Shown here: one piece after another, positions 1-54,613 of the stretch
How the letters are laid out: every line of letters starts with the position of its first letter
Numbering within the stretch: position 1 is the stretch's first letter
From: a virus
IMG/VR virus record: IMGVR_UViG_3300045973_000110
Location: 1-54,613 of that record
Length of the DNA stretch: 54,613 bases
Reading direction: 5' to 3' (one strand)
Notes under the pieces: model-generated
Told to the model about the DNA's origin: nothing
What the model saw: the letters and a program-made list of their open reading frames with translations, nothing else
The model's database searches: none
Made by a program: the position numbers and the translations under genes

Positions 1-1
1 C

Positions 2-1336
2 GAAAAACGTATGCCGCCGTATGCATCAAACCCTAAGTGGAAAGCATACGCGCAAAAAGAAAGCAATAAAGAGATTTTTCTCAGCTCAATCGGTACGCCT
101 AGTGAGTGGTCATATCGTGACTTTGTCAATGCGTGTGGGTTTATTGCCGCTGGCGACAAGAGTTATAACGTAATGTCACTGCCATACCAATTTGGTTTGG
201 AGACTGGTATTATTGATAGAGCGTTTATTGAAAGACAGATACGCGAAGAAAAAGCAGACCCGCAAAGTTTCCAAATGGAAATGGAAGTTATTCCCTACGG
301 GGAAAGCGAATATGCGATGTTTACATTTGATGAGATGAATTCGGCACGTAAATTAAGAGTTCCGTTAGTGCCGATTACCAATGATGAATACGTAGAGTAC
401 AGTGGTAGGGTTGAAAAATCACCCTTCTATCGTCGTAAGTTACCCACGGAAGTACGCGTAGCCGTAATGGATATCGCCGTTAGTTCCGCAAAGAACTCAG
501 ATAATACTGTTATCATGGTTTTTTCTCTTTTCGAAAATAACACCAAAAAAGATGCACTTTATTATGACAAAGAGTTATCTTTTATTGAAACAATGAATGG
601 CGTTGAACTTGACAAACAAGTTTTGCGAATAAAACAAGTCTTTTATGACCTTGAGTGCGACTACATCGTTATAGATGGTAACGCCGCTTTAGGTATAAAC
701 GCATTCGATATCTGTGCACAAGTAACAAATGATTACTTTAGGAATATTAAGTACCCAGCATGGAAAGAACATCCAATGTCGCCGTCTTTTGATAGACCGT
801 CGGTAAAAGATGCACAACCAGTCTTATATGGTATCAAAACCGCTGGCGCAAACTCTGGTGACCTACAATATTCTATGTTAATTAAATCTAAATTGAATCT
901 TGAACGTGGTAGGCTGCGTTTACTTGCTAGTGAAGATGATATTGAGGAAGAATTGAATAAGCGATTCGGATTCGCGGCGCTTAAGTCAAGTAATGACGCA
1001 TACCAGACAAACAAAGCTCGCGCTATGATTATGCCGTTTATTAATACTACTCATCTTATCGATGAGTCAATTAAGACACAAGTAGTACGTAGTCAGACTG
1101 GTAGGATTATGTTTAAAGAAGATAAGACTACATCCCGCAAGGATAGAGTCATTACAATGATATATGGCATTTACTTTATTAGTTTACTTGAAGATAATCT
1201 GCAACACAAGACTCCGTCTTATGATTATGCAGGGGCGTATCATGTAAAACAATTAAGAAATGCAACCAGAGACCTATTTGGTAGAAAGGAATCAAGTGGA
1301 GCGCGTAAAAGCGTGTCTCCATTCGGTAAACGATAA
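2..1336 (+). CDS. terL: Terminase large subunit, C-terminal nuclease part (5' end cut by window)
   Basis: The frame is open at the window edge, so the N-terminal ATPase half lies upstream; the first ATG at 11 is internal. Numbered from that Met, the visible part matches the RNase H-like nuclease of large terminases: a strand ending in Asp154 (VMDIA), a second carboxylate strand with Asp222 (VIDGNAALG), and Asp378 in SRKDRV. These fit the metal-binding triad that cuts concatemeric DNA during packaging. The role follows from the family and from the directly downstream portal gene. The stop overlaps the next start by one base. The C-terminal 40 residues are basic and low-complexity. Confidence is good because motif spacing and gene order agree. 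Confidence 0.85.
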   Translation, partial: EKRMPPYASNPKWKAYAQKESNKEIFLSSIGTPSEWSYRDFVNACGFIAAGDKSYNVMSLPYQFGLETGIIDRAFIERQIREEKADPQSFQMEMEVIPYGESEYAMFTFDEMNSARKLRVPLVPITNDEYVEYSGRVEKSPFYRRKLPTEVRVAVMDIAVSSAKNSDNTVIMVFSLFENNTKKDALYYDKELSFIETMNGVELDKQVLRIKQVFYDLECDYIVIDGNAALGINAFDICAQVTNDYFRNIKYPAWKEHPMSPSFDRPSVKDAQPVLYGIKTAGANSGDLQYSMLIKSKLNLERGRLRLLASEDDIEEELNKRFGFAALKSSNDAYQTNKARAMIMPFINTTHLIDESIKTQVVRSQTGRIMFKEDKTTSRKDRVITMIYGIYFISLLEDNLQHKTPSYDYAGAYHVKQLRNATRDLFGRKESSGARKSVSPFGKR

Positions 1337-1722
1337 TGTTTGAAATTGAACCATCAAAAATGGATAAAATTGACGAACTATTTGACCTACTGTCTAAATT
1401 TGGGGATATTTATTTTAAGAATAAAAGAATATATTTATTCGCTGGCGATACTAAGCGGTTGGTAATACAAAAACGTGTTGCAAAATTACTTGGTGTCGGA
1501 GAATTTATCCTCAGAGATATTGCACCGAATAAATATGATGACTATCCTCCGTCTTTAGCAGAGTGGATGAAAAACAAAAGTTATATATTCGAAGTAGCTA
1601 AACTTGAAAAAGAAAAGCAAGCCGAAATCAAAGAGTTTAAGGAATTTATGGAAAAATTTATCGCAGAAGACGCTAAGAAAGATGGTGATGTGAATGGGAC
1701 GACCGAAAAAGATAGCGGTTGA
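1336..1722 (+). CDS. Hypothetical protein between terminase and portal
   Basis: A 128-residue protein I do not recognise. It starts inside the terminase stop and overlaps the portal start by 29 bases, so it is translationally coupled to both. The first half looks like a compact alpha/beta domain. Residues about 90-115 are a charged Lys/Glu helix. Position suggests a packaging or portal-associated accessory protein, but nothing in the sequence proves it. Confidence 0.7.
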   Translation: MFEIEPSKMDKIDELFDLLSKFGDIYFKNKRIYLFAGDTKRLVIQKRVAKLLGVGEFILRDIAPNKYDDYPPSLAEWMKNKSYIFEVAKLEKEKQAEIKEFKEFMEKFIAEDAKKDGDVNGTTEKDSG

Positions 1723-3520
1723 ACAAACTGCTAACAACCCTATTGTTAGCGAAAAACCTAAGACATTCGCTGTCGAAGGGTTGATGTCGCAGTGGGCGCC
1801 AGTAGTTAAAGATTATACTTCGCGTATAGGGAATCAATCTACGTTCTTTGCATATGACCCATATGTTCAAAACACACGCTTAAAGATGTTGAAGACAAAC
1901 CCATCATTTCCAGATAGGTCAGAGCTAGAGGAAGCAATTAAGTCTCCTAGTAATAGCGAGTACTTGCTCAGAGCTACGTCGTGGGCTTTAACCGCAAATT
2001 CTTATCCGTATTATAAAATGTTACGTCTGTATTCAGATGTTCTTTTATATAACAATTACGCATATCCAAAGTATGTTGAGAAAAAAGAATTTAAGGCGCC
2101 TAGATTTAAGAATGAGCAAAAGTTTATTAATAAATGGATAGATGCGTTTGACCCAAAACGCACATTTAGACGTATTGTTGCAGAAACTTTAGTCGAAGGT
2201 AAGCGTGCATATGTATATCAGCAAAAAGTAGATTACAAAGAAAATGATGTAACTTATGCTGCCTTGCAAGAGCTACCGTCAAATTGGTGGAAGCCGACGT
2301 TTAAATCTACCGACTCTTATTTCGGTGTATCATTTAATTTCGCATATTTTTGGACACCTGGCACTAGCCCTAAACAGTTCCCGCCTATTTTCCAAAAGTA
2401 TTACGATGAATTATCGGGTATGTCAACTGTTACAAGGGATAAAGTAAGATTAGATATGGATAAAATATCCACTTCTGTTTTTGACGTTGAATTTACTGCA
2501 AATAAGTGGTATATATGGGCGGAATTACCAGCAAGTGATGTATGGTGTTTTAGTGCTGATGAATCACACGCATGGCAAGTACCGCCGTTCTTAGGATTGT
2601 TCTTGTCGTTCCAAGATTTAGGTAGTTATCAATTCTTGCAAACCCAACTTGCATCAATCCCATTATATGGTATTTTATCTGGTGAAGTTCCTATGCATAC
2701 AGATACTAAAGCAACTAGTTCTCAGACTCCAGATGATTTAAGGTTGAGTCCTGGTATGTTAAGTATGTTAACAGACCAAGCGCATAGTATGACGCCATCT
2801 GGTGTTGGTGCGTTTTTGGCTCCAGTTGAAAACATTAAGTTTCATCAGTTTCAAGAACAGGTTAACTCATCTAAGATTTATACCGAGGCTTTGCAGCAAA
2901 CAATTGCGACTAGTGGTTTAACTGGTTTGCAGTCAACGTCTGAAAAGCCTACCGTAGCGATGGTTAAAGCGAGTCAACTTGTTGAAAAGAGATTTGCTGA
3001 TATTTTTTACCCGCAATTTATTAAATTTGTAAACACTATTTTTGAAAAGAAACTTAATTTAAAATATGATTGGCGCTTTGATATATTCGGTGATGTATTC
3101 AGCGAACAAAATACCATGGATATGTTAAGCAAGCAACTTTCATTAGGTCAGTCTTATTTGTTACCCAAATTGTTGGCGTATCATAATTTAGATATGAATG
3201 GTGTAAATGATATTTCTGATTGGGTAAATGCATCTGGAATATTTGACAAGATGAAAGTTCCCCCGAATGCGAATACACAAGCCGCCAAGGAAAACGCCGC
3301 GACTGGTGGTATCGGACCGAACGCCGCCAAAGAAAAGAAACCAGTTGGTCATCCTGCACTTGATGAGGCTGATATTGAAAATGATAGCACCGCTGCAAAT
3401 TCTGATTCTGGAACAAATAAAGGCGAAGACAGGCAGTTTACTGTAACCGATATCGATGACGAAGATGCGGAAGCTATCGTTGAAATGCTATCGGAGGCTG
3501 GATATGAAGTTGAAAGTTAA
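1694..3520 (+). CDS. Portal protein
   Basis: At 608 residues this has the size of SPP1/HK97-type portals and sits directly after the terminase and before the protease. The N-terminus is a basic tail (MGRPKK); the middle is rich in aromatic residues; residues about 390-450 form a long polar segment (IYTEALQQTIATSGLTG) like the portal stem/crown helices. The last 80 residues are Ala/Asn-rich and then very acidic, typical of a disordered portal C-terminus. It would form the dodecameric ring at one capsid vertex through which DNA enters. The call rests on size, order and composition rather than a catalytic motif. Confidence 0.75.
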   Translation: MGRPKKIAVEQTANNPIVSEKPKTFAVEGLMSQWAPVVKDYTSRIGNQSTFFAYDPYVQNTRLKMLKTNPSFPDRSELEEAIKSPSNSEYLLRATSWALTANSYPYYKMLRLYSDVLLYNNYAYPKYVEKKEFKAPRFKNEQKFINKWIDAFDPKRTFRRIVAETLVEGKRAYVYQQKVDYKENDVTYAALQELPSNWWKPTFKSTDSYFGVSFNFAYFWTPGTSPKQFPPIFQKYYDELSGMSTVTRDKVRLDMDKISTSVFDVEFTANKWYIWAELPASDVWCFSADESHAWQVPPFLGLFLSFQDLGSYQFLQTQLASIPLYGILSGEVPMHTDTKATSSQTPDDLRLSPGMLSMLTDQAHSMTPSGVGAFLAPVENIKFHQFQEQVNSSKIYTEALQQTIATSGLTGLQSTSEKPTVAMVKASQLVEKRFADIFYPQFIKFVNTIFEKKLNLKYDWRFDIFGDVFSEQNTMDMLSKQLSLGQSYLLPKLLAYHNLDMNGVNDISDWVNASGIFDKMKVPPNANTQAAKENAATGGIGPNAAKEKKPVGHPALDEADIENDSTAANSDSGTNKGEDRQFTVTDIDDEDAEAIVEMLSEAGYEVES

Positions 3521-3683
3521 ATGCGAACACGAAGTCGTATGGGTAACAGACGAATTTTATGGCGTCTATCCCCGTATTGAAAAGGGTGTTTGTATTAAGT
3601 GCCAAAAGAATTTTCATAGAATTAAAGGGAAAGGAGGTGTTGATGATGACAAAATTAAAGCTGATGCCAGACGAACTGAATAA
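3504..3683 (+). CDS. Small Cys/His (zinc-ribbon-like) protein
   Basis: A 59-residue protein. The start is the ATG preceded by GGAGG at 3493-3497, within the last codons of the portal gene. It carries CxH near residue 8 and CxxC near residue 27 (VCIKCQKNF), a likely single zinc site, followed by a basic tail. It overlaps the portal end by 17 bases and the following gene by about 40 bases in another frame. Function unknown. Confidence 0.6.
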   Translation: MKLKVKCEHEVVWVTDEFYGVYPRIEKGVCIKCQKNFHRIKGKGGVDDDKIKADARRTE

Positions 3684-4161
3684 CTCTATTAATGAATTAT
3701 TAGGGTCATTGTTTAGCGCAAATGCTGTCGCCGATAATATTGTGTATCAACTTGAGAATGTGTATGCGATGCCAAAGGCATCTGACCTTTTTCATCATAA
3801 GTACGCGCATGCTTTCCCTGCGATTGCTGATACTGTAAATAAAATCCAGATTTTAAGGGGTGCGCGTGGTACACGCAAGCCCGTAGCTGGTAGCGAAATG
3901 CAATTTGCATCTGTCATATCGTGTTTCGAAAACATGCTATCTGCTGTTTTAGAAGTCGAAAAGAAATTTTGCGACACGCTTGACCTATGTGATGAGTTAG
4001 ATGAAAAAGCTATCCGTATTTTTATTGAAAATACATATATGGATATTTTACCCTATACAAAACAAACATTAGTTTGGCTTGATAAGGCAGAACAGTTTGG
4101 CGATGACCTTACGATGTTTGACGCACTATTTGATACGACAATTATTTTAGAGGGTATTTAA
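3646..4161 (+). CDS. Helical protein of unknown function (possibly ferritin-like fold)
   Basis: About 172 residues from the ATG at 3646, which sits 8 bases after AAGGAGG (3631-3637); an adjacent ATG at 3643 is also possible. The same frame is open upstream to 3559, but that overlaps the preceding gene and lacks a ribosome site. The protein is almost entirely helical with scattered His and Glu (NELLGSLFSANAVADNIVYQ; LFHHKYAHAF), reminiscent of a four-helix Dps/ferritin-like bundle. I cannot confirm that fold. Placed between portal and protease, it may be a head accessory protein. Confidence 0.65.
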   Translation: MTKLKLMPDELNNSINELLGSLFSANAVADNIVYQLENVYAMPKASDLFHHKYAHAFPAIADTVNKIQILRGARGTRKPVAGSEMQFASVISCFENMLSAVLEVEKKFCDTLDLCDELDEKAIRIFIENTYMDILPYTKQTLVWLDKAEQFGDDLTMFDALFDTTIILEGI

Positions 4162-4163
4162 TT

Positions 4164-6161
4164 ATGGCAAACATTACATTCGCAGTTGATAGTAATCAAA
4201 TTACTGTTAAAAATGTAGGTAATAGTTCATTCTTAGAGCTCGAGATGTATTGTATATCAGACGCATTTCCAAATCGTAACGATTGTACGTTTACAAAAGA
4301 TGGCATGATAGCGTCTATGCCAACAGTATATAATAAACCGATTCTTGGATATTTTTCTCCGATAACAAAAGATTTCGAAGAACATAACCATGATATTAAG
4401 TTCGACCCAGACACTGGTAAAATTTATCAGGACTTTCAGGGTAGGGACGGCGAAAAAGCCATTGGCTTGATTCGCGAAAGTGACGCTGTTGAGATTGTTG
4501 AAAAAGATGGTTTGAATTGGTTACATATTACTTGCGGTATTTGGGCAAAGTATAATATGCAACAGGTTAAACACATCCTGACATCTAAACGAAAGAAAGT
4601 GTCCGTTGAGTGTAATGTTGTACGTAACCATTTTGAAGATAAAATTGAAGTAATTGATGAATTTATCTTTAATGGTGTTACAATTCTTGGCAACCGTCGT
4701 GGTGGGTTAACGCCTGTTAACGAGGGTATTGCTGGAGCTCATCTTAAATTGCTTGAGTTCGCAAACAGCGAACAATGTAATACTTCTATGAAAGCTATGT
4801 CGTTCGCGGCTAAAGTTGATTTAGAAGAGCAAGGATTAACTAGCATTTCAGAAAAACTTATGCGCTCTTTAGGGACTAAGTTTTTTGTTGAAGATGTTTA
4901 CCTTGATGGGGTTGCCCTATTACAAGAACACGACACTGGTCGATTGTTCACAACCAACTATAGTATTGACGGTGATAACGTTAATATAGATTTAAAAGAC
5001 AAACATTATGTTTCTGAGTCTGATTTATCAGACGCCGAATCTAATCGTAAACTCTTTCTTGAAAAGAGTAAGATTGGAAAGGGTTCAGAAATACCGATTG
5101 ACTTTAGTAAAGAGGCAGTTTCGGATGCCCCCTGGGGCTCTATATCCAAAACTGATTTACGCAATAAGATTTTGGCAAGTAGCAACTATAGGACGCTGGT
5201 CGGCAAAGCTTACTTAGTTGTACTTGATGGTTGGGAAGACGCTCCATCGTCTAATCTTAAATACCCAATCGCCCAAATCGTAAGCGGAAAACTTGTGATT
5301 AATCGCAATGCTTTAACCGCGGCTTACAGTTTCTTACAAAAGAACACTGGAGCCCCCTATTATCGCAAAGCAATTAATCGTTTGAACTCTTTAAAGCGTA
5401 TTGCTGGCATGGAAACAGATAACAAAAAAAATTTTACGGAGGAAAAGAAGGTAATGAAAAACAAGTTTATTGGTATGCCTTCTGAGTTCAAGTATATGCG
5501 CTCGGCTGGTGGTCGTGCACTGTTTACTAAAGAAGGAAAAATCTTTAGTGCACCGTGTGATGCTGGTGAGGGCGAGGAAGTTGAATTCAGAGAAGATTCT
5601 TTGATGACAGCCAACTTGTTTGTAAAAGAATGCTCTATTGCAGAAGGCGATGCTGACGGCGATGAAGTTGATTGCACCGAGGCGCTGATGAGTTTCATTA
5701 GCGAACAAGATGAAGTCAAGTGTTCTATGGACAAGATGATGGCTGAAAAAGACATTGCTATGGCTGAAAAAGATGTTGCTATGGCTGCTAAAGACGAAGA
5801 AATTCGTATGGCTAAAGAATGTGCCGAAAAGGTAACTGGCGAACTAGAAATGGCTCACAAAGACCTAGAAATGGCAAAAGCCGAAGTTGAGAAGGCTGGA
5901 AAAGTAGTTATGGTTGAAAAGGTTAAAGACCTTGCGGCTAAAGAAATACTTTTATCAGAGAAAGACCGTTTTGATATTATTGAAATGGCTGAACATGGGG
6001 CTTTCGACAGTACAAAGGCATGTGAACAGGAAATCGCTATGCGCGTCTACAGCGCTATCAAACGCGAGCCTCTCTCGTATCAATTGCCTAAGAATAGTGA
6101 AGTAGTAAAGACGAATGAAACTGCATTAGAAAAAGCCAAACGTCTTGTAGATAAGAAATAA
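4164..6161 (+). CDS. Capsid maturation protease fused to scaffold domain
   Basis: A 665-residue protein upstream of the capsid genes. Residues 1-200 resemble phage prohead proteases of the XkdF-like group, with the NKPILGYFSP motif, a conserved His pair (EEHNHD) and a beta-rich core around WLHITCGIWAKY. Residues about 320-420 carry a second conserved module (PWGSISKTDLRNKIL and DGWEDAPSSNLKYP) seen in the same phage proteins. From about 515 to 600 the sequence is a long Met/Ala/Glu/Lys coiled coil, the usual scaffold form. The protein would template prohead assembly and then cleave scaffold and capsid. An in-frame start at 5454 may yield the scaffold alone. The catalytic Ser/His pair is not certain by eye. 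Confidence 0.75.
   Translation: MANITFAVDSNQITVKNVGNSSFLELEMYCISDAFPNRNDCTFTKDGMIASMPTVYNKPILGYFSPITKDFEEHNHDIKFDPDTGKIYQDFQGRDGEKAIGLIRESDAVEIVEKDGLNWLHITCGIWAKYNMQQVKHILTSKRKKVSVECNVVRNHFEDKIEVIDEFIFNGVTILGNRRGGLTPVNEGIAGAHLKLLEFANSEQCNTSMKAMSFAAKVDLEEQGLTSISEKLMRSLGTKFFVEDVYLDGVALLQEHDTGRLFTTNYSIDGDNVNIDLKDKHYVSESDLSDAESNRKLFLEKSKIGKGSEIPIDFSKEAVSDAPWGSISKTDLRNKILASSNYRTLVGKAYLVVLDGWEDAPSSNLKYPIAQIVSGKLVINRNALTAAYSFLQKNTGAPYYRKAINRLNSLKRIAGMETDNKKNFTEEKKVMKNKFIGMPSEFKYMRSAGGRALFTKEGKIFSAPCDAGEGEEVEFREDSLMTANLFVKECSIAEGDADGDEVDCTEALMSFISEQDEVKCSMDKMMAEKDIAMAEKDVAMAAKDEEIRMAKECAEKVTGELEMAHKDLEMAKAEVEKAGKVVMVEKVKDLAAKEILLSEKDRFDIIEMAEHGAFDSTKACEQEIAMRVYSAIKREPLSYQLPKNSEVVKTNETALEKAKRLVDKK
5454..6161 (+). 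CDS. Nested in-frame scaffold protein (internal start)
   Basis: Inside the protease-scaffold gene, GGAGGA at 5438-5443 lies 10 bases before an in-frame ATG (codon 431), giving a 235-residue product that begins MKNKFIGMPSEF and holds the whole coiled coil. The site falls at the junction between protease and scaffold modules, as in lambda C/Nu3. This is inference from the ribosome site and its placement; no expression evidence is available. Confidence 0.5.
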   Translation: MKNKFIGMPSEFKYMRSAGGRALFTKEGKIFSAPCDAGEGEEVEFREDSLMTANLFVKECSIAEGDADGDEVDCTEALMSFISEQDEVKCSMDKMMAEKDIAMAEKDVAMAAKDEEIRMAKECAEKVTGELEMAHKDLEMAKAEVEKAGKVVMVEKVKDLAAKEILLSEKDRFDIIEMAEHGAFDSTKACEQEIAMRVYSAIKREPLSYQLPKNSEVVKTNETALEKAKRLVDKK

Positions 6162-6183
6162 GTAATCGGAGGAAAATCAAATT

Positions 6184-6762
6184 ATGAAATTTTTTCAAAA
6201 AACCAACATGATTTCTGAGTCTGTTTACGCCGCGATGAGAAGTGGCTTGTTCCACACTGCTATGGAAGCTGAAGCAGCTGTTGATTCGGGCGCTTTCGTC
6301 ATTGCTGGCGAATTGGCAGACAACGAAGTCTACAACGAATATCTTGGGGCTGGTGCGCTCAAAGATTTCAACACCTTTATTATCAAAGCACCTGTCAGCG
6401 CGCATGTAACGGCTAGCAATGCTAACGTTTATGTAGTTGACCCCGTTAAAGTATCCGAAGCTACCAACGGCACCAATGTCTATCGCGAAGGCGCTAGAAC
6501 TCTTGGTTTGGCTGGGAACCCTGGGGAAAAAATTGCGATTCGCAAATTATTCCTCGACGATATGTTTATTTTAGGTGCTGGGAACTTTGTATCTGCTCCG
6601 ACTGTTGGAGAATTTGCAATTTTAACTGCTACCGAAACGACTTTAACCCCTGCTGCTGCTATTCCTTCAACTGGATTTGCTATCCGTGTTGAATGTGAAT
6701 GGCATATTACTCAGGGTATCAATGCTACCGACGGTTTCTTATGCACCGTTGTGCAGCTTTAA
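6184..6762 (+). CDS. Probable capsid decoration / minor head protein
   Basis: A 192-residue protein with a good GGAGG upstream, sitting directly before the major capsid gene. It is beta-rich, Ala/Gly/Thr-rich and without a signal or membrane segment. Codon use looks like the highly expressed capsid gene next to it (many GCT, GGC, AAC codons), unlike the neighbouring accessory genes. Head-stabilising proteins commonly occupy this slot. No specific family recognised. Confidence 0.6.
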   Translation: MKFFQKTNMISESVYAAMRSGLFHTAMEAEAAVDSGAFVIAGELADNEVYNEYLGAGALKDFNTFIIKAPVSAHVTASNANVYVVDPVKVSEATNGTNVYREGARTLGLAGNPGEKIAIRKLFLDDMFILGAGNFVSAPTVGEFAILTATETTLTPAAAIPSTGFAIRVECEWHITQGINATDGFLCTVVQL

Positions 6763-6780
6763 GAATTGGAGGACATTAAA

Positions 6781-7902
6781 ATGAGAAACTTTGCTCAGTT
6801 TTCGCACGCTCCTTTGCTTGACGTTAACGCCAACGCATTGGTAGATGCTGGTATTGAATTAACCAAAAAATATGTCGCTATCAGAGACAAGAATACTTTG
6901 CTTTCTGATAGAGAAGAGTACACGAAGGATAACATTGAATTTTCGAAATTGTTTATTAAACACTGCGTAGAAAAAGCTGGTTATGTATTCGTCGGTACCG
7001 AAATGTTGAAAAACCCGCAGTTATATGGAGACCCCGAATTTGGGAAAAACTTCCGCGCTGTATTAGCACAGATTATTACCCCCGTAGCGCCTGCCGTTAT
7101 TACTGAAAAGTATGGTATGGTTGCTGAAGTTCGTCAAATTGGTTTTGGCGAAACGGCTCGCTTTGTTGTTCGTTCGAATGAATTATTTGTCGTCAATGAC
7201 ATCGCCGAAGGCGTACGTACTGGTGGTTTGCAGAGAGTTTATAACGATGAGTTCACCGTAAACCCGACGCCCAAACAAATCCGCTACGACGTTCCTTGGT
7301 ATCAAGTCGCTGCTGGCATTTTTGACTTTGGCGAATTCGCTTACAAAATCGGTCTGTCGTTCAGCGCCTATATTAACATGTTAGTCATCAAAGCGTTTGC
7401 CGATGTCGTTACTGACTGGGCTACCGCTTCGTCTCCGTACGTTGTTAATGGATTCTCTGACAGCAACTATATTACCATCGGTCAACGCGTTTCTGCTGCT
7501 AATGGCGGCTCTGATGTTATCGTACTTGGCTCTTTGGCGACCGTTGGAACGATTTTCTCGAACCAACTTGGCTTACAATATGGTTTGGGCGAAGAGATGA
7601 ATAAGAATGGTTTCTTGGACCGTTACAAAGGTTACCGCATTTCGTATTTCGACCCTGCTATGATTAGTACCACCGTCAATACGACTGCTAAACTAATCGT
7701 TCCTGAAGCTGTTTTATACTTTATTCCTGTTGGCATGGACAAGCCGATTAAGATTGTATTCGAAGGCGAAAACGTAACCATCGAATCTATCCCGACCGTC
7801 ACCGCCGATAAGACTGGTGGATTACAGATTACTATGCGTTTAGGTGTCAATGCTATCGTTGGTCAACGTTTCGGCGCTATCACTGGTGTAGTTGGTTCCT
7901 AA
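6781..7902 (+). CDS. Major capsid protein
   Basis: 373 residues from the ATG at 6781, which follows GGAGG (6769-6773). An in-frame TTG at 6766 overlaps that ribosome site and is unlikely to be the start. Size, position after protease/scaffold and decoration protein, high-expression codon use and the HK97-like composition support the call: helical N-terminus, then an extended E-loop and a P-domain-like region near EFSKLFIKHCVEKAGY. About 415 copies would form an icosahedral T=7 shell if the usual siphovirus geometry holds, which is inference. A terminator follows immediately. Confidence 0.8.
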   Translation: MRNFAQFSHAPLLDVNANALVDAGIELTKKYVAIRDKNTLLSDREEYTKDNIEFSKLFIKHCVEKAGYVFVGTEMLKNPQLYGDPEFGKNFRAVLAQIITPVAPAVITEKYGMVAEVRQIGFGETARFVVRSNELFVVNDIAEGVRTGGLQRVYNDEFTVNPTPKQIRYDVPWYQVAAGIFDFGEFAYKIGLSFSAYINMLVIKAFADVVTDWATASSPYVVNGFSDSNYITIGQRVSAANGGSDVIVLGSLATVGTIFSNQLGLQYGLGEEMNKNGFLDRYKGYRISYFDPAMISTTVNTTAKLIVPEAVLYFIPVGMDKPIKIVFEGENVTIESIPTVTADKTGGLQITMRLGVNAIVGQRFGAITGVVGS

Positions 7903-7919
7903 AAGAATACTTTGAACTT

Positions 7920-7948
7920 GGGGAAGATTAATTTCTTCCCCTTGTTTT
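7920..7948 (+). terminator. Rho-independent terminator after the capsid gene
   Basis: A perfect 8-bp stem, GGGGAAGA (7920-7927) and TCTTCCCC (7934-7941), with a TTAATT loop and a T-rich tail (TTGTTTT). It probably attenuates read-through from the head module into the neck genes, allowing excess capsid protein. Confidence 0.85.
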
Positions 7949-7973
7949 AAATTGATAAAAGGAGAAAAAGGAA

Positions 7974-8705
7974 ATGACAGAATCTACTGTTAAAAAAGGC
8001 GTTCGCAAAGCCGAACCCAAAAAAGAAGTCGAAGTAGTAGCTGAAACCCCGATTAAGGTTGTCGAACAAGTCGAAAATGTATCTGCTAACGACGATATGA
8101 ATAAAAAATTTGACATGCTTATGGACATGGTTAAAAGCTTACAAGCTGAGAACGCAGAGTTAAAAGCTCGTAGCGATTCAGCGCCCAAGGTTATCGAATC
8201 CAATAGGATGGTAAAAATCATTCATTTATGCGATAATGTTTCGCCGCTTAAAACCCATATCCAAACACACAATGTTTTATTGAACTTTGGTCGCTTTGAA
8301 GAAACCGCTACGTTGACGTTTCAACAGTTTGAAGAACTTTTTAGAGAATATCGCGATTATTTTGAGCGCAATGTCATTGGATTAACGTCTGATGATGAAG
8401 ACTTATGTGATATGTATAATATTAAAAAAACATATCATTCCCCATTGAATCGTAGTATCCTAGAAAATGTAGCAAATATTAAAGATGAAGACCTTAAGAG
8501 AATCTATAATACAGTTGCTAGCACACAAAAGGATGTTATTATTCGTAGCTTTGCTACTGGATATTTTGAAACCGATGAATCTGGGAAATACCCCAAAGAC
8601 AGACGTTATAACAATAGAGACAGAGCAGACTTATTGAATAGATTATCGGGTGGAAAACTAAAACGTATTTTAGACGACATGGATGAAAAGGCACATATTA
8701 AGTAA
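7974..8705 (+). CDS. Hypothetical virion-module protein with N-terminal coiled coil
   Basis: 243 residues, strong ribosome site (AAAGGAGAAAAAGG). Residues 1-45 are a Lys/Glu/Val-rich disordered tail, about 45-65 a short coiled coil (MNKKFDMLMDMVKSLQAENA), and the remainder a compact helical domain with many Asp/Arg pairs. Location after the capsid gene suggests a head-associated or head-completion factor. No family recognised. Confidence 0.65.
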   Translation: MTESTVKKGVRKAEPKKEVEVVAETPIKVVEQVENVSANDDMNKKFDMLMDMVKSLQAENAELKARSDSAPKVIESNRMVKIIHLCDNVSPLKTHIQTHNVLLNFGRFEETATLTFQQFEELFREYRDYFERNVIGLTSDDEDLCDMYNIKKTYHSPLNRSILENVANIKDEDLKRIYNTVASTQKDVIIRSFATGYFETDESGKYPKDRRYNNRDRADLLNRLSGGKLKRILDDMDEKAHIK

Positions 8706-8722
8706 AGAACGGAGGATATAGT

Positions 8723-9406
8723 ATGGCGACAACTTTATTTGTCGACATTTATACAAGAGCCAGTACAAAAATTGATGACCCGCTATTAACGAAAGTTTAT
8801 GAAGCAAGCGTCATTGGATTTTGTAGGGTTATGTATAACTATCTTGACGCTGCAATCCCCTCGTTCAACAATCCTATTGAAGAAATGCGGCGACTAAGAA
8901 ACCGAACCGAACCCGATGGAGAATCTGACACCTTTACTGGTGATGGAGCTACCAAAAAATTTACTTTTACAAATACACCTCGTATTGATTCTATTTGTGA
9001 GGCATTTGTAGACGGTGTTTTGACGGAGGCAACCTACGATTCACTAACACACTCTATGGAACTGACCGATGCACCAGCCGATGATTCAGACGTAGAAATA
9101 CAATGGTATTTCTCTGGTCAATTCGATGTCGAGCTGTATGCGGAGGAAAAGGATATTCTTGGTATGCTCACTATGTTGAACTGGGCAGAAAAAGAAAAGA
9201 ACTTTAAGTTAGATATACGAACATTGCTTGGTGATAAAACATATCGAGTCGATGCATCTGCTAGGTCTAACGTGGGTGGCAAAGTTGTGTGGTATGAATC
9301 TATTAAGGAAGATTGCCACAAAAAAATAAGCCAGTTTGCGTGGAATTATCAGATTGTTAAGAGAAAATATGGAGGCGAACCAGCATGGTTACACTTGAGC
9401 GAGTAG
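8723..9406 (+). CDS. Probable head-tail connector protein
   Basis: 227 residues. The N-terminal helices (KVYEASVIGFCRVMYNYLDAAIPSF) and a central small beta module (residues 70-135, starting TFTGDGATKKFTFTN) are followed by more helices. The beta segment is a repeat type common in phage virion proteins. It lies where connectors (gp15/gp6-like) are encoded, just before a short head-closure-sized gene that it overlaps by 22 bases. Assignment is by order and size. Confidence 0.55.
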   Translation: MATTLFVDIYTRASTKIDDPLLTKVYEASVIGFCRVMYNYLDAAIPSFNNPIEEMRRLRNRTEPDGESDTFTGDGATKKFTFTNTPRIDSICEAFVDGVLTEATYDSLTHSMELTDAPADDSDVEIQWYFSGQFDVELYAEEKDILGMLTMLNWAEKEKNFKLDIRTLLGDKTYRVDASARSNVGGKVVWYESIKEDCHKKISQFAWNYQIVKRKYGGEPAWLHLSE

Positions 9407-9720
9407 GCGATATTCGTATCGTCGTTAGCGACGCAACTAAACATGCGTGGCTTTCGTCTTTAGTTGACAACATCTTTAAGGTGCTGCCGACATACGAGGA
9501 ACGCGGAAGCGGAGCAATGAATTTATATCTTGGTGGTCTGTTGATGGACATGGCTGCCGCTGATGTTATTTTTGATGGTTATTTAAATGATGTTATTGTT
9601 AAGTTGTATGTTTTATATAATGCTGAGCCGACTCATGCAGAAGTACGAAAACGTACATTAGAATGCACGAGTTTGGTGCGAAAGAAATTTGAGGCATTGT
9701 ATGGTCAACAAAAAACTTAG
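9385..9720 (+). CDS. Probable head-closure or neck protein
   Basis: A 111-residue helical protein whose start overlaps the end of the connector-type gene, with GGAGG at 9371. Two long helices (residues 40-75 and 80-108) are apparent. Size and position fit stopper/neck proteins that seal the portal after packaging. No motif confirms it. Confidence 0.5.
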   Translation: MVTLERVGDIRIVVSDATKHAWLSSLVDNIFKVLPTYEERGSGAMNLYLGGLLMDMAAADVIFDGYLNDVIVKLYVLYNAEPTHAEVRKRTLECTSLVRKKFEALYGQQKT

Positions 9721-10765
9721 CAACCTACAGGCATCAGTAAACAACAACAGCACATACAAAAAGACACCAACAGAATACTATTCAGATTTATACCAGAGTA
9801 AGTTAGATGAAGACTGGGAATACTATGCCAACGTCTATGACGTTGAAATCGAAGAGCCATATGGCTCTCAAATATATATCCCATTTCGTTTACGTATTAG
9901 TGATGTGACGACTAGTACGTTCGGATTTGAATTTGGAGATGACTATAAATCTTTATCTTTCGCGAGTCGCGACCAGAATTATGGACTGGGAACGATGTAT
10001 CGCTTTAGTAATAATTATTGGTTGACCACAAATCCCGAAATTATCAAACAAGTCGCAAACTCAGTTACCGTGCAACGCTGTAATAACGTCTTTAGATGGA
10101 TTGACCCAGATACTGGCGAACTCTACGAAGAACCTGTTTCTATTTACAACAAAATGCTTGGTAATACAAGTGCAGATAAAATGTATTTAACACTTCCAGC
10201 GGGCTATGAGCGTATCTATGTACAACGCAATGAAAGAACCATAAAAATAAAGCCTAATCAACGCTTTATGGTGGGGAATTCAAGCTTCTGGAATGTTTTC
10301 CGTATTTCTGGTGGAGGCATCACTAACTTTTTAAATCAAGAAACAAGCGATAACGAGGGAAACTCTTTAATTGTATTCACTGCAACTATTGACTATGTGA
10401 ATTATGCCACTGACGATGTTGTCAATGGAATCGCTGATGTACGAGTCGCTGACGGCTCACCTCAAAGTGCCCCAATACCAGTAGTCGGTTCTACATACAT
10501 TAAATTATTACCAGAACTGAACGAAGTAAAACAGGGAAATACCCAGGTATTTACTGCTAGCTTATATGTTGCGGATGTATTAACTCCCGCCACATTTACG
10601 TTTACGTACACTGGTGTTGAACCTAAATACTATACTCTTACAGTAATTAATTCTACATCGTTCTCGATTAAGAATAATTACATGTACATGAAAAGTCCTA
10701 TCAAAGTTACGTGTACTTGTACTACAAAGACAATGACATTTGACATTTGGTTGGCGGGGTGGTAA
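9701..10765 (+). CDS. Virion protein of the neck/tail junction with Ig-like C-terminus
   Basis: 354 residues from the ATG at 9701; the frame also has a TTG at 9689 that is less likely. It overlaps the previous gene by 20 bases. Residues 1-240 form an aromatic-rich beta domain (PYGSQIYIPFRLRISD; RDQNYGLGTMYRFSNNYW); residues about 260-354 look like an Ig-like fold beginning LPELNEVKQGNTQVFTA. Ig-like tails are common on neck and tail proteins exposed on the virion. Precise role unknown. Confidence 0.55.
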   Translation: MVNKKLSNLQASVNNNSTYKKTPTEYYSDLYQSKLDEDWEYYANVYDVEIEEPYGSQIYIPFRLRISDVTTSTFGFEFGDDYKSLSFASRDQNYGLGTMYRFSNNYWLTTNPEIIKQVANSVTVQRCNNVFRWIDPDTGELYEEPVSIYNKMLGNTSADKMYLTLPAGYERIYVQRNERTIKIKPNQRFMVGNSSFWNVFRISGGGITNFLNQETSDNEGNSLIVFTATIDYVNYATDDVVNGIADVRVADGSPQSAPIPVVGSTYIKLLPELNEVKQGNTQVFTASLYVADVLTPATFTFTYTGVEPKYYTLTVINSTSFSIKNNYMYMKSPIKVTCTCTTKTMTFDIWLAGW

Positions 10766-10768
10766 TCT

Positions 10769-11356
10769 ATGCAACTAGACGATTTCGCCAATACAGACGC
10801 TGTTTTCAATCCTACGTTTAATACATTTGAAACTCTTCCACTAGTTGGGTATTTATGCGTTATGCATTTGGTTGACAACAATGAATTGATTTGGAAATTA
10901 CTTAAATACAACGAATCTGATGCTTGGAAGCAAACGAATTTAACAAGAAGCGAAAAGCTTGCGTTACTTTTTAACGGTGTCGGAAATCAGAATGATTTTC
11001 GTGTATTTATAGACGATGGTCAAATTGATGTTTGGACACAACAAGCATGTGTTCTTCGTATTTTTCCAATTGAAATATTTCCAGAGAATCAAGTTATGGC
11101 AGACCTTTATATTGCATTTCAAGTACTTTCGTACTATGAAATAAACCATCTCACAAATTACCAAACAAGGATTGACACAATGATTGCCGAGATTGCTAAA
11201 ACCTTTAATGGTACTGTTATTGATGGTGTTGGTATGTTGTCATTTGACAGAAGTGCGTTCCCAAGATGTAAGATGGCTCAATACGGAATCAAACCATTTA
11301 CTGGTAAGATGATTGTTATGGGTTTGAGTTACGCAACGGACGTGAAGAATGTTTAA
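10769..11356 (+). CDS. Hypothetical tail-module protein
   Basis: 195 residues starting 4 bases after the previous stop, with GGCGGGGTGG as ribosome site. Mixed alpha/beta composition with many aromatic residues; a helical centre (ADLYIAFQVLSYYEINHLTN) and a short beta C-terminus. Its place between neck genes and tail tube suggests tail completion or a tail-terminator role. No family recognised. Confidence 0.55.
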   Translation: MQLDDFANTDAVFNPTFNTFETLPLVGYLCVMHLVDNNELIWKLLKYNESDAWKQTNLTRSEKLALLFNGVGNQNDFRVFIDDGQIDVWTQQACVLRIFPIEIFPENQVMADLYIAFQVLSYYEINHLTNYQTRIDTMIAEIAKTFNGTVIDGVGMLSFDRSAFPRCKMAQYGIKPFTGKMIVMGLSYATDVKNV

Positions 11357-12095
11357 TATCAAAGAGTACCAACGCTATCTAGAGTGCGATGAGCCTATAC
11401 CGTATAAGACATTATTCGTTTATCCAGTTAATATGAGGAATTATTACGAGTTTTTAGAAGCTGTTATGTGCTTATCGATAGATAAAGATGCAATGGGTCC
11501 AGATGTGGCAGCAATGTCATATTTAGATTTCTTAGCAAGTCTTTATGTTTCAGAGGAATATGGAGAAAGTATTAAGAAAAAATTTAATACTATTTGTAAA
11601 CTATGTCTTCAGTTAGAACTTAATAGCTTTTATTTTGGTATTGACGATGACGAACAGATAGTTTTTTGCGTTGGGAAGCATACATTTAAGAAACGTGAAT
11701 TTGACGAATTGTGCAAGATTATTTTACATCAAAATTTTCCAGATTATGATGATACATACATTGACCCAGAATTAGCAAAAGCACTTGAGGAAGAGAGGGA
11801 ATTACGCTCTCGTAAATCAGGTAAGCCAAGCTTTGACGATGAAATTAATGCTATGTGTGTTTTGACTGGTTTTACTTTTGAATATATTTATTCTATGCCT
11901 ATTCGTAGATTCTTTTTAGTATTAGGTAAAGCTATTTTAAAAATGGAATACCAAATGGCGCGTACTGCCGAAATGTCTGGGATGGTTAAATTTGAATCCC
12001 CGATTAAAGACTGGATACCTAGCGAAAAGAAAAATTTCTTAGTTGAACGCTCTGGTCAATACGACGAGGTCAAAAAGAAAATAGGAACAAAGTAA
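11349..12095 (+). CDS. Tail assembly chaperone-like protein
   Basis: 248 residues, overlapping the previous gene by 8 bases. Two parts are visible. Residues 1-165 end in a conserved-looking stretch (FPDYDDTYIDPELAKAL) and a charged linker. Residues 165-225 are a helical module with the MCVLTGFTFEYIYSMPIRRFF pattern and AEMSGMVKF. I recall this two-part architecture beside tail tube genes of Gram-positive phages, where it is treated as a cytoplasmic assembly factor. No slippery frameshift site was found. Moderate confidence. Confidence 0.5.
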   Translation: MFNIKEYQRYLECDEPIPYKTLFVYPVNMRNYYEFLEAVMCLSIDKDAMGPDVAAMSYLDFLASLYVSEEYGESIKKKFNTICKLCLQLELNSFYFGIDDDEQIVFCVGKHTFKKREFDELCKIILHQNFPDYDDTYIDPELAKALEEERELRSRKSGKPSFDDEINAMCVLTGFTFEYIYSMPIRRFFLVLGKAILKMEYQMARTAEMSGMVKFESPIKDWIPSEKKNFLVERSGQYDEVKKKIGTK

Positions 12096-12114
12096 TAAAA
12101 ATTGGAGGGCAAAT

Positions 12115-13140
12115 ATGCAATATTTTATCGCAGGACCTGCGGTTGTCAACATGTTTTATGGGGGCAACCTGGTATCAACTTCCAAGACTCTTATCAACAA
12201 CTCTTTAGCTGTTGAGGTTTCTTCGGAAGATATCCGTGGTGGATTCGGACACCAATTATTTGGTAAGTATTTCCACACGTCTGCTTTGTCTATGGAATTG
12301 GAAGACAGCATGTGGCATTTGGATTGGCTTGCTATGGCATTGGGTTCGGACATCGCTTATGGTGCCGACGTTATGCAAGGCGAAGAGCTGATTCTTAGTG
12401 CTGGCGGTGCTGGCACCTTAGTTGGAACTCCTGCCGATGGCAAAGTCTATATTACAATTAAAGGGACAGAAGTTTATTCTCCGTTTGACGTAACTGGTCA
12501 GGCGTTTACTGCGACTTCTGGGTTCTTCAGCAAAACTGTATGCGCTCGTTACATCGCTACCGACGCAGCCGCTCGTTATATTCGCGTTAGTGCGAATATC
12601 GTACCTAAAGAAGTTAAGTTAATTGCTCGTTGCCAATTATTTAATGGCTCGGCTTCCGATGGAACATCAGCGACACGCGTCGGTTATGTTGACATCGTTA
12701 TTCCGCGTTTCTTACTTGATGGCGCCACGACTTTATCTTTGACGTCAACTGGTGCTGCTACTACCCCGTTGAAAGGTACTGCTTTGGCTGTACCTAGTGC
12801 GGAATGCGATGATGCGTCTGGATACTATGCTGAAATTATCGAAATTCTCGATACGACTAGCTGGTTTGACAATGCGTTTGCGCTGGTTGTACCTGGTGGC
12901 ACCGTTGATATCGACATGCCTGCTACCGCCACTTTGGCTATTAATGCCTATATGAATGGCGGCGGGTATATTCGTGTTACGAATACCGACTTAACGTTTA
13001 CATCTCTTGACACCGCTATCTGTACTGTTAGCTCCGCTGGATTGGTTACTGGTATTGGTGCTGGCTCCACGGCGATTGAATTTGTATCAAAAGACAATGC
13101 AGCGCTTGTTGGCTCTGTTCTTGTTGACGTAGTTATCTAA
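12115..13140 (+). CDS. Major tail tube protein with Ig-like (Big2-type) C-terminal domain
   Basis: 341 residues with a strong GGAGG. Residues 1-255 have the beta-rich, Gly/Ala-rich composition and high-expression codons of tail tube proteins. Residues about 260-341 match a bacterial Ig-like domain 2: the typical SLDTAICTVSSAGLVTGIGAG pattern near 303-323 and a closing beta strand. The tube domain would stack into the DNA conduit, leaving the Ig domain on the outside for weak surface binding. The gene is followed by a terminator, fitting the need for many copies. Confidence 0.75.
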   Translation: MQYFIAGPAVVNMFYGGNLVSTSKTLINNSLAVEVSSEDIRGGFGHQLFGKYFHTSALSMELEDSMWHLDWLAMALGSDIAYGADVMQGEELILSAGGAGTLVGTPADGKVYITIKGTEVYSPFDVTGQAFTATSGFFSKTVCARYIATDAAARYIRVSANIVPKEVKLIARCQLFNGSASDGTSATRVGYVDIVIPRFLLDGATTLSLTSTGAATTPLKGTALAVPSAECDDASGYYAEIIEILDTTSWFDNAFALVVPGGTVDIDMPATATLAINAYMNGGGYIRVTNTDLTFTSLDTAICTVSSAGLVTGIGAGSTAIEFVSKDNAALVGSVLVDVVI

Positions 13141-13147
13141 AAAATTA

Positions 13148-13182
13148 GGATAGGGTTCCCAACGGGGCTCTATCCTTTTTTT
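13148..13182 (+). terminator. Rho-independent terminator after the tail tube gene
   Basis: GGATAG (13148-13153) pairs with CTATCC (13169-13174), with a further imperfect inner stem containing TTCCC and GGGG, followed by seven T. It marks the left border of the islet at 13.1-14.9 kb. Confidence 0.8.
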
Positions 13183-13192
13183 GCTTATACAT

Positions 13193-13378
13193 ATGCAAGA
13201 CAAAATTAACACTAGAATCTGTGGGGTTATCTGTAAAAATAAAAAACGACTTATTATTGATTTTGATGGAACATACGTGTCTATTAGAGTTAATTGTAAA
13301 ATTGTCGGTGACTTTGTAACAGTAGAATATATTGGTAATATTGCCGACAATACTTTTAAGATTGTTAGCGCCTACTGA
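13193..13378 (+). CDS. Small hypothetical protein
   Basis: 61 residues from the ATG at 13193. No Shine-Dalgarno is visible, and the gene begins right behind the terminator, so expression is doubtful. The sequence (RLIIDFDGTYVSIRVNCKIVGDF) reads like a small beta-barrel. A TTG at 13181 is in frame but lies inside the terminator tail. Confidence 0.4.
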   Translation: MQDKINTRICGVICKNKKRLIIDFDGTYVSIRVNCKIVGDFVTVEYIGNIADNTFKIVSAY

Positions 13379-13414
13379 TAATGACATGAAGTATCAAGAA
13401 AGCGGAGATTAGAT

Positions 13415-13774
13415 ATGGAAAGTGCGTTCCAATTTTTGATTGAGAACCTATGGGGTGCTTTAACTAGTATTCTCATAGGCGTTGCTATATATATTATTAA
13501 AAAAAAATTAGATAAAATGGAAGTGGATAACATTGAGCGAACTCGATTTATTAATGCAATCGCATTCGGTTCGGTGGTTAGTTTGCGCAAGCAAATACAC
13601 GACATATATAAACGTACCATCTCAGATGGTTTTATATTGCCAGATGATTATGATTTAGTTTGTGATATGTTTGAAGCATATACACAATTGGGCGGGAATC
13701 ATGGCGTTTCAAAAATGATGGACGAGATTAAAATTTACCCGTCGTCACCGCTTGTCGACAAAAAAGAAGAATAG
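13415..13774 (+). CDS. Small membrane protein, holin-like or tail-associated
   Basis: 119 residues. One transmembrane helix at about residues 13-30 (LWGALTSILIGVAIYII) is followed by a basic stretch (KKKLDKM) and a cytoplasmic helical domain with the AYTQLGGNHGVSKMMDEI pattern. I have seen that last pattern in small phage membrane proteins encoded near tail genes. It lies between two terminators, so it may form its own transcription unit. Holin, anti-holin or membrane-tethering roles are all possible. Confidence 0.6.
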   Translation: MESAFQFLIENLWGALTSILIGVAIYIIKKKLDKMEVDNIERTRFINAIAFGSVVSLRKQIHDIYKRTISDGFILPDDYDLVCDMFEAYTQLGGNHGVSKMMDEIKIYPSSPLVDKKEE

Positions 13775-13780
13775 ATTATC

Positions 13781-13815
13781 AGAGTATACTGCCAACGCGG
13801 TATACTCTTAATTTT
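13781..13815 (+). terminator. Rho-independent terminator or attenuator before the recombinase
   Basis: AGAGTATAC (13781-13789) and GTATACTCT (13800-13808) form a 9-bp stem, with GC inner pairs around an AAC loop, followed by TAATTTT. It isolates the recombinase gene from upstream transcription. Confidence 0.75.
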
Positions 13816-13858
13816 GCCTATTAAACGCAATAAGCGTTTTAAGATAAAAGGAGATACA

Positions 13859-14863
13859 ATGGGAAAAACAAAAGATGTTGAGGAATTAGTCAAAGGCTAT
13901 TGGGAGAGTTCGAGCCAATTTAATAAAGAGAGGGCGCGTGAATTCTTAGAACAGTCTACGCATTTATCGCCGAAATCTCGTGTACAATACGAGTCGGCTT
14001 TAAAAATTTACATTGCCTACATTAATAAGTTCTGTAGGAACAGAGAACTTGTTGACTTAAAGCCCATTGACCTTTTGAAATACCAGAACTGGCTATTAAA
14101 GGCTGGGATGTGCTCTGCTGCAATCAAAATGAAAAGAAGCGCTATAAGCGCAATTAATGATTATATTATTTTATATTATGGTGACGAATTTCCAGGTTTT
14201 AGGAATTATGTAACGCGCGGTGTTAAAGTTCCAGAGACTGGTGTTGTCACTGTGAAAGACCCGCTAACTGATAATGAATACCAAAGACTATGTGATTATT
14301 TGGAAGACCACCAAGAGTGGCAAAAGCTCGCATATGTTAAATTCGCATATAGTTCGGGTGCACGAAAAAATGAATGCAGGCAGTTAAATAAAGATATTAT
14401 TAACTTCCCGCCAGTCTCAAAAGAGGTAGTCGTCAGTGATGAAAACGGTAATAAAAGTACTGTTTTAATTAAAAAGTATAAGACGAATTTAATTAAGTGT
14501 AAAGGGAAACAACAAGACCCCATGCGCAGGCTTTCGTTTGATGAGGACGCTATGTTCTATATCCAACGGTGGCTATCTGTGCGTGGCGAAGATGAATGCC
14601 CGTATGTTTTTGTATCAATTAATTCGCACGAACCAAGACAAGTGAGTGAATCGCTATTTAACACTTGGTGTGATGAATTCAGTAAAATTATTAATAAGCG
14701 CGTACACCCGCATCTATTTAGGTCGAGTCGCGCCACGAACCTTTCTATCTCTGGTAAGAGCTTGGAATCAATTCGAAATTTATTAGGTCACAAATCATCT
14801 GAAACAACGAGACTATATATTGTTAAGGATGATGAGGACGAGGAAGACGAAGCTTTCGTCTAA
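13859..14863 (+). CDS. Tyrosine recombinase / integrase inside the tail module
   Basis: 334 residues from the ATG at 13859, preceded by AAAGGAG; a TTG at 13814 in the same frame is unlikely. An N-terminal SAM-like core-binding domain (about 40-125) precedes the catalytic domain. All catalytic positions are present: Arg169 (SSGARKNE), a Lys in the basic beta-hairpin (KCKGK), His285 and Arg288 (HPHLFR), His311 (LGHKSSETT) and the nucleophile Tyr320. It should therefore cut and rejoin DNA through a phosphotyrosine. The C-terminus is a run of Asp/Glu. Unlike normal integrases, it lies between the tail tube and the tape measure, not beside a repressor or att site. SPbeta yomM is a remembered parallel: a recombinase-like gene in the late region. 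Confidence 0.85.
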   Translation: MGKTKDVEELVKGYWESSSQFNKERAREFLEQSTHLSPKSRVQYESALKIYIAYINKFCRNRELVDLKPIDLLKYQNWLLKAGMCSAAIKMKRSAISAINDYIILYYGDEFPGFRNYVTRGVKVPETGVVTVKDPLTDNEYQRLCDYLEDHQEWQKLAYVKFAYSSGARKNECRQLNKDIINFPPVSKEVVVSDENGNKSTVLIKKYKTNLIKCKGKQQDPMRRLSFDEDAMFYIQRWLSVRGEDECPYVFVSINSHEPRQVSESLFNTWCDEFSKIINKRVHPHLFRSSRATNLSISGKSLESIRNLLGHKSSETTRLYIVKDDEDEEDEAFV

Positions 14864-14873
14864 GGGGAAAAAT

Positions 14874-15380
14874 ATGAATCAAATACTTGTAATTATTAAA
14901 CAATGTCAGGATGTTATCTCTGGGGAAGTCTCCAGGGAAGATTTCGCCGAATTTTTATCAACAATCGCTATTAGACATACGCTTGGGTTACACGAAATGT
15001 TTTTATTAACATATTCTATTAATATTTTTGTATTAGCTGCAAATTCAGAAGACAAAGAATATGACCATTATGCGTTAGACGTTGAAATACGCTCTGAATT
15101 AGAATATTTAGCCCTAAAACTTGGGGAAACGTTTGACGAAAGTATGTTTGAGATTGGTACATATGATATGTTTGAACAAAGTGGGCTGCTTGAATTTGTT
15201 GCTGGAGAAAATCCGAGACAATACCAAAAGTATAAAGAACTCGTTGCAACTGCTGTTAATTTAAATGCCGTTGCAATGATTGGTCAGTTAGCTGACAAAC
15301 TCGGTATATCTACTGTTAAATTAGTAGACATGGGGAATAACCCAGAATTCTTAGAGGCTATTAAGAGAATAGAAAAATAA
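14874..15380 (+). CDS. Hypothetical tail-assembly protein upstream of the tape measure
   Basis: 168 residues from the ATG at 14874 (AAGGGGA upstream). Mostly helical and acidic (DISGEVSREDF-like stretches; YDHYALDVEIRSELEYLALK). The slot between tail tube and tape measure normally holds the gpG/gpGT chaperones, so it is a candidate chaperone. The A-rich end (AGAAAAATAAAAAATAA) could slip, but I see no fused downstream frame. Confidence 0.5.
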   Translation: MNQILVIIKQCQDVISGEVSREDFAEFLSTIAIRHTLGLHEMFLLTYSINIFVLAANSEDKEYDHYALDVEIRSELEYLALKLGETFDESMFEIGTYDMFEQSGLLEFVAGENPRQYQKYKELVATAVNLNAVAMIGQLADKLGISTVKLVDMGNNPEFLEAIKRIEK

Positions 15381-15399
15381 AAAATAAGGCGGTGATACC

Positions 15400-16059
15400 A
15401 TGGCGAGAGCAAAAAATGTTCCAACTAATAAACAAAGGTTATATACAAAAAGAAATGCTGCTAAAATACAAGACATGGTTAGAGAAGTTGCACTGCATAA
15501 AGCTAAGGGTATCACGTCATATTTAGCCGAAGAGACACTTAGACAATTAGAAACAAATATTAAAAGCTCTATCTATGGGAAGCCAAATAGAGGTGGGTAT
15601 GAACGTAGTAACGAATTCGCCAAAACCCCCAAACGCACCGCGGCTATGAAGACTAGCACAAATACATTTAAGGCTGAAATATTTTTTGATGATAGCGAGT
15701 TTACATCAAGTACGTCGGGTAGATGGTACCAACACGCCTCTATGTGGGGCTCTGATAATTGGGGATACGAACCCAAAGATGCAGTGGCGTTAGATGATTT
15801 TGTCATATGGATGGAACGTGGGTATAATTTTAAAAAAAAGAATGGCACGCGCATGAAGAGACCAGCTGGAAAGTTTATTGAAAAAACGGAAAAATGGTTA
15901 GCGTCTCGCCAAAGCCAATTAGCCACACGTATCCTTGCACAAAAAACGTTATCATTCTTAGAACGGTCAGATGTATCTATTAATTCAAACTTAGATGCTA
16001 GTATATCAGGGACAAGCAATCGTAAAAGTTATGGTAGCGAGGATGAATATGAAGAATAA
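15400..16059 (+). CDS. Minor tail protein, HK97 gp10-like
   Basis: 219 residues, ribosome site AAGGCGGTG. Basic N-terminus (KNVPTNKQRLYTKRNAAKI), a helix, then an aromatic beta region (SGRWYQHASMWGSDNWGYEP) and a helical part (PAGKFIEKTEKWLASRQSQL). This is the general layout of gp10-like tail completion proteins that bind the tail end nearest the head. The low-complexity Ser/Glu C-terminus looks flexible. Confidence 0.5.
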   Translation: MARAKNVPTNKQRLYTKRNAAKIQDMVREVALHKAKGITSYLAEETLRQLETNIKSSIYGKPNRGGYERSNEFAKTPKRTAAMKTSTNTFKAEIFFDDSEFTSSTSGRWYQHASMWGSDNWGYEPKDAVALDDFVIWMERGYNFKKKNGTRMKRPAGKFIEKTEKWLASRQSQLATRILAQKTLSFLERSDVSINSNLDASISGTSNRKSYGSEDEYEE

Positions 16060-16085
16060 TAAATTAAGAAAGCTGTGGTGATATA

Positions 16086-19000
16086 ATGAACAAACTTAAA
16101 TTAGAGGTCGGCTTTCAGGTTGCTGGTATCGAAGGTATACAAAAAATTACACAAGAGGCTCAGACTCTTATTAATAATTCAGATTTAAAGTTCCCAGGCA
16201 ATAGAAGTGAAAAAATGATTGTCACAGAAATTAAACATAGAGCGGTGTTAGTGCAAAAAGCTACAAAAGATGAGGCTGCATTATATAAACATATGTATGA
16301 TGTAATTGGTCAATATGGTAGTCAAACAGTTACTGCAAAAGTAGCCGCTATTAATCCGCAACCTGGAATTGGAAAAGAAAAAAACCAAATCGCTTATAAC
16401 TGGAAGGGTATCAGTGTCGACATCGCGAGCGCTTCAAAAGAATTAGAAAAATTTAGACAAAAAGGTGAATTAATTGCCTCTAAACTTTCTAAATCGGCTG
16501 GCAAGCCAAGTGAAACGAAAATGTTACAAGAAGAGTTTGCTAATACACAGAGGAAGATAGCAGAAATTGGCGCAAGAGCAGCTAAGACAACGCCCAAGGG
16601 AAAAAGTGACGTTGCAAAAAACGCAATAGCAGCTACCGCTGAATTAGATAGAGCATATGGTATCGCTATGGAAAATATTAATCGCGTTACAGAAAAAACG
16701 TTTAATAAATCCTTCGATACAATAGATAGAGCTTTAACAAAAGAAGCTAGGGCTGTTGCTGAATTTCAGGTTGCATCACAGTCTAACGTACCGAGGGATA
16801 ATAACCCCGCGCAGCTCGAAAACCTAAGAAAAATATCAGAACAAGCTAAAATAGAGGCTGATAACGTTATTAACACGGAGCAGAGAATGTGGGCTGATAT
16901 GCTCAAAAATGGTCAGATTGGCTCTGCAAAATATACTGAGATGATGGCTAAAACAGAAACAGACAGAGCTCGTATTAATGATGACCAGATGAAGCAAACA
17001 TCTGCGCGTGCTGCAATCTATCAAGAAAATGAATTTAAGAAAACATTGCAAGTTATTAATAAGAAAAAATTAGAAATAGACCAGGCGACCAAATCACTGA
17101 GTCAACTCGGTACAAAAAAAGACGAAACGTTAGATTACATAGCCAAGGCTAAAATACAATTAGACATTGCCGAACAAAACAAAAAACAACAAAAAGAAGT
17201 ATTGATTGCTGGTGGTAAACAAGTATTGGTTACTAGATTAGAGAATGAGGCTCAAGCCGACCTTAATGCTTCTACTGCAAAGTTTAATGCTCAGGGAAAA
17301 GGTCAAATTAATATTATTGACGACATCATGAGTGGTATGAAACAAGCTGCCGCGCGTGTAATTAACTATACCCTAGTTTACCGTTTACTATGGGGCGCAA
17401 TTGGAATGGGTAAAGAAGCCATTGCAATTATCAAAGAATTAAATAAATCTATGGCTGATATTCGGATGGTTACTGGTCAATCATTATCTTCCGCGACGGC
17501 ACTTATGAATACATATAGCCAAATGGGTATCGAACTCGGTGCAACAACTGGGGAAATTGCTAATTCTGCCGTAGAATTCTTAAGACAAGGTAAAACGATT
17601 TCAGAAACCAATCAGTTAATTAGACAGGCTATGATTTTATCTAAGGTTGGCGCTATTGAGTCTGCCGAAGCCACTGAGTATTTAACTTCGGTTATTAATG
17701 GTTATGAAATGTCTGTATCTGACGCTGGGCACGTCGTAGACGCGATGTCACAGGTTGACATTAAGGCGGCTACTAGTGTTAAAGAGTTAGCTATTGCATT
17801 ACAGCAATCAGCGAACTCAGCTAGAAACGCTGGCGTTGGATTCGATACATTATTGGGATATGTAGGCGCGGTCTCTGAAAGAACGCGTAAAAGTGCCGAA
17901 ACAATTGGTCAAGCATTCAAAACGATGTTCGCACGTATGCAAAATATTAAAGTTGGCAAATTTGTTGACGATGATACAAGCGAATCATTAAACGACGTAG
18001 AAAAAGTTTTGGGTAAGCTTGGTATTGCGCTTAGAACCGTAGATGGTCAATGGCGCGCATCGTCAAGCGTACTTGATGATTTAAATTCAAAATGGTCGGT
18101 ATTAACGCAAACAGAAAAGAACGCAGCTGCCGTCGCATTAGGCGGCGTTAGACAACGTGAAATCTTATTAGCATTAATGGACTCTTACGACAGAGCGATG
18201 GTATTAGAGGCTGAGGCTGTAAATTCTAGTGGTGCTGCCGCTAAGAAATATGCTTCATATCTGGATAGTATCGCTGCCAAACAAAACAAACTAAGAGCAA
18301 CTGCGGAAAAAATGATATTCTCAGATTTTACGCAAAGCGCATATGAATTAATTATGCTGGATATACCCCAAGCACTGTTAGATATCGCGAAATCATTTTG
18401 GATATTAGAGGGTGCTATTACATTCGGGGCGTTTTTTGGTGCCATTGAAATTATTAACAGATTAAAACTAGCGTTTATTGGATTACAAAAGATTATGGCT
18501 TTCTATTTAACAGCCAATGAATCTGTTGCTGTTGTTAAAGGGTTTGCTGATATGTATGACGCTGCTATGGCATTAGATGGCGCGGACCAAGTATTGCAAG
18601 CAACAAAACTCGGGAACGCTGCTGCTAATGAAGTGTATAATGCTACTCAGTTAAAAAGAATTTTACTCGATGCCAAGGTAGAAGAGAGCGTTATAACACA
18701 AATATTAGGGATGAAGGGGTTAACATATGCCACCGTAGAAAGCGCTACTGCTACTGGGTTTTTTACCCTTGCATTGAAAACTCTCGGTGCCGTTATTATG
18801 GCACATCCACTTATCTTCCTTGCAGTTGCTTTATTTGCGGTATTCCAGGCTTTTTCAGCGCTTGACGTAAGTATGGCTGAGCATGCCAAAAAAGTCGAAG
18901 ACTTAACTACTGCTATATCTGATTTAAACGCGGAATATGATAAGTTAGCCAAAAAAACGAACCCTACAGAATCAGATAAAATGTACATGGAAATTTTACA

Positions 19001-21254
19001 ACGTAAGATTCAGCTTAACAAAGACCTATTAAAAACAGCCAAAGAAGCTCAGCATGCAGCTCAATACAAGAGTGCAATGGTTACAGACACTGTTAATGGT
19101 GATGGAGGGGCTACTCCTACACCAACTATTGGTCGCGTATCTGATGGATGGGGTCCTTTTAAAACAATAGAAATGTTAGAGCCCACTGTACAGAAACTGA
19201 AAGACCTTTATGCACAACTTAAAAGCTTGCCAAAAAGCGACGCCGATGTAAAGGCTTGGGATAAAACAAAACAATCTTTGGTATCGCTAGAAGCAGAATA
19301 TGCCACCGCTGTATCTGAACTTATTTCATTTAAAGACGCTGGTGTTGCTATCAGTGCCGAAGAAGAGACTTTAATCACTAATTACCAGGCATTAGTTGCT
19401 GAAAATAAAAATTTTACAGCGAGTATTAACGGTACAACGGATTCATATGAAACATTGAATGCCGTACTTACTAATTCCAGGGCTGTATCATCTACGTTAA
19501 AAGACGAGGTTTCTAAATTGACTAGTGTCTACGACGAAATGAATTCGAATGGTTCTTTATCCGCCTCGACCGTTTTAGATTTGATTGCGAATAATAGTGA
19601 TTTAGTAGATATTATTACAATCGAAAATGGTCAATACAGAATATCTGCAAGCGCATTAGAACTAAAATTTAATGCTCAAAAATTAGCGGCAATTGCAAGT
19701 TTAGAAGCTCAAAAGGCATCACTTGGTAATATTACCGCGTTAGAAGCAGAAAGAGACGCCTACCTAAGAAATGCAGAGGGCGCTAGTGTTGATGCCAAGG
19801 CAAAGATGCTCGCCATGGCTGCTACTGCTACGTCAAATCTAACAGACCTTAAGGCTGCTGTAGCAATTATTGATAGACAAGTGACCTTAATTAAAGGAAT
19901 GTCTTGGAAGAGTTTTACAGCGTCAACAAAAACAGCAACATCTGCCGTCGATAAATTAAACGATAAACTTAAAGACCAACAGGATATTCTTGACAAATTA
20001 GAAAAGCGCTATAGTGCATTTAAAAACGCAGTTTTAAAATTACTTGAAAAAGAGAAAAAAGCGCTCGAAGAGCAAAAAACTGCACTCGAAGCAAACTATG
20101 ACGCACAAATTAAAGTTTTACAAGACCAGATGGATGCGATGGATAAGCAGGCTTCCGAAGCAGACAGATTGCTTGCCATTGAAGAGGCTCGTCTTGCTGT
20201 TGCCAAGGCAGAAAAAGCTCTCGCAGACGCAATGCAACAAAAGAATACTCGCGTTTATTCTGCTGCCGCTGGTTGGACTTGGACATCTGACCCAGAAGCT
20301 GTTAAGAATGCACAAGATAGTCTTGATGAATCAAAAACATCATTACAAAAATTACTAGATGATTGGAATTTTGACCAAGCAAAAGCTCAGTTACAATCTG
20401 CTATTGACGCTCTTGAAGCCGCAAAGGTTGCCGCTGTTAAGATTATTCAAGACCAAATTGATAATCTAGACAAATTATCCGATGCTTGGACAGATTCTAT
20501 GGATATCGAGGAAGACCTTTCTAAATATTCTGGTCTACTTGGTCAACTAGCCGCATTCGAAGCCGCTTCATATGCTGATAGAATGAAGATGTTGACAAAG
20601 TTTGCTGATGACTGGGAAAGAGAATCTTCTAGAATTAACGCCGCAATTGCACAAACTCAATCTCAAATTGATAACAAAGGTACTGGTGGTGGTGGAGGAG
20701 GCGGAGGTGGCGGTGGCGGTGAAACCGCTGCTCAAAGAGCTGCAAGGCTAAAGCAGGAAGCTGCTGATGCATTAGCAGCGCAACGTGCTTCTGGAAAAGT
20801 TCAATGGAACAAACTTGTAGAGAGTGCTAAGATGAACGATATGAAAGGGTTTTATGATTTACTTGGTGCAGATTTAAGAGCATTAGATAAATTATATAAT
20901 TCTGATATAACATTCTATAGTGCTGGATATGACCCAAAGGCAAATGGACGCAAAAAATATAAATCATTCAAAGAGGGCGGACCAGTTGCTTATACTGGTA
21001 TGGCTGCTGTACATGGAACTCCAAGTAACAAAGAGTGGATGCTTACATCTAGGGAATTGCCAGTTGTTAAAAATCTATTCTCTAAGATGGGGGTTAATTA
21101 TCAAAACTCTATGCTTAAACCTCAAAGTTTAAATGGAACTCAAGCTACTAATTATATGGTTTATGGTGACATTAACGTTAAAGCCGACTCTCAGGATACG
21201 CTTGATACTGTTTTACAATCTGCCATGGCTTATGCGAAATCTGGAAAGGGGTGA
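16086..21254 (+). CDS. Tail tape measure protein, TP901 family
   Basis: At 1722 residues this is the longest gene. Residues about 110-400 are coiled coil. Residues about 450-690 match the TP901-type tape measure core (MADIRMVTGQSLSSATALMN; EYLTSVINGYEMSVSDAG; AFKTMFARMQNIKVG). Hydrophobic segments near 430 and 895-925 could insert in the membrane at DNA entry. Further coiled coil runs from about 1300 to 1480. A poly-Gly linker near 1532-1545 leads to a globular tail with the KEGGPVAYTGMAAVHGTPSN pattern near the hub end. No peptidase or transglycosylase motif was seen. It sets tail length; at about 1.5 angstrom per residue the tail would be near 250 nm, an inference. Confidence 0.92.
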   Translation: MNKLKLEVGFQVAGIEGIQKITQEAQTLINNSDLKFPGNRSEKMIVTEIKHRAVLVQKATKDEAALYKHMYDVIGQYGSQTVTAKVAAINPQPGIGKEKNQIAYNWKGISVDIASASKELEKFRQKGELIASKLSKSAGKPSETKMLQEEFANTQRKIAEIGARAAKTTPKGKSDVAKNAIAATAELDRAYGIAMENINRVTEKTFNKSFDTIDRALTKEARAVAEFQVASQSNVPRDNNPAQLENLRKISEQAKIEADNVINTEQRMWADMLKNGQIGSAKYTEMMAKTETDRARINDDQMKQTSARAAIYQENEFKKTLQVINKKKLEIDQATKSLSQLGTKKDETLDYIAKAKIQLDIAEQNKKQQKEVLIAGGKQVLVTRLENEAQADLNASTAKFNAQGKGQINIIDDIMSGMKQAAARVINYTLVYRLLWGAIGMGKEAIAIIKELNKSMADIRMVTGQSLSSATALMNTYSQMGIELGATTGEIANSAVEFLRQGKTISETNQLIRQAMILSKVGAIESAEATEYLTSVINGYEMSVSDAGHVVDAMSQVDIKAATSVKELAIALQQSANSARNAGVGFDTLLGYVGAVSERTRKSAETIGQAFKTMFARMQNIKVGKFVDDDTSESLNDVEKVLGKLGIALRTVDGQWRASSSVLDDLNSKWSVLTQTEKNAAAVALGGVRQREILLALMDSYDRAMVLEAEAVNSSGAAAKKYASYLDSIAAKQNKLRATAEKMIFSDFTQSAYELIMLDIPQALLDIAKSFWILEGAITFGAFFGAIEIINRLKLAFIGLQKIMAFYLTANESVAVVKGFADMYDAAMALDGADQVLQATKLGNAAANEVYNATQLKRILLDAKVEESVITQILGMKGLTYATVESATATGFFTLALKTLGAVIMAHPLIFLAVALFAVFQAFSALDVSMAEHAKKVEDLTTAISDLNAEYDKLAKKTNPTESDKMYMEILQRKIQLNKDLLKTAKEAQHAAQYKSAMVTDTVNGDGGATPTPTIGRVSDGWGPFKTIEMLEPTVQKLKDLYAQLKSLPKSDADVKAWDKTKQSLVSLEAEYATAVSELISFKDAGVAISAEEETLITNYQALVAENKNFTASINGTTDSYETLNAVLTNSRAVSSTLKDEVSKLTSVYDEMNSNGSLSASTVLDLIANNSDLVDIITIENGQYRISASALELKFNAQKLAAIASLEAQKASLGNITALEAERDAYLRNAEGASVDAKAKMLAMAATATSNLTDLKAAVAIIDRQVTLIKGMSWKSFTASTKTATSAVDKLNDKLKDQQDILDKLEKRYSAFKNAVLKLLEKEKKALEEQKTALEANYDAQIKVLQDQMDAMDKQASEADRLLAIEEARLAVAKAEKALADAMQQKNTRVYSAAAGWTWTSDPEAVKNAQDSLDESKTSLQKLLDDWNFDQAKAQLQSAIDALEAAKVAAVKIIQDQIDNLDKLSDAWTDSMDIEEDLSKYSGLLGQLAAFEAASYADRMKMLTKFADDWERESSRINAAIAQTQSQIDNKGTGGGGGGGGGGGGETAAQRAARLKQEAADALAAQRASGKVQWNKLVESAKMNDMKGFYDLLGADLRALDKLYNSDITFYSAGYDPKANGRKKYKSFKEGGPVAYTGMAAVHGTPSNKEWMLTSRELPVVKNLFSKMGVNYQNSMLKPQSLNGTQATNYMVYGDINVKADSQDTLDTVLQSAMAYAKSGKG

Positions 21255-21259
21255 TTTGA

Positions 21260-22909
21260 TTGCCTAAAATTTACAAACCGAATAGGATAACAATGCATCC
21301 AAATAACGAAACAATCGACCCCACGATGGCAAATGTTTTCTCATTTATTTTTTCTGGTGTTAAATTAACGTCATATACTTATACGTTCTATAATTTATTT
21401 AATGGAACTGCTGTATTGACTCGTACCACAAGCGGCGCTACAAGATATGATGGGGATGTGATATATGAAAACATCCCCTCATCCTTGTGGGGTATATATA
21501 CGAACCATCAACTTTCATATGATGTACATTTATTTGGTGAAAATTTTAACTGTAGCGGAACCGCTACGGATGATGAGCTTTATATACCAGGTGCAAATTA
21601 TGGATTTGCAGAAAGGGTCTTTATTGGTACTCTTTCATTTTTGGGGGTTCAAGATGTTTATTTGATACCCTCTGGAACTCAAGATTACTATTATGCGTTT
21701 TTGAATGTTGAGGCTGCAAAAAATGCGTTACAAGTAAATAGGGTTGTAGTCCAAACATCATTATCTGGTGTATCTACTAAGGCACATGCATATTCTGAAC
21801 AAATACCAATCCAAACCGCATTGCAGCCTACATTTACACTGGGCGTTGTGACTGCTCAATCTGGTACACACACGGTTACCCCATCTTATTCGCAGGCGAA
21901 TGGATACGCACTAAATAGTTATACTTTTTATTTGTATGATGTAAATGGCGTAGAATTATTAACGAATAGCGAGGTTTTTAGTTCAAACGCTAAGTATGAT
22001 TTTCAATACTTAATTGATGGGCAACAATATCAAGTGCGTTTTACTGGTAAAAGCGTATTAAATCAATATGTAGATACTGGGAAAATTGCAATGAACGTAA
22101 CTTACGCAAAAGCATTTACAAATAAGACAATACCAATTACTGGAACTAATGAGTGTCAGTATGGTAGGGTTAAAGTTAATATTCCGTCGCACTCACCATC
22201 ATTCACTGTTGTTGAAGTTATCGGCGGAGATACGGTAAATCATACGTTTACGCTTGTAAACACACTAATCTATCGTAAAGAAATTTCAGAATCGTCCGTA
22301 CAATTAATCGCAGTTGCTGACCCAATGTTAACATCTTATAATGATTACATGGCTCAGAATGGCAAGGTATATGATTATTCAATAGCCTTTTATGGCACGC
22401 TGGATACTGGTGAATATTCTGGTCAAAGTGAGTACTTACCTGGGTATAATGTTATTTCAAATACAAACCATACTGGGAATATTATAGTTAAATATTATGG
22501 GTGGTTCTTGATTGACTTAGATACTGACAAATCATATAAGTTTGATGCCTTATTTGAGGGTGGAGACCTTACGCAAGAAGATGATTTCACGAAATATAAA
22601 ACAAATCTATCGTACAGTGCTTATAGCGTTGGTAACACGAAAGCGGTTACATCGTCTAATCGAGCCCTTGTTAGTGTTGATAATTTGAATGTAAACTTTC
22701 ATGATACGAATGATTTGTTACAAGAAATCGCCGACCTTGTTTCTACGCGAAACACGCACAGGAAAATAGTTAAGGACAGACGAAATCCAACTAGAATTTT
22801 CCCAGTCTTTACATATGGCTTTATCCAAAATCCATTAAATAATGCAATAGGATATCAACCATATGTATGTTCATTTAGTTTTGACCAGATTGGTGACGTG
22901 ATTCAATAG
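21260..22909 (+). CDS. Distal tail protein-like structural protein
   Basis: 549 residues from a TTG at 21260 with GGGGTGAT upstream, 5 bases after the tape measure stop. The chain is all-beta with several FN3-like units (about 180-290 and 290-410) and ends in a conserved-looking segment (RNPTRIFPVFTYGFIQNPLN). The gene directly after a tape measure usually encodes Dit, the ring joining tube and hub. This is larger than standard Dit, so extra carbohydrate-binding or FN3 modules are likely. Confidence 0.6.
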   Translation: MPKIYKPNRITMHPNNETIDPTMANVFSFIFSGVKLTSYTYTFYNLFNGTAVLTRTTSGATRYDGDVIYENIPSSLWGIYTNHQLSYDVHLFGENFNCSGTATDDELYIPGANYGFAERVFIGTLSFLGVQDVYLIPSGTQDYYYAFLNVEAAKNALQVNRVVVQTSLSGVSTKAHAYSEQIPIQTALQPTFTLGVVTAQSGTHTVTPSYSQANGYALNSYTFYLYDVNGVELLTNSEVFSSNAKYDFQYLIDGQQYQVRFTGKSVLNQYVDTGKIAMNVTYAKAFTNKTIPITGTNECQYGRVKVNIPSHSPSFTVVEVIGGDTVNHTFTLVNTLIYRKEISESSVQLIAVADPMLTSYNDYMAQNGKVYDYSIAFYGTLDTGEYSGQSEYLPGYNVISNTNHTGNIIVKYYGWFLIDLDTDKSYKFDALFEGGDLTQEDDFTKYKTNLSYSAYSVGNTKAVTSSNRALVSVDNLNVNFHDTNDLLQEIADLVSTRNTHRKIVKDRRNPTRIFPVFTYGFIQNPLNNAIGYQPYVCSFSFDQIGDVIQ

Positions 22910-22917
22910 GAGAAAGT

Positions 22918-23271
22918 ATGAAAACAAAAATATTTAAAGAATATTTAATAAGTATACTTTCTAACAATCTGGCATTAACAAATTACTCTGCATATCTTGT
23001 AGATGAAGAAATGACAATTTTAAGCGAGCCCTTTGGTCCTTTTTATACTTCTGTTACTAAGGATGCATCGGGCTTGCTTATATCTGTTTCTGAACCAATA
23101 TGGGAGTGGTCTGGCGTATCTGGTCAGGTTAGAGGAATTTTAATACTTAGACAATCAGAAACAAACGCTATATTTGTAGATTTAGAAAAAAATGTGGCTG
23201 CCGATGGCTTGTTTACGGTTAATTGGACATATGTGGAATTTTTTAGATTCAAAATTGATTCAATGATGTAG
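22918..23271 (+). CDS. Small tail-tip protein
   Basis: 117 residues, AGGAGAAAG upstream. Beta-rich with Trp-containing strands (EPIWEWSGVSGQVRGI). Similar in size and composition to the next gene (129 residues); the two may be diverged duplicates, since both end in strands that follow a Trp-Gly element. Likely baseplate component; no family recognised. Confidence 0.55.
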   Translation: MKTKIFKEYLISILSNNLALTNYSAYLVDEEMTILSEPFGPFYTSVTKDASGLLISVSEPIWEWSGVSGQVRGILILRQSETNAIFVDLEKNVAADGLFTVNWTYVEFFRFKIDSMM

Positions 23272-23279
23272 GTGATAAA

Positions 23280-23669
23280 ATGTTAAAAAATTATATTAAC
23301 GCCGATATCTTGGTTGATGTATTATCTGGCAATTTCGACCTCGGTTATACAGACGTATTTGTTACAGAAATATTAAATGACCCAAGAGATATTATATTTG
23401 AACTAAAAGAATTAAATGCAAATACTATCGCGATGGTCCCTATCACTGGTGAAAATTCAATGATATGGAATGGTAGAACTGGATTTGTTTCATCATTAGA
23501 TTTACACTATACATTTTCTCCGCCAGAATATGTAAGGAATATCAATGGGATAATCTTGCAAATGGTATTAGACGAGGAAGTTTATTTAGATGTTGATAGT
23601 TTTTCCGTTGATTTTAGTAGCGGAGCTATTTGTTTTTCTGGAGATTTAATTGACGACGTACTCGTCTAA
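23280..23669 (+). CDS. Small tail-tip protein
   Basis: 129 residues, starts 8 bases after the previous stop with AGGTG. Beta-rich, acidic, containing MIWNGRTGFVSSLDLHY, which parallels the IWEWSGVSGQVRGILI part of its neighbour. Probably another tail-tip subunit. Function inferred from position only. Confidence 0.55.
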   Translation: MLKNYINADILVDVLSGNFDLGYTDVFVTEILNDPRDIIFELKELNANTIAMVPITGENSMIWNGRTGFVSSLDLHYTFSPPEYVRNINGIILQMVLDEEVYLDVDSFSVDFSSGAICFSGDLIDDVLV

Positions 23670-23681
23670 GGGGGTGTTGCT

Positions 23682-25583
23682 ATGCCTAGTGGTTATGTTA
23701 TTACGACAGAGGGTATATTTCCTAGCGACACCCTTTTTCCTTCTAATACATTATATCCAGAATCTGAGATTGTTTTCGTACCAATTGTATACCCATATGA
23801 TGTAGGTATATATCAAGAGGGGATGTTCCCTAGCGAAACATTATATCCTTCGGAACAAACGCTTTTAAGCAATACAACGAATGATATCTTTTACCAAATG
23901 AATTGGCAGTGGGGTAATCAATATATTGGTCAGTCTTTTGAGGTCGGTAGTGACACAACGTTGTCATCTGTTTCTTTTTTAATCAGAAATAATGGGGTAT
24001 GGGGTGATTTGTATGCCATGTTATACACTTGTTCTGGTACTTATGGTAGTGGAGATAACGTTCCAATAGGAAACGTAATTGCTCAATCTAATATAATTGA
24101 TGCAAGTACCATTCCTGATGCGTGGACTGAGACTACTTTTGATTTCGCAGACATACAACTAACTGCGAATACTTTATACGGGATACAATTTTTTGGTACA
24201 TCAAATGGCGCATATGGTATAGTCATGAGTATTGCCGCTAATTCAACTCGACTTACAACGGGTAATGCATATTATTTTAATAATTCTTGGCAAGCCTGGT
24301 CAAATGCTTGTTTATATTTCAAGTTAAAGTCTAATGGCGTAGATTTATATCCGATGTCTAGCGATATTTATATTGTACCTCCTACAGCGATTATTGATGT
24401 ATATTCTAACGCGCGCACAATGTGGGACTTTCAACCTCCGTCATACTCTTCATACCTTAACTATTTAAGTGGGAATATAAGAAAGAGTTATTTTAAAATT
24501 GAATTATTACGCAGGGAAGATGAAACAGTTTATAACACGCTTATTTCCGATATTGTAAATTCTGATGGCTCAACTAGTAATCAGAACCAAGAGGGGGTAA
24601 GGCGCACATGTTCTTTCTCTCTTATAAATGCAATTAATGAATATACAATGTTCTTTAGTAACCTGAGCATTGGGAATAAATTTAGATTGCATATTGGATA
24701 TGAGATTGGAACAAAAATTATATGGTTCTGCCACGGTACTTATTTATTTGATAACCCAACGATGGTCAGCCAGTTTTCAGATAGAACAATACAGGTTGTT
24801 GGCTCAGATAAGTGGACTATGCTAAATGGAACACATGGTGGCATATTAGACGCCACATTTATTGCCAATTTAGGCAGTGATATTTATGGGTTGGTCAAAA
24901 CGATTTTAAATCTAAATATTGTTGGCGACCCTATGCCGCCACTTATTGATAGCAGCCTTTTAAATAAAACAATCACATATGATATTACTAAACAAGCTGG
25001 GGAAACTGCGGCTGATTTATTATTAGAAATAGCCTATAACTTAAGTTGTTATATTTATTATAATCCAGAAGGAAGACTTGTAATTCGTCCATTTGAATAT
25101 GACACAATTAAAGCATCGGCATTTGACTTAACGGTTAGCGACTATAATTTCTTAGGAATGAGCAAACAGTTATCATTCGATAAGATATATAATGCGGTTC
25201 AAGTAAGAGCAGACAATATACAAAATGCCGATGTCCCAATTATTGCCGAAATATTAAATAACGACCTAACAGACCCCAACAGTTATCCGAACTATGGTAT
25301 TAAAAAGCTATATGTTGTAACCGAATACACTAAGGGTATTGACACAGATGAATTGGCACAAGCTAGGGCTGGGTGGGAATTAAAGAACGTTAAATCAAGA
25401 CAATCTTCTATAACGGCGAGCACTTTACCATTGTACCATTTGGATGTAAATGACGTTGTTACAATTACAGACCAGTCTACGAACGATGTTAAGACTAGAT
25501 ATTTGATAGCCGCGATTACTACCCCTATAAGTACTTCTGGTCAAGTATCGTTAAGTATCGTTAGAACAACAGATGAAATATAG
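23682..25583 (+). CDS. Tail hub protein (gp27/Tal-like) with inserted jelly-roll domain
   Basis: 633 residues, strong AAGGGGGTG site. Residues 1-60 carry three or four FPS-x-TLYP repeats (IFPSDTLFPSNTLYP; MFPSETLYPS). Residues about 65-230 look like a jelly-roll carbohydrate-binding domain (QYIGQSFEV; TLYGIQFFGT). Residues about 240-633 form the hub with gp27-like features: RRTCSFSLINAINEYTMFF, the GETAADLLLEIAYNLSCYIY helix, YNPEGRLVIRPF, and the C-terminal DVNDVVTITDQS. The hub closes the tail tube and carries fibres. No peptidase or lysozyme domain is visible. Confidence 0.7.
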   Translation: MPSGYVITTEGIFPSDTLFPSNTLYPESEIVFVPIVYPYDVGIYQEGMFPSETLYPSEQTLLSNTTNDIFYQMNWQWGNQYIGQSFEVGSDTTLSSVSFLIRNNGVWGDLYAMLYTCSGTYGSGDNVPIGNVIAQSNIIDASTIPDAWTETTFDFADIQLTANTLYGIQFFGTSNGAYGIVMSIAANSTRLTTGNAYYFNNSWQAWSNACLYFKLKSNGVDLYPMSSDIYIVPPTAIIDVYSNARTMWDFQPPSYSSYLNYLSGNIRKSYFKIELLRREDETVYNTLISDIVNSDGSTSNQNQEGVRRTCSFSLINAINEYTMFFSNLSIGNKFRLHIGYEIGTKIIWFCHGTYLFDNPTMVSQFSDRTIQVVGSDKWTMLNGTHGGILDATFIANLGSDIYGLVKTILNLNIVGDPMPPLIDSSLLNKTITYDITKQAGETAADLLLEIAYNLSCYIYYNPEGRLVIRPFEYDTIKASAFDLTVSDYNFLGMSKQLSFDKIYNAVQVRADNIQNADVPIIAEILNNDLTDPNSYPNYGIKKLYVVTEYTKGIDTDELAQARAGWELKNVKSRQSSITASTLPLYHLDVNDVVTITDQSTNDVKTRYLIAAITTPISTSGQVSLSIVRTTDEI

Positions 25584-25596
25584 GTGGTGAACATCA

Positions 25597-26151
25597 ATGG
25601 ATGATAAGATTAGTAAAAAAAGCTCAATGCTAACTCAACTTATTTCTGATATAGCATACAGGGTAACATGTAAAATATTGAGAGACGAACAATCTACTAA
25701 TATGTTAGCATGTATTGTTGCCTCGTATGATTCTGGCAGAAATACTGCGACGCTATATATGCCTCCAGATTATATAACCGCTGGGGTTGTACGGTATATA
25801 AACCATACTAATTCACAACTTTCTGTTGGGGATAAGGTCTATTTACTGTATAAATATGGTGATGTTTCGCAGGGGTGGATTGCGCACAAATCAGATGGTA
25901 GTCATTTAATTTGCGGAATTTATAGTGCAACTGGATTGACACAGGACGATACATATAGTTTTATTGTTCCGTTTAATAAAACTTATACTGGTGTTAATTT
26001 ACCACAGGTTTTGATAACAATAAATACAGATGTGCCACAAAACGTACACGCCAGCGTCAACTCTATAACTGCTACTGGATTTACTTTGGCGGTTAATAGG
26101 GTTGATGCGGTTGATACGCTCGACGTAAGCTGGCTCGCAATAGGCGGGTAA
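25597..26151 (+). CDS. Baseplate protein: OB-like domain plus H-type lectin domain
   Basis: 184 residues. Residues 30-105 resemble an OB-fold spike-base domain (MLACIVASYDSGRNTATLYM; LSVGDKVYLLYKYG). Residues about 118-184 match an H-type lectin: VPFNKTYTGVNLPQVLI, a central strand and the closing DAVDTLDVSWLAIGG. It probably sits at the tail tip and touches cell-surface glycans. The order hub, OB/lectin, fibres is common in Gram-positive siphophages. Confidence 0.65.
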   Translation: MDDKISKKSSMLTQLISDIAYRVTCKILRDEQSTNMLACIVASYDSGRNTATLYMPPDYITAGVVRYINHTNSQLSVGDKVYLLYKYGDVSQGWIAHKSDGSHLICGIYSATGLTQDDTYSFIVPFNKTYTGVNLPQVLITINTDVPQNVHASVNSITATGFTLAVNRVDAVDTLDVSWLAIGG

Positions 26152-26180
26152 TAAAATATTTATGAAAGTGAGGTAACTCA

Positions 26181-26678
26181 ATGGATTATACTAAGACGAC
26201 TTGGGTTAATGGTTCAACATCGCCAATTAACGCAACAAACCTCAATAAGATTGAGGATGGGATTTATAATTCCGCCGTTGCGATTACGAGTATGGATGTC
26301 GACATCGGTACTTTACAAGAAGATATGACTACTGCGCAACAGGATATTATTGACATCAACGCAGAAATTGGCTCGATGGTTTTGGGCGCTACTATGACTA
26401 CAAACGCAAATACTGCTACGGCAACTGGATTTTATTATGCGGCTGATACGGCTACAAATTTACCTACAGTAAACGCTTATTCGATTATTACCGCGCCATT
26501 TGATGCAACAAATCTTGCTCAAATTGCAATTAAACGTGGTACGACGACCAACTATGCAATGTTCTATCGTGTATGTGTTGCGAATGTATGGTCGGCATGG
26601 CGTAGCGTAAGTGGTAGTACAATCTCTGCAAGTGCACCAAGTGGCGGGCTAGACGGCGACGTTTGGTACGTGGTTTAA
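26181..26678 (+). CDS. Tail fibre protein with pyocin-knob-like C-terminus
   Basis: 165 residues. It begins with the common fibre-attachment motif TTWVNGSTSPINATNLNKIE, followed by a trimeric coiled coil (about 35-65) and a knob-like domain (ATGFYYAADTATNLPT; YAMFYRVCVANVWSAW). It would project from the baseplate as a trimer. Confidence 0.7.
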   Translation: MDYTKTTWVNGSTSPINATNLNKIEDGIYNSAVAITSMDVDIGTLQEDMTTAQQDIIDINAEIGSMVLGATMTTNANTATATGFYYAADTATNLPTVNAYSIITAPFDATNLAQIAIKRGTTTNYAMFYRVCVANVWSAWRSVSGSTISASAPSGGLDGDVWYVV

Positions 26679-26681
26679 TAT

Positions 26682-27473
26682 ATGGCAAGCGCACTAAGTT
26701 CTGCTATCAACGCCATTAAATATGCTAAAGTTCATGCAAAACAAAGTGGCGCATGGAGCGTTATACACGAGGCGTGGGCTAAAAGCGGCACGTGGAAAGA
26801 GCCTAGTCAAATATGGGTTAAGACTGGCGGGGTATGGGAAAGAGCAACGACACCAGTACGTTATGTCAAATTTAATGGCAGTTCGTCATATTTTGATTGC
26901 AACCAATATTATAATAATTATATTAGTGGCGCATCAACCACATATTATGAATTTAGCATTATACTAACATCTACGTCAACTGTCCAAACTTTATTTTCAT
27001 ATGGTTCTGCAACGGATTATTGCACCATAGAGGTTGGCACAGACGGAAAGGTGTATGTTAAAACACGTTACGATAGTGGGTCTGCATATTCGTTTAATCA
27101 TGCAACCGCCTTATCATTAAACACATTTTATCTAATTCGAGTAGAATTTGTTAATGCATCTACTGGATATATCAGGATTAGGAATGTATCTGGTGGCGCC
27201 GTAGGGGTTGATTATTCAAGTGGTAATATTGCTAGCATATTAAATACTAGTATCAAATATATTGGTAAAAAATATAATAGCACTAACTATTTTTCTGGGT
27301 ATTTAATGGATGTCAATATGTTTGGCGGACATTATGGTGGAACTGATTATCGTCACGACTCTAATTCTCTTGCATCTTCTACTATTGGCAGTAACGCCAT
27401 AGTAGATTCTTATACTGCTGATGGGACACAAAATTTAACGGGGTATAACGTAGTTGTCGCAACAACTGGATAG
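26682..27473 (+). CDS. LamG/concanavalin A-like receptor-binding protein
   Basis: 263 residues starting 4 bases after the previous stop; only a weak ribosome site, so probably translated by coupling. Residues about 1-50 contain repeated Trp-Gly elements (SGAWSVIHEAWAKSGTWKEP). Residues 60-255 have a LamG-like sandwich: YVKFNGSSSYFDC at the start, YYEFSIILTST in the middle and a terminal SYTADGTQNLTGYN. LamG domains bind sugars, so a receptor-binding role is reasonable. Confidence 0.65.
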   Translation: MASALSSAINAIKYAKVHAKQSGAWSVIHEAWAKSGTWKEPSQIWVKTGGVWERATTPVRYVKFNGSSSYFDCNQYYNNYISGASTTYYEFSIILTSTSTVQTLFSYGSATDYCTIEVGTDGKVYVKTRYDSGSAYSFNHATALSLNTFYLIRVEFVNASTGYIRIRNVSGGAVGVDYSSGNIASILNTSIKYIGKKYNSTNYFSGYLMDVNMFGGHYGGTDYRHDSNSLASSTIGSNAIVDSYTADGTQNLTGYNVVVATTG

Positions 27474-27484
27474 GGGCTGATTTT

Positions 27485-27862
27485 ATGTCAATTCTAAAGT
27501 ATCAAACTGGCAGAGTGCTCGGCTTCTTAGACCGCCGCAATGGTGTTAAACCAGAGGATTTGCCCGTATATAAGTATAGTTATGTTAATTTAATGGAAGA
27601 GATTATGGCATTGCGTATTCTTATGACACAGTTATCCAGTGGTAAGAGCGCATACCAAATTTGGCTTGACCAAGGTAACGAAGGAACAGAAGAAGATTTC
27701 TTGCGCAGTCTCGGAAGCACCGTATTTGTTGGCACATTGCCTCCTACTGGAACACCTGTATCTGGTGATATGTGGTGGAATAGTGAGCAAGGTCAACTTA
27801 AGATTTATTACGAGGATGGTGATTCTTCCCAATGGGTAGATGCTGCTGCTGGAATAGTTTAA
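27485..27862 (+). CDS. Small fibre protein with EEDFL collagen-type linker motif
   Basis: 125 residues. Contains the SAYQIWLDQGNEGTEEDFL motif, the variant of the AYEVAL...GTEEEWL element that in Firmicute phages precedes collagen-like repeats. Here no Gly-X-Y repeats follow; instead a small beta domain (TPVSGDMWWNSEQGQLKI) of the kind found at fibre tips. Confidence 0.6.
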   Translation: MSILKYQTGRVLGFLDRRNGVKPEDLPVYKYSYVNLMEEIMALRILMTQLSSGKSAYQIWLDQGNEGTEEDFLRSLGSTVFVGTLPPTGTPVSGDMWWNSEQGQLKIYYEDGDSSQWVDAAAGIV

Positions 27863-27899
27863 AATATATCTTTTATTGCAAGAAACGAGGTGGTAGTAA

Positions 27900-28277
27900 A
27901 TGGCGTTAAATTTTCCAACTAGTCCTACGCTTAATCAAGTATATACATATGGTGACAAATCATGGGCTTGGGATGGAACTAGTTGGCTATCTATAAATAC
28001 TACCTCCGTGTTTGATTTAACATCTCCGTCAGATTGGGATACAATCAAATATAACCCAGGAACAATTAAATGGGAGGCAAAACCAGATTCTTATGTACAT
28101 ACGCAAACCGTTGTATCAGATACATGGATAATTGAGCATAATCTACACAAGTATCCGTCTGTACATGTATTTGATAGTTTTAATTTCGAAGTAGTTGGTA
28201 GCGTTATACATGATTCGTTGGTTCAGATGACTATTACTTTCACTGGAGGTTTTTCTGGTGTTGCTTACCTTAATTAA
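27900..28277 (+). CDS. Small tail fibre protein
   Basis: 125 residues, GAGGTGGTAG upstream. Begins FPTSPTLNQVYTYGDKSWAW, a fibre-tip module seen in many phages, and ends in a beta domain (WIIEHNLHKYPSVHVFD) that also recurs at the C-terminus of the next, large fibre (VITHNLNTQDAVVSVRE). This suggests exchange of the same adaptor between fibre genes. Confidence 0.6.
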   Translation: MALNFPTSPTLNQVYTYGDKSWAWDGTSWLSINTTSVFDLTSPSDWDTIKYNPGTIKWEAKPDSYVHTQTVVSDTWIIEHNLHKYPSVHVFDSFNFEVVGSVIHDSLVQMTITFTGGFSGVAYLN

Positions 28278-28288
28278 GGAGGAAATAT

Positions 28289-30499
28289 ATGGCAATTAAA
28301 TATTTAGTTGGGGTAGACGTATATGGAATTTCAGACTTCCATAGTACGGTTGACTTTAACCAACAAGAAGTACAAAATATGCAAATCCATAACTATGCTG
28401 GAGACCCAAATGGCGTTGTCACTGGCGTAGCTGGTCAAATCTTATTCGACTCAACTAACAAGATTTTATATACATGTGATGCCGCTGGTACGGTTTGGCA
28501 TTCTGCTGGAGCTGATACCAACTATTATCCAACTGCTTTTGCTTGGACTGGCGGAACTACCGCTGGACCTACTGGTTCTTTAACTGGAACTGGGATGTCT
28601 GCTGTTTCTTATGCAGCCGTTCCGTCTGCGGCTATTGGCGCATCTGGTGTTGTTACAACTGGCGCCCAGGAATTTGCTGGAACAAAAACATTCCGCGCGG
28701 CTGCAACTCAAGACGGTATTGAATTACTCGGACGTGCAGGCGGCACTGGTTCATGGGCTGCAATTCTTACCCCAGCTACTCTATCTGCTGATGTTACATT
28801 AACTTTACCTGCCACAACGGGCACTCTGGCGCTTGCGTCTCAACTTCCCACCGTCAATGATGGTGGATTAACCTTGCAAATCGGTACTGCTGGTGCAACC
28901 AATACATCCGTAACAGTTGGCACTGGCACTGGATTTACGGCTAACGATACTGGCACAACCACCTATGATATCAAGATTGGTCCTGCGTTAACAAATTTAG
29001 CTACCATTATGACGGGCGCTGGAAGTATTGGTTTGTTAAAAAAGACCGCGGCTGACACGTATAGTTATGATGCTACGACTTATTTATCTGGTACGGTTGG
29101 CATTGCTAACGGTGGTACTGGTCAAATAACTAAAGCGCCAGCCTTTGACGCACTATCTCCATTGTCAGCGCTTGGTGATACTATTTATCACGATGGGACA
29201 AACAACGTCCGTTTAGCTGGTAATACAGTTGCAACAAGAAAGTTTTTAAGACAATTAGGCACTGGCGCTGTATCTGCTGCCCCCGCATGGGACACTGTTA
29301 CGTCTACCGATGTTGGTTTGGCGAATGTTACTAATGATGCGCAAGTAAAGAAGATTGCTTCTTCGACCGCTGGGAATATTCCTACGTGGTCGGACACAAA
29401 TGGTAACTTGTTGGCAACTGGTTATACAGTTGAAACAACTTTAACTGGTGGAACTGGGGCAATCCCACGCGCTGATGCAGTTAAAACATATGTTGATGGG
29501 ATTTTAGCCGCATCTGATGCCATGGTATTCAAAGGAACAATTGGTACTGGTGGTACATTAACTATCGCAGCATTTAATGCTCTCGTTATTTATAATGCTG
29601 GCTGGACTTATAAGGTTATTGAGGCAGGAACAATTAAGGGTGTTGTCGCTCAAATTGGCGATGTATTTATGGCTACCGTAGATAGAGCTTCAGCTGGTGT
29701 TGATGCCGACTGGACGGTTGTCCAAACGAATATCGATGGTGCTGTTACTGGTCCTGCAAGTGCAGTAAGCGGTAACTTTGCATCATTTAATGGAACTGGT
29801 GGAAAAATTATTCAAGATAGTGGTTCAAAAGCCTCAGATTTTGCTGCGGTTGGTGCTACCACATATATCGGTACGACGGCTGTTGCCTTAAACAGAGGGT
29901 CTGCTAACCAAGCTATGACTGGTATTTTAAGTATCACAATGCCTGGTTCTGGCTCTGGTACTGTACAATTAATACCCACTGCGGCTGCTGGCACTGGCAC
30001 TGTATTAACATTGCCCGCCACAACTGGTACTTTAGCATTAACCTCGCAACTTCCCACTGTAAATGCTGGTACACTAACAACTACCACGACTACGGCTGGC
30101 GCAACAAATACCGATGTAGCGTTAAGTCTAAGTACTACTTTTGATGCTAATACCACAAACAACGCTACGATTAAAGCAGTTGTCGGTCCAGCATTAACGG
30201 CTTTATCCACGGTCATGACTAGTGGTTCAATCGGATTTATTAAGAAAACTGCTGCCGATACTTATGGATTAGTAACAACTGTTACTACTAAATATTCTAT
30301 CGACCTAACTGCATCTGCTACTAGTTATGTTATTACGCATAACCTAAATACACAAGATGCCGTTGTTTCGGTTAGAGAATTAGCTACACCTTGGGCACAA
30401 GTAATGTGTGACGTTGAATTTACAAGCGTTAATACTGTTACTTTAAGATTTACTACAGCGCCTACGGGTAGCACATATAGAGTTACTGTTATTGGTTAA
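28289..30499 (+). CDS. Large tail fibre protein with duplicated repeat
   Basis: 736 residues with AAGGAGG. It contains the classic ANGGTGQ fibre motif (about residue 273). A roughly 85-residue unit occurs twice, starting LPATTGTLAL and ending KKTAADTY, at about 173-260 and 575-665. The C-terminal 75 residues form the adaptor-like domain also seen in the preceding gene. Thr/Gly/Ala-rich composition implies an extended beta fibre, presumably trimeric. Confidence 0.75.
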   Translation: MAIKYLVGVDVYGISDFHSTVDFNQQEVQNMQIHNYAGDPNGVVTGVAGQILFDSTNKILYTCDAAGTVWHSAGADTNYYPTAFAWTGGTTAGPTGSLTGTGMSAVSYAAVPSAAIGASGVVTTGAQEFAGTKTFRAAATQDGIELLGRAGGTGSWAAILTPATLSADVTLTLPATTGTLALASQLPTVNDGGLTLQIGTAGATNTSVTVGTGTGFTANDTGTTTYDIKIGPALTNLATIMTGAGSIGLLKKTAADTYSYDATTYLSGTVGIANGGTGQITKAPAFDALSPLSALGDTIYHDGTNNVRLAGNTVATRKFLRQLGTGAVSAAPAWDTVTSTDVGLANVTNDAQVKKIASSTAGNIPTWSDTNGNLLATGYTVETTLTGGTGAIPRADAVKTYVDGILAASDAMVFKGTIGTGGTLTIAAFNALVIYNAGWTYKVIEAGTIKGVVAQIGDVFMATVDRASAGVDADWTVVQTNIDGAVTGPASAVSGNFASFNGTGGKIIQDSGSKASDFAAVGATTYIGTTAVALNRGSANQAMTGILSITMPGSGSGTVQLIPTAAAGTGTVLTLPATTGTLALTSQLPTVNAGTLTTTTTTAGATNTDVALSLSTTFDANTTNNATIKAVVGPALTALSTVMTSGSIGFIKKTAADTYGLVTTVTTKYSIDLTASATSYVITHNLNTQDAVVSVRELATPWAQVMCDVEFTSVNTVTLRFTTAPTGSTYRVTVIG

Positions 30500-30521
30500 T
30501 AAAAACTAAGGAGAATTAATC

Positions 30522-30818
30522 ATGCTTAAATATACGACGCCAATTTCAATACAAGTTGGAACTGGTACAGCCCCTTTGGTTGTGTCGTCAGCAGTTCTTG
30601 TAACAAATTTAAATGCAGATAAATGGGAAGGTCTTGATTTACCGTCTATGACGGGTAATGTTGGAAAGGTTTTAGCTGTTAACACAGGTGAAACTACTTT
30701 GGTGTGGGCTACTGCTGGTAGCCCCACCAACCTTACCTTAACTACGTTGACTCTTGGAAAATATAGCTTAAATTATAACAGTGGTAGTAATAAATTAGAA
30801 ATAATTTATACGCCATGA
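30522..30818 (+). CDS. Short fibre-associated protein
   Basis: 98 residues, AAGGAG upstream. Residues 10-60 resemble a fibre tip segment (NLNADKWEGLDLPSMTGNVG, a common repeat linker in tail fibres) and the C-terminus is a short beta strand pair. Likely a fibre piece or a remnant left by recombination. Confidence 0.55.
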   Translation: MLKYTTPISIQVGTGTAPLVVSSAVLVTNLNADKWEGLDLPSMTGNVGKVLAVNTGETTLVWATAGSPTNLTLTTLTLGKYSLNYNSGSNKLEIIYTP

Positions 30819-30830
30819 TGGTAAATTAAT

Positions 30831-31850
30831 ATGGCTATAACTGTAGCACTTGGTACGCCAAATGATGGCGCAACAGTAAGTACTTTAACCCCATCGTTAA
30901 CATTTACTGGTACTGACACTGGTAGTTTAGCATTAGATTATCAATTACAAATTAGCGATGGTACGTTTTCTATTATAGATTCTAATGTAACATTTCCATA
31001 CGTATACGGTACGGGCGGAGCAGCGACATATAGAGGTTCACAGTCGTTTACTGGTAATGGAAGCGCAATGCAGTCTGCAACCTTTAAGTTTTCTGCGCCA
31101 TCTAGTGTAACTGGCTCTATTGTATGTAAATTATTCTCTCATCAAGGTGTTTATGGCACAAGTAGTCAGCCGAACGCGTTGATAGCAACGTCGTCTAATA
31201 CATTAGATATTTCAATTTTGACGGCAAGTGATATAGATTTTGTGTTTAATTTTACACCACAAACACTTACGAATGGCGTAAAATATGTAATTGCAATAGA
31301 AGGTTCTGGAATGACTGGCACCACATATATATATCATGACAATAACTCTCACTCTGGCAATGCATGCAGTGGCGTGGCGTCATATGATATAGTGGCGTCT
31401 GGAGATATGTATTTTATCATTAACTCTGACTCCATACTAGTAAACTCTTTTTCTATATGGCACACTGGATTTAGTGCTGGTGCTAGTCACCCAACGACAT
31501 CTGGCGTGGAACAAACCTATGTTGTGCAAACCAATCTAACTAATGCTACTACATATTATTGGAGAGTTAGAGCAAATGCTCCTGGCGGTGGCTCGGTGTG
31601 GGGCGCATGGAGTTCTGGCGATTCAACACTTGGATATGATAGTTTCTTGGTTGGTACGCCAACGGTTGTTGCTACCATAGATAGCTCTTTGAACCTACGC
31701 GTCCTCAACTACTTGGTTGAGGGTGCGGCTGGTGAGGATATTGATAGCACTGGCATATTTTCGGTAGATACTCTTATTGAGGGGTCTACTTTTGATTTTA
31801 GCTCAACGGGCGTACTCACGGTTGTTTCGTTGATAGAGGGGAGCATATAA
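30831..31850 (+). CDS. Fibre/adhesin: FN3-like domain split by a jelly-roll insertion
   Basis: 339 residues. Residues 1-60 give the first half of an FN3-like unit (GTPNDGATVSTLTPSLTFTG; DYQLQISDG). Residues about 65-200 form a jelly-roll like that in the hub protein (YRGSQSFTGNGSAMQSATF; LTNGVKYVIAIEGSG). The second FN3 half follows (TYYWRVRANAPGGG). The last 60 residues carry short repeats (VEGAAGEDIDSTGIFSVDTL; IEGSTFDFSSTGVLTVVSL). Probably a cell-surface-binding protein on the baseplate. Weak ribosome site. Confidence 0.6.
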   Translation: MAITVALGTPNDGATVSTLTPSLTFTGTDTGSLALDYQLQISDGTFSIIDSNVTFPYVYGTGGAATYRGSQSFTGNGSAMQSATFKFSAPSSVTGSIVCKLFSHQGVYGTSSQPNALIATSSNTLDISILTASDIDFVFNFTPQTLTNGVKYVIAIEGSGMTGTTYIYHDNNSHSGNACSGVASYDIVASGDMYFIINSDSILVNSFSIWHTGFSAGASHPTTSGVEQTYVVQTNLTNATTYYWRVRANAPGGGSVWGAWSSGDSTLGYDSFLVGTPTVVATIDSSLNLRVLNYLVEGAAGEDIDSTGIFSVDTLIEGSTFDFSSTGVLTVVSLIEGSI

Positions 31851-32738
31851 ATGGCAGAATTAAAGACTAACACAAAAATTGGTCAGACAACGATTGCACA
31901 AGGCGGCGCGGTTTCTGTAACCCTACCAGCAACGGCAGGAACAGTAGCTTTAACAACTCAAGTAGCTCCAAGTGTTGCCAATTCATTAGTTATTAAAGCT
32001 GACACTGGTACTACTGAGGGTACTGACCTATATACATTCAACGGGTCTGGAGCTAAAACAATAGATATCAAAGCTGGTACAAATGTCACTCTTACAAAAA
32101 CAGCTGGTGTCATTACTATTAGTGCTTCTGGCGGTGGCGGCACTACGACCAACGCGTTGGTTATTAAAGAAAACACTGGCACAACCGAGGGAACAGACCT
32201 TTATACATTTAACGGTTCGAATGCAAAAACACTTGATTTTAAAAATGGAACCAATATAAATATTGTAGGTACTGCTGGTGTAATGACAATCAATGGTCCA
32301 TCTTTTGCAACTGGTACTACGAATGGTACATGGAACTATACGCCAAATGGCGGCTCTGCCACAGCGGTTGCAGTTTTTGGTCTTGGTACTGCCGCATATA
32401 CGGCTACGCCAATTACAGCACAGGCTAATAACTATGTGAAATTTGCGAGCGGTTTACTAATTGTACAAGGTTCATTTACCGTTGCAGCAGCAGTTACTAC
32501 TGCATGGGGTAATGGATTTACAACGCCAGACCAAACATTCACATTTAGTTCTCCAGTTGCATTTACGGTGGCGCCAACTGTTCATTTAATGCCAAGTATA
32601 GCCGCTGGTTCTACGACATTAGTTGGATACACAACGCTATCTACAACAACAGCATGCACCTATGTATTAGTAAGGCTAACTTCTGTCGCAAATCAAACAT
32701 ATACCATTAGATATACATTGACAGGTAGATGGGCATAA
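31851..32738 (+). CDS. Tail fibre protein with internal repeat and gp53-like C-terminus
   Basis: 295 residues beginning right after the previous stop. Two copies of a roughly 48-residue unit starting at about 44 and 101 share TGTTEGTDLYTFNGS. The last 100 residues match the gp53-like fibre C-terminal type (NNYVKFASGLLIVQGSF; TFSSPVAFTVAPTVHLMP), usually the receptor-facing tip. Confidence 0.7.
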   Translation: MAELKTNTKIGQTTIAQGGAVSVTLPATAGTVALTTQVAPSVANSLVIKADTGTTEGTDLYTFNGSGAKTIDIKAGTNVTLTKTAGVITISASGGGGTTTNALVIKENTGTTEGTDLYTFNGSNAKTLDFKNGTNINIVGTAGVMTINGPSFATGTTNGTWNYTPNGGSATAVAVFGLGTAAYTATPITAQANNYVKFASGLLIVQGSFTVAAAVTTAWGNGFTTPDQTFTFSSPVAFTVAPTVHLMPSIAAGSTTLVGYTTLSTTTACTYVLVRLTSVANQTYTIRYTLTGRWA

Positions 32739-32998
32739 TGATTGATAAAAAATGGCTAGAACTAATATCCATGGAAGAAATGACATGGTATAAAAAGGTA
32801 TTTGGTGACACAAGGGATACTGAGATTGGATTTTATGATACCTTTTTAATACACACGGATAAAAAGGTTATGCAATACACTAGAGAGTTAGCCTTAAATT
32901 TGACCACTATATTCACAAAAGAAGAATATTTGGAGTTAGAAAAGGCGCGTCAATTTGCGTTTGTTGAACAAAATAGAATAGCCAGTGAATTAAAATAG
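32738..32998 (+). CDS. Small hypothetical protein, possible fibre assembly factor
   Basis: 86 residues from the ATG at 32738, which shares a base with the previous stop; an ATG at 32729 is also in frame. All-helical and charged (KKWLELISMEEMTWYKKVFG). Small helical proteins just after fibre genes often act as fibre chaperones. This is a positional guess. Confidence 0.5.
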   Translation: MIDKKWLELISMEEMTWYKKVFGDTRDTEIGFYDTFLIHTDKKVMQYTRELALNLTTIFTKEEYLELEKARQFAFVEQNRIASELK

Positions 32999-33026
32999 CG
33001 TTTTTACGCAGAATGGAGGGCGTCCC

Positions 33027-33368
33027 ATGGAAGTAAACGGAACGAATTTAACTATCACTAGGGGTGACTCTGAGTCGCTTACAATTAGATGTAGGGATAA
33101 AGTAACAAAAGAAATTATACCATTTCAAAATGATGACACGCTGTATTTTACTGTAAAAACCAGTACTGGAACGTCGGTGAAATCGTTGCAAAAGGTGATA
33201 ACCTCATTTTCGAATGGTATCGCAATTATTGATATCTTACCAGAGGATACTCATGATTTAAAAGGTGGCGCATATGTATATGACATACAATGGGATAAGA
33301 AAAATGGAAAAGTAAAAACCATTGTAAAAACATCTAAGTTTATTATAAATGAAGATGTAACGAGTTAA
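33027..33368 (+). CDS. Baseplate/fibre protein, BppU N-terminal-like
   Basis: 113 residues, GGAGGGCG upstream. The pattern ITRGDSESLTIRCRDKVTKE, then DTLYFTVKTSTGTSVKSLQK and a terminal WDKKNGKVKTIVKTSKFII, resembles the small beta domain that attaches upper baseplate proteins (BppU) to the tail. Probably an adaptor for the following fibre genes. Confidence 0.6.
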   Translation: MEVNGTNLTITRGDSESLTIRCRDKVTKEIIPFQNDDTLYFTVKTSTGTSVKSLQKVITSFSNGIAIIDILPEDTHDLKGGAYVYDIQWDKKNGKVKTIVKTSKFIINEDVTS

Positions 33369-33373
33369 TAATT

Positions 33374-33820
33374 ATGTCAGATAAAAATAATTTTATTATT
33401 ACATTAGAAGACTCCACTGTCAATATCGAAATTGATGGTGGAGTCTCTATTTTTGATGTTAATATTGAAACAGACCCAGAATTTAACATAGATATGACCC
33501 CTGGTGGTCGTGGGTATAGCGCTTATGAAGTGGCTTTGCAGAATGATTTTGTTGGGACCGAAGAAGAATGGTTAGCATCATTACGAGGTCCAAAAGGTGA
33601 ACCAGGAACATATCTAAATAAGTGGATTGATTATGTAACTGGTTATTTAATTATGCCAGTTATGATATTTGATAGCACAAACTATCAAGTGTTTCAATAT
33701 GAATACGAGACTCCGATGACATTATATCGGAAAATTTCAAAAATAAGTTTTGATGATGAATTTTATGATTCTTATGTTGGTGGCGTATTATCAAACTTAA
33801 TCGCCAAAAAGAAAATATAG
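33374..33820 (+). CDS. Short fibre protein with collagen-like linker
   Basis: 148 residues. Contains the GYSAYEVALQNDFVGTEEEW element followed by a single collagen-like piece (GPKGEPG), then a helical/beta C-terminus. Poor ribosome site, so coupled translation with the preceding adaptor gene is likely. Confidence 0.6.
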   Translation: MSDKNNFIITLEDSTVNIEIDGGVSIFDVNIETDPEFNIDMTPGGRGYSAYEVALQNDFVGTEEEWLASLRGPKGEPGTYLNKWIDYVTGYLIMPVMIFDSTNYQVFQYEYETPMTLYRKISKISFDDEFYDSYVGGVLSNLIAKKKI

Positions 33821-33840
33821 AGAGGCGGTGTGTACAATAA

Positions 33841-36800
33841 ATGGCAACAATTACTGTAAATCAGTACAACGATGATGGCACGACGACTCGTACGGCTGGT
33901 GAGACGCTAACTATAAACAGTGGTACATTTACGCAACGTACAGATAGTCGATGGCATGCAACAGCACCAGCGTCTATGACTGGTGCGTTAGCTGGCATCA
34001 CAATTAATGAAGGCGAATACTATATTGACGCTCGCGACGTTAGGTGGCTTGCGTATGACAATGGAACAAGTACCGTACCAGCTATTGGCACATCAATTGT
34101 ACAAGGTGATGTTAGTGGATATTTGCTTGGTGTTTGGTTAGACCTGTTATCTGCACCTACCGCAGTTGGCGCGTCAATGCCAGCAACTGGGTTTATTAAA
34201 TTAAGGGAAACATCTGGTGGATTATTTTCTGCTGGTGCGCTTACAAATATAGGTGCATCTGCTACTGGCGCGGATGTTACTGGATGGATTGAAGTTGTTT
34301 ATGACCAATCTGCTACTATTTCTGTCCCTAGACTTGGCAAGTATACTAGTAGAGGTGATTATTTTTATTTGGATAATACCAGTGGAGATAGGGCACAAAT
34401 ATTACAAACACCCGTTAATGGTGGTGGAGCTAATACATTCGCACCTGGTGTAGAGATTGAAACCGCACCAAACTCTGGTGTATATGAAAAGTATCCAGCA
34501 TTGTATACGGCAACCAATGGTTGGTCTGTTGCTCATCTTGGTCAACCTATGGGCGAAAGCGATGCTCGGCAGAAATTCGTAAAAATGCTCACGAATGGTC
34601 AAATGCAAATCGGAGAACAGATAACACAAAGCGGAACATACGCATATACGGCATCTCAAGCAAGTACCTATGCGTCTCTAACAAGGGGCGGGACATATAC
34701 GTGGGTTGATGATTTAGTAACTATATTCTGTTCTGGCGGTCATTTTTTAGAAGATGGCATGCAAACTGGGATAGACTTCACGTCTGGCACAGCCACCGAT
34801 GGAATATATACCGTTTCAGTGTTAGACCCATATTATTTCACTGTGGTGCTTAATGGAAGCGGGGCAAATGGTACGTGCAATAGTAGAGAAGGCGTTGCAG
34901 TTACTTTTACTGCACATGGATTAAATATTGGCGAACACGTATATTTAACCCCATCAACTGGCACATTGCCATCTGGTGAAAGAGAGATTTATGCCGCTAC
35001 TACTGCTAATATTTATTGGGTTAAATACCCGCATACAACCGTGTTAACTTCTGGTAATACAGGTGCGTTACATACCGTTACCGTTACGTCAAATGCACAT
35101 GGTTTAGCTGTTGGAAATAGAGTATATATAGATTTTACATCTGGCACAGCACCAGATGGTATTTATACTATTAAAGCGGTAGCCGCTAATACTTATACAA
35201 TTAACTGCCCACTAAGCGCGACAACAAGTGGTAATTTTACGTCATATCATGATATTGGTTTTGTACCAGTGTCTAAATGTAAAACAAGAATACCAAATAT
35301 TATTGGTAGGCAATGTGTAACAACCACTCGTGCTACGAATGCAGCCCCTCACGCAACGATTGCGAACAGACCAGAATTTGCTACAACATCGGCTGGATAT
35401 ATCGATACAGAATATATTTATTCTGATTGGTATTATAACCTTAGCCAGCCATATTATGTCAAGATAAAAAATTCTTGGCTATTGGATACTTTAATTATTT
35501 CAGAATGTGCGTTACCAATGGATATTATTAATAATGGATTTGGAATGCAGGGCGCACTAGACCTTATTACCGTAACGCTAACATCAAATTTCGCTGGCGG
35601 AACATTTAACTATAATACCATCGGAAGAGGTAATACCCCTGGTACTACCGACCATACTGTTAGTGTATCGTACTGTAACAATATTAATTTTACTGGTAAT
35701 GTCATGAGCATTATACAATTTGTACGAAGCACTGGGTTCCCGATAAATACCGCATATTGTTCGGGTTTACATTTTTATAACAACGAAATTTTAAATGGAA
35801 ATATTAAAGTGATTGCTTGTTCTAATTTCGAATTTCATGATACGGATTATTGCGATAGAATGATAGGGTATACAAATGCAACGACACCGTATTATATTTT
35901 TAACATTGATACAGCATCATCTAATTTTATTATAGATGGTGCCACGCTTGGAAAAAATGGCACAGTTATTAACAATCACCCATATAGTGGATTGTTTAGT
36001 ATCAGTGGCGGCTGTAACAATTTCAAAGTTAGAAACTTTGGGACTCCGTCAAATCTATTAGTTTGCGGAAGTTCCTTTCCAAACCTATATGGTATCGCAA
36101 CACCAATTGTTCTTGGTGGTAATGATTATAATTATAAGATTCAAAAGGTATACGTTGATAGAGTAAGAACATCTTTAATCAGTACATCAAACTCAGAAAA
36201 GACGGCTACCTATGAAAGTATACATTGTAAATCTCAATATCAAATTGGCACATATGCAGTTAGCATTCCAGCCTTTGCATCGCTTAACACCGAAATAAAA
36301 GGCGTTGGCATGTACAATGAAACCACTGGTAATGCATCTGTTTATGGTCAACACTGGAGAAATATATTCGGTATTGGTGTTGGTAGGTTGCTCTTGTCAA
36401 TGAATGAGGCAAGCACTGAAACGGCAAGCCAAATATCGGTTATGAGCGGCACTGCTAAATTCAATAGTTCTGGCGGTGTAATACTACCAACAATAGGTAA
36501 CGAGGTAGTATGGGAGACACCACACTGGATTTTGGGTAATACTGGATTTAACCCGCGCGAAGAAATTGTAATGTCTGGCGGAACAAATACTAATTACAAT
36601 ATTATGTATTCTTTGAACGCTGGTTCTTCATATGGCGACTGGAAAAACTTATCTTATTGTCCGTCATTGACTAGTTCTGGTTCTAACGGCGCGTACACGG
36701 TCACACTAACATCTACTGCTGGTGTTGCATTGAATGATTATGTTTACGGGACAAATATCGGTATTTTAGCAAAGGTATCTGAAATAACGAGCGATACCGT

Positions 36801-37272
36801 TTTGACTTTAAACGTTGCTAACACTGGTACTGTATCTGGAGTTTTACGGTTCAATTCGATTGCTAATGAATCTATTAATGCAAGTGGTTTTAAGTTGAAA
36901 ATAAAAATTACGACAATTGTAACAAATACAACCGCAATTACATTTTTAAGACTTAACACATTGACAAGTTGGTCGGCTCAGACTGCAAATGTATATCCAT
37001 TAGACGTTTATCATGTGACTCTTACTGGGTTAAAGTCTGGCTCAGAGGTGAGGTTCTATCTTGGGGATAACCCTTCTACAACCGTAGAGTTAGACGGTAT
37101 TGAATCATCTGGAACATCGTTTACATTGGAACACTCTTTGTCTAGCGGTTCTGGATACATACAAATATTTGCCCTTGGTTATCAACCAATCAAATTAGAT
37201 ATAACATACGCACCATCGGATACTTCCATACAGATACAACAGGTCGTAGATAGAGTCTACGTCAACAATTAA
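33841..37272 (+). CDS. Very large tail fibre / spike with beta-helix region
   Basis: 1143 residues, GAGGCGGTG upstream. Residues about 1-230 are an N-terminal fibre region. Two HGL-type repeats (TAHGLNIGEHVYL; SNAHGLAVGNRVYIDFTSGT) and a related IDFTSGTATDGIYTV copy lie between 310 and 460. Residues about 530-800 have the stacked Asn/Gly-rich pattern of a right-handed beta-helix (YCNNINFTGNV; CSNFEFHDTDYCDRM), a fold shared with glycan-degrading tailspikes, though no lyase or hydrolase site is recognisable. The C-terminus (about 1000-1143) is beta-sandwich-like. The likely role is receptor binding or capsule processing. Confidence 0.65.
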   Translation: MATITVNQYNDDGTTTRTAGETLTINSGTFTQRTDSRWHATAPASMTGALAGITINEGEYYIDARDVRWLAYDNGTSTVPAIGTSIVQGDVSGYLLGVWLDLLSAPTAVGASMPATGFIKLRETSGGLFSAGALTNIGASATGADVTGWIEVVYDQSATISVPRLGKYTSRGDYFYLDNTSGDRAQILQTPVNGGGANTFAPGVEIETAPNSGVYEKYPALYTATNGWSVAHLGQPMGESDARQKFVKMLTNGQMQIGEQITQSGTYAYTASQASTYASLTRGGTYTWVDDLVTIFCSGGHFLEDGMQTGIDFTSGTATDGIYTVSVLDPYYFTVVLNGSGANGTCNSREGVAVTFTAHGLNIGEHVYLTPSTGTLPSGEREIYAATTANIYWVKYPHTTVLTSGNTGALHTVTVTSNAHGLAVGNRVYIDFTSGTAPDGIYTIKAVAANTYTINCPLSATTSGNFTSYHDIGFVPVSKCKTRIPNIIGRQCVTTTRATNAAPHATIANRPEFATTSAGYIDTEYIYSDWYYNLSQPYYVKIKNSWLLDTLIISECALPMDIINNGFGMQGALDLITVTLTSNFAGGTFNYNTIGRGNTPGTTDHTVSVSYCNNINFTGNVMSIIQFVRSTGFPINTAYCSGLHFYNNEILNGNIKVIACSNFEFHDTDYCDRMIGYTNATTPYYIFNIDTASSNFIIDGATLGKNGTVINNHPYSGLFSISGGCNNFKVRNFGTPSNLLVCGSSFPNLYGIATPIVLGGNDYNYKIQKVYVDRVRTSLISTSNSEKTATYESIHCKSQYQIGTYAVSIPAFASLNTEIKGVGMYNETTGNASVYGQHWRNIFGIGVGRLLLSMNEASTETASQISVMSGTAKFNSSGGVILPTIGNEVVWETPHWILGNTGFNPREEIVMSGGTNTNYNIMYSLNAGSSYGDWKNLSYCPSLTSSGSNGAYTVTLTSTAGVALNDYVYGTNIGILAKVSEITSDTVLTLNVANTGTVSGVLRFNSIANESINASGFKLKIKITTIVTNTTAITFLRLNTLTSWSAQTANVYPLDVYHVTLTGLKSGSEVRFYLGDNPSTTVELDGIESSGTSFTLEHSLSSGSGYIQIFALGYQPIKLDITYAPSDTSIQIQQVVDRVYVNN

Positions 37273-37300
37273 ATAAACATATTCTCGAAGGGAGAAAAAC

Positions 37301-38644
37301 ATGCCAATTATTACAGATTTAGACTTATTGGTCGATGGCGTAGACGTTATATTAGATGTTTCCGCAAAAACGATTGCTATAGCAACTACAAGCGCAGTTA
37401 CAAATGCTGGGGCAACTGGTGGCGTAACTGGGCAAACACTTTATTCTTGGTTAAAAGAAAAATGGAAAGCCAGTTCAACTTATATCAAATATCCGTTCCC
37501 CATGGAAGCTATTACCCCAGAACAGTTTGAATTCATCAATGGATGGAAGCCGTTAAATCCTGCCACTAGAAAATTGATTAGAACTGCTGGATGGACTGAA
37601 AAAAATGCAGCTGGTGACGTTCTAAGTAGATATGCTGGTATTGTATCGTTAGGTAGTTTGGGTGGTTCAGACCAACCATACTATAGATTTGGTACTGGCT
37701 CTGCTACAAACTTTACTTATCTCGGTCCAGTAAATGAGGCTATCCAAATTTTTGGGGATGCCGATAACGGTAGTTTTAACTATATGACTGGAACGGCTTT
37801 AAACTTATTTTGTAGAGAACAAGGTAAGACTTATGCTGCGTCGAACAACACCGCAATCGGTGCTCCGACCCTTACATACATTGTTTATCGCTTTCCGTTG
37901 TCGAACGGTACTGATTTAAAGATTTCGGCATCTGACGTTACTATTGCGGCAAGTACTCCGTATACCAATATTACCATTGAATATTTTGGCGCAGACCAAA
38001 ACTTTGACGTTGACGGCGATACTACACTTGAACCGTATAGAATCATTATCACGGATTCCGCTGGTACGGCTAGTACACAGCAAATTTATGAGAAGATTCA
38101 ATACCAGTTACGCCAATCTACTGACATAGATAGCGGCGCTGGCACTGTGATAGGTAAAACAGCAGATGCATTATTATTATTCGTCGGTGATACATTGATT
38201 GGTAGCAACGGCGTTAGAATTGCTGGTTTAAATGCTAACTATCTAAACTCCGTTGAGTTCTATGATACTTTAGGCGCCAAACATATTTACCCGTACGTTT
38301 CATCTGGGACAATCAACTTTGGACCAAATGCTGGCTCTGGGGATTTCATTTACAAGATGTTCTTCTCTGATACCTATGGTACGGCATCTGCAATTATCGT
38401 TAACGATAAAGATTCAAACCCGATTAGTGGTTCTTATACTGGTACATCGATTACTTTCTCTTTTGCTTATGATAGCAATACACAAGGCGGTCGTATAGCT
38501 GGTACAAATGCAACCGTTAAGGTAGTTGGTATTGGGTTAACTGGGGGTCAATTTATTTCTGTTGACCACACGATTACAAGAAGTCAAGGTCAATCTATCT
38601 TGTTATCCCCTGCCCAAGAACGTAACTACACCAACGCAGCGTAA
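37301..38644 (+). CDS. Virion structural protein paired with the next gene
   Basis: 447 residues, GAAGGGAG upstream. The first 110 residues contain VTGQTLYSWLKEKWKASSTY and YPFPMEAITPEQFEFINGW, a recurrent arrangement in phage fibre clusters that I recognise but cannot name. The remainder is beta-rich. It and the next gene regularly occur together, which suggests they form one appendage. Confidence 0.55.
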   Translation: MPIITDLDLLVDGVDVILDVSAKTIAIATTSAVTNAGATGGVTGQTLYSWLKEKWKASSTYIKYPFPMEAITPEQFEFINGWKPLNPATRKLIRTAGWTEKNAAGDVLSRYAGIVSLGSLGGSDQPYYRFGTGSATNFTYLGPVNEAIQIFGDADNGSFNYMTGTALNLFCREQGKTYAASNNTAIGAPTLTYIVYRFPLSNGTDLKISASDVTIAASTPYTNITIEYFGADQNFDVDGDTTLEPYRIIITDSAGTASTQQIYEKIQYQLRQSTDIDSGAGTVIGKTADALLLFVGDTLIGSNGVRIAGLNANYLNSVEFYDTLGAKHIYPYVSSGTINFGPNAGSGDFIYKMFFSDTYGTASAIIVNDKDSNPISGSYTGTSITFSFAYDSNTQGGRIAGTNATVKVVGIGLTGGQFISVDHTITRSQGQSILLSPAQERNYTNAA

Positions 38645-38647
38645 TAT

Positions 38648-39175
38648 ATGTTTATTTTTGATGGTATTAATAAAAAAATCAAGATTGACAAAGATGCTAC
38701 TAATATCAAGTATACATTATATGGTAAAACTTGGTATATTTTTGATGCCGTCGACTTATACTCGGAGTGGAAGAGATGGTGTGTACAGGGCGATGGTGCT
38801 CAGTACACACCAGCCTTTTCTGTACTAGGCGGGGAAGATATTGGTGGCGGATTAAAGGTTGGTTCTTATGTATTCTTATTAAGTTCAAACGGCTACATAT
38901 TACAAGGACCAGATGAAGATAACGTATTTATACAGATATCTGGTAATTTATATCCAGACATTGCAAACTATCCGATTATTGAATCAAACCCTCTATATAG
39001 TTATTCTTTGATTATGAGAAACTCGTCTTTAACTCAAACATCAATTGTTTCTACTGGGAGTGGTCTATCTTCGGAACAAGATACGTTATTGCGCGAGATT
39101 AGTCCAAAACTTTCTACGATTAATGATGGGGTTAAAAAATCAAGTATATTAATCCCACACACAGAAGACGTGTAA
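38648..39175 (+). CDS. Virion structural protein, partner of the preceding gene
   Basis: 175 residues starting 4 bases after the previous stop. It holds the pattern DLYSEWKRWCVQGDGAQYTP and AFSVLGGEDIGGG, then a YVFLLSSNGY strand, typical of the second member of this gene pair in other phages. The C-terminal 40 residues are helical and may form a trimerisation segment. Confidence 0.55.
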   Translation: MFIFDGINKKIKIDKDATNIKYTLYGKTWYIFDAVDLYSEWKRWCVQGDGAQYTPAFSVLGGEDIGGGLKVGSYVFLLSSNGYILQGPDEDNVFIQISGNLYPDIANYPIIESNPLYSYSLIMRNSSLTQTSIVSTGSGLSSEQDTLLREISPKLSTINDGVKKSSILIPHTEDV

Positions 39176-39188
39176 AAGGAGGAATTGT

Positions 39189-40418
39189 ATGCAATTATCT
39201 TATTATCCAATGAAAATGGTACAGATTACTGGCTCCGAAACTGCTACATCGCATAAGGGGACTTTTAATGTTGATATGGCATATAAGGATGACCCATGGG
39301 CATATGCGCCAGCGGATGTGATTGTATCTGCCGTCGACGCAAATCTATACGTCCCAGGGGTTAGTGTTAACGCGGTTTATTTTGAAACATTAACTCAGGT
39401 TGGAACACCAAAATTTTCTGATATTGTCACGTATAGAATGGTGCATGGGAATGATTCTGATTTAAAGGCACTGGGTATTGTTAAGGGAAAGATTTTTAAG
39501 CAAGGTGAACGTATTTATAAACAGGGTGTCAAAGGAACAACCTCTGCTCACATTCATTTCTCAGTTGGTCGTGGAAAGTTCTTAGCACCAGGGGTTATTG
39601 ATTCGGAGAAAACTGGAAATTTTTCAATTCTTACTACTGGCGGAAGAGTGCATTGTTATGATGCAATGTATGTACGCACTGGCACACCTATTTATAAGTT
39701 TAATGTACCAAATAGCTTCCCACAAGACGGATATCCGTGGAAATACGAACCAGTTACCACATATGCACCTATGGCTGCCGTTGCAAATATGGCTGTGGAT
39801 ATAGGTAGTGAAATTATCAGAGTTCGCAGTATGCCTGGGTTAAAAGCTGTTCAGATTGCTACATTACCCATAAACACAAGAACAAAGGTATTAGAATACT
39901 CAACGGCTCAATGTGATGGGTATGATTGGATTAAAGTACAACTTGGAGCAATATTTGGATATAGCGCAGTCTTGCCATTATACATGAAAATCGTAGATAC
40001 TACGCTGCCTATTCTTAGTGTTGTTATAGATAAGATTAGTCAGTTAGATGTAACGATAACATGGAAGTCAAGCATTCCCGCAACTGGGTTTGAGTATTCG
40101 TTAGACAATGTTCATTGGGCTATCCCAACATCTATCGACGCCGATACCGTTATAATCAAAGGGTTGACACAAAACACAGCGTATACGCTATATTTTAAGG
40201 CTAAATCAGCCACGGGTGTATATGGTTATATCAATGCAAAAGTGACAACCTTACCAGCTGATGAAAATGCTGAACTGAAAAAAGAATTGGCTATTGCGAA
40301 TGCAAAAATTACAGCTATGCAAGTGACGATTGACGAACTTAACAAAGCGAATGCTTCGTTAAAGGCTCAACTCGCTACATTTGTAGTTGCAACTCAAACC
40401 TTATATGAAAAGGTTTAA
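39189..40418 (+). CDS. Endolysin: M23-like metallopeptidase, SH3b, FN3 and coiled coil
   Basis: 409 residues, strong AAAAGGAGG. Residues about 10-130 carry M23-type zinc motifs: His22 and Asp29 in SHKGTFNVD, and His121/His123 in SAHIHFSVG. Residues about 205-268 resemble an SH3b wall-binding domain (EIIRVRSMPGLKAVQIATLP). An FN3-like module (about 275-355) and a leucine-rich coiled coil (about 358-405) end the protein, unusual for a lysin and suggesting it oligomerises. No signal peptide is present, so release needs the holins encoded next. It would cut peptide bonds in peptidoglycan. Confidence 0.75.
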   Translation: MQLSYYPMKMVQITGSETATSHKGTFNVDMAYKDDPWAYAPADVIVSAVDANLYVPGVSVNAVYFETLTQVGTPKFSDIVTYRMVHGNDSDLKALGIVKGKIFKQGERIYKQGVKGTTSAHIHFSVGRGKFLAPGVIDSEKTGNFSILTTGGRVHCYDAMYVRTGTPIYKFNVPNSFPQDGYPWKYEPVTTYAPMAAVANMAVDIGSEIIRVRSMPGLKAVQIATLPINTRTKVLEYSTAQCDGYDWIKVQLGAIFGYSAVLPLYMKIVDTTLPILSVVIDKISQLDVTITWKSSIPATGFEYSLDNVHWAIPTSIDADTVIIKGLTQNTAYTLYFKAKSATGVYGYINAKVTTLPADENAELKKELAIANAKITAMQVTIDELNKANASLKAQLATFVVATQTLYEKV

Positions 40419-40430
40419 AGGAGAAAAGGA

Positions 40431-40916
40431 ATGTTAGATGAATTAATCGCTTTATTGTTGCCGAATCTTAAGTTGGTATCTTATGGTATAATTATTTTGA
40501 TTGCAGCAGTAGCAGCCAGAGTTCTAAGTGGAACATTAAAAAATGTATACGCTTTGAATTATAAATTTGACATGGGATGGTTTTTGAATGGTGTTGTAAA
40601 AGGTATTGTATTTATTATCGCAGTTACCTTTGCATCGGTTGTAACAGCGTGGTTCCCAAGCTTTCTACAATTAGCTGGAATTACAAGCGCACAAATGTCG
40701 CAGGCTGTTTCTGTTATCGCTATCACTGTTGTAATCGCAATCGCAGTATCAAAATACTTTGTTGAAACAGTAAAAAATTTTATGGTATATCTCGGAGTGA
40801 CTCAAGAAGAGGTTGATGGTTATGCCGAGATTCCCGAAGTATTAACGCCAGAAGAAACGCCAGAAAAAATTATTGAAACCGAAGAGACGAAGTCGCAAGA
40901 CCCGTCTGCTATGTAA
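40431..40916 (+). CDS. Holin (LL-H-like, three membrane segments)
   Basis: 161 residues. Membrane segments near 7-26 (LVSYGIIILIAAVAARVL), 52-72 (VVKGIVFIIAVTFASVV) and 84-108 (SVIAITVVIAIAVSKYF), followed by an acidic Glu/Thr-rich cytoplasmic tail. Location directly after the endolysin and before a second membrane protein supports a holin. It would form the pore that releases the lysin. Confidence 0.75.
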   Translation: MLDELIALLLPNLKLVSYGIIILIAAVAARVLSGTLKNVYALNYKFDMGWFLNGVVKGIVFIIAVTFASVVTAWFPSFLQLAGITSAQMSQAVSVIAITVVIAIAVSKYFVETVKNFMVYLGVTQEEVDGYAEIPEVLTPEETPEKIIETEETKSQDPSAM

Positions 40917-40937
40917 CGGAAAAGAAAGAGGTAAAAT

Positions 40938-41291
40938 ATGAATGAATTTTTAACCACCCTACAACCAGCGTTGCTTGACTTGGTTGTCCTTATTTTAGTT
41001 GGCTTAATTGGTGTTGCTGGTTCAGCAGTGTATCATTGGCGTAAACTCCTAATCGTTAGATTTGGAGCTGAGACTTTTGATGCCGCACGTGAATTTGCTA
41101 TTGGTCTTTATACGATGTTAGAAGACCAGTTTGCCGACGTGTTACATGCTGGCGCTTTGAAAAAAGCTGAGATGGATAAATTACTATTAGAAAAATTTCC
41201 TAGCCTAACCCAAGCTGACTTAGATTCTATCAATAAAGCCGTTTGGGCTGCGATGCAGGAATTAGAACCGATTTTAGACCCCGCTGAATAA
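40938..41291 (+). CDS. Second holin-type membrane protein (phage LL-H family-like)
   Basis: 117 residues with one N-terminal membrane helix (LLDLVVLILVGLIGVAGSAVY) and a helical cytoplasmic domain (FDAAREFAIGLYTMLEDQF) of the type found in LL-H holins. The pair of membrane genes may act as holin and antiholin, or as one heteromeric holin. Confidence 0.65.
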   Translation: MNEFLTTLQPALLDLVVLILVGLIGVAGSAVYHWRKLLIVRFGAETFDAAREFAIGLYTMLEDQFADVLHAGALKKAEMDKLLLEKFPSLTQADLDSINKAVWAAMQELEPILDPAE

Positions 41292-41318
41292 AAAAAACAA
41301 ATAGGAGGTAGTTAATTT

Positions 41319-41564
41319 ATGATTAATAATATGTTTATTGGTTCAAATGCAATCCACACGAGTGTTGCCAAAGCAGAAATTGTGCCGTCTGGTACAACTA
41401 TTTCTGATTTTCAATTACTAAATGACCAAGCCTGTACTGTTAGAATTAATAATGGTCCAGTAATCTATCTAAGAGCGCTACAAGGTCTTAGTTTAGGGTT
41501 TGTTTCTAGTCTTAAAATCCAAGAAGGTGGAATAACGTATAACTGGATTGGCTCAAGGGGGTAA
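41319..41564 (+). CDS. Small structural protein
   Basis: 81 residues, AGGAGGTAG upstream. Beta-rich (VAKAEIVPSGTTISDFQLLN; TVRINNGPVIYLRALQGL), probably a small trimeric baseplate or head subunit. It precedes the beta-propeller gene by 4 bases and may provide its attachment point. Confidence 0.55.
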   Translation: MINNMFIGSNAIHTSVAKAEIVPSGTTISDFQLLNDQACTVRINNGPVIYLRALQGLSLGFVSSLKIQEGGITYNWIGSRG

Positions 41565-41567
41565 AAT

Positions 41568-42803
41568 ATGCCTTTTTTGCAATTAAACCCCTATACTACT
41601 ACACCATCTGTCGAAGATGATGTAGTGATTGTTGGGCAAACGGTTGTTACTGGTGTAGCGACCGAAGAGATAAGCCAATATGACACTGTTGTACGCAGTT
41701 TTACGGCAGGGCTTGAAAACGGATTAGATTCTATAACGATTAGTTCTCCGACGGGTGTTGGGCGCGGGGTTGCTTTTAGTCGAGATGGAGTTTATTTTGC
41801 GATTGCCCACTATAACGGAATTGATATTTTTAAACGGAATGGTGATATATTTACAAAACTTGCCAATGTTGACGTTGCTCCGTCGGGATTTGCTCTTGGC
41901 TGTTCTTTTAGCTCCGACGGCACTTATTTAGTTGTCGCTAGCAACTCATTTCCTTACACTAGAATGTATAAACGTACAGGTGACACGTTCGTATCAATGA
42001 CCTTTCCGAGCGTCAGTGCAACAGCTAACGCTGTTTCGTTCTGCGTAGACGATATTCATGTTGCCTTTGCTATCTATGAATCCCCCTATATTGTTATTAT
42101 GAAACGTAGTGGAGATATTTTTACGGCTTTAACTACCCCTTCGGTAACTCCTACAGGGGGTGGACGTGGTATTACATGGAGTGCAGATGGTGTATACCTA
42201 GTTGTAGCACATTCAACCTCTCCGTGTATTACTATTTATAAACGTGATGGCGATGTATTCACAAAGTTAACAAACCCTTCGACACTACCAAGTGATTTTG
42301 CATTTGCTGTCTCTTTTAGCCCAAATGGAGAATATTTGGCGGCGGCATATTATAACACCCCCTATGTTATGTTATATAAGCGGGACGGAGATATATTTAC
42401 AAAAATAACTGACGTTGACCATGCACCTAATGGATTCGCAAGAGGTATTGCATTTAGTAGCGACAGTAATTATTTAGTTGTTGTTGGGGAAATCACCCCA
42501 TTTATTACAATTTATCAGAGAAATGGTAATACTTTTACCAAACGCACAGCTCCGACTTTGGGCGAGGCGGGATATGGGATTTGTTTTGGTGATGCGTCAA
42601 ATTATATGGCTTTGGCAATTAATGGTGCTACGAATTTAGCCGTATATAAGGCATCCCCAGATATCAAGGTATCAAAGGCTTTGAATAGCGCGGAAAACAT
42701 TGTTGGATTTACCGACATTGGATATGCGAATGAGTCTGTTAGCGCAAATGATACTGTTGGTATCACTTCTATCATTAGAGACACGAGTAATTACCCATTA
42801 TAA
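41568..42803 (+). CDS. Seven-bladed beta-propeller virion protein
   Basis: 411 residues, AAGGGGGTA upstream. From about residue 60 to 370 seven consecutive repeats of about 45 residues follow the pattern (G/R)xxF-S-x-D-G-x-Y-L-x-V-A...Y-K-R-x-G-D-x-F-T-K-L, for example FSRDGVYFAIAHYNGIDIFK and WSADGVYLVVAHSTSPCITI. Seven copies are enough to close one propeller. Blade 3 is the most diverged. Such YVTN/WD40-like propellers bind proteins or sugars. Located after the lysis genes and outside the fibre row, it is probably an extra adhesin. Confidence 0.7.
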   Translation: MPFLQLNPYTTTPSVEDDVVIVGQTVVTGVATEEISQYDTVVRSFTAGLENGLDSITISSPTGVGRGVAFSRDGVYFAIAHYNGIDIFKRNGDIFTKLANVDVAPSGFALGCSFSSDGTYLVVASNSFPYTRMYKRTGDTFVSMTFPSVSATANAVSFCVDDIHVAFAIYESPYIVIMKRSGDIFTALTTPSVTPTGGGRGITWSADGVYLVVAHSTSPCITIYKRDGDVFTKLTNPSTLPSDFAFAVSFSPNGEYLAAAYYNTPYVMLYKRDGDIFTKITDVDHAPNGFARGIAFSSDSNYLVVVGEITPFITIYQRNGNTFTKRTAPTLGEAGYGICFGDASNYMALAINGATNLAVYKASPDIKVSKALNSAENIVGFTDIGYANESVSANDTVGITSIIRDTSNYPL

Positions 42804-42804
42804 G

Positions 42805-42830
42805 TGGAATAAAAGAACTAATTTATTCCA
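42805..42830 (+). promoter_or_regulatory. Hairpin directly upstream of tnpB
   Basis: Perfect 9-bp inverted repeat TGGAATAAA (42805-42813) and TTTATTCCA (42822-42830) with an 8-base loop, followed by an A-run and the ribosome site of tnpB. It may be a terminator for the propeller gene or the left-end hairpin of an IS605-type element; there is no T tract on the + strand. Confidence 0.5.
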
Positions 42831-42848
42831 AAAAGGAGGTGCGGATAA

Positions 42849-44003
42849 TTGTATTTAACAAGATTTGTTAATGTAAATAATGCGGATGTAAAAGATTTAA
42901 ATAAATTATCCGCAGATGTCTGGAATCATTGTGTTTTGTTAGACGCTGAATATTATATAAATCACAAAAGATATTTAACACAAAATGAATTGCAAAATTT
43001 ATTAAAAGGGTTTGTCAAATTGCACTCTAAAAATATTCAACATATTATTTTAAAGTATAACCAAGCACGTACCGATATGTTTAATTCGATTAAGTTAAGA
43101 CATAAAAATAGTCGCACGGTTAAACTTCCGTATAAACATAAAAATTTTATGCCGACTGGGTGGGATTATCAAGCCTTTAGTGTCGACTATGAAAGTCAAA
43201 TTATTCGTCTTGGTTCTATAAAAGGGAAAGCTCCTATATTTATTAAGGGGTATAATTTACCACAAAATATAGTTGAGATTGAGTTAGTTTATGATGGCGA
43301 ATATCGATTGTCATTGAAATATAAAATTGACAATAATGTTCGTGTTATACAATCTAATAACTCGTCCGCAATTGACCTTGGAGAAATTCACGCGATAGCA
43401 TCTATCGACAATAATCGTAATGCAATTATTATTACTGGGCGTAAGCTAAGAAGTATTTCTAGGTTACGTAACAAAGAGCAGGGGCGCATTCGTCAGAGAA
43501 TGAGTAAAACAGTTAAAGGAAGTAAACAGAATAAGAAATACCGCAACGCGATAAGTTCTATGAAATTTAAAAACGAACGGCAAACCAAGGATTGTGTTCA
43601 CAAAATAACAAAACATTATGTTAATTATTGCGTAGAGCACAATGTTGCAATTGTATATTATGGAGACTTAGATTCTTCGACAAGAAACACTAAAAAGGGC
43701 GGGAAAATTAATCGCGCTAATCGTCAAAAATTGTCTCAGTGGAATTATGGTCAAGTTGTAAGTCAATTGCAAAACAAATTGTTAAGATTTGGAGTGAAAA
43801 TGGTTAAGGTTAAGGAATATAACACAACTAAGAAGTGTCCAGTGTGTGAAACTTTAAATAAAACCAAGGGGCGAGAATATAAGTGTAAATGTGGTTATAA
43901 AAATCACAGAGACTTAAATGGCGCCATTAATATTCTAAATGATAACAATTGTTATGGTTATAAGATTAATTCTTGTAATACATTCAAGTATCTGCGAGCG
44001 TAA
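42849..44003 (+). CDS. tnpB: TnpB-family RNA-guided nuclease (IS200/IS605), displaced RuvC-II Glu
   Basis: 384 residues from a TTG at 42849 after AAAAAGGAGGTG. RuvC-I is intact (AIDLGEIHAI, Asp176). RuvC-II reads YYGDLDS with Gly272 where most TnpBs have Glu. A Glu (Glu323, VKEYNTTKKCPVC) lies before the zinc ribbon, where some TnpBs carry a relocated catalytic Glu. RuvC-III Asp355 (HRDLNGAIN) and four zinc-ribbon cysteines (CPVC, CKCG) are present. TnpB cuts DNA next to a TAM using a guide RNA from the 3' end of its own transcript. No TnpA transposase is in the window. Whether this copy cuts or only binds is undecided. Confidence 0.85.
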   Translation: MYLTRFVNVNNADVKDLNKLSADVWNHCVLLDAEYYINHKRYLTQNELQNLLKGFVKLHSKNIQHIILKYNQARTDMFNSIKLRHKNSRTVKLPYKHKNFMPTGWDYQAFSVDYESQIIRLGSIKGKAPIFIKGYNLPQNIVEIELVYDGEYRLSLKYKIDNNVRVIQSNNSSAIDLGEIHAIASIDNNRNAIIITGRKLRSISRLRNKEQGRIRQRMSKTVKGSKQNKKYRNAISSMKFKNERQTKDCVHKITKHYVNYCVEHNVAIVYYGDLDSSTRNTKKGGKINRANRQKLSQWNYGQVVSQLQNKLLRFGVKMVKVKEYNTTKKCPVCETLNKTKGREYKCKCGYKNHRDLNGAINILNDNNCYGYKINSCNTFKYLRA

Positions 44004-44105
44004 CCGCAAGGCAGTAGATGTCGATGTCGCCGACCTAGCTAATGACTGGTAGTCTATGGATATTGCATAGAAAAACGAAAGTTGCGACACAAGAACTATT
44101 TTAAT
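43960..44105 (+). ncRNA. Candidate omega-RNA (guide RNA) at the tnpB 3' end
   Basis: TnpB guides are processed from the 3' end of the gene and the bases beyond the stop. The segment after the stop has hairpins, including TCTATG...CATAGA (about 44054-44072), and ends before the promoter at 44111. Exact ends and guide cannot be read without the empty-site sequence. Confidence 0.4.
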
Positions 44106-44110
44106 GGCAC

Positions 44111-44139
44111 TTGACAGATTAAATGTTTTGTGTTATACT
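44111..44139 (+). promoter_or_regulatory. Sigma-70/A-type promoter of the RNA island
   Basis: TTGACA (44111-44116), a 17-base spacer and TATACT (44134-44139). It should start transcription just before 44150 and drive the coiled-coil gene, the S24-like gene and the structured RNA block down to the hairpin near 46650. Confidence 0.85.
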
Positions 44140-44162
44140 ATATGTATAAGGAGGATTGGTTT

Positions 44163-44399
44163 ATGACTATTGATGAAATGAAAACAAAAATTGTATTACT
44201 AGAAAAAGAAATTGAACTCGCCAAGTTGCAATTGCAATTAGCTGAGATTCAAAAAATTATCTATGTACCGCAATACCCCATTTATCCTATATGTCCAACT
44301 ATTGACCCATACCCATGGTATCATTATAATCACGTGACATGCCATACTGGAACTATGGGTATCATGTCGAATAATTGTACAACTCTTACCGCTAGATAA
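44163..44399 (+). CDS. Small coiled-coil protein with Tyr/Pro-rich tail
   Basis: 78 residues from the ATG at 44163, after AAGGAGG. Residues 1-32 form a strict heptad coiled coil (KIVLLEKEIELAKLQLQLAE). The rest is a Tyr/Pro/Cys/His-rich tail (VPQYPIYPICPTIDPYPWYH), which looks adapted to bind a partner or metal. It is the first gene behind the 44.1 kb promoter. Not recognised. Confidence 0.6.
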   Translation: MTIDEMKTKIVLLEKEIELAKLQLQLAEIQKIIYVPQYPIYPICPTIDPYPWYHYNHVTCHTGTMGIMSNNCTTLTAR

Positions 44400-44711
44400 A
44401 TGCAATACGACAAAGAGAACATGCATACGGCAATTAAATTGCTACAAGGTGAAACTTGTTTGGTTCAGGGATTCGGCAATTCAATGACACCGATTCTAAA
44501 ATCGGCTCAAGTTTGCGAGGTTAAACCTATTGACGACCATTCAAAATTATCCAAAGGTAATATTGTACTATGTAAGGTTAATGGTCATGTATACCTGCAT
44601 ATGATTTCTGCTATCCGTGGTAATCAATTCCAGATTAGCAATAATCACAAACATGTAAACGGATGGATTACAGCACCTAATATATTTGGCGTTGTAACAA
44701 AGATTTTATAA
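44400..44711 (+). CDS. S24/S26-like (LexA/signal-peptidase fold) protein, Lys replaced
   Basis: 103 residues whose start abuts the previous stop. The core matches S24/S26 Ser-Lys peptidases: GFGNSMTPILKSAQ holds the expected Ser, followed by KLSKGNIVLCKVNGHVYLHM. Where the family has catalytic Lys (VKR), this protein reads YLHM, so His stands in its place. It may be inactive or use a Ser-His pair. There is no DNA-binding or membrane segment. Similar small proteins occur in many phages with unknown role. Confidence 0.65.
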   Translation: MQYDKENMHTAIKLLQGETCLVQGFGNSMTPILKSAQVCEVKPIDDHSKLSKGNIVLCKVNGHVYLHMISAIRGNQFQISNNHKHVNGWITAPNIFGVVTKIL

Positions 44712-45064
44712 ACCGAGCCCTATTAATACGGTGACAGAGCACGACTGGGCGAGCCTCTCGTGGCTAAAGACAACCTATCCGATTAACGACTCAAAACGGT
44801 AAACAATCCGCGCGTATTAATCGTGAAGTTGGGTAATGAGAAATGGCGTGCATCCCCCTTTGGGGAAAATAGAATAAATATGGTCGGGGCACAGTGCGGT
44901 CGACGTCGGTATGTAACAAAAAGAGTGTGCCATGGTTACTCACTCTAACAAAAAGCATATCTCTTACCTCTTGTATTTGTGACGAGTGGCTATCTGATTT
45001 TACTGATAACCCAATAATTAACCTGTGTGTTAATTACATGTGAGTGGAATGCTCACAAAATCAT
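44712..45064 (+). ncRNA. Structured RNA, copy A (5' part), candidate GOLLD/ROOL-class
   Basis: No credible CDS. The conserved core 44886-45056 includes a GTATGT/GCATAT stem (44909-44914 with 44955-44960) enclosing AGAGTG/CACTCT (44922-44927 with 44941-44946) and a 13-base loop of form TGCC-NN-GG-NN-ACT. The 15-base TGTATTTGTGACGAG (44972-44986) follows, then a GGCTATC/GATAACC-like stem and a terminal GTGAG/CTCAC hairpin (45040-45056). The same elements with changed bases but kept pairing recur at 46310-46473. The 5' side (44714-44733) has an ACCG/CGGT stem and a CCCC/GGGG hairpin. Transcribed from 44111. Confidence 0.7.
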
Positions 45065-45139
45065 CGCGGGTAGGAATGCTGGGCATTCACGGGTCTCATA
45101 AGCCTGTTCAGGGGAGTTCAATTCTTCCACCCGCCTCCA
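45065..45139 (+). tRNA. tRNA-like element with CAU anticodon, degenerate D arm
   Basis: 75 bases folding as acceptor stem (C1 x C72 unpaired, then six pairs), a 4-bp D stem (GAAT/ATTC), anticodon stem with loop CTCATAA (CAT at 45097-45099), a standard T arm (GGGAG-TTCAATT-CTTCC) and encoded CCA. It lacks U8, A14 and A21, so the elbow contacts of a normal tRNA are missing. It begins 8 bases after the terminal hairpin of RNA copy A and could be a tRNA mimic within that RNA rather than a working tRNA. Confidence 0.6.
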
Positions 45140-45423
45140 TTTTAAGTACCATTGGAGCGCGCAAAGCCAATGTTACGATAGCCTTCAAGGCAGGGTTTAC
45201 GGCAAATTCGAAATGCATAGCTATTCGCGTTTGCCTAAATTCGTAATTAACATTCGAGGATAGATAAGGCAGCTATCGCGCCATATTGCCGATGTCGGCA
45301 TTATGGTCTTGAAAGAGATGTGGGGATATAGCCAACCCACCGAATATTAATATTGGTGTACCCTACCATAAGTGGGAACGAAACAAAGCGGTTGTCGGTC
45401 ATCCATAAAAACCGTCAAATCAT
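45140..45423 (+). ncRNA. Structured RNA, copy A (3' part between the two tRNA elements)
   Basis: 284 bases without a credible CDS, full of stems: GGCAAA (45201-45206) with TTTGCC (45230-45235); CCATA/TATGG enclosing TGCCG-ATGT-CGGCA (45281-45306); GTGGG/CCCAC (about 45321-45342); and CGGTT/AACCG (about 45389-45414). Possibly one transcript with the upstream part. It ends in the same 13 bases (AAATCATCGCGGG) that precede and begin the first tRNA-like element. Confidence 0.6.
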
Positions 45424-45498
45424 CGCGGGATAGTTCAGTGGTAGAATATTGGTCTCATAAACCAAGTGTCGTTGGTCCAATTCCAACTCCCGCCTCCA
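45424..45498 (+). tRNA. tRNA with CAU anticodon, initiator-like 1:72 mismatch
   Basis: 75 bases with encoded CCA (45496-45498). Positions: acceptor 45424-45430, T8, D arm GTTC-AGTGGTA-GAAT, anticodon arm TTGGT-CTCATAA-ACCAA with CAT at 45456-45458, T arm GTTGG-TCCAATT-CCAAC. C1 and C72 cannot pair, the hallmark that lets bacterial initiator tRNA be formylated, but the three G:C pairs of initiator anticodon stems are absent and the T loop has C55. tRNA-Met, tRNA-fMet-like or lysidine-type tRNA-Ile are all possible. Confidence 0.8.
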
Positions 45499-45547
45499 TT
45501 AATCTTTACGCAGAGGTGCGTTATAGATAGAAAGATAGGTAGTAGAT

Positions 45548-45835
45548 ATGATTTTAAAAGCTCGTGGATTAGGTGGATGGATTTATATTGACAATATTAC
45601 ATTTTTTGAAAAGGTATTAGATGGGAGTAATAGCGATGGCGGGCATACAACTGGCGAAGTTTCGTATATGCGAAATGATAATGGCGTAATGACCACTATC
45701 CCACTTACAACTAATGACGCCTATTTATTAAACGACGATGGTAAAACTATCGAATCGTTATGTGGTTTATTGCCAAGCCCAAGTACAAGTCCAAGACAAG
45801 AAATTAAGCCAAGAGGAAATATGTTCCCAGTTTAA
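45548..45835 (+). CDS. Hypothetical 95-residue protein
   Basis: Begins at the ATG at 45548 with a weak GGTAG site, 49 bases after the tRNA. Compact N-terminal beta domain (LGGWIYIDNITFFEKVLDGS), acidic middle, and a Pro/Ser-rich tail (PSPSTSPRQEIKPRGN). Not recognised; part of the RNA-island operon. Confidence 0.5.
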   Translation: MILKARGLGGWIYIDNITFFEKVLDGSNSDGGHTTGEVSYMRNDNGVMTTIPLTTNDAYLLNDDGKTIESLCGLLPSPSTSPRQEIKPRGNMFPV

Positions 45836-45865
45836 GATAAAATTTTAAACATCAAGGGGTGTAAG

Positions 45866-45916
45866 ATGAAAAATTATTTAAAAGAGGGCTCCCATATTCC
45901 GACTACGTTTACGTAA
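45866..45916 (+). CDS. 16-codon leader peptide
   Basis: ATG at 45866 after AAGGGG (45855-45860), encoding MKNYLKEGSHIPTTFT. Its stop (45914-45916) sits in the loop of a perfect 7-bp hairpin, CGTTTAC (45906-45912) with GTAAACG (45918-45924), four bases before the ribosome site of the next gene. A ribosome ending here would melt the hairpin, so this looks like a translational coupler or attenuator. Confidence 0.45.
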   Translation: MKNYLKEGSHIPTTFT

Positions 45917-45939
45917 AGTAAACGAGTGGAGGAATTCTT

Positions 45940-46104
45940 ATCAAAACAGAATCTAAAATTGTAGTTAAGCGCGAGACTAAAAACCAAATTATTACTGAAA
46001 CGGTTACTATCCTACGGATTTGGAATTTATTAGGTTTGGTCGAGGTCTATGAAAACTCACATTTTTATGAGTTCAAAGAAATTATTGGTATTGTAAAAGA
46101 ATAG
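45940..46104 (+). CDS. 54-residue protein with apparent AUC start
   Basis: The frame reads without a stop from 45922 to a TAG at 46102, with GGAGG at 45928-45932. No ATG, GTG, TTG or CTG lies near the ribosome site; ATC at 45940 is at a normal 7-base spacing and ATT at 45934 is too close. The protein (IVVKRETKNQIITETVTILR; YENSHFYEFKEIIGIVKE) has normal composition. A single frameshift joining it to the leader peptide is excluded by stops in both frames (45914 and 45919). A rare start codon is the simplest reading. Confidence 0.45.
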   Translation: MKTESKIVVKRETKNQIITETVTILRIWNLLGLVEVYENSHFYEFKEIIGIVKE

Positions 46105-46650
46105 ACAAATATTAGTTGTTTTGACTAATTACAACTAAAACAAATTAGTGATTACATGCTCCGTAAACCAGTAATCGGAATAAATATAACTGGCGAGAAT
46201 ATTAGGCTCGTAACTGCGCGGGCGAGTGGAATACAGACTGCCACTATAAACAACAGGTGTCGCCCCGACAGATGGCAAGTTCGCAATAGTCTGTCAATTA
46301 ATTTACGGCGGGGTACAGTGCGTCGCCCTGAATGTGACAAAATGGATGTGCCGCGGAAACTCATCCCATACAAAACACATTAATTTTCTGTATTTGTGAC
46401 GAGAGGCTATTGAATTTTTCTGGTAGCCCAACGATTAGCCTGCGTGCTATTCGCGCGTGAGTGGAAAGCTCATAAACTGGTCCACCGCACCTAGGAGGGC
46501 GACCCGATGATTGCTTATACTTGGGGTTGCTAAGTGCTGACAGTTGGCAAAGACCACGATGTCACCTACTTGACAGTAAATTGAGTTGTAGGCACAATCG
46601 ACCTCTTTCTCCATTTCTTGGTCCCATCAAATGAAATGGAAATTTTATTA
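46105..46650 (+). ncRNA. Structured RNA, copy B, candidate GOLLD/ROOL-class
   Basis: About 546 bases without a credible CDS. 5' stems: TTAGTTGT/ACAACTAA (46112-46138), GATTAC/GTAATC (46150-46176), GACAGA/TCTGTC (46267-46295). The core 46310-46473 repeats that of copy A: AATGTG/CACATT (46331-46336 with 46376-46381) around TGGATG/CATCCCA (46343-46368) and a TGCC-NN-GG-NN-ACT loop, the identical TGTATTTGTGACGAG (46389-46403), and GTGAGTGGAAAGCTCAT (46457-46473). The last two elements are 68 bases apart in both copies. Further stems follow up to the hairpin at 46611-46639. Length is near that of ROOL RNAs; identity not proven. Confidence 0.7.
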
Positions 46651-46652
46651 TT
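46611..46652 (+). terminator. Terminator-like hairpin ending RNA copy B
   Basis: Perfect 7-bp stem CCATTTC (46611-46617) and GAAATGG (46633-46639) with a 15-base loop, followed by AAATTTTATTATTT. It probably ends the transcript started at 44111. Confidence 0.6.
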
Positions 46653-46670
46653 TAAAAAGGAGGATTACTC

Positions 46671-47117
46671 ATGAAAAAAGAAACTAAGATGTCCTTGAAA
46701 CGATTAGAAGATTTACGCATTGCAGAATGTCGAAGAATAGATGAAAAAATGGAAATGAGTAATGTTTTCCTAGAAAAAATGCAGGCATCAGAAGCCGCTA
46801 GGCTAGATGCGATTAGAAGTGTCGATATGAATGCTGTAACTGTTGCAAATGAAAAAACAGTTGCACAAGCCGCTGTTTTAGCCACTCAGTTAGTAGAGAC
46901 TACAAACTCTTTACGTAATCTAATTACGGAAAGCCTTGAAAAACAGTCGAAAATGATTGAGGCAACAAATACTATAACTAATGAAAAAATTGATAAATTA
47001 GATAAGGTGCAGACAAGTACGGGTGGAAAATCAAGTGTAACCATGCCGTTATTAATGCTCGTTTCTAGTTTAATGGGTGGTTTGGTTATGTTTATTATTC
47101 AGAATTTAATGAAATAG
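46671..47117 (+). CDS. Coiled-coil protein with C-terminal membrane anchor
   Basis: 148 residues, AAAAGGAGG upstream. Residues 1-115 are helical and coiled-coil-like, with the SEAARLDAIRSVDMNAVTVA pattern found in a widespread phage family of unknown function. Residues about 124-146 are a tail anchor (MPLLMLVSSLMGGLVMFII). It should sit on the inner membrane face with the coil in the cytoplasm. Possible roles: membrane remodelling, an exclusion factor or a lysis helper. Confidence 0.65.
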   Translation: MKKETKMSLKRLEDLRIAECRRIDEKMEMSNVFLEKMQASEAARLDAIRSVDMNAVTVANEKTVAQAAVLATQLVETTNSLRNLITESLEKQSKMIEATNTITNEKIDKLDKVQTSTGGKSSVTMPLLMLVSSLMGGLVMFIIQNLMK

Positions 47118-47148
47118 GTGTTTGCCACAAAAGGAAAGTTATTATCAT

Positions 47149-48279
47149 ATGAAATTATTTTTATCAATAATTATTTCGTTTTTTTTAATCACATGCGCTC
47201 TTCCAGTTCGTTCTGTTGGAACTGTGCAAACAAATCAACCAATCAACATGTTGGCGGGGGTAAAAGTGTTTAATGTAAAAGTAACTACTGGTCAGTTGAA
47301 TGTACGTGCTGTACCAGGCGGCAATGTTCTTGGATATTTTGTATTAGGTAACATTGTTGCGGTATATGAGAGTACAGTATATGACGGGGCGACATGGTAT
47401 AAAGTGTTATACAATGGAAAATACGGATGGATGCATTGTTTTTATACACAGGTCGTACCAACTGCTATGTCTTGGTATGCAAGCGTCGTATCAGTAGATA
47501 ATATGTATTCTCTTATTGGAACATTATCGAATAAAGACAACGCGCGTATCGCTGGTACGAATAGCGAAAAACTAGCTGGCGATATGTTGGAAACTAGACT
47601 TAAAAGTTATGGTTATACCGTTACTCGCCAATGGTTCCCAACATGGATTAAACTTTCAACTGGGGTTCGCGGAGCGAATTCTACGTCATCTAACGTATTT
47701 GCTAAGAGCGCACACTTTGACCCATTAAAGAAAACTGTAATTCTAATGGCTCACTATGATGGCGTGTATACGTATGCCGCCGATGACAATGCATCTGGTG
47801 TTGCTATGACCGTTGAATTGGCTCGCTACTTAGAAACTAGAACCGACCTACATGTTAACGTTGTAATATTATTGACTGGCGCCGAAGAGGGTAGACATCA
47901 CGGTTCTTTATATTATGCAGCCCACCCACTAGTACCACTTGCATCTACGCAACTTGTTATCAACTTAGATATGGTTGGCGCTGGTACAACGTATGAAATT
48001 TATAACTCTACCATATTAATGGGGCAAAAATACTTTGCGAGATATGCGTTTGGAGTTGGTAAGACCATTGGTATCAATATGTTATATTCGCAGTCTACAT
48101 ATTCAGACCATTTTTCATTTGAACCCAAAGGTATTCAATGTGTTACGTTTATGAACTTAAAATCATATACCTATTATCATACAGATTATGATACGTTAAG
48201 TAGAATTGATAAAAATGTTTTACGCAATATTTCCACGATGGCTCTTAATACTATCGAAGAAGCGAGCAGAACTTATTAA
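47149..48279 (+). CDS. Secreted M28 aminopeptidase with SH3b domain
   Basis: 376 residues from the ATG at 47149 (AAAAGGAAAG upstream); a TTG 27 bases earlier would spoil the signal peptide. Residues 1-22 are a signal sequence (MKLFLSIIISFFLITCALP). Residues about 38-103 resemble SH3b (TGQLNVRAVPGGNVLGYFVL). The M28 two-zinc site is complete: His202 (AHYD), Asp213 (ADDNASG), Glu246/Glu247 (GAEEG), Asp274 (NLDM) and His344 (YYHTDYD). The enzyme would remove N-terminal residues from peptides outside the cell, perhaps held on the wall. Such an exported exopeptidase is not a standard phage lysis or structural protein. Confidence 0.85.
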   Translation: MKLFLSIIISFFLITCALPVRSVGTVQTNQPINMLAGVKVFNVKVTTGQLNVRAVPGGNVLGYFVLGNIVAVYESTVYDGATWYKVLYNGKYGWMHCFYTQVVPTAMSWYASVVSVDNMYSLIGTLSNKDNARIAGTNSEKLAGDMLETRLKSYGYTVTRQWFPTWIKLSTGVRGANSTSSNVFAKSAHFDPLKKTVILMAHYDGVYTYAADDNASGVAMTVELARYLETRTDLHVNVVILLTGAEEGRHHGSLYYAAHPLVPLASTQLVINLDMVGAGTTYEIYNSTILMGQKYFARYAFGVGKTIGINMLYSQSTYSDHFSFEPKGIQCVTFMNLKSYTYYHTDYDTLSRIDKNVLRNISTMALNTIEEASRTY

Positions 48280-48289
48280 AGACAAGTCT

Positions 48290-48353
48290 GGGGGTTACGT
48301 GTAGCCCCCGTAAAGACAAATAGGGTATACTACTAGTGTATACCCTTTATTTT
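48290..48353 (+). terminator. Tandem terminators after the aminopeptidase
   Basis: Two strong hairpins: GGGGGTTA/TAGCCCCC (48290-48309, one G-T pair) and GGGTATAC/GTATACCC (48323-48345) followed by TTTATTTT. They separate the peptidase from the glycosyltransferase operon. The second stem resembles the one at 13781-13808. Confidence 0.85.
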
Positions 48354-48375
48354 GCAAACAACAAGGGGTGATTGA

Positions 48376-49332
48376 ATGAATAAAGATAAGTTAGATTTTT
48401 ATGCATCAAACGCTCACTTTTTAGACCATATGATTCCCATATGGAATATGCTACCAAGCGAGTATCGTGGTACTTTTTATATAGACAAACTATTATCTAA
48501 ATATGCCAGAAAATTAGGGTTGATATTTACGGTCGGGTTACCAACTAATAATATCACGCTTGTTTCATCTTATGGTGACTATAAAAAAGCAAGCGGAAAA
48601 GTTATTTATATGGAACATGGTATAGGCAACACATATAGTACGCATCATCCGTCATATGCTGGCGGTCTTGGGAAAGACAAAGTTGTATTATTCTTAAATC
48701 AACATGAGTTGACTCAAGAAAAAAACGTAGAGTCGTACCCATATGTTAAAAACGTTATCATAGGCACGCCTAAAATGGATTATATAATTCCAAGACCAAT
48801 AACTGGAAAAGTTATATGTCTTAGTTTCCACTGGGATTGTAAAGTTTGTCCAGAGACGCGCTCGGCATTCAATTATTATCGGTTTATTATACCAAAATTA
48901 TTAGAGTCGGATAAATATACACTGGTGATGCATGCACATCCGCATATGAACGGAGAATGGCAACAAGAATTTAGAACGTTAAAAGTGAAGTTTTATGAAA
49001 ACTTCTCAGATATATTAGAGATTGCAGATGTATATGTGGTGGACAATAGTTCGACAATGTATGAGTTCGCCGCCGCTGGAAGACCTGTCCTTGCATTGAA
49101 CTGCCCGTTATATCGCAAAGACGTGCATCACGGTATACGTTTTTGGGATTATATACCTGGTCAACAGGTTGAGAATTATCATGAGTTACCAGCCATTATT
49201 GAGCATACATTTGATAATCCGCATGAATGGGATGAACGCAGAAATGAAATAGTGGAAAAACTATATCCATACCGTGGTCAATCTACTAAGATGGCGGTAG
49301 ATGCCATAAAGGAGTATTTAGATAATGCTTAA
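48376..49332 (+). CDS. CDP-glycerol glycerophosphotransferase-like (TagB/TagF type) transferase
   Basis: 318 residues, AAGGGGTG upstream. The C-terminal half shows the Glyphos_transf pattern: a nucleotide-binding region (YTLVMHAHPHMNGEW) and ADVYVVDNSSTMYEFAAAGR followed by PVLALNCP. The N-terminal half (YRGTFYIDKLLSKYARKLG; VIYMEHGIGNTYS) matches the first Rossmann domain of the GT-B fold. Relatives polymerise or prime wall teichoic acid; here it may add polyol phosphate or a sugar to host or virion glycans. First gene of a five-gene operon. Confidence 0.7.
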   Translation: MNKDKLDFYASNAHFLDHMIPIWNMLPSEYRGTFYIDKLLSKYARKLGLIFTVGLPTNNITLVSSYGDYKKASGKVIYMEHGIGNTYSTHHPSYAGGLGKDKVVLFLNQHELTQEKNVESYPYVKNVIIGTPKMDYIIPRPITGKVICLSFHWDCKVCPETRSAFNYYRFIIPKLLESDKYTLVMHAHPHMNGEWQQEFRTLKVKFYENFSDILEIADVYVVDNSSTMYEFAAAGRPVLALNCPLYRKDVHHGIRFWDYIPGQQVENYHELPAIIEHTFDNPHEWDERRNEIVEKLYPYRGQSTKMAVDAIKEYLDNA

Positions 49333-49567
49333 AAAAGATAAAATGAAATTAATTCCACGTGATACGCCATATTGTTATCATTGGGACCCAAGCACCCTAA
49401 CGCGTACACCATGCCCATTCTTAACATATAAACCAAGAAAATCGAGGCATCGTTGGAAGATTGAGTGTGCCGATGTTGATAAACACTGGGAATATTGCAA
49501 GTATCTTAAGAAATATTTGAATATTCAAGACTTATGTAAGGATTGTGATTTCGGACATGGATGGTAA
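49325..49567 (+). CDS. Small Cys-rich protein in the glycosyltransferase operon
   Basis: 80 residues, start overlapping the previous gene by 8 bases, AAGGAG at 49310. Six cysteines and several His (TPYCYHWD; HWEYCKYLKKYL; LCKDCDFGHGW) suggest a zinc-binding fold. Conservation of its position in the operon would imply it helps the transferases. Not recognised. Confidence 0.6.
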   Translation: MLKKDKMKLIPRDTPYCYHWDPSTLTRTPCPFLTYKPRKSRHRWKIECADVDKHWEYCKYLKKYLNIQDLCKDCDFGHGW

Positions 49568-50234
49568 AAATGTAAGCATATTAATACTTAGTTGTGACAA
49601 ATATGATGATTTATGGATGCCGTTTTTCACATTAAAAGAAAAATACTGGAGCCCATGTAATTATACGACGTATATCGCTACTGATACAAAAGATTGTCCG
49701 TATGCCATAACTCTAAAACATGATTACCCAGTTTCAATGTGGACAAAGCGTATACGCGAGTCATTGATGCAGATACCAACAAAATATGTTATTATGATGG
49801 ACGGAGATTATTTTTTCAGAAACAGAGTAGACCAAGAGAGAATCGATTATTGTGTTTCTAAAATGAATAATAGTATTGCGTGCTTTAGTTTTGAACAAGA
49901 GTTTGCTCCAACCTTGCCATGCGAATTTCAGTGGTTCAGATTAAAGCCAAATATGTCGCAATTTCTTAGTTCGTGTCAAGCTGGGTTATGGGATAAACAA
50001 AAGTTAATTGATAGTATGTCAGAGGATATGAATCCATGGGAATGGGAAGAGAAAATCGTTAATTCACCATATAAATACTATGTTAACTCATACGCTCCGA
50101 TAATTGATTATGGTCACTATAAATACGGTGATATATTTGGGGTATATCGTAGTAAGTGGGTAAAAGATGATGTCGTACCTTTATTTGAAAGAGAGCATAT
50201 TGACATTGACTTTAGTAAAAGGGGATTCTATTAA
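49557..50234 (+). CDS. GT-A-type glycosyltransferase-like protein
   Basis: About 225 residues from the ATG at 49557; a GTG at 49545 is in frame and neither has ideal spacing to AAGGA (49538-49542). It begins VSILILSCDKYDDLWMPFF and has a DxD-type motif (MMDGDYFF) near residue 80, both typical of GT-A glycosyltransferases. The C-terminal part (YAPIIDYGHYKYGDIFGVYR) is aromatic. Probably transfers a sugar to a surface or virion glycan; substrate unknown. Confidence 0.65.
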   Translation: MDGKNVSILILSCDKYDDLWMPFFTLKEKYWSPCNYTTYIATDTKDCPYAITLKHDYPVSMWTKRIRESLMQIPTKYVIMMDGDYFFRNRVDQERIDYCVSKMNNSIACFSFEQEFAPTLPCEFQWFRLKPNMSQFLSSCQAGLWDKQKLIDSMSEDMNPWEWEEKIVNSPYKYYVNSYAPIIDYGHYKYGDIFGVYRSKWVKDDVVPLFEREHIDIDFSKRGFY

Positions 50235-50860
50235 TGAAAAAATTAAGCATCATCATACCTACGTATAATGTAGATAAGTATATCGAACAATGCCTTAGCT
50301 CTTTGTTACCACAGGTTGGAAAAAATGTCGAGGTTATTATTATCGACGACTGTTCGACTGATAGAACAAAAGAAAAGATAGACAAGATGATTAACAAATA
50401 TAACCGACCAGTAAAATTTATTCGCTTATCCAAAAATAGTGGTGTGAGTTTTGCTAGAAATATGGGGCTATCACTTGCCAGTGGCGATTATATTACATTT
50501 ATCGACGGTGACGATGCGGTGAGTAGCGAATATATAATTGCAATCCTACAAAATCTATTGCTTGGGTTCGACTATTATAAACTAAGTTGGTCTACGATGG
50601 TGGGCAAACCTGTAGTTTATAGAGCCAAAAACCTACCAGACTGGAATTGTAGCGTATGGAGTAGGATATTCAAATCAAGTATTATACAAAAAGAATTTGA
50701 CACTAGTAAGAAATGGGCTGAGGATTGGCAGTTTCTGCAAGATAATATTCGTGATAACTTGACATGTGGATACATTAATGATATAATCTATTTATATCGA
50801 AATGATAGAGAGGGGAGCCTTACTCAACAGATGCTTGATGCGGCAAAGAACACACAATGA
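50234..50860 (+). CDS. Family 2 glycosyltransferase
   Basis: 208 residues, start overlapping the previous stop by one base. Clear GT2 N-terminus (KLSIIIPTYNVDKYIEQCL), nucleotide-sugar Asp pair (VIIIDDCSTDRT), SFARNMGLSLASGDYITF and the DxD-like FIDGDDA. The C-terminal acceptor region is short and ends soon after the ED motif (WAEDWQFLQDN). Catalytic residues look complete. It should act in the cytoplasm. Confidence 0.85.
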   Translation: MKKLSIIIPTYNVDKYIEQCLSSLLPQVGKNVEVIIIDDCSTDRTKEKIDKMINKYNRPVKFIRLSKNSGVSFARNMGLSLASGDYITFIDGDDAVSSEYIIAILQNLLLGFDYYKLSWSTMVGKPVVYRAKNLPDWNCSVWSRIFKSSIIQKEFDTSKKWAEDWQFLQDNIRDNLTCGYINDIIYLYRNDREGSLTQQMLDAAKNTQ

Positions 50861-51810
50861 AACTTATCTTTTATAGTAAAAGGTTTATTGTTGGTGGGAT
50901 GGAAAACGCTGTTTATCACTTGGCTAGGTTATTAAAGCGCGATTTACATGCAGAAATAACAATTGTCTATGAAATCATTGATGACGGTACATTTCTTATG
51001 ACAGAAAAATATAAGAAAGAATTCGATACACAATATTTCTTAGATAGCGACGGCAGTATAAAGGATTTTTATTGCGATGTACTAATTAATTGCGACCCAA
51101 ATGCATTTGATTTACCGTATATACATGCCAAGCATACTATCCATTGGCTGCACTCTCGCTGCGTAAATTACAAAAACTTTCCGCATGAAAATATGGCGAT
51201 ATGCCAAAGCGAATGGCATAAACAAGAGTTAAAGGCACTCGGAATTGATGCAGTCGTTGTTAAAAATCCACTAGATATTCAGTTAATTAGAGAATTGGCA
51301 CTACAAGAGGTTGACAGGGGAAAGATACCAGAAAATAGAATTATATATTTAATGGCATGTCGTATTTCACCAGAAAAAGGCTTGGATAGGGCTATTTCTT
51401 TTATGAAAAAAGAGTACAACAAGGCTAATATATTAGTGGTAATTGGTGCGCCAACATATCCTAAAAATGAACAAATTAAAGAACGCATGATATTTAAGTT
51501 AGGTAAAAGAGTGGTGTTCCTTGGAGAGAAAATTAACCCATATCCATATATGCTACTAGCAGATTATATCTGTTCGTTCGCAGATTCTGAGACATATGGA
51601 ATTGTTAGCGAAGAGGCTCACATACTTAATAAGCCAGTCGTATTCTCTAAATATGATACCGCCAAAGACCAGTTTATTGAGGGGTTTGATAGTTGGATAT
51701 CAGAGGATAACTATTGCAAAAATAATGCAGTGCATGTTTATGATGAAAAAAAGAATATAGATGCATTAGAACAGTGGAAACGTATCTTAAATGCGTTGGA
51801 AATTGGGTAG
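50857..51810 (+). CDS. Family 4 glycosyltransferase (GT-B)
   Basis: 317 residues, overlapping the previous stop by 4 bases. The N-terminal domain begins KLIFYSKRFIVGGMENAVYH, the GG-nE motif of GT4. The C-terminal domain carries YLMACRISPEKGLDRAISFM and the donor-binding SFADSETYGIVSEEAHILNK with the E-x7-E pair. It is a retaining sugar transferase, probably using UDP- or GDP-sugar. Last gene of the operon; its stop lies in a terminator stem. Confidence 0.85.
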   Translation: MKLIFYSKRFIVGGMENAVYHLARLLKRDLHAEITIVYEIIDDGTFLMTEKYKKEFDTQYFLDSDGSIKDFYCDVLINCDPNAFDLPYIHAKHTIHWLHSRCVNYKNFPHENMAICQSEWHKQELKALGIDAVVVKNPLDIQLIRELALQEVDRGKIPENRIIYLMACRISPEKGLDRAISFMKKEYNKANILVVIGAPTYPKNEQIKERMIFKLGKRVVFLGEKINPYPYMLLADYICSFADSETYGIVSEEAHILNKPVVFSKYDTAKDQFIEGFDSWISEDNYCKNNAVHVYDEKKNIDALEQWKRILNALEIG

Positions 51811-51833
51811 AATTAAAAATCTACCCAATTTTT
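51803..51833 (+). terminator. Terminator of the glycosyltransferase operon
   Basis: Perfect 9-bp stem TTGGGTAGA (51803-51811) and TCTACCCAA (51820-51828), A-rich loop, tail of five T. The stop codon of the GT4 gene is part of the stem. Confidence 0.9.
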
Positions 51834-51841
51834 ACCATCGC

Positions 51842-51870
51842 TTGACAAACCAAATTATTTATGCTATAAT
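51842..51870 (+). promoter_or_regulatory. Consensus promoter for dUTPase-thioredoxin unit
   Basis: TTGACA (51842-51847), 17-base spacer, TATAAT (51865-51870): both hexamers are perfect, so this should be strong with the host housekeeping sigma factor and active early. Confidence 0.92.
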
Positions 51871-51899
51871 AAGACTATACTGAAAGAGAGGTATTATAG

Positions 51900-52367
51900 A
51901 TGAGGTGTTTTAAGAAGATTAGTCTAAAACAATACATTAAAGACGGTGGTACAGAAGAAGAATATAATAGTATAGTATTACCTATACGTGCAACTAAATT
52001 TTCCTCTGGGTATGATATTTGCACGCCGCGTAGAATTATTATTTCAAAAGGCGAATCTGTAAAAGTACCAACTGGAATTAGAGTTTTTATGGAAAACGAC
52101 GAAGTGTTCATGATGCATATTAGAAGTAGTATTGGGTCTAAGTTTGGCGTCAGAGTATCTAATTGTACTGGAGTAGTAGACTCTGATTATATTGCAGCCG
52201 ATAACCAGGGACATATATGGATGTTCCTGCATAACGATTCAGAGCATTTCTTTGAAATACAGGCTGGTAGTAAAATTTGTCAGGGTGTTTTCCACAAATA
52301 TCTGATTACCGACGATGATACCGCCGACGCTGTACGCACTGGCGGGGTTGGGAGTACTGGTAAATAA
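51900..52367 (+). CDS. dut: dUTP diphosphatase (trimeric dUTPase)
   Basis: 155 residues with all five trimeric dUTPase motifs: ATKFSSGYDI (motif 1), RSSIGSKFGV (2), GVVDSDYIA (3, with catalytic Asp), GSKICQGVF (4) and RTGGVGSTGK (5, closing the active site; Phe of the usual GGFGSTG is Val here). It hydrolyses dUTP to dUMP, keeping uracil out of phage DNA and feeding thymidylate synthesis. GAGAGG upstream; first gene behind a perfect promoter. Confidence 0.9.
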   Translation: MRCFKKISLKQYIKDGGTEEEYNSIVLPIRATKFSSGYDICTPRRIIISKGESVKVPTGIRVFMENDEVFMMHIRSSIGSKFGVRVSNCTGVVDSDYIAADNQGHIWMFLHNDSEHFFEIQAGSKICQGVFHKYLITDDDTADAVRTGGVGSTGK

Positions 52368-52368
52368 T

Positions 52369-52572
52369 ATGAAATATGCAAAATTCCTAGAGGATGTTGA
52401 GCTCGACGAGGGTATATATTTTTTTAGAAAAGGTCGCTCATATATTGTAGAGGAAGAGATTGAGGGCGGATATATGTTAGAGGAAGAAAGCGGGCTTTCT
52501 ATGGGTGTTAGAGACGCAGACAAAGGTATATTATATATTATTGTTGATAGTGTAATTCAAGCTATGAATTGA
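52369..52572 (+). CDS. Small acidic hypothetical protein
   Basis: 67 residues from the ATG one base after the dUTPase stop, so translation is coupled; the same frame is open upstream but overlaps dut. Acidic beta-rich protein (YAKFLEDVELDEGIYFFRKG; RSYIVEEEIEGGYML) resembling a small SH3-like barrel. Function unknown. Confidence 0.6.
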   Translation: MKYAKFLEDVELDEGIYFFRKGRSYIVEEEIEGGYMLEEESGLSMGVRDADKGILYIIVDSVIQAMN

Positions 52573-52579
52573 GGTAAAA

Positions 52580-52885
52580 ATGCAAGAAATAAAAAGTATG
52601 ATTCGATTTAAGGATTTAATCGAAGCAAACGACGATGTATTGGTTGAGTGGTTTACCACGTGGTGCGGTCCTTGTCGCATGTTATTACCAGTTTTAGAAG
52701 AGGTTGAGCCAATGTTCCCAGATATTATATTTCTTAAGATTGATGCAGAGGCACGGTTAGAAATATCAAAAGAATACGGTGTTGCATCTGTCCCAACCCT
52801 AATTAGATTTAAGAATGGTAAACCTATTTTTAAAACATCTGGCTACAGGTCAAAAGATGCGGTAACCAAGCTATTGACAGATTGA
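52580..52885 (+). CDS. trxA: Thioredoxin
   Basis: 101 residues with the thioredoxin fold and active site WCGPC (Trp28 to Cys32), the cis-Pro before VPTLIRF, and FKNGKPIFKTSGYRS. No signal peptide, so it is cytoplasmic. Phage thioredoxins reduce ribonucleotide reductase or glutaredoxin-like partners, or serve polymerase processivity; here it shares an operon with dUTPase, which favours nucleotide metabolism. Confidence 0.9.
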   Translation: MQEIKSMIRFKDLIEANDDVLVEWFTTWCGPCRMLLPVLEEVEPMFPDIIFLKIDAEARLEISKEYGVASVPTLIRFKNGKPIFKTSGYRSKDAVTKLLTD

Positions 52886-52902
52886 ATAATTTGTGATATA
52901 AT
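52874..52902 (+). promoter_or_regulatory. Consensus promoter overlapping the end of trxA
   Basis: TTGACA (52874-52879), 17-base spacer, TATAAT (52897-52902). The -35 hexamer lies within the last codons of the thioredoxin gene. Drives the membrane protein gene at 52925. Confidence 0.9.
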
Positions 52903-52924
52903 AGTATTATAAAAGGAGATACGA

Positions 52925-53365
52925 ATGTTCAAGCACGATATAGTTGACTCTGAATATCAGGCTGTGCGAGACGGGGATATAGTTGGTACGATGAGAATAA
53001 CAAAGATTGATTACGACACGTCAATAAATCTATCCACCTGTGACATTCGTGTAAACTATGATAACGGCGATGTATTTGTTGGTACGTTTACGATTAAGGC
53101 AATAGCATGGTGTTTTGTAGAATATGAGGATTTATTCGATATTCGTTTAATGGAAAAGGTATTATCGCTATCATTTTTTGAAAGTATGAAAAAACATACC
53201 GTGACAGCGCTACTATATGGTTCTACTACATGTTCGTTCTTATACGTATTTGGTGCAATATTTTTTAAGCAATACGGATTATTCCCAATTGGACTAAGTA
53301 TTGTATTATTATTCTTATCTTGGTTTATTTCGTCTAAAGTCAAGTTTAAATTAGTCAAGCGTTGA
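52925..53365 (+). CDS. Membrane protein with two C-terminal helices
   Basis: 146 residues, AAAAGGAG upstream. Residues 1-85 are a soluble beta domain (TCDIRVNYDNGDVFVGTF); residues about 92-112 and 117-137 are hydrophobic helices (YGSTTCSFLYVFGAIFF; FPIGLSIVLLFLSWFI) forming a hairpin with a basic end. It has its own strong promoter and terminator, typical of early moron or superinfection-exclusion genes, though function is unknown. Confidence 0.65.
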   Translation: MFKHDIVDSEYQAVRDGDIVGTMRITKIDYDTSINLSTCDIRVNYDNGDVFVGTFTIKAIAWCFVEYEDLFDIRLMEKVLSLSFFESMKKHTVTALLYGSTTCSFLYVFGAIFFKQYGLFPIGLSIVLLFLSWFISSKVKFKLVKR

Positions 53366-53391
53366 TACTCAACCCATGTTGAGTATTTTTT
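53365..53391 (+). terminator. Terminator after the membrane protein gene
   Basis: Perfect 9-bp stem ATACTCAAC (53365-53373) and GTTGAGTAT (53378-53386) with CCAT loop and a T tract. It overlaps the stop codon of the preceding gene. Confidence 0.9.
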
Positions 53392-53402
53392 AGCCCTACG
53401 AA

Positions 53403-53440
53403 TTGACACAAACGGGTGTGGCATGAAACATTCGCCACAC
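53403..53440 (+). promoter_or_regulatory. Putative -35 element and 7-bp inverted repeat (operator or 5' UTR hairpin)
   Basis: TTGACA at 53403-53408, without a good -10 at 17 bases (AAACAT), is followed by a perfect inverted repeat GTGTGGC (53416-53422) and GCCACAC (53434-53440) ending just before the ribosome site AAAAGGAG. It could be a regulator-controlled promoter or an RNA hairpin. Confidence 0.5.
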
Positions 53441-53456
53441 AAAAGGAGAATTCAGC

Positions 53457-53636
53457 ATGAATCAAACAATTACTCAGGTATCTAACGTCAACGTCGAATC
53501 GACTATCCAATTAGAAGGTGTATCTTACTGCCATTACTGTGGTGCTGTCTATGACCCTAGCGATTTAGAAGACGGTGTAGATAACGGGTTCTGCCAAGAC
53601 TGTGTAGACCAAATGGGTACATCGGAACAAAGCTAA
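53457..53636 (+). CDS. Small zinc-ribbon protein
   Basis: 59 residues from the ATG at 53457, with AAAAGGAG 9 bases upstream. The C-terminal part has two CxxC pairs (YCHYCGAV and FCQDCVD) separated by an acidic loop, a rubredoxin-like zinc ribbon. The N-terminus is polar. Possible transcription or recombination accessory; function unknown. Confidence 0.7.
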   Translation: MNQTITQVSNVNVESTIQLEGVSYCHYCGAVYDPSDLEDGVDNGFCQDCVDQMGTSEQS

Positions 53637-53641
53637 TATAC

Positions 53642-53670
53642 TTGACAAAACATTGTATTTGTGTTATACT
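53642..53670 (+). promoter_or_regulatory. Promoter for the ATPase gene
   Basis: TTGACA (53642-53647), 17-base spacer, TATACT (53665-53670), identical in hexamers to the 44111 promoter. A small AAGGT/ACCTT hairpin lies between the expected start point and the ribosome site. Confidence 0.88.
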
Positions 53671-53708
53671 TATGTTGTAAGGTAAAACCTTAAAAGGAGG
53701 AATTATAT

Positions 53709-54613
53709 ATGCCGATTAAAAAATCCGATTCCAAAGTCAAAAAACCGCTGAAAATTTTGCTGTTTGGTCGCTCTGGTATTGGTAAAACCCATTTCGCTTT
53801 ACTGTCAACCCCAGGCAAAACGCTTGTATTTGACACTGAAAGCGGCACAGATTTTTTCGAGGGTCGTAAGGGATTTGAATTTGATTACTGGACAGATGAT
53901 GACGGTTTAAAAACCACGTCAATTCGTGAGTTAAACAAAGCCATCGATACGCTTGAAAAAGATTCAGATTGTAAGAGATACCAGACGTTTATCTTAGATG
54001 TAGCGTCAGATATTTGGGATGCTATTCAAGCACAGCGCTCTGAATACAAAGATGAAGTTGCGTCGAAACGTGGTATGAGTGTAGATGAAAGAAACGAAGC
54101 AGTATTGTTATCGTTTAATCAAAAAGATTGGGGCGACATGAAACGTATTTGGAAAAGTACAATCTCTCGCTTAAAAACTTTGCCACAAAACGTTATCTTA
54201 GTTGCTCGTGAAAAAGAAGTTGTCGAGACGTTACCGAATGGTGAAATGCGCTCTACTGGGCTATTCAACTATGAGGGCGAAAAGAATTTGATTTACGCCG
54301 TAGACTTTGCGATTCGTTTAGTTAAAGACGACAAAACAAACAAAAGAACCGCTATTGTAATCAAAACACGTCATGATGAAAAGGTTCCAGAGGGTAAGGT
54401 ATTCGTCGACCCTACGTTTAAGATGTTTGAAGGACTTGTCAATTCTATGGACGGTGGTAAAAAATCAACTGGTCTTAGTGATAAAGATGGGAATATCTTC
54501 TCTGAAGAGGAAAAAATTGCCGATTTACAGAGCAAAATCATCGATGAATGTAAGGCGCTTGGTGGCTCTAAAAATGCAGATTTAGTTGCAGTTCTAGAAC
54601 AGTTTGGTGCGAC
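53709..54613 (+). CDS. Sak4-like P-loop ATPase (AAA_24 type), 3' end cut by window
   Basis: At least 301 residues; the frame is open at the window edge. AAGGAGG lies before the ATG. Walker A is GRSGIGKT (residues 20-27), followed by TLVFDTESGTDFF; a Walker B-like strand is TFILDVASD near residue 97. The region VILVAREKEVVETLPNGEM and DFAIRLVKD are typical of phage RecA-fold ATPases of the Sak4/AAA_24 group, which act with single-strand annealing proteins in phage recombination and replication. It marks the start of the replication module. Confidence 0.8.
   Translation, partial: MPIKKSDSKVKKPLKILLFGRSGIGKTHFALLSTPGKTLVFDTESGTDFFEGRKGFEFDYWTDDDGLKTTSIRELNKAIDTLEKDSDCKRYQTFILDVASDIWDAIQAQRSEYKDEVASKRGMSVDERNEAVLLSFNQKDWGDMKRIWKSTISRLKTLPQNVILVAREKEVVETLPNGEMRSTGLFNYEGEKNLIYAVDFAIRLVKDDKTNKRTAIVIKTRHDEKVPEGKVFVDPTFKMFEGLVNSMDGGKKSTGLSDKDGNIFSEEEKIADLQSKIIDECKALGGSKNADLVAVLEQFGA

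Follow-up and report, generated by a model that had tools for sequence, protein, structure and literature searches.

Two diverged copies of a putative structured non-coding RNA in ORF-free stretches of a phage genome fragment

We found two diverged copies of an RNA core in the two longest ORF-free stretches of a viral DNA of 54,613 bases, referred to here as the window. Our preferred reading, to which we assign a probability of roughly 40%, is that they are a paralogous gene pair for a single phage RNA, structured, non-coding and hitherto undescribed, that acts in trans and possibly self-assembles through a loop. A trans-acting non-coding RNA is proposed because the copies share a fold with invariant loops, contain no reading frame and lie in a same-strand tRNA setting, and both RNAs would act in this way. 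The first-pass annotation had described two diverged copies of one large structured RNA and had pointed to the phage RNAs GOLLD and ROOL. The two-copy observation was confirmed as real and well read, and its size and the link to GOLLD and ROOL were somewhat overstated.

The two copies and their surroundings

The window is an IMG/VR virus record with 38.4% GC. Its terminase is 29-31% identical to those of SP-beta-group phages of Bacillota, and the nearest relative of its portal protein is that of the human faecal phage MT835520 (29% identity). The window is probably a fragment of a larger SP-beta-group phage genome. Forward ORFs cover approximately 94% of it in the ORF map, and two ORF-free gaps of 836 and 835 bases are far ahead of the third in the whole window, which has 274 bases. 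An S24-like protein upstream of the first stretch ends at 44711. The features of this region are listed below, where R1 is a covariance model built from both cores.

42849-44003: TnpB-like gene, 50% identical to a protein of Geobacillus virus E3
44712-45547, plus strand: ORF-free stretch 1, the largest gap of the window (836 bases; ORF map, gap list), containing copy 1, both tRNA genes and the skipping-rope RNA
44879-45060, plus strand: copy 1 of the conserved RNA core (from the alignment; 217 bits with R1, which was built from both copies)
45065-45139, plus strand: tRNA-Met(CAU) with a 6-bp D stem (ARAGORN), beginning 4 bases past the modelled core
45249-45348, plus strand: skipping-rope RNA (RF02924), 56.5 bits against a gathering score of 36.7, an assignment that holds for this element and not for the cores
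45424-45498, plus strand: second tRNA-Met(CAU) (ARAGORN; Rfam, 60.2 bits)
45836-46670, plus strand: ORF-free stretch 2 (835 bases), containing copy 2
46303-46477, plus strand: copy 2 of the conserved RNA core (198.7 bits with R1, which was built from both copies)
46610-46640, plus strand: strong hairpin (-10.3 kcal/mol fold) followed by a U-rich run to 46650, unlisted by the terminator scan

The cores, each of approximately 180 bases, are identical at 126 of 174 aligned bases (72%). The sequence marks reported earlier were found where they had been placed: GGGG(C/T)ACAGTGCG at 44886 and 46310, the 13-base TGCC-NN-GG-NN-ACT loops at 44928-44940 and 46349-46361, TGTATTTGTGACGAG, which is identical in both copies (44972-44986 and 46389-46403), and GTGAGTGGAA at 45040 and 46457, the distance from TGTATTTGTGACGAG to GTGAGTGGAA being exactly 68 bases in each. 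Comparison of stretch 1 with stretch 2 gave a z of 5.9, and the flanking regions gave a local alignment score of 234 (maximum of 159 in 200 shuffles). No alignable similarity beyond the cores was found in the flanks out to 44712 and 46650. Because the similarity is limited to the core, the earlier description of a large RNA holds for this shared part, and a larger size is unproven. Likewise, the first copy was said to carry tRNA elements; tRNAs do adjoin copy 1, but they are two separate genes outside the shared core.

A protein-coding origin of the cores was rejected. There was no ORF of at least 80 amino acids in the cores, no coding signal in a six-frame check or in ORFs down to 30 amino acids, and no Pfam match among the ORFs of the stretch. 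Only one forward frame is open in both copies, with a shared TGA stop. Of the 20 differences in the 3' segment of 89 bases that aligns without gaps, 18 affect the first or second codon position of this frame, a pattern opposite to that of purifying selection on protein. The earlier claim of selection on RNA structure and not on protein was thus supported, with six double compensatory changes against one failure, in two sequences only.

Stretch 1 has 44.7% GC, compared with 38.4% for the window. With more than 800 bases beside two tRNA-Met genes on the same strand, it has the setting of the tRNA-adjacent long phage RNAs, which are a kind and not a family. The last hairpin of copy 1 ends 8 bases upstream of the tRNA 5' end. 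RNase P cuts at the 5' end of tRNAs, so its cleavage would free the 3' end of copy 1, and copy 1 may sit on a transcript that is cut up by tRNA processing. The transcript of copy 2 would possibly end at the hairpin at 46610-46640, judging from its predicted fold. A terminator and promoter scan found neither a terminator nor an excess of promoter-like sequences, and a consensus-like promoter at 44111-44139 is of a kind no commoner than in shuffles.

The first tRNA belongs to a tRNA-Met(CAU) type, marked by a D stem of 6 bp and a D loop that is very short, which is common to Bacillota and Gram-negative phages (window 45065-45139; L168:1511-1585; L169:1512-1587) and scores poorly as a normal tRNA. 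Close relatives of this odd tRNA with a similar long D stem lie within the tRNA arrays of Vibrio phage QD01 and Salmonella phage KE23. The skipping-rope RNA shares the ORF-free stretch of copy 1 and is present in many SP-beta-group phages, but it is a separate element that has nothing in common with the cores and is absent beside copy 2. It was detected in 8 of 50 relatives gathered by their terminase (TerL) and in several named phages, often within ORF-free stretches of 0.65-1.8 kb. In Lactococcus phage PMBT69 (L033:3735-3889) it begins 2 bases past a tRNA-Asp, in a tRNA-rich region with a tmRNA gene, parts of which are annotated as small hypothetical proteins.

The position of copy 2 upstream of a Shine-Dalgarno sequence and the ATG at 46671, together with a riboswitch-like size, would also fit cis-acting leaders, in which each copy, as part of a 5' untranslated region, controls the next gene. 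For copy 2 this would be 46671-47117, whose coiled-coil product carries a likely membrane anchor at its C terminus. We regard such leaders as unlikely, as copy 1 is followed by tRNAs and not by a gene, copy 2 is set apart from its gene by a strong hairpin, and the genes after the copies (45548 and 46671) have no recognised family in common.

The TnpB gene 0.7 kb upstream of stretch 1 raises another reading, that the copies are guide RNAs (omega RNAs) for TnpB. Omega RNAs lie across the 3' end of tnpB or immediately after it, but here two ORFs lie between TnpB and the stretch, and the genome of Geobacillus virus E3, which carries the TnpB relative, gave no R1 match. This is the least probable of the explanations considered here.

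Base pairing in the two cores

The shared fold consists of six helices: H1, the outer stem H2, the inner stem H3 with its 13-base loop, and the 3' hairpins H4-H6.

44883-44904, plus strand: H1 hairpin of copy 1, GTCG (44883-44886) with CGAC (44901-44904) around GGGCACAGTGCGGT
46307-46327, plus strand: H1 hairpin of copy 2, GGCG (46307-46310) with CGCC (46324-46327)
44909-44960, plus strand: outer stem H2 of copy 1, 44909-44914 with 44955-44960; ACAAAA at 44916-44921 and 44948-44953
46331-46381, plus strand: outer stem H2 of copy 2, 46331-46336 with 46376-46381; ACAAAA at 46337-46342 and 46370-46375
44922-44946, plus strand: inner stem H3 of copy 1, apical loop 44928-44940; two double changes relative to copy 2
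46343-46368, plus strand: inner stem H3 of copy 2, apical loop 46349-46361
44988-45056, plus strand: three 3' hairpins of copy 1 (44988-45011, 45016-45035 and 45040-45056)
46405-46473, plus strand: three 3' hairpins of copy 2 (46405-46428, 46433-46452 and 46457-46473)

H1 is an additional helix that the first-pass annotation had missed, and it contains a double change from U-A in copy 1 to G-C in copy 2. Both stem comparisons made there survived in part. AGAGTG/CACTCT and TGGATG/CATCCCA both pair, but the latter requires a bulge or loses its outermost pair; GTATGT/GCATAT and AATGTG/CACATT also pair in both copies, but with ATGT placed over ATGT, the register of homology, they give only one true double change. 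In the outer stem H2, each copy is slid by one base. Over the whole fold, 34 of 35 pairs are formed in copy 1 and 32 of 35 in copy 2. Seven pairs are changed on both sides, of which six still pair and one, which may be a bulge, fails. Seven others are changed on one side, with pairing retained in four, gained in copy 2 in one and lost in copy 2 in two.

Several controls were applied to this pairing. Sliding the partners by 1-3 bases reduced it from 95% to 30-42%. When random bases were placed at the changed columns, the pairing of copy 2 was equalled in 0.3% of trials if substitutions were uniform and in 7% if they had the observed transition bias, and the reverse test on copy 1 gave 0.006%. 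RNAalifold gave a z of -3.7 with the hand alignment (0 of 500 shuffles) and -2.4 with the MAFFT alignment (16 of 1000 shuffles). The single core sequences showed no unusual stability (z of -0.6 and +0.5), and the shared fold lies 4 kcal/mol (copy 1) and 2 kcal/mol (copy 2) above the optimum of each. Conservation is about equal in loops (77/104) and stems (49/70). Copy 2 has a closing helix in its core flanks, GTCGCCC/GGGCGAC (46259-46265 with 46497-46503), and a clear counterpart in the flanks of copy 1 was not found.

It is very unlikely that the copies are diverged duplicates of a DNA element or a dead gene that pair by chance. Such an origin would be in keeping with the two-sequence sample and with the 7% of one forward simulation, but the slide controls, the reverse simulation and the alifold shuffles all favour pairing, and the cores contain neither an open frame nor a transposase. 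Overall, the comparison of the two copies provides good but not conclusive evidence for an RNA structure, because it comes from one sequence pair and the fold was picked by eye with both copies in view. A new RNA family is recognised by compensatory changes in several independent homologues; here, the six double changes come from one paralogue pair.

Comparison with known RNAs and search for homologues

We compared the window with known RNA families. A permissive Rfam cmscan (E<=10) found no GOLLD, ROOL, OLE or packaging RNA in the window. The models of GOLLD (RF02032, membership threshold 150 bits) and ROOL (RF03087, 99.1 bits) were also searched directly, as the first-pass annotation had proposed, and were silent in the window. 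The RF02032 search gave no window match at E<=10 in a set that contained no true positive control, and the RF03087 search gave none in 16 records including the window, among which no positive control responded.

That the cores are GOLLD or ROOL RNAs that have diverged strongly is therefore highly improbable in view of these silent models and of the mere 180 or so bases that the copies have in common. The setting does speak for it: a phage, a long ORF-free stretch and an adjoining tRNA-Met, as in GOLLD env-38 (PMC12286853). The suggested link to these RNAs thus stands as to context, phage tRNAs adjoining a long stretch free of ORFs, and falls as to membership. GOLLD is likewise a structured non-coding phage RNA beside tRNA-Met, but it is built of two domains and is often longer than 800 bases, while the window holds two paralogues of a short core, in which a conserved 3' domain and a variable 5' domain over several hundred bases are not seen. 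Its homo-oligomer is a 14-mer cage held by kissing loops and A-minor contacts, compared with a self-complementary loop only in the window. What the cores share with GOLLD appears to be the setting, and possibly the way of assembling, but not family membership. ROOL is similar as a phage or prophage RNA near tRNA islands, but the window has no match to its 574-position model.

The ACAAAA flanking the internal loop of the cores on both sides resembles OLE, whose dimer interface contains a non-canonical A-A helix and self-complementary loops (PMC12286853). This is a resemblance only; OLE is bacterial, has approximately 600 bases and has no Rfam match here. The packaging RNA of phi29 forms rings via loop-loop pairing. 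It is a phage RNA of similar size, but it has no Rfam match here, belongs to another phage group and has another loop arrangement.

The first-pass annotation considered two unequal copies in one phage unusual. A Bacillota phage with a pair of long non-coding regions next to tRNAs has a precedent in the kayviruses K and 515A1 with their lncRNA1 and lncRNA2 (PMC7698491, PMC9241854), which are very abundant during infection and account for 10.6% of phage transcript counts (PMC7698491). No sequence similarity was detectable between these two lncRNAs, or between them and the window RNAs. What is unusual is that one RNA occurs as two diverged copies, and we found no precedent for two such copies of one tRNA-adjacent long phage RNA.

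A model built from the two copies and run against phage genomes had also been proposed, and R1 found no third copy. Relatives of the window were gathered via TerL, the portal protein being unsuccessful as a probe. R1 detected no further family member in 63 records (13 phage records and 50 IMG/VR TerL relatives), in 45 loci with an exact 15-mer or the loop motif, in 398 Bacillota genomes or in the lncRNA regions of kayvirus 515A1. No core homologue was obtained by core-pattern scans of IMG/VR viral contigs and of a genome-contig collection, by blastn against phages, or in phage RNA islands (filters off) and tRNA neighbours. Elsewhere in IMG/VR, TGTATTTGTGACGAG occurs only without the remainder of the core. 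The best outside match, locus L176 (23.4 bits), has neither the loop motif nor TGTATTTGTGACGAG and was taken as chance; loci L002 and L003 matched no better than chance. Because no homologue was found, the cores are an orphan family with a single known source phage, as far as pattern-based scans and the content of the collections can show. The failure to find a homologue in any relative is odd for an important RNA, and it counts against our preferred reading.

The apical loop and phage RNA islands

In both copies, the apical loop of H3 is UGCC-NN-GG-NN-ACU, and it is the only site with a 6-base palindrome in both.

44930-44935, plus strand: palindrome CCATGG in the loop of copy 1
46351-46356, plus strand: palindrome CCGCGG in the loop of copy 2

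CCNNGG is self-complementary in each with a different NN (AU and GC). The predicted self-duplexes have energies of -12.8 and -13.3 kcal/mol, compared with -7.2 kcal/mol for the cross-copy duplex, so that each RNA could kiss itself and would kiss its sister less well. Neighbouring loop bases are unable to pair within one chain, so the switched palindrome points to intermolecular pairing. The same palindrome-switching argument has been made for homotypic kissing loops in OLE (L9.3) and GOLLD (L21a) (PMC12286853). Because a differing shared palindrome arises somewhere in 8% of column shuffles, we treat the predicted self-pairing as a suggestive lead and not as a result.

Under the preferred reading of two paralogous genes for a trans-acting RNA, molecules of the same RNA may pair via this loop (CCAUGG with CCAUGG, CCGCGG with CCGCGG), and each paralogue would self-assemble in the manner of the GOLLD, ROOL and OLE homo-oligomers. 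This is the most speculative step. The ACAAAA that is invariant on each strand of the internal loop between H2 and H3 could provide docking by A-minor or A-A contacts. It is a long shot that each RNA assembles with itself and not with its sister, the palindrome having been swapped from CCAUGG to CCGCGG or in reverse after the duplication, so that the pair evolved orthogonal RNA-only assemblies.

A real, if doubtful, possibility is that the RNA acts in trans as a structured monomer, a scaffold whose invariant loops (UGCCNNGGNNACU, UGUAUUUGUGACGAG, UGGAANG and the ACAAAA internal loop) would bind a protein or the ribosome. In the shared fold, the longest runs without any change fall in loops or single strands, the palindrome evidence is weak given the shuffles above, and the large raiA RNA is a monomer (PMC12286853). 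However, a monomer leaves unexplained why self-complementarity is kept in both copies despite two changed loop bases.

Similar regions were observed in other phages. In SP-beta (SPBc2 59189-60869, minus strand; L031:1190-2870), a 1.68-kb gap between yonN and yonK has no annotated genes and gave a weak skipping-rope match (29.6 bits) and a DUF3800-VIII RNA match (47.5 bits). In a five-phage alignment of this gap, RNA structure is strongly conserved, with a z below -2 in 9 of 20 windows (best -9.7), which marks the gap as a structured RNA island in a textbook phage. SPO1-like and other Bacillus phages contain short parts of it (among them query positions 585-968), a hint of mobile RNA modules. 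The window cores had no sequence match in the SP-beta island; both fall into one class of phage RNA islands that is still largely unexplored. A 1.84-kb ORF-free stretch in loci L004 (1290-3130) and L006 carries a skipping-rope RNA and a tRNA whose anticodon loop is odd. On visual inspection, it has a short ATCCC..GGGGACAATAAATAT motif in common with SP-beta and window 44852-44880. The closest portal relative, MT835520, has four tRNAs with structured-looking, GC-rich spacers of about 250-330 bases at 50660-52060 (L013:1660-3060), and an HU-like gene follows its tRNA region, as in SP-beta.

With the two paralogues, the SP-beta-group phages, for which SP-beta of Bacillus subtilis is a directly testable model phage, would gain a new RNA family in their uncharted non-coding DNA. 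GOLLD and ROOL are large phage RNAs that form RNA-only cages; if real, a short, self-specific paralogous pair would be a small, tractable case for studying the function of RNA assemblies and the evolution of their specificity.

Follow-up and report, generated by a model that had tools for sequence, protein, structure and literature searches.

Two probable initiator-type tRNAs in a tailed phage, one assigned to a widespread phage tRNA class that includes the tRNA-fMet of T5

A tailed phage probably carries two functional tRNAs of the initiator type, the kind of tRNA that starts every bacterial protein. Both genes lie in the 54.6-kb IMG/VR virus record IMGVR_UViG_3300045973_000110 (54,613 nt), which is the whole stretch analysed and is called here the window; portal, tape-measure and further tail proteins are among the products of its genes. 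ARAGORN finds just two tRNAs in the window, both tRNA-Met(cat), at 45065-45139 (element 1) and 45424-45498 (element 2), and both have intact cloverleaves. Each is 75 nt long, with anticodon CAU in the loop CTCATAA and an end in which C1 faces C72, followed by U73 and an encoded CCA. ARAGORN and the sequence thus confirm what the initial annotation had described, namely two 75-base elements with CTCATAA, encoded CCA and C1 opposite C72. The 13-base identity claimed at the 5' side is exact, and that at the 3' side, given as 11 bases or more, amounts to 12 (CCCGCCTCCATT). The features of the region are as follows.

About 44885 to 45059, plus strand: copy 1 of an unclassified repeated element, which ends at element 1 and is 72% identical to copy 2
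45058 to 45070, plus strand: 5' flank and acceptor strand of element 1, AAATCATCGCGGG, an exact 13-nt match to element 2
45065 to 45139, plus strand: element 1, putative initiator-type tRNA(CAU) of the extended-D-stem class, whose 6-bp D stem closes a 3-nt loop; it has C1.C72, U73, U31.G39 and encoded CCA (ARAGORN, class model R3, homologues)
45249 to 45348, plus strand: skipping-rope RNA (RF02924), located between elements 1 and 2 (56.5 bits by cmscan; gathering threshold 36.7)
45417 to 45429, plus strand: 5' flank and acceptor strand of element 2, AAATCATCGCGGG, an exact 13-nt match to element 1
45424 to 45498, plus strand: element 2, putative initiator-type tRNA(CAU) with a canonical D arm, C1.C72, U73, U31:A39 and encoded CCA (ARAGORN, Rfam tRNA 60.2 bits, phage relatives)
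About 46309 to 46476, plus strand: unclassified repeated element, copy 2, found by its match to copy 1

What marks a tRNA with a CAU anticodon as an initiator? An unpaired 1-72 is the major determinant for the formyltransferase, assisted by G2-C71, C3-G70, G4-C69 and A73 (PMC9976931), and A11:U24 contributes to recognition by the same enzyme (PMC7949028). Both elements have the CAU anticodon and the non-Watson-Crick 1:72 of a bacterial initiator tRNA-fMet, with G2:C71, C3:G70 and G4:C69 (GCG/CGC) below the unpaired C1.C72, and both have G29:C41 and G30:C40 in the anticodon stem. In the fetched phage loci, 110/272 tRNAs with CAU have an unpaired 1:72, as have 23/80 tRNA-Gln and 10/1575 others; an open 1:72 in the window elements is not a matter of chance, since 0.6% of the tRNAs in these loci that are neither CAU nor Gln show the mismatch. 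The frequent opening of 1:72 in phage Gln tRNAs is an observation of its own. A sample of 93 phage CAU tRNAs, chosen by anticodon loop and T loop only and not by 31:39 or acceptor, contains 54 without a Watson-Crick 1:72, and all 54 have G2:C71; the full GCG/CGC is found in 34 of these 54 versus 1 of the 30 with G:C at 1:72, although, the sequences being related, such counts and their p-values overstate independence. In the group with G:C at 1:72, 23 of the 26 members with a readable D stem carry C11:G24, which is the orientation of elongators. Phage CAU tRNAs thus split into an initiator-like and an elongator/Ile2-like group, and both window elements fall in the former. Cellular initiators fetched from genomes have C1.A72, C1.U72 or U1.U72 and, in cyanobacteria, C1.C72 (L416, L417).

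The CAU anticodon is common to initiators and elongators, so could these be elongator tRNA-Met or lysidine-modified tRNA-Ile2 with an odd acceptor end? Two covariance models were compared, one trained on 19 host initiators (R1) and one on 17 host elongator/Ile2 tRNAs (R2). Element 1 scores 40.5 bits with R1 and 27.8 with R2 (+12.7), element 2 scores 66.0 and 60.0 (+6.0), and the tRNA-fMet of phage T5 scores 51.2 and 40.9 (+10.3). The other CAU tRNAs of T5 give 33.1/35.9 (Met) and 23.9/59.9 (Ile2, -36), and R2 leads by 25 to 30 bits for those of KVP40-like phages, IT22 and Marfa; T5 and other phages have a separate Ile2/Met(CAU) tRNA, with R2 ahead by 25-36 bits. The differences alone are not decisive, because a few unrelated tRNAs favour R1 by about +3 to +8 bits and several relatives of element 2 (L371, L372, L374, L376, L004) favour R2 by 1 to 7 bits. 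An elongator or Ile2 identity has in its favour the U11:A24 of element 2 and the 60.0 bits which that element reaches with R2. Against it, 1:72 is mostly paired in the host elongator/Ile2 set, only a minority of whose members have C3:G70 or G4:C69 and none R11:Y24 (the set having been picked with Y11); moreover, the determinants for Ile include C4-G69 (PMC9976931), which both elements lack. Of the traits that define tRNA-Ile2 or elongator tRNA-Met (a paired 1:72, Y11:R24 and a better R2 score), only Y11:R24 occurs, and only in element 2. This identity is thus unlikely, and the clear Ile2 or elongator-Met assignment named beforehand as the result that would speak against initiators did not appear, R1 exceeding R2 for both elements. 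The initiator call is firm for element 1 and moderate for element 2.

Element 1 is the more unusual of the two (CGCGGGT AG GAATGC-TGG-GCATTC A CGGGT CTCATAA GCCTG TTCAG GGGAG TTCAATT CTTCC ACCCGCC U CCA). As had been pointed out, it lacks the canonical U8, A14 and A21; it has A8, and a 6-bp D stem closes a 3-nt loop. The general Rfam tRNA model misses it, presumably due to the unusual long-stem D arm, and only a sub-threshold match to tRNA-Sec is obtained. Bacterial tRNA-Sec shares the 6-bp D stem, the short loop and the absence of canonical U8/A14/A21, but a tRNA-Sec identity was rejected: the anticodon is CAU and not UCA, the acceptor stem has 7 bp and is not the longer one of tRNA-Sec, the variable region is short, and the match reaches 26 bits versus a gathering threshold of 47 (RF01852). 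By blastn, homologues with 72-85% identity occur in 44 phage records, from KVP40-like Vibrio phages, Vequintavirinae, Acinetobacter and Pseudomonas phages and Ounavirinae; they lie mostly within tRNA clusters and are labelled tRNA-Met or left unannotated. The shared-core pattern of this class, whose D stem has 6 bp and whose loop has 3-4 nt, has at least 120 matches in viral contigs.

Twenty class members including element 1, with T5 tRNA-fMet left out, were aligned. Standard pairs of a cloverleaf with a 6-bp D stem fill 95.9% of cells, 2:71 to 7:66 are paired in all members and 1:72 is unpaired in 15/20; members were partly picked by D-stem and acceptor pairing, so the near-complete pairing there reflects selection of the sample, which does not apply to the compensatory changes. 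Covariation is 0.764 versus 0.225 in shuffles (0/500), each of the six D-stem pairs varies at both of its positions, and G30:C40 is invariant (20/20). Since the helices carry compensatory changes and 2:71 to 7:66 are always paired while 1:72 is mostly open, the open 1:72 is maintained and not a product of decay. The class model R3, to whose training set element 1 itself contributed, gives 80.7 bits for element 1 and 79.6 bits for T5 tRNA-fMet. The traits of a T5-type phage tRNA-fMet (a 6-7-bp D stem, a short loop, GTCTCATAAGC and a non-Watson-Crick 1:72 over GCG/CGC) are all present in element 1; element 2, with its canonical D arm, lies outside. This alignment and these scores place element 1 together with T5 tRNA-fMet in one phage tRNA class, which is widespread and whose members are often labelled ordinary tRNA-Met or overlooked.

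The initial annotation had taken element 1 for a tRNA mimic. Its odd D arm is instead conserved and covarying throughout a large class of phage tRNAs with T5 tRNA-fMet among its members, and on the homologues and covariation the reading of element 1 as a mimic or pseudogene was rejected. The same evidence bears on two broader alternatives. The elements might be decoys that titrate RNase P, MetRS, the formyltransferase or a tRNA-targeting toxin and never act on the ribosome, for which one could invoke the non-canonical D arm of element 1 and its escape from the general Rfam model. However, the class preserves the anticodon and its stem, the T arm and CCA, every helix shows compensatory changes, and G30:C40 is kept in every aligned member; a decoy of acceptor-binding enzymes would have no need of an anticodon arm. 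Decoys are slightly less likely still than elongators. Element 1 could also be a degenerating pseudo-tRNA, as its atypical D arm and lost U8 would allow, but its four helices are intact and covary across distant phages, 1:72 alone being open, which makes degeneration very improbable. The initial annotation's overall interpretation therefore stands in part: unpaired 1:72 over G2:C71/C3:G70/G4:C69 and higher initiator-model scores in both elements uphold the initiator-like reading, the mimic falls, and the suggested redirection of start-site choice has no specific support. Outside phages, a non-canonical tRNA(CAU) recurs in many Actinomadura species (L266, L269, L270, L271, L272, L278, L283, L293, L296, L339 and others) and combines A8-G9 with a 6-bp D stem and U31.G39; its D arm resembles that of the phage class, but 1:72 is paired (mostly G:C) and CCA is not encoded.

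Element 2 (CGCGGGA TA GTTC-AGTGGTA-GAAT A TTGGT CTCATAA ACCAA GTGTC GTTGG TCCAATT CCAAC TCCCGCC U CCA) is detected by the Rfam tRNA model at 60.2 bits. It had been called nearly canonical, which holds for the D arm and not for the T loop, where TCC replaces TTC. Across the acceptor stem (CGCGGGATAG...TCCCGCC) it equals a Nostoc initiator, C1.C72 included, and it is by this end that it would be initiator-like. Other phages have relatives of it, and in some of these 1:72 is weak or mismatched. The tRNA-Met genes of Erwinia phage Cronus/IT22, Xanthomonas phage RiverRider and Pantoea phage TacPo2 resemble it in the TAGTTCAG-type D arm, the CAU anticodon and a GCG or GCG-like acceptor; they differ in having A1.C72, C1.A72 or A1:U72, and their 31:39 is variable.

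By strict membership neither element is a standard bacterial tRNA-fMet. Both have U73 and not A73. Element 1 has the A11:U24 (R11:Y24) of cellular tRNA-fMet, and element 2 has U11:A24, the elongator orientation. Initiators have three G:C pairs at 29-31:39-41 that are highly conserved in all domains (PMC7949028); both elements have G:C at 29:41 and 30:40, but the third pair, G31:C39 in cellular tRNA-fMet, is U31.G39 in element 1 and U31:A39 in element 2. U31.G39 was considered as a hallmark of all phage initiators and dropped, since the first collection had been selected on it; in a sample not so selected it occurs in 7/48 mismatch-type tRNAs and in 6/34 of those with the full GCG/CGC. An initiator-like tRNA of Candidatus Azambacteria (L300/L395), with A1.A72, a GAGC D stem and U31.G39, adjoins an elongator-type CAU tRNA and may be a cellular initiator whose 3GC motif is incomplete.

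Why would phage initiators change 31:39? Enteric VapC cleaves tRNA-fMet between A38 and C39 (PMC4105405), and BoVapC1 acts on the initiator while elongator tRNA-Met is unchanged (PMC8522696). A sharper version of the initiator reading is that the two tRNAs are spares replacing host tRNA-fMet destroyed by an anticodon nuclease such as VapC, the changed 31:39 blocking 38/39 cleavage; it is a tentative proposal. Both elements have lost C39, leaving A38-G39 in element 1 and A38-A39 in element 2, C39 is retained in only 15/34 phage initiator-like tRNAs with the full GCG/CGC, and U31.G39 recurs in T5, Henu11 (a relative of Sf14), Seunavirus and KVP40-like members. The proposal is put forward as a hypothesis because those 15/34 mean that about half of phage initiators still have C39, because the G31:C39 seen in 20/20 hosts is circular (G30 and G31 had served to select these hosts), and because the genomic Azambacteria tRNA L395 also has U31.G39; no VapC is known for the host of this phage either. 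It is possible, if doubtful, that the initiators of many unrelated phages keep the formylation signature and have another pair in place of G31:C39, beside the VapC cut site, and so could start translation after host tRNA-fMet has been destroyed. If true, phage initiators could dispense with the third G:C pair, whose conservation among initiators is described as high.

How would the two tRNAs work? In the preferred reading, as initiators, both would be processed at their 5' and 3' ends and charged by host MetRS via CAU; the open 1:72 would let host Met-tRNA formyltransferase formylate them, and IF2 would deliver them to the P site. During infection they would thereby add to the host's own tRNA-fMet or take its place, for instance where the host tRNA is limiting or destroyed, and sustained initiation during such scarcity or destruction is a plausible benefit. 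Working initiators without complete 3GC would serve as a natural test of the requirements of the ribosomal P site, and working initiators would allow a direct test of the tRNA-replacement anti-defence idea for translation initiation.

Phage initiator-type tRNAs are already known from T5, whose gene (AY543070, 32428-32505) is annotated 'initiator tRNA fMet'; a search for literature on T5 initiator-tRNA biochemistry found none. T5 tRNA-fMet (TGCGGGT TA GATCTC-TGGTA-GAGATC G CTAGT CTCATAA GCTAG ... ACCCGCT U CCA) agrees with element 1 in CAU, a non-Watson-Crick 1:72, GCG/CGC, an extended D stem with CTGG-type loop, A11:U24, G30:C40, U31.G39 and U73. Element 1 differs in C1.C72 (U1.U72 in T5), A8-G9, a shorter D arm and G29:C41 (A29:U41 in T5), and element 2 in its canonical D arm. 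PMC10264068 describes a general avoidance of tRNA-fMet genes among phages, and according to PMC12482277 neither of the Met tRNAs in phage Sf14 is a tRNA-fMet. The Sf14 tRNA-Met gene lies within a conserved stretch matched in 250 phage records. Its 98% identical counterpart in Henu11 (TGCGGGT...ACCCGCC U CCA) has U1 opposite C72 and GCG/CGC, and scores 56.4 bits with R3 and just 36.4/35.1 with R1/R2. Judged from Henu11, the Sf14 tRNA-Met would have an initiator-like acceptor and fit the T5-fMet class, and the published claim of general avoidance looks too strong. What looks under-appreciated is how widespread phage initiator-type tRNAs are, together with the recurrent change at 31:39.

The two genes had also been described as flanked by structured RNA on both sides, which is right for the skipping-rope RNA between them; the repeat upstream folds no better than shuffles. 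Its two copies are 72% identical over 175 columns (E 3e-20), with copy 2 about 1.4 kb downstream, and as their folding energies are not significant against shuffles (z -0.31 and 0.50), 'structured' is unproven for this element. By eye, some hairpins seem changed on both sides between the copies, for example AGAGTG/CACTCT versus GGATG/CATCC. Exact-pattern scans of viral contigs returned no relatives of the flanking repeat, no skipping-rope RNA was among the matches listed in 24 other phage tRNA loci scanned, and a search via the neighbouring 103-aa protein led to two distant loci, and the tRNA layout of the window recurs in neither. Elsewhere in the window, a weak tRNA-like match that may be chance lies within an ORF at 26232-26304 (22.6 bits with R2). 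The RNA-rich region is closely preceded, at 42849-44003, by the gene of a protein matching a phage transposase family (PHROG 506).
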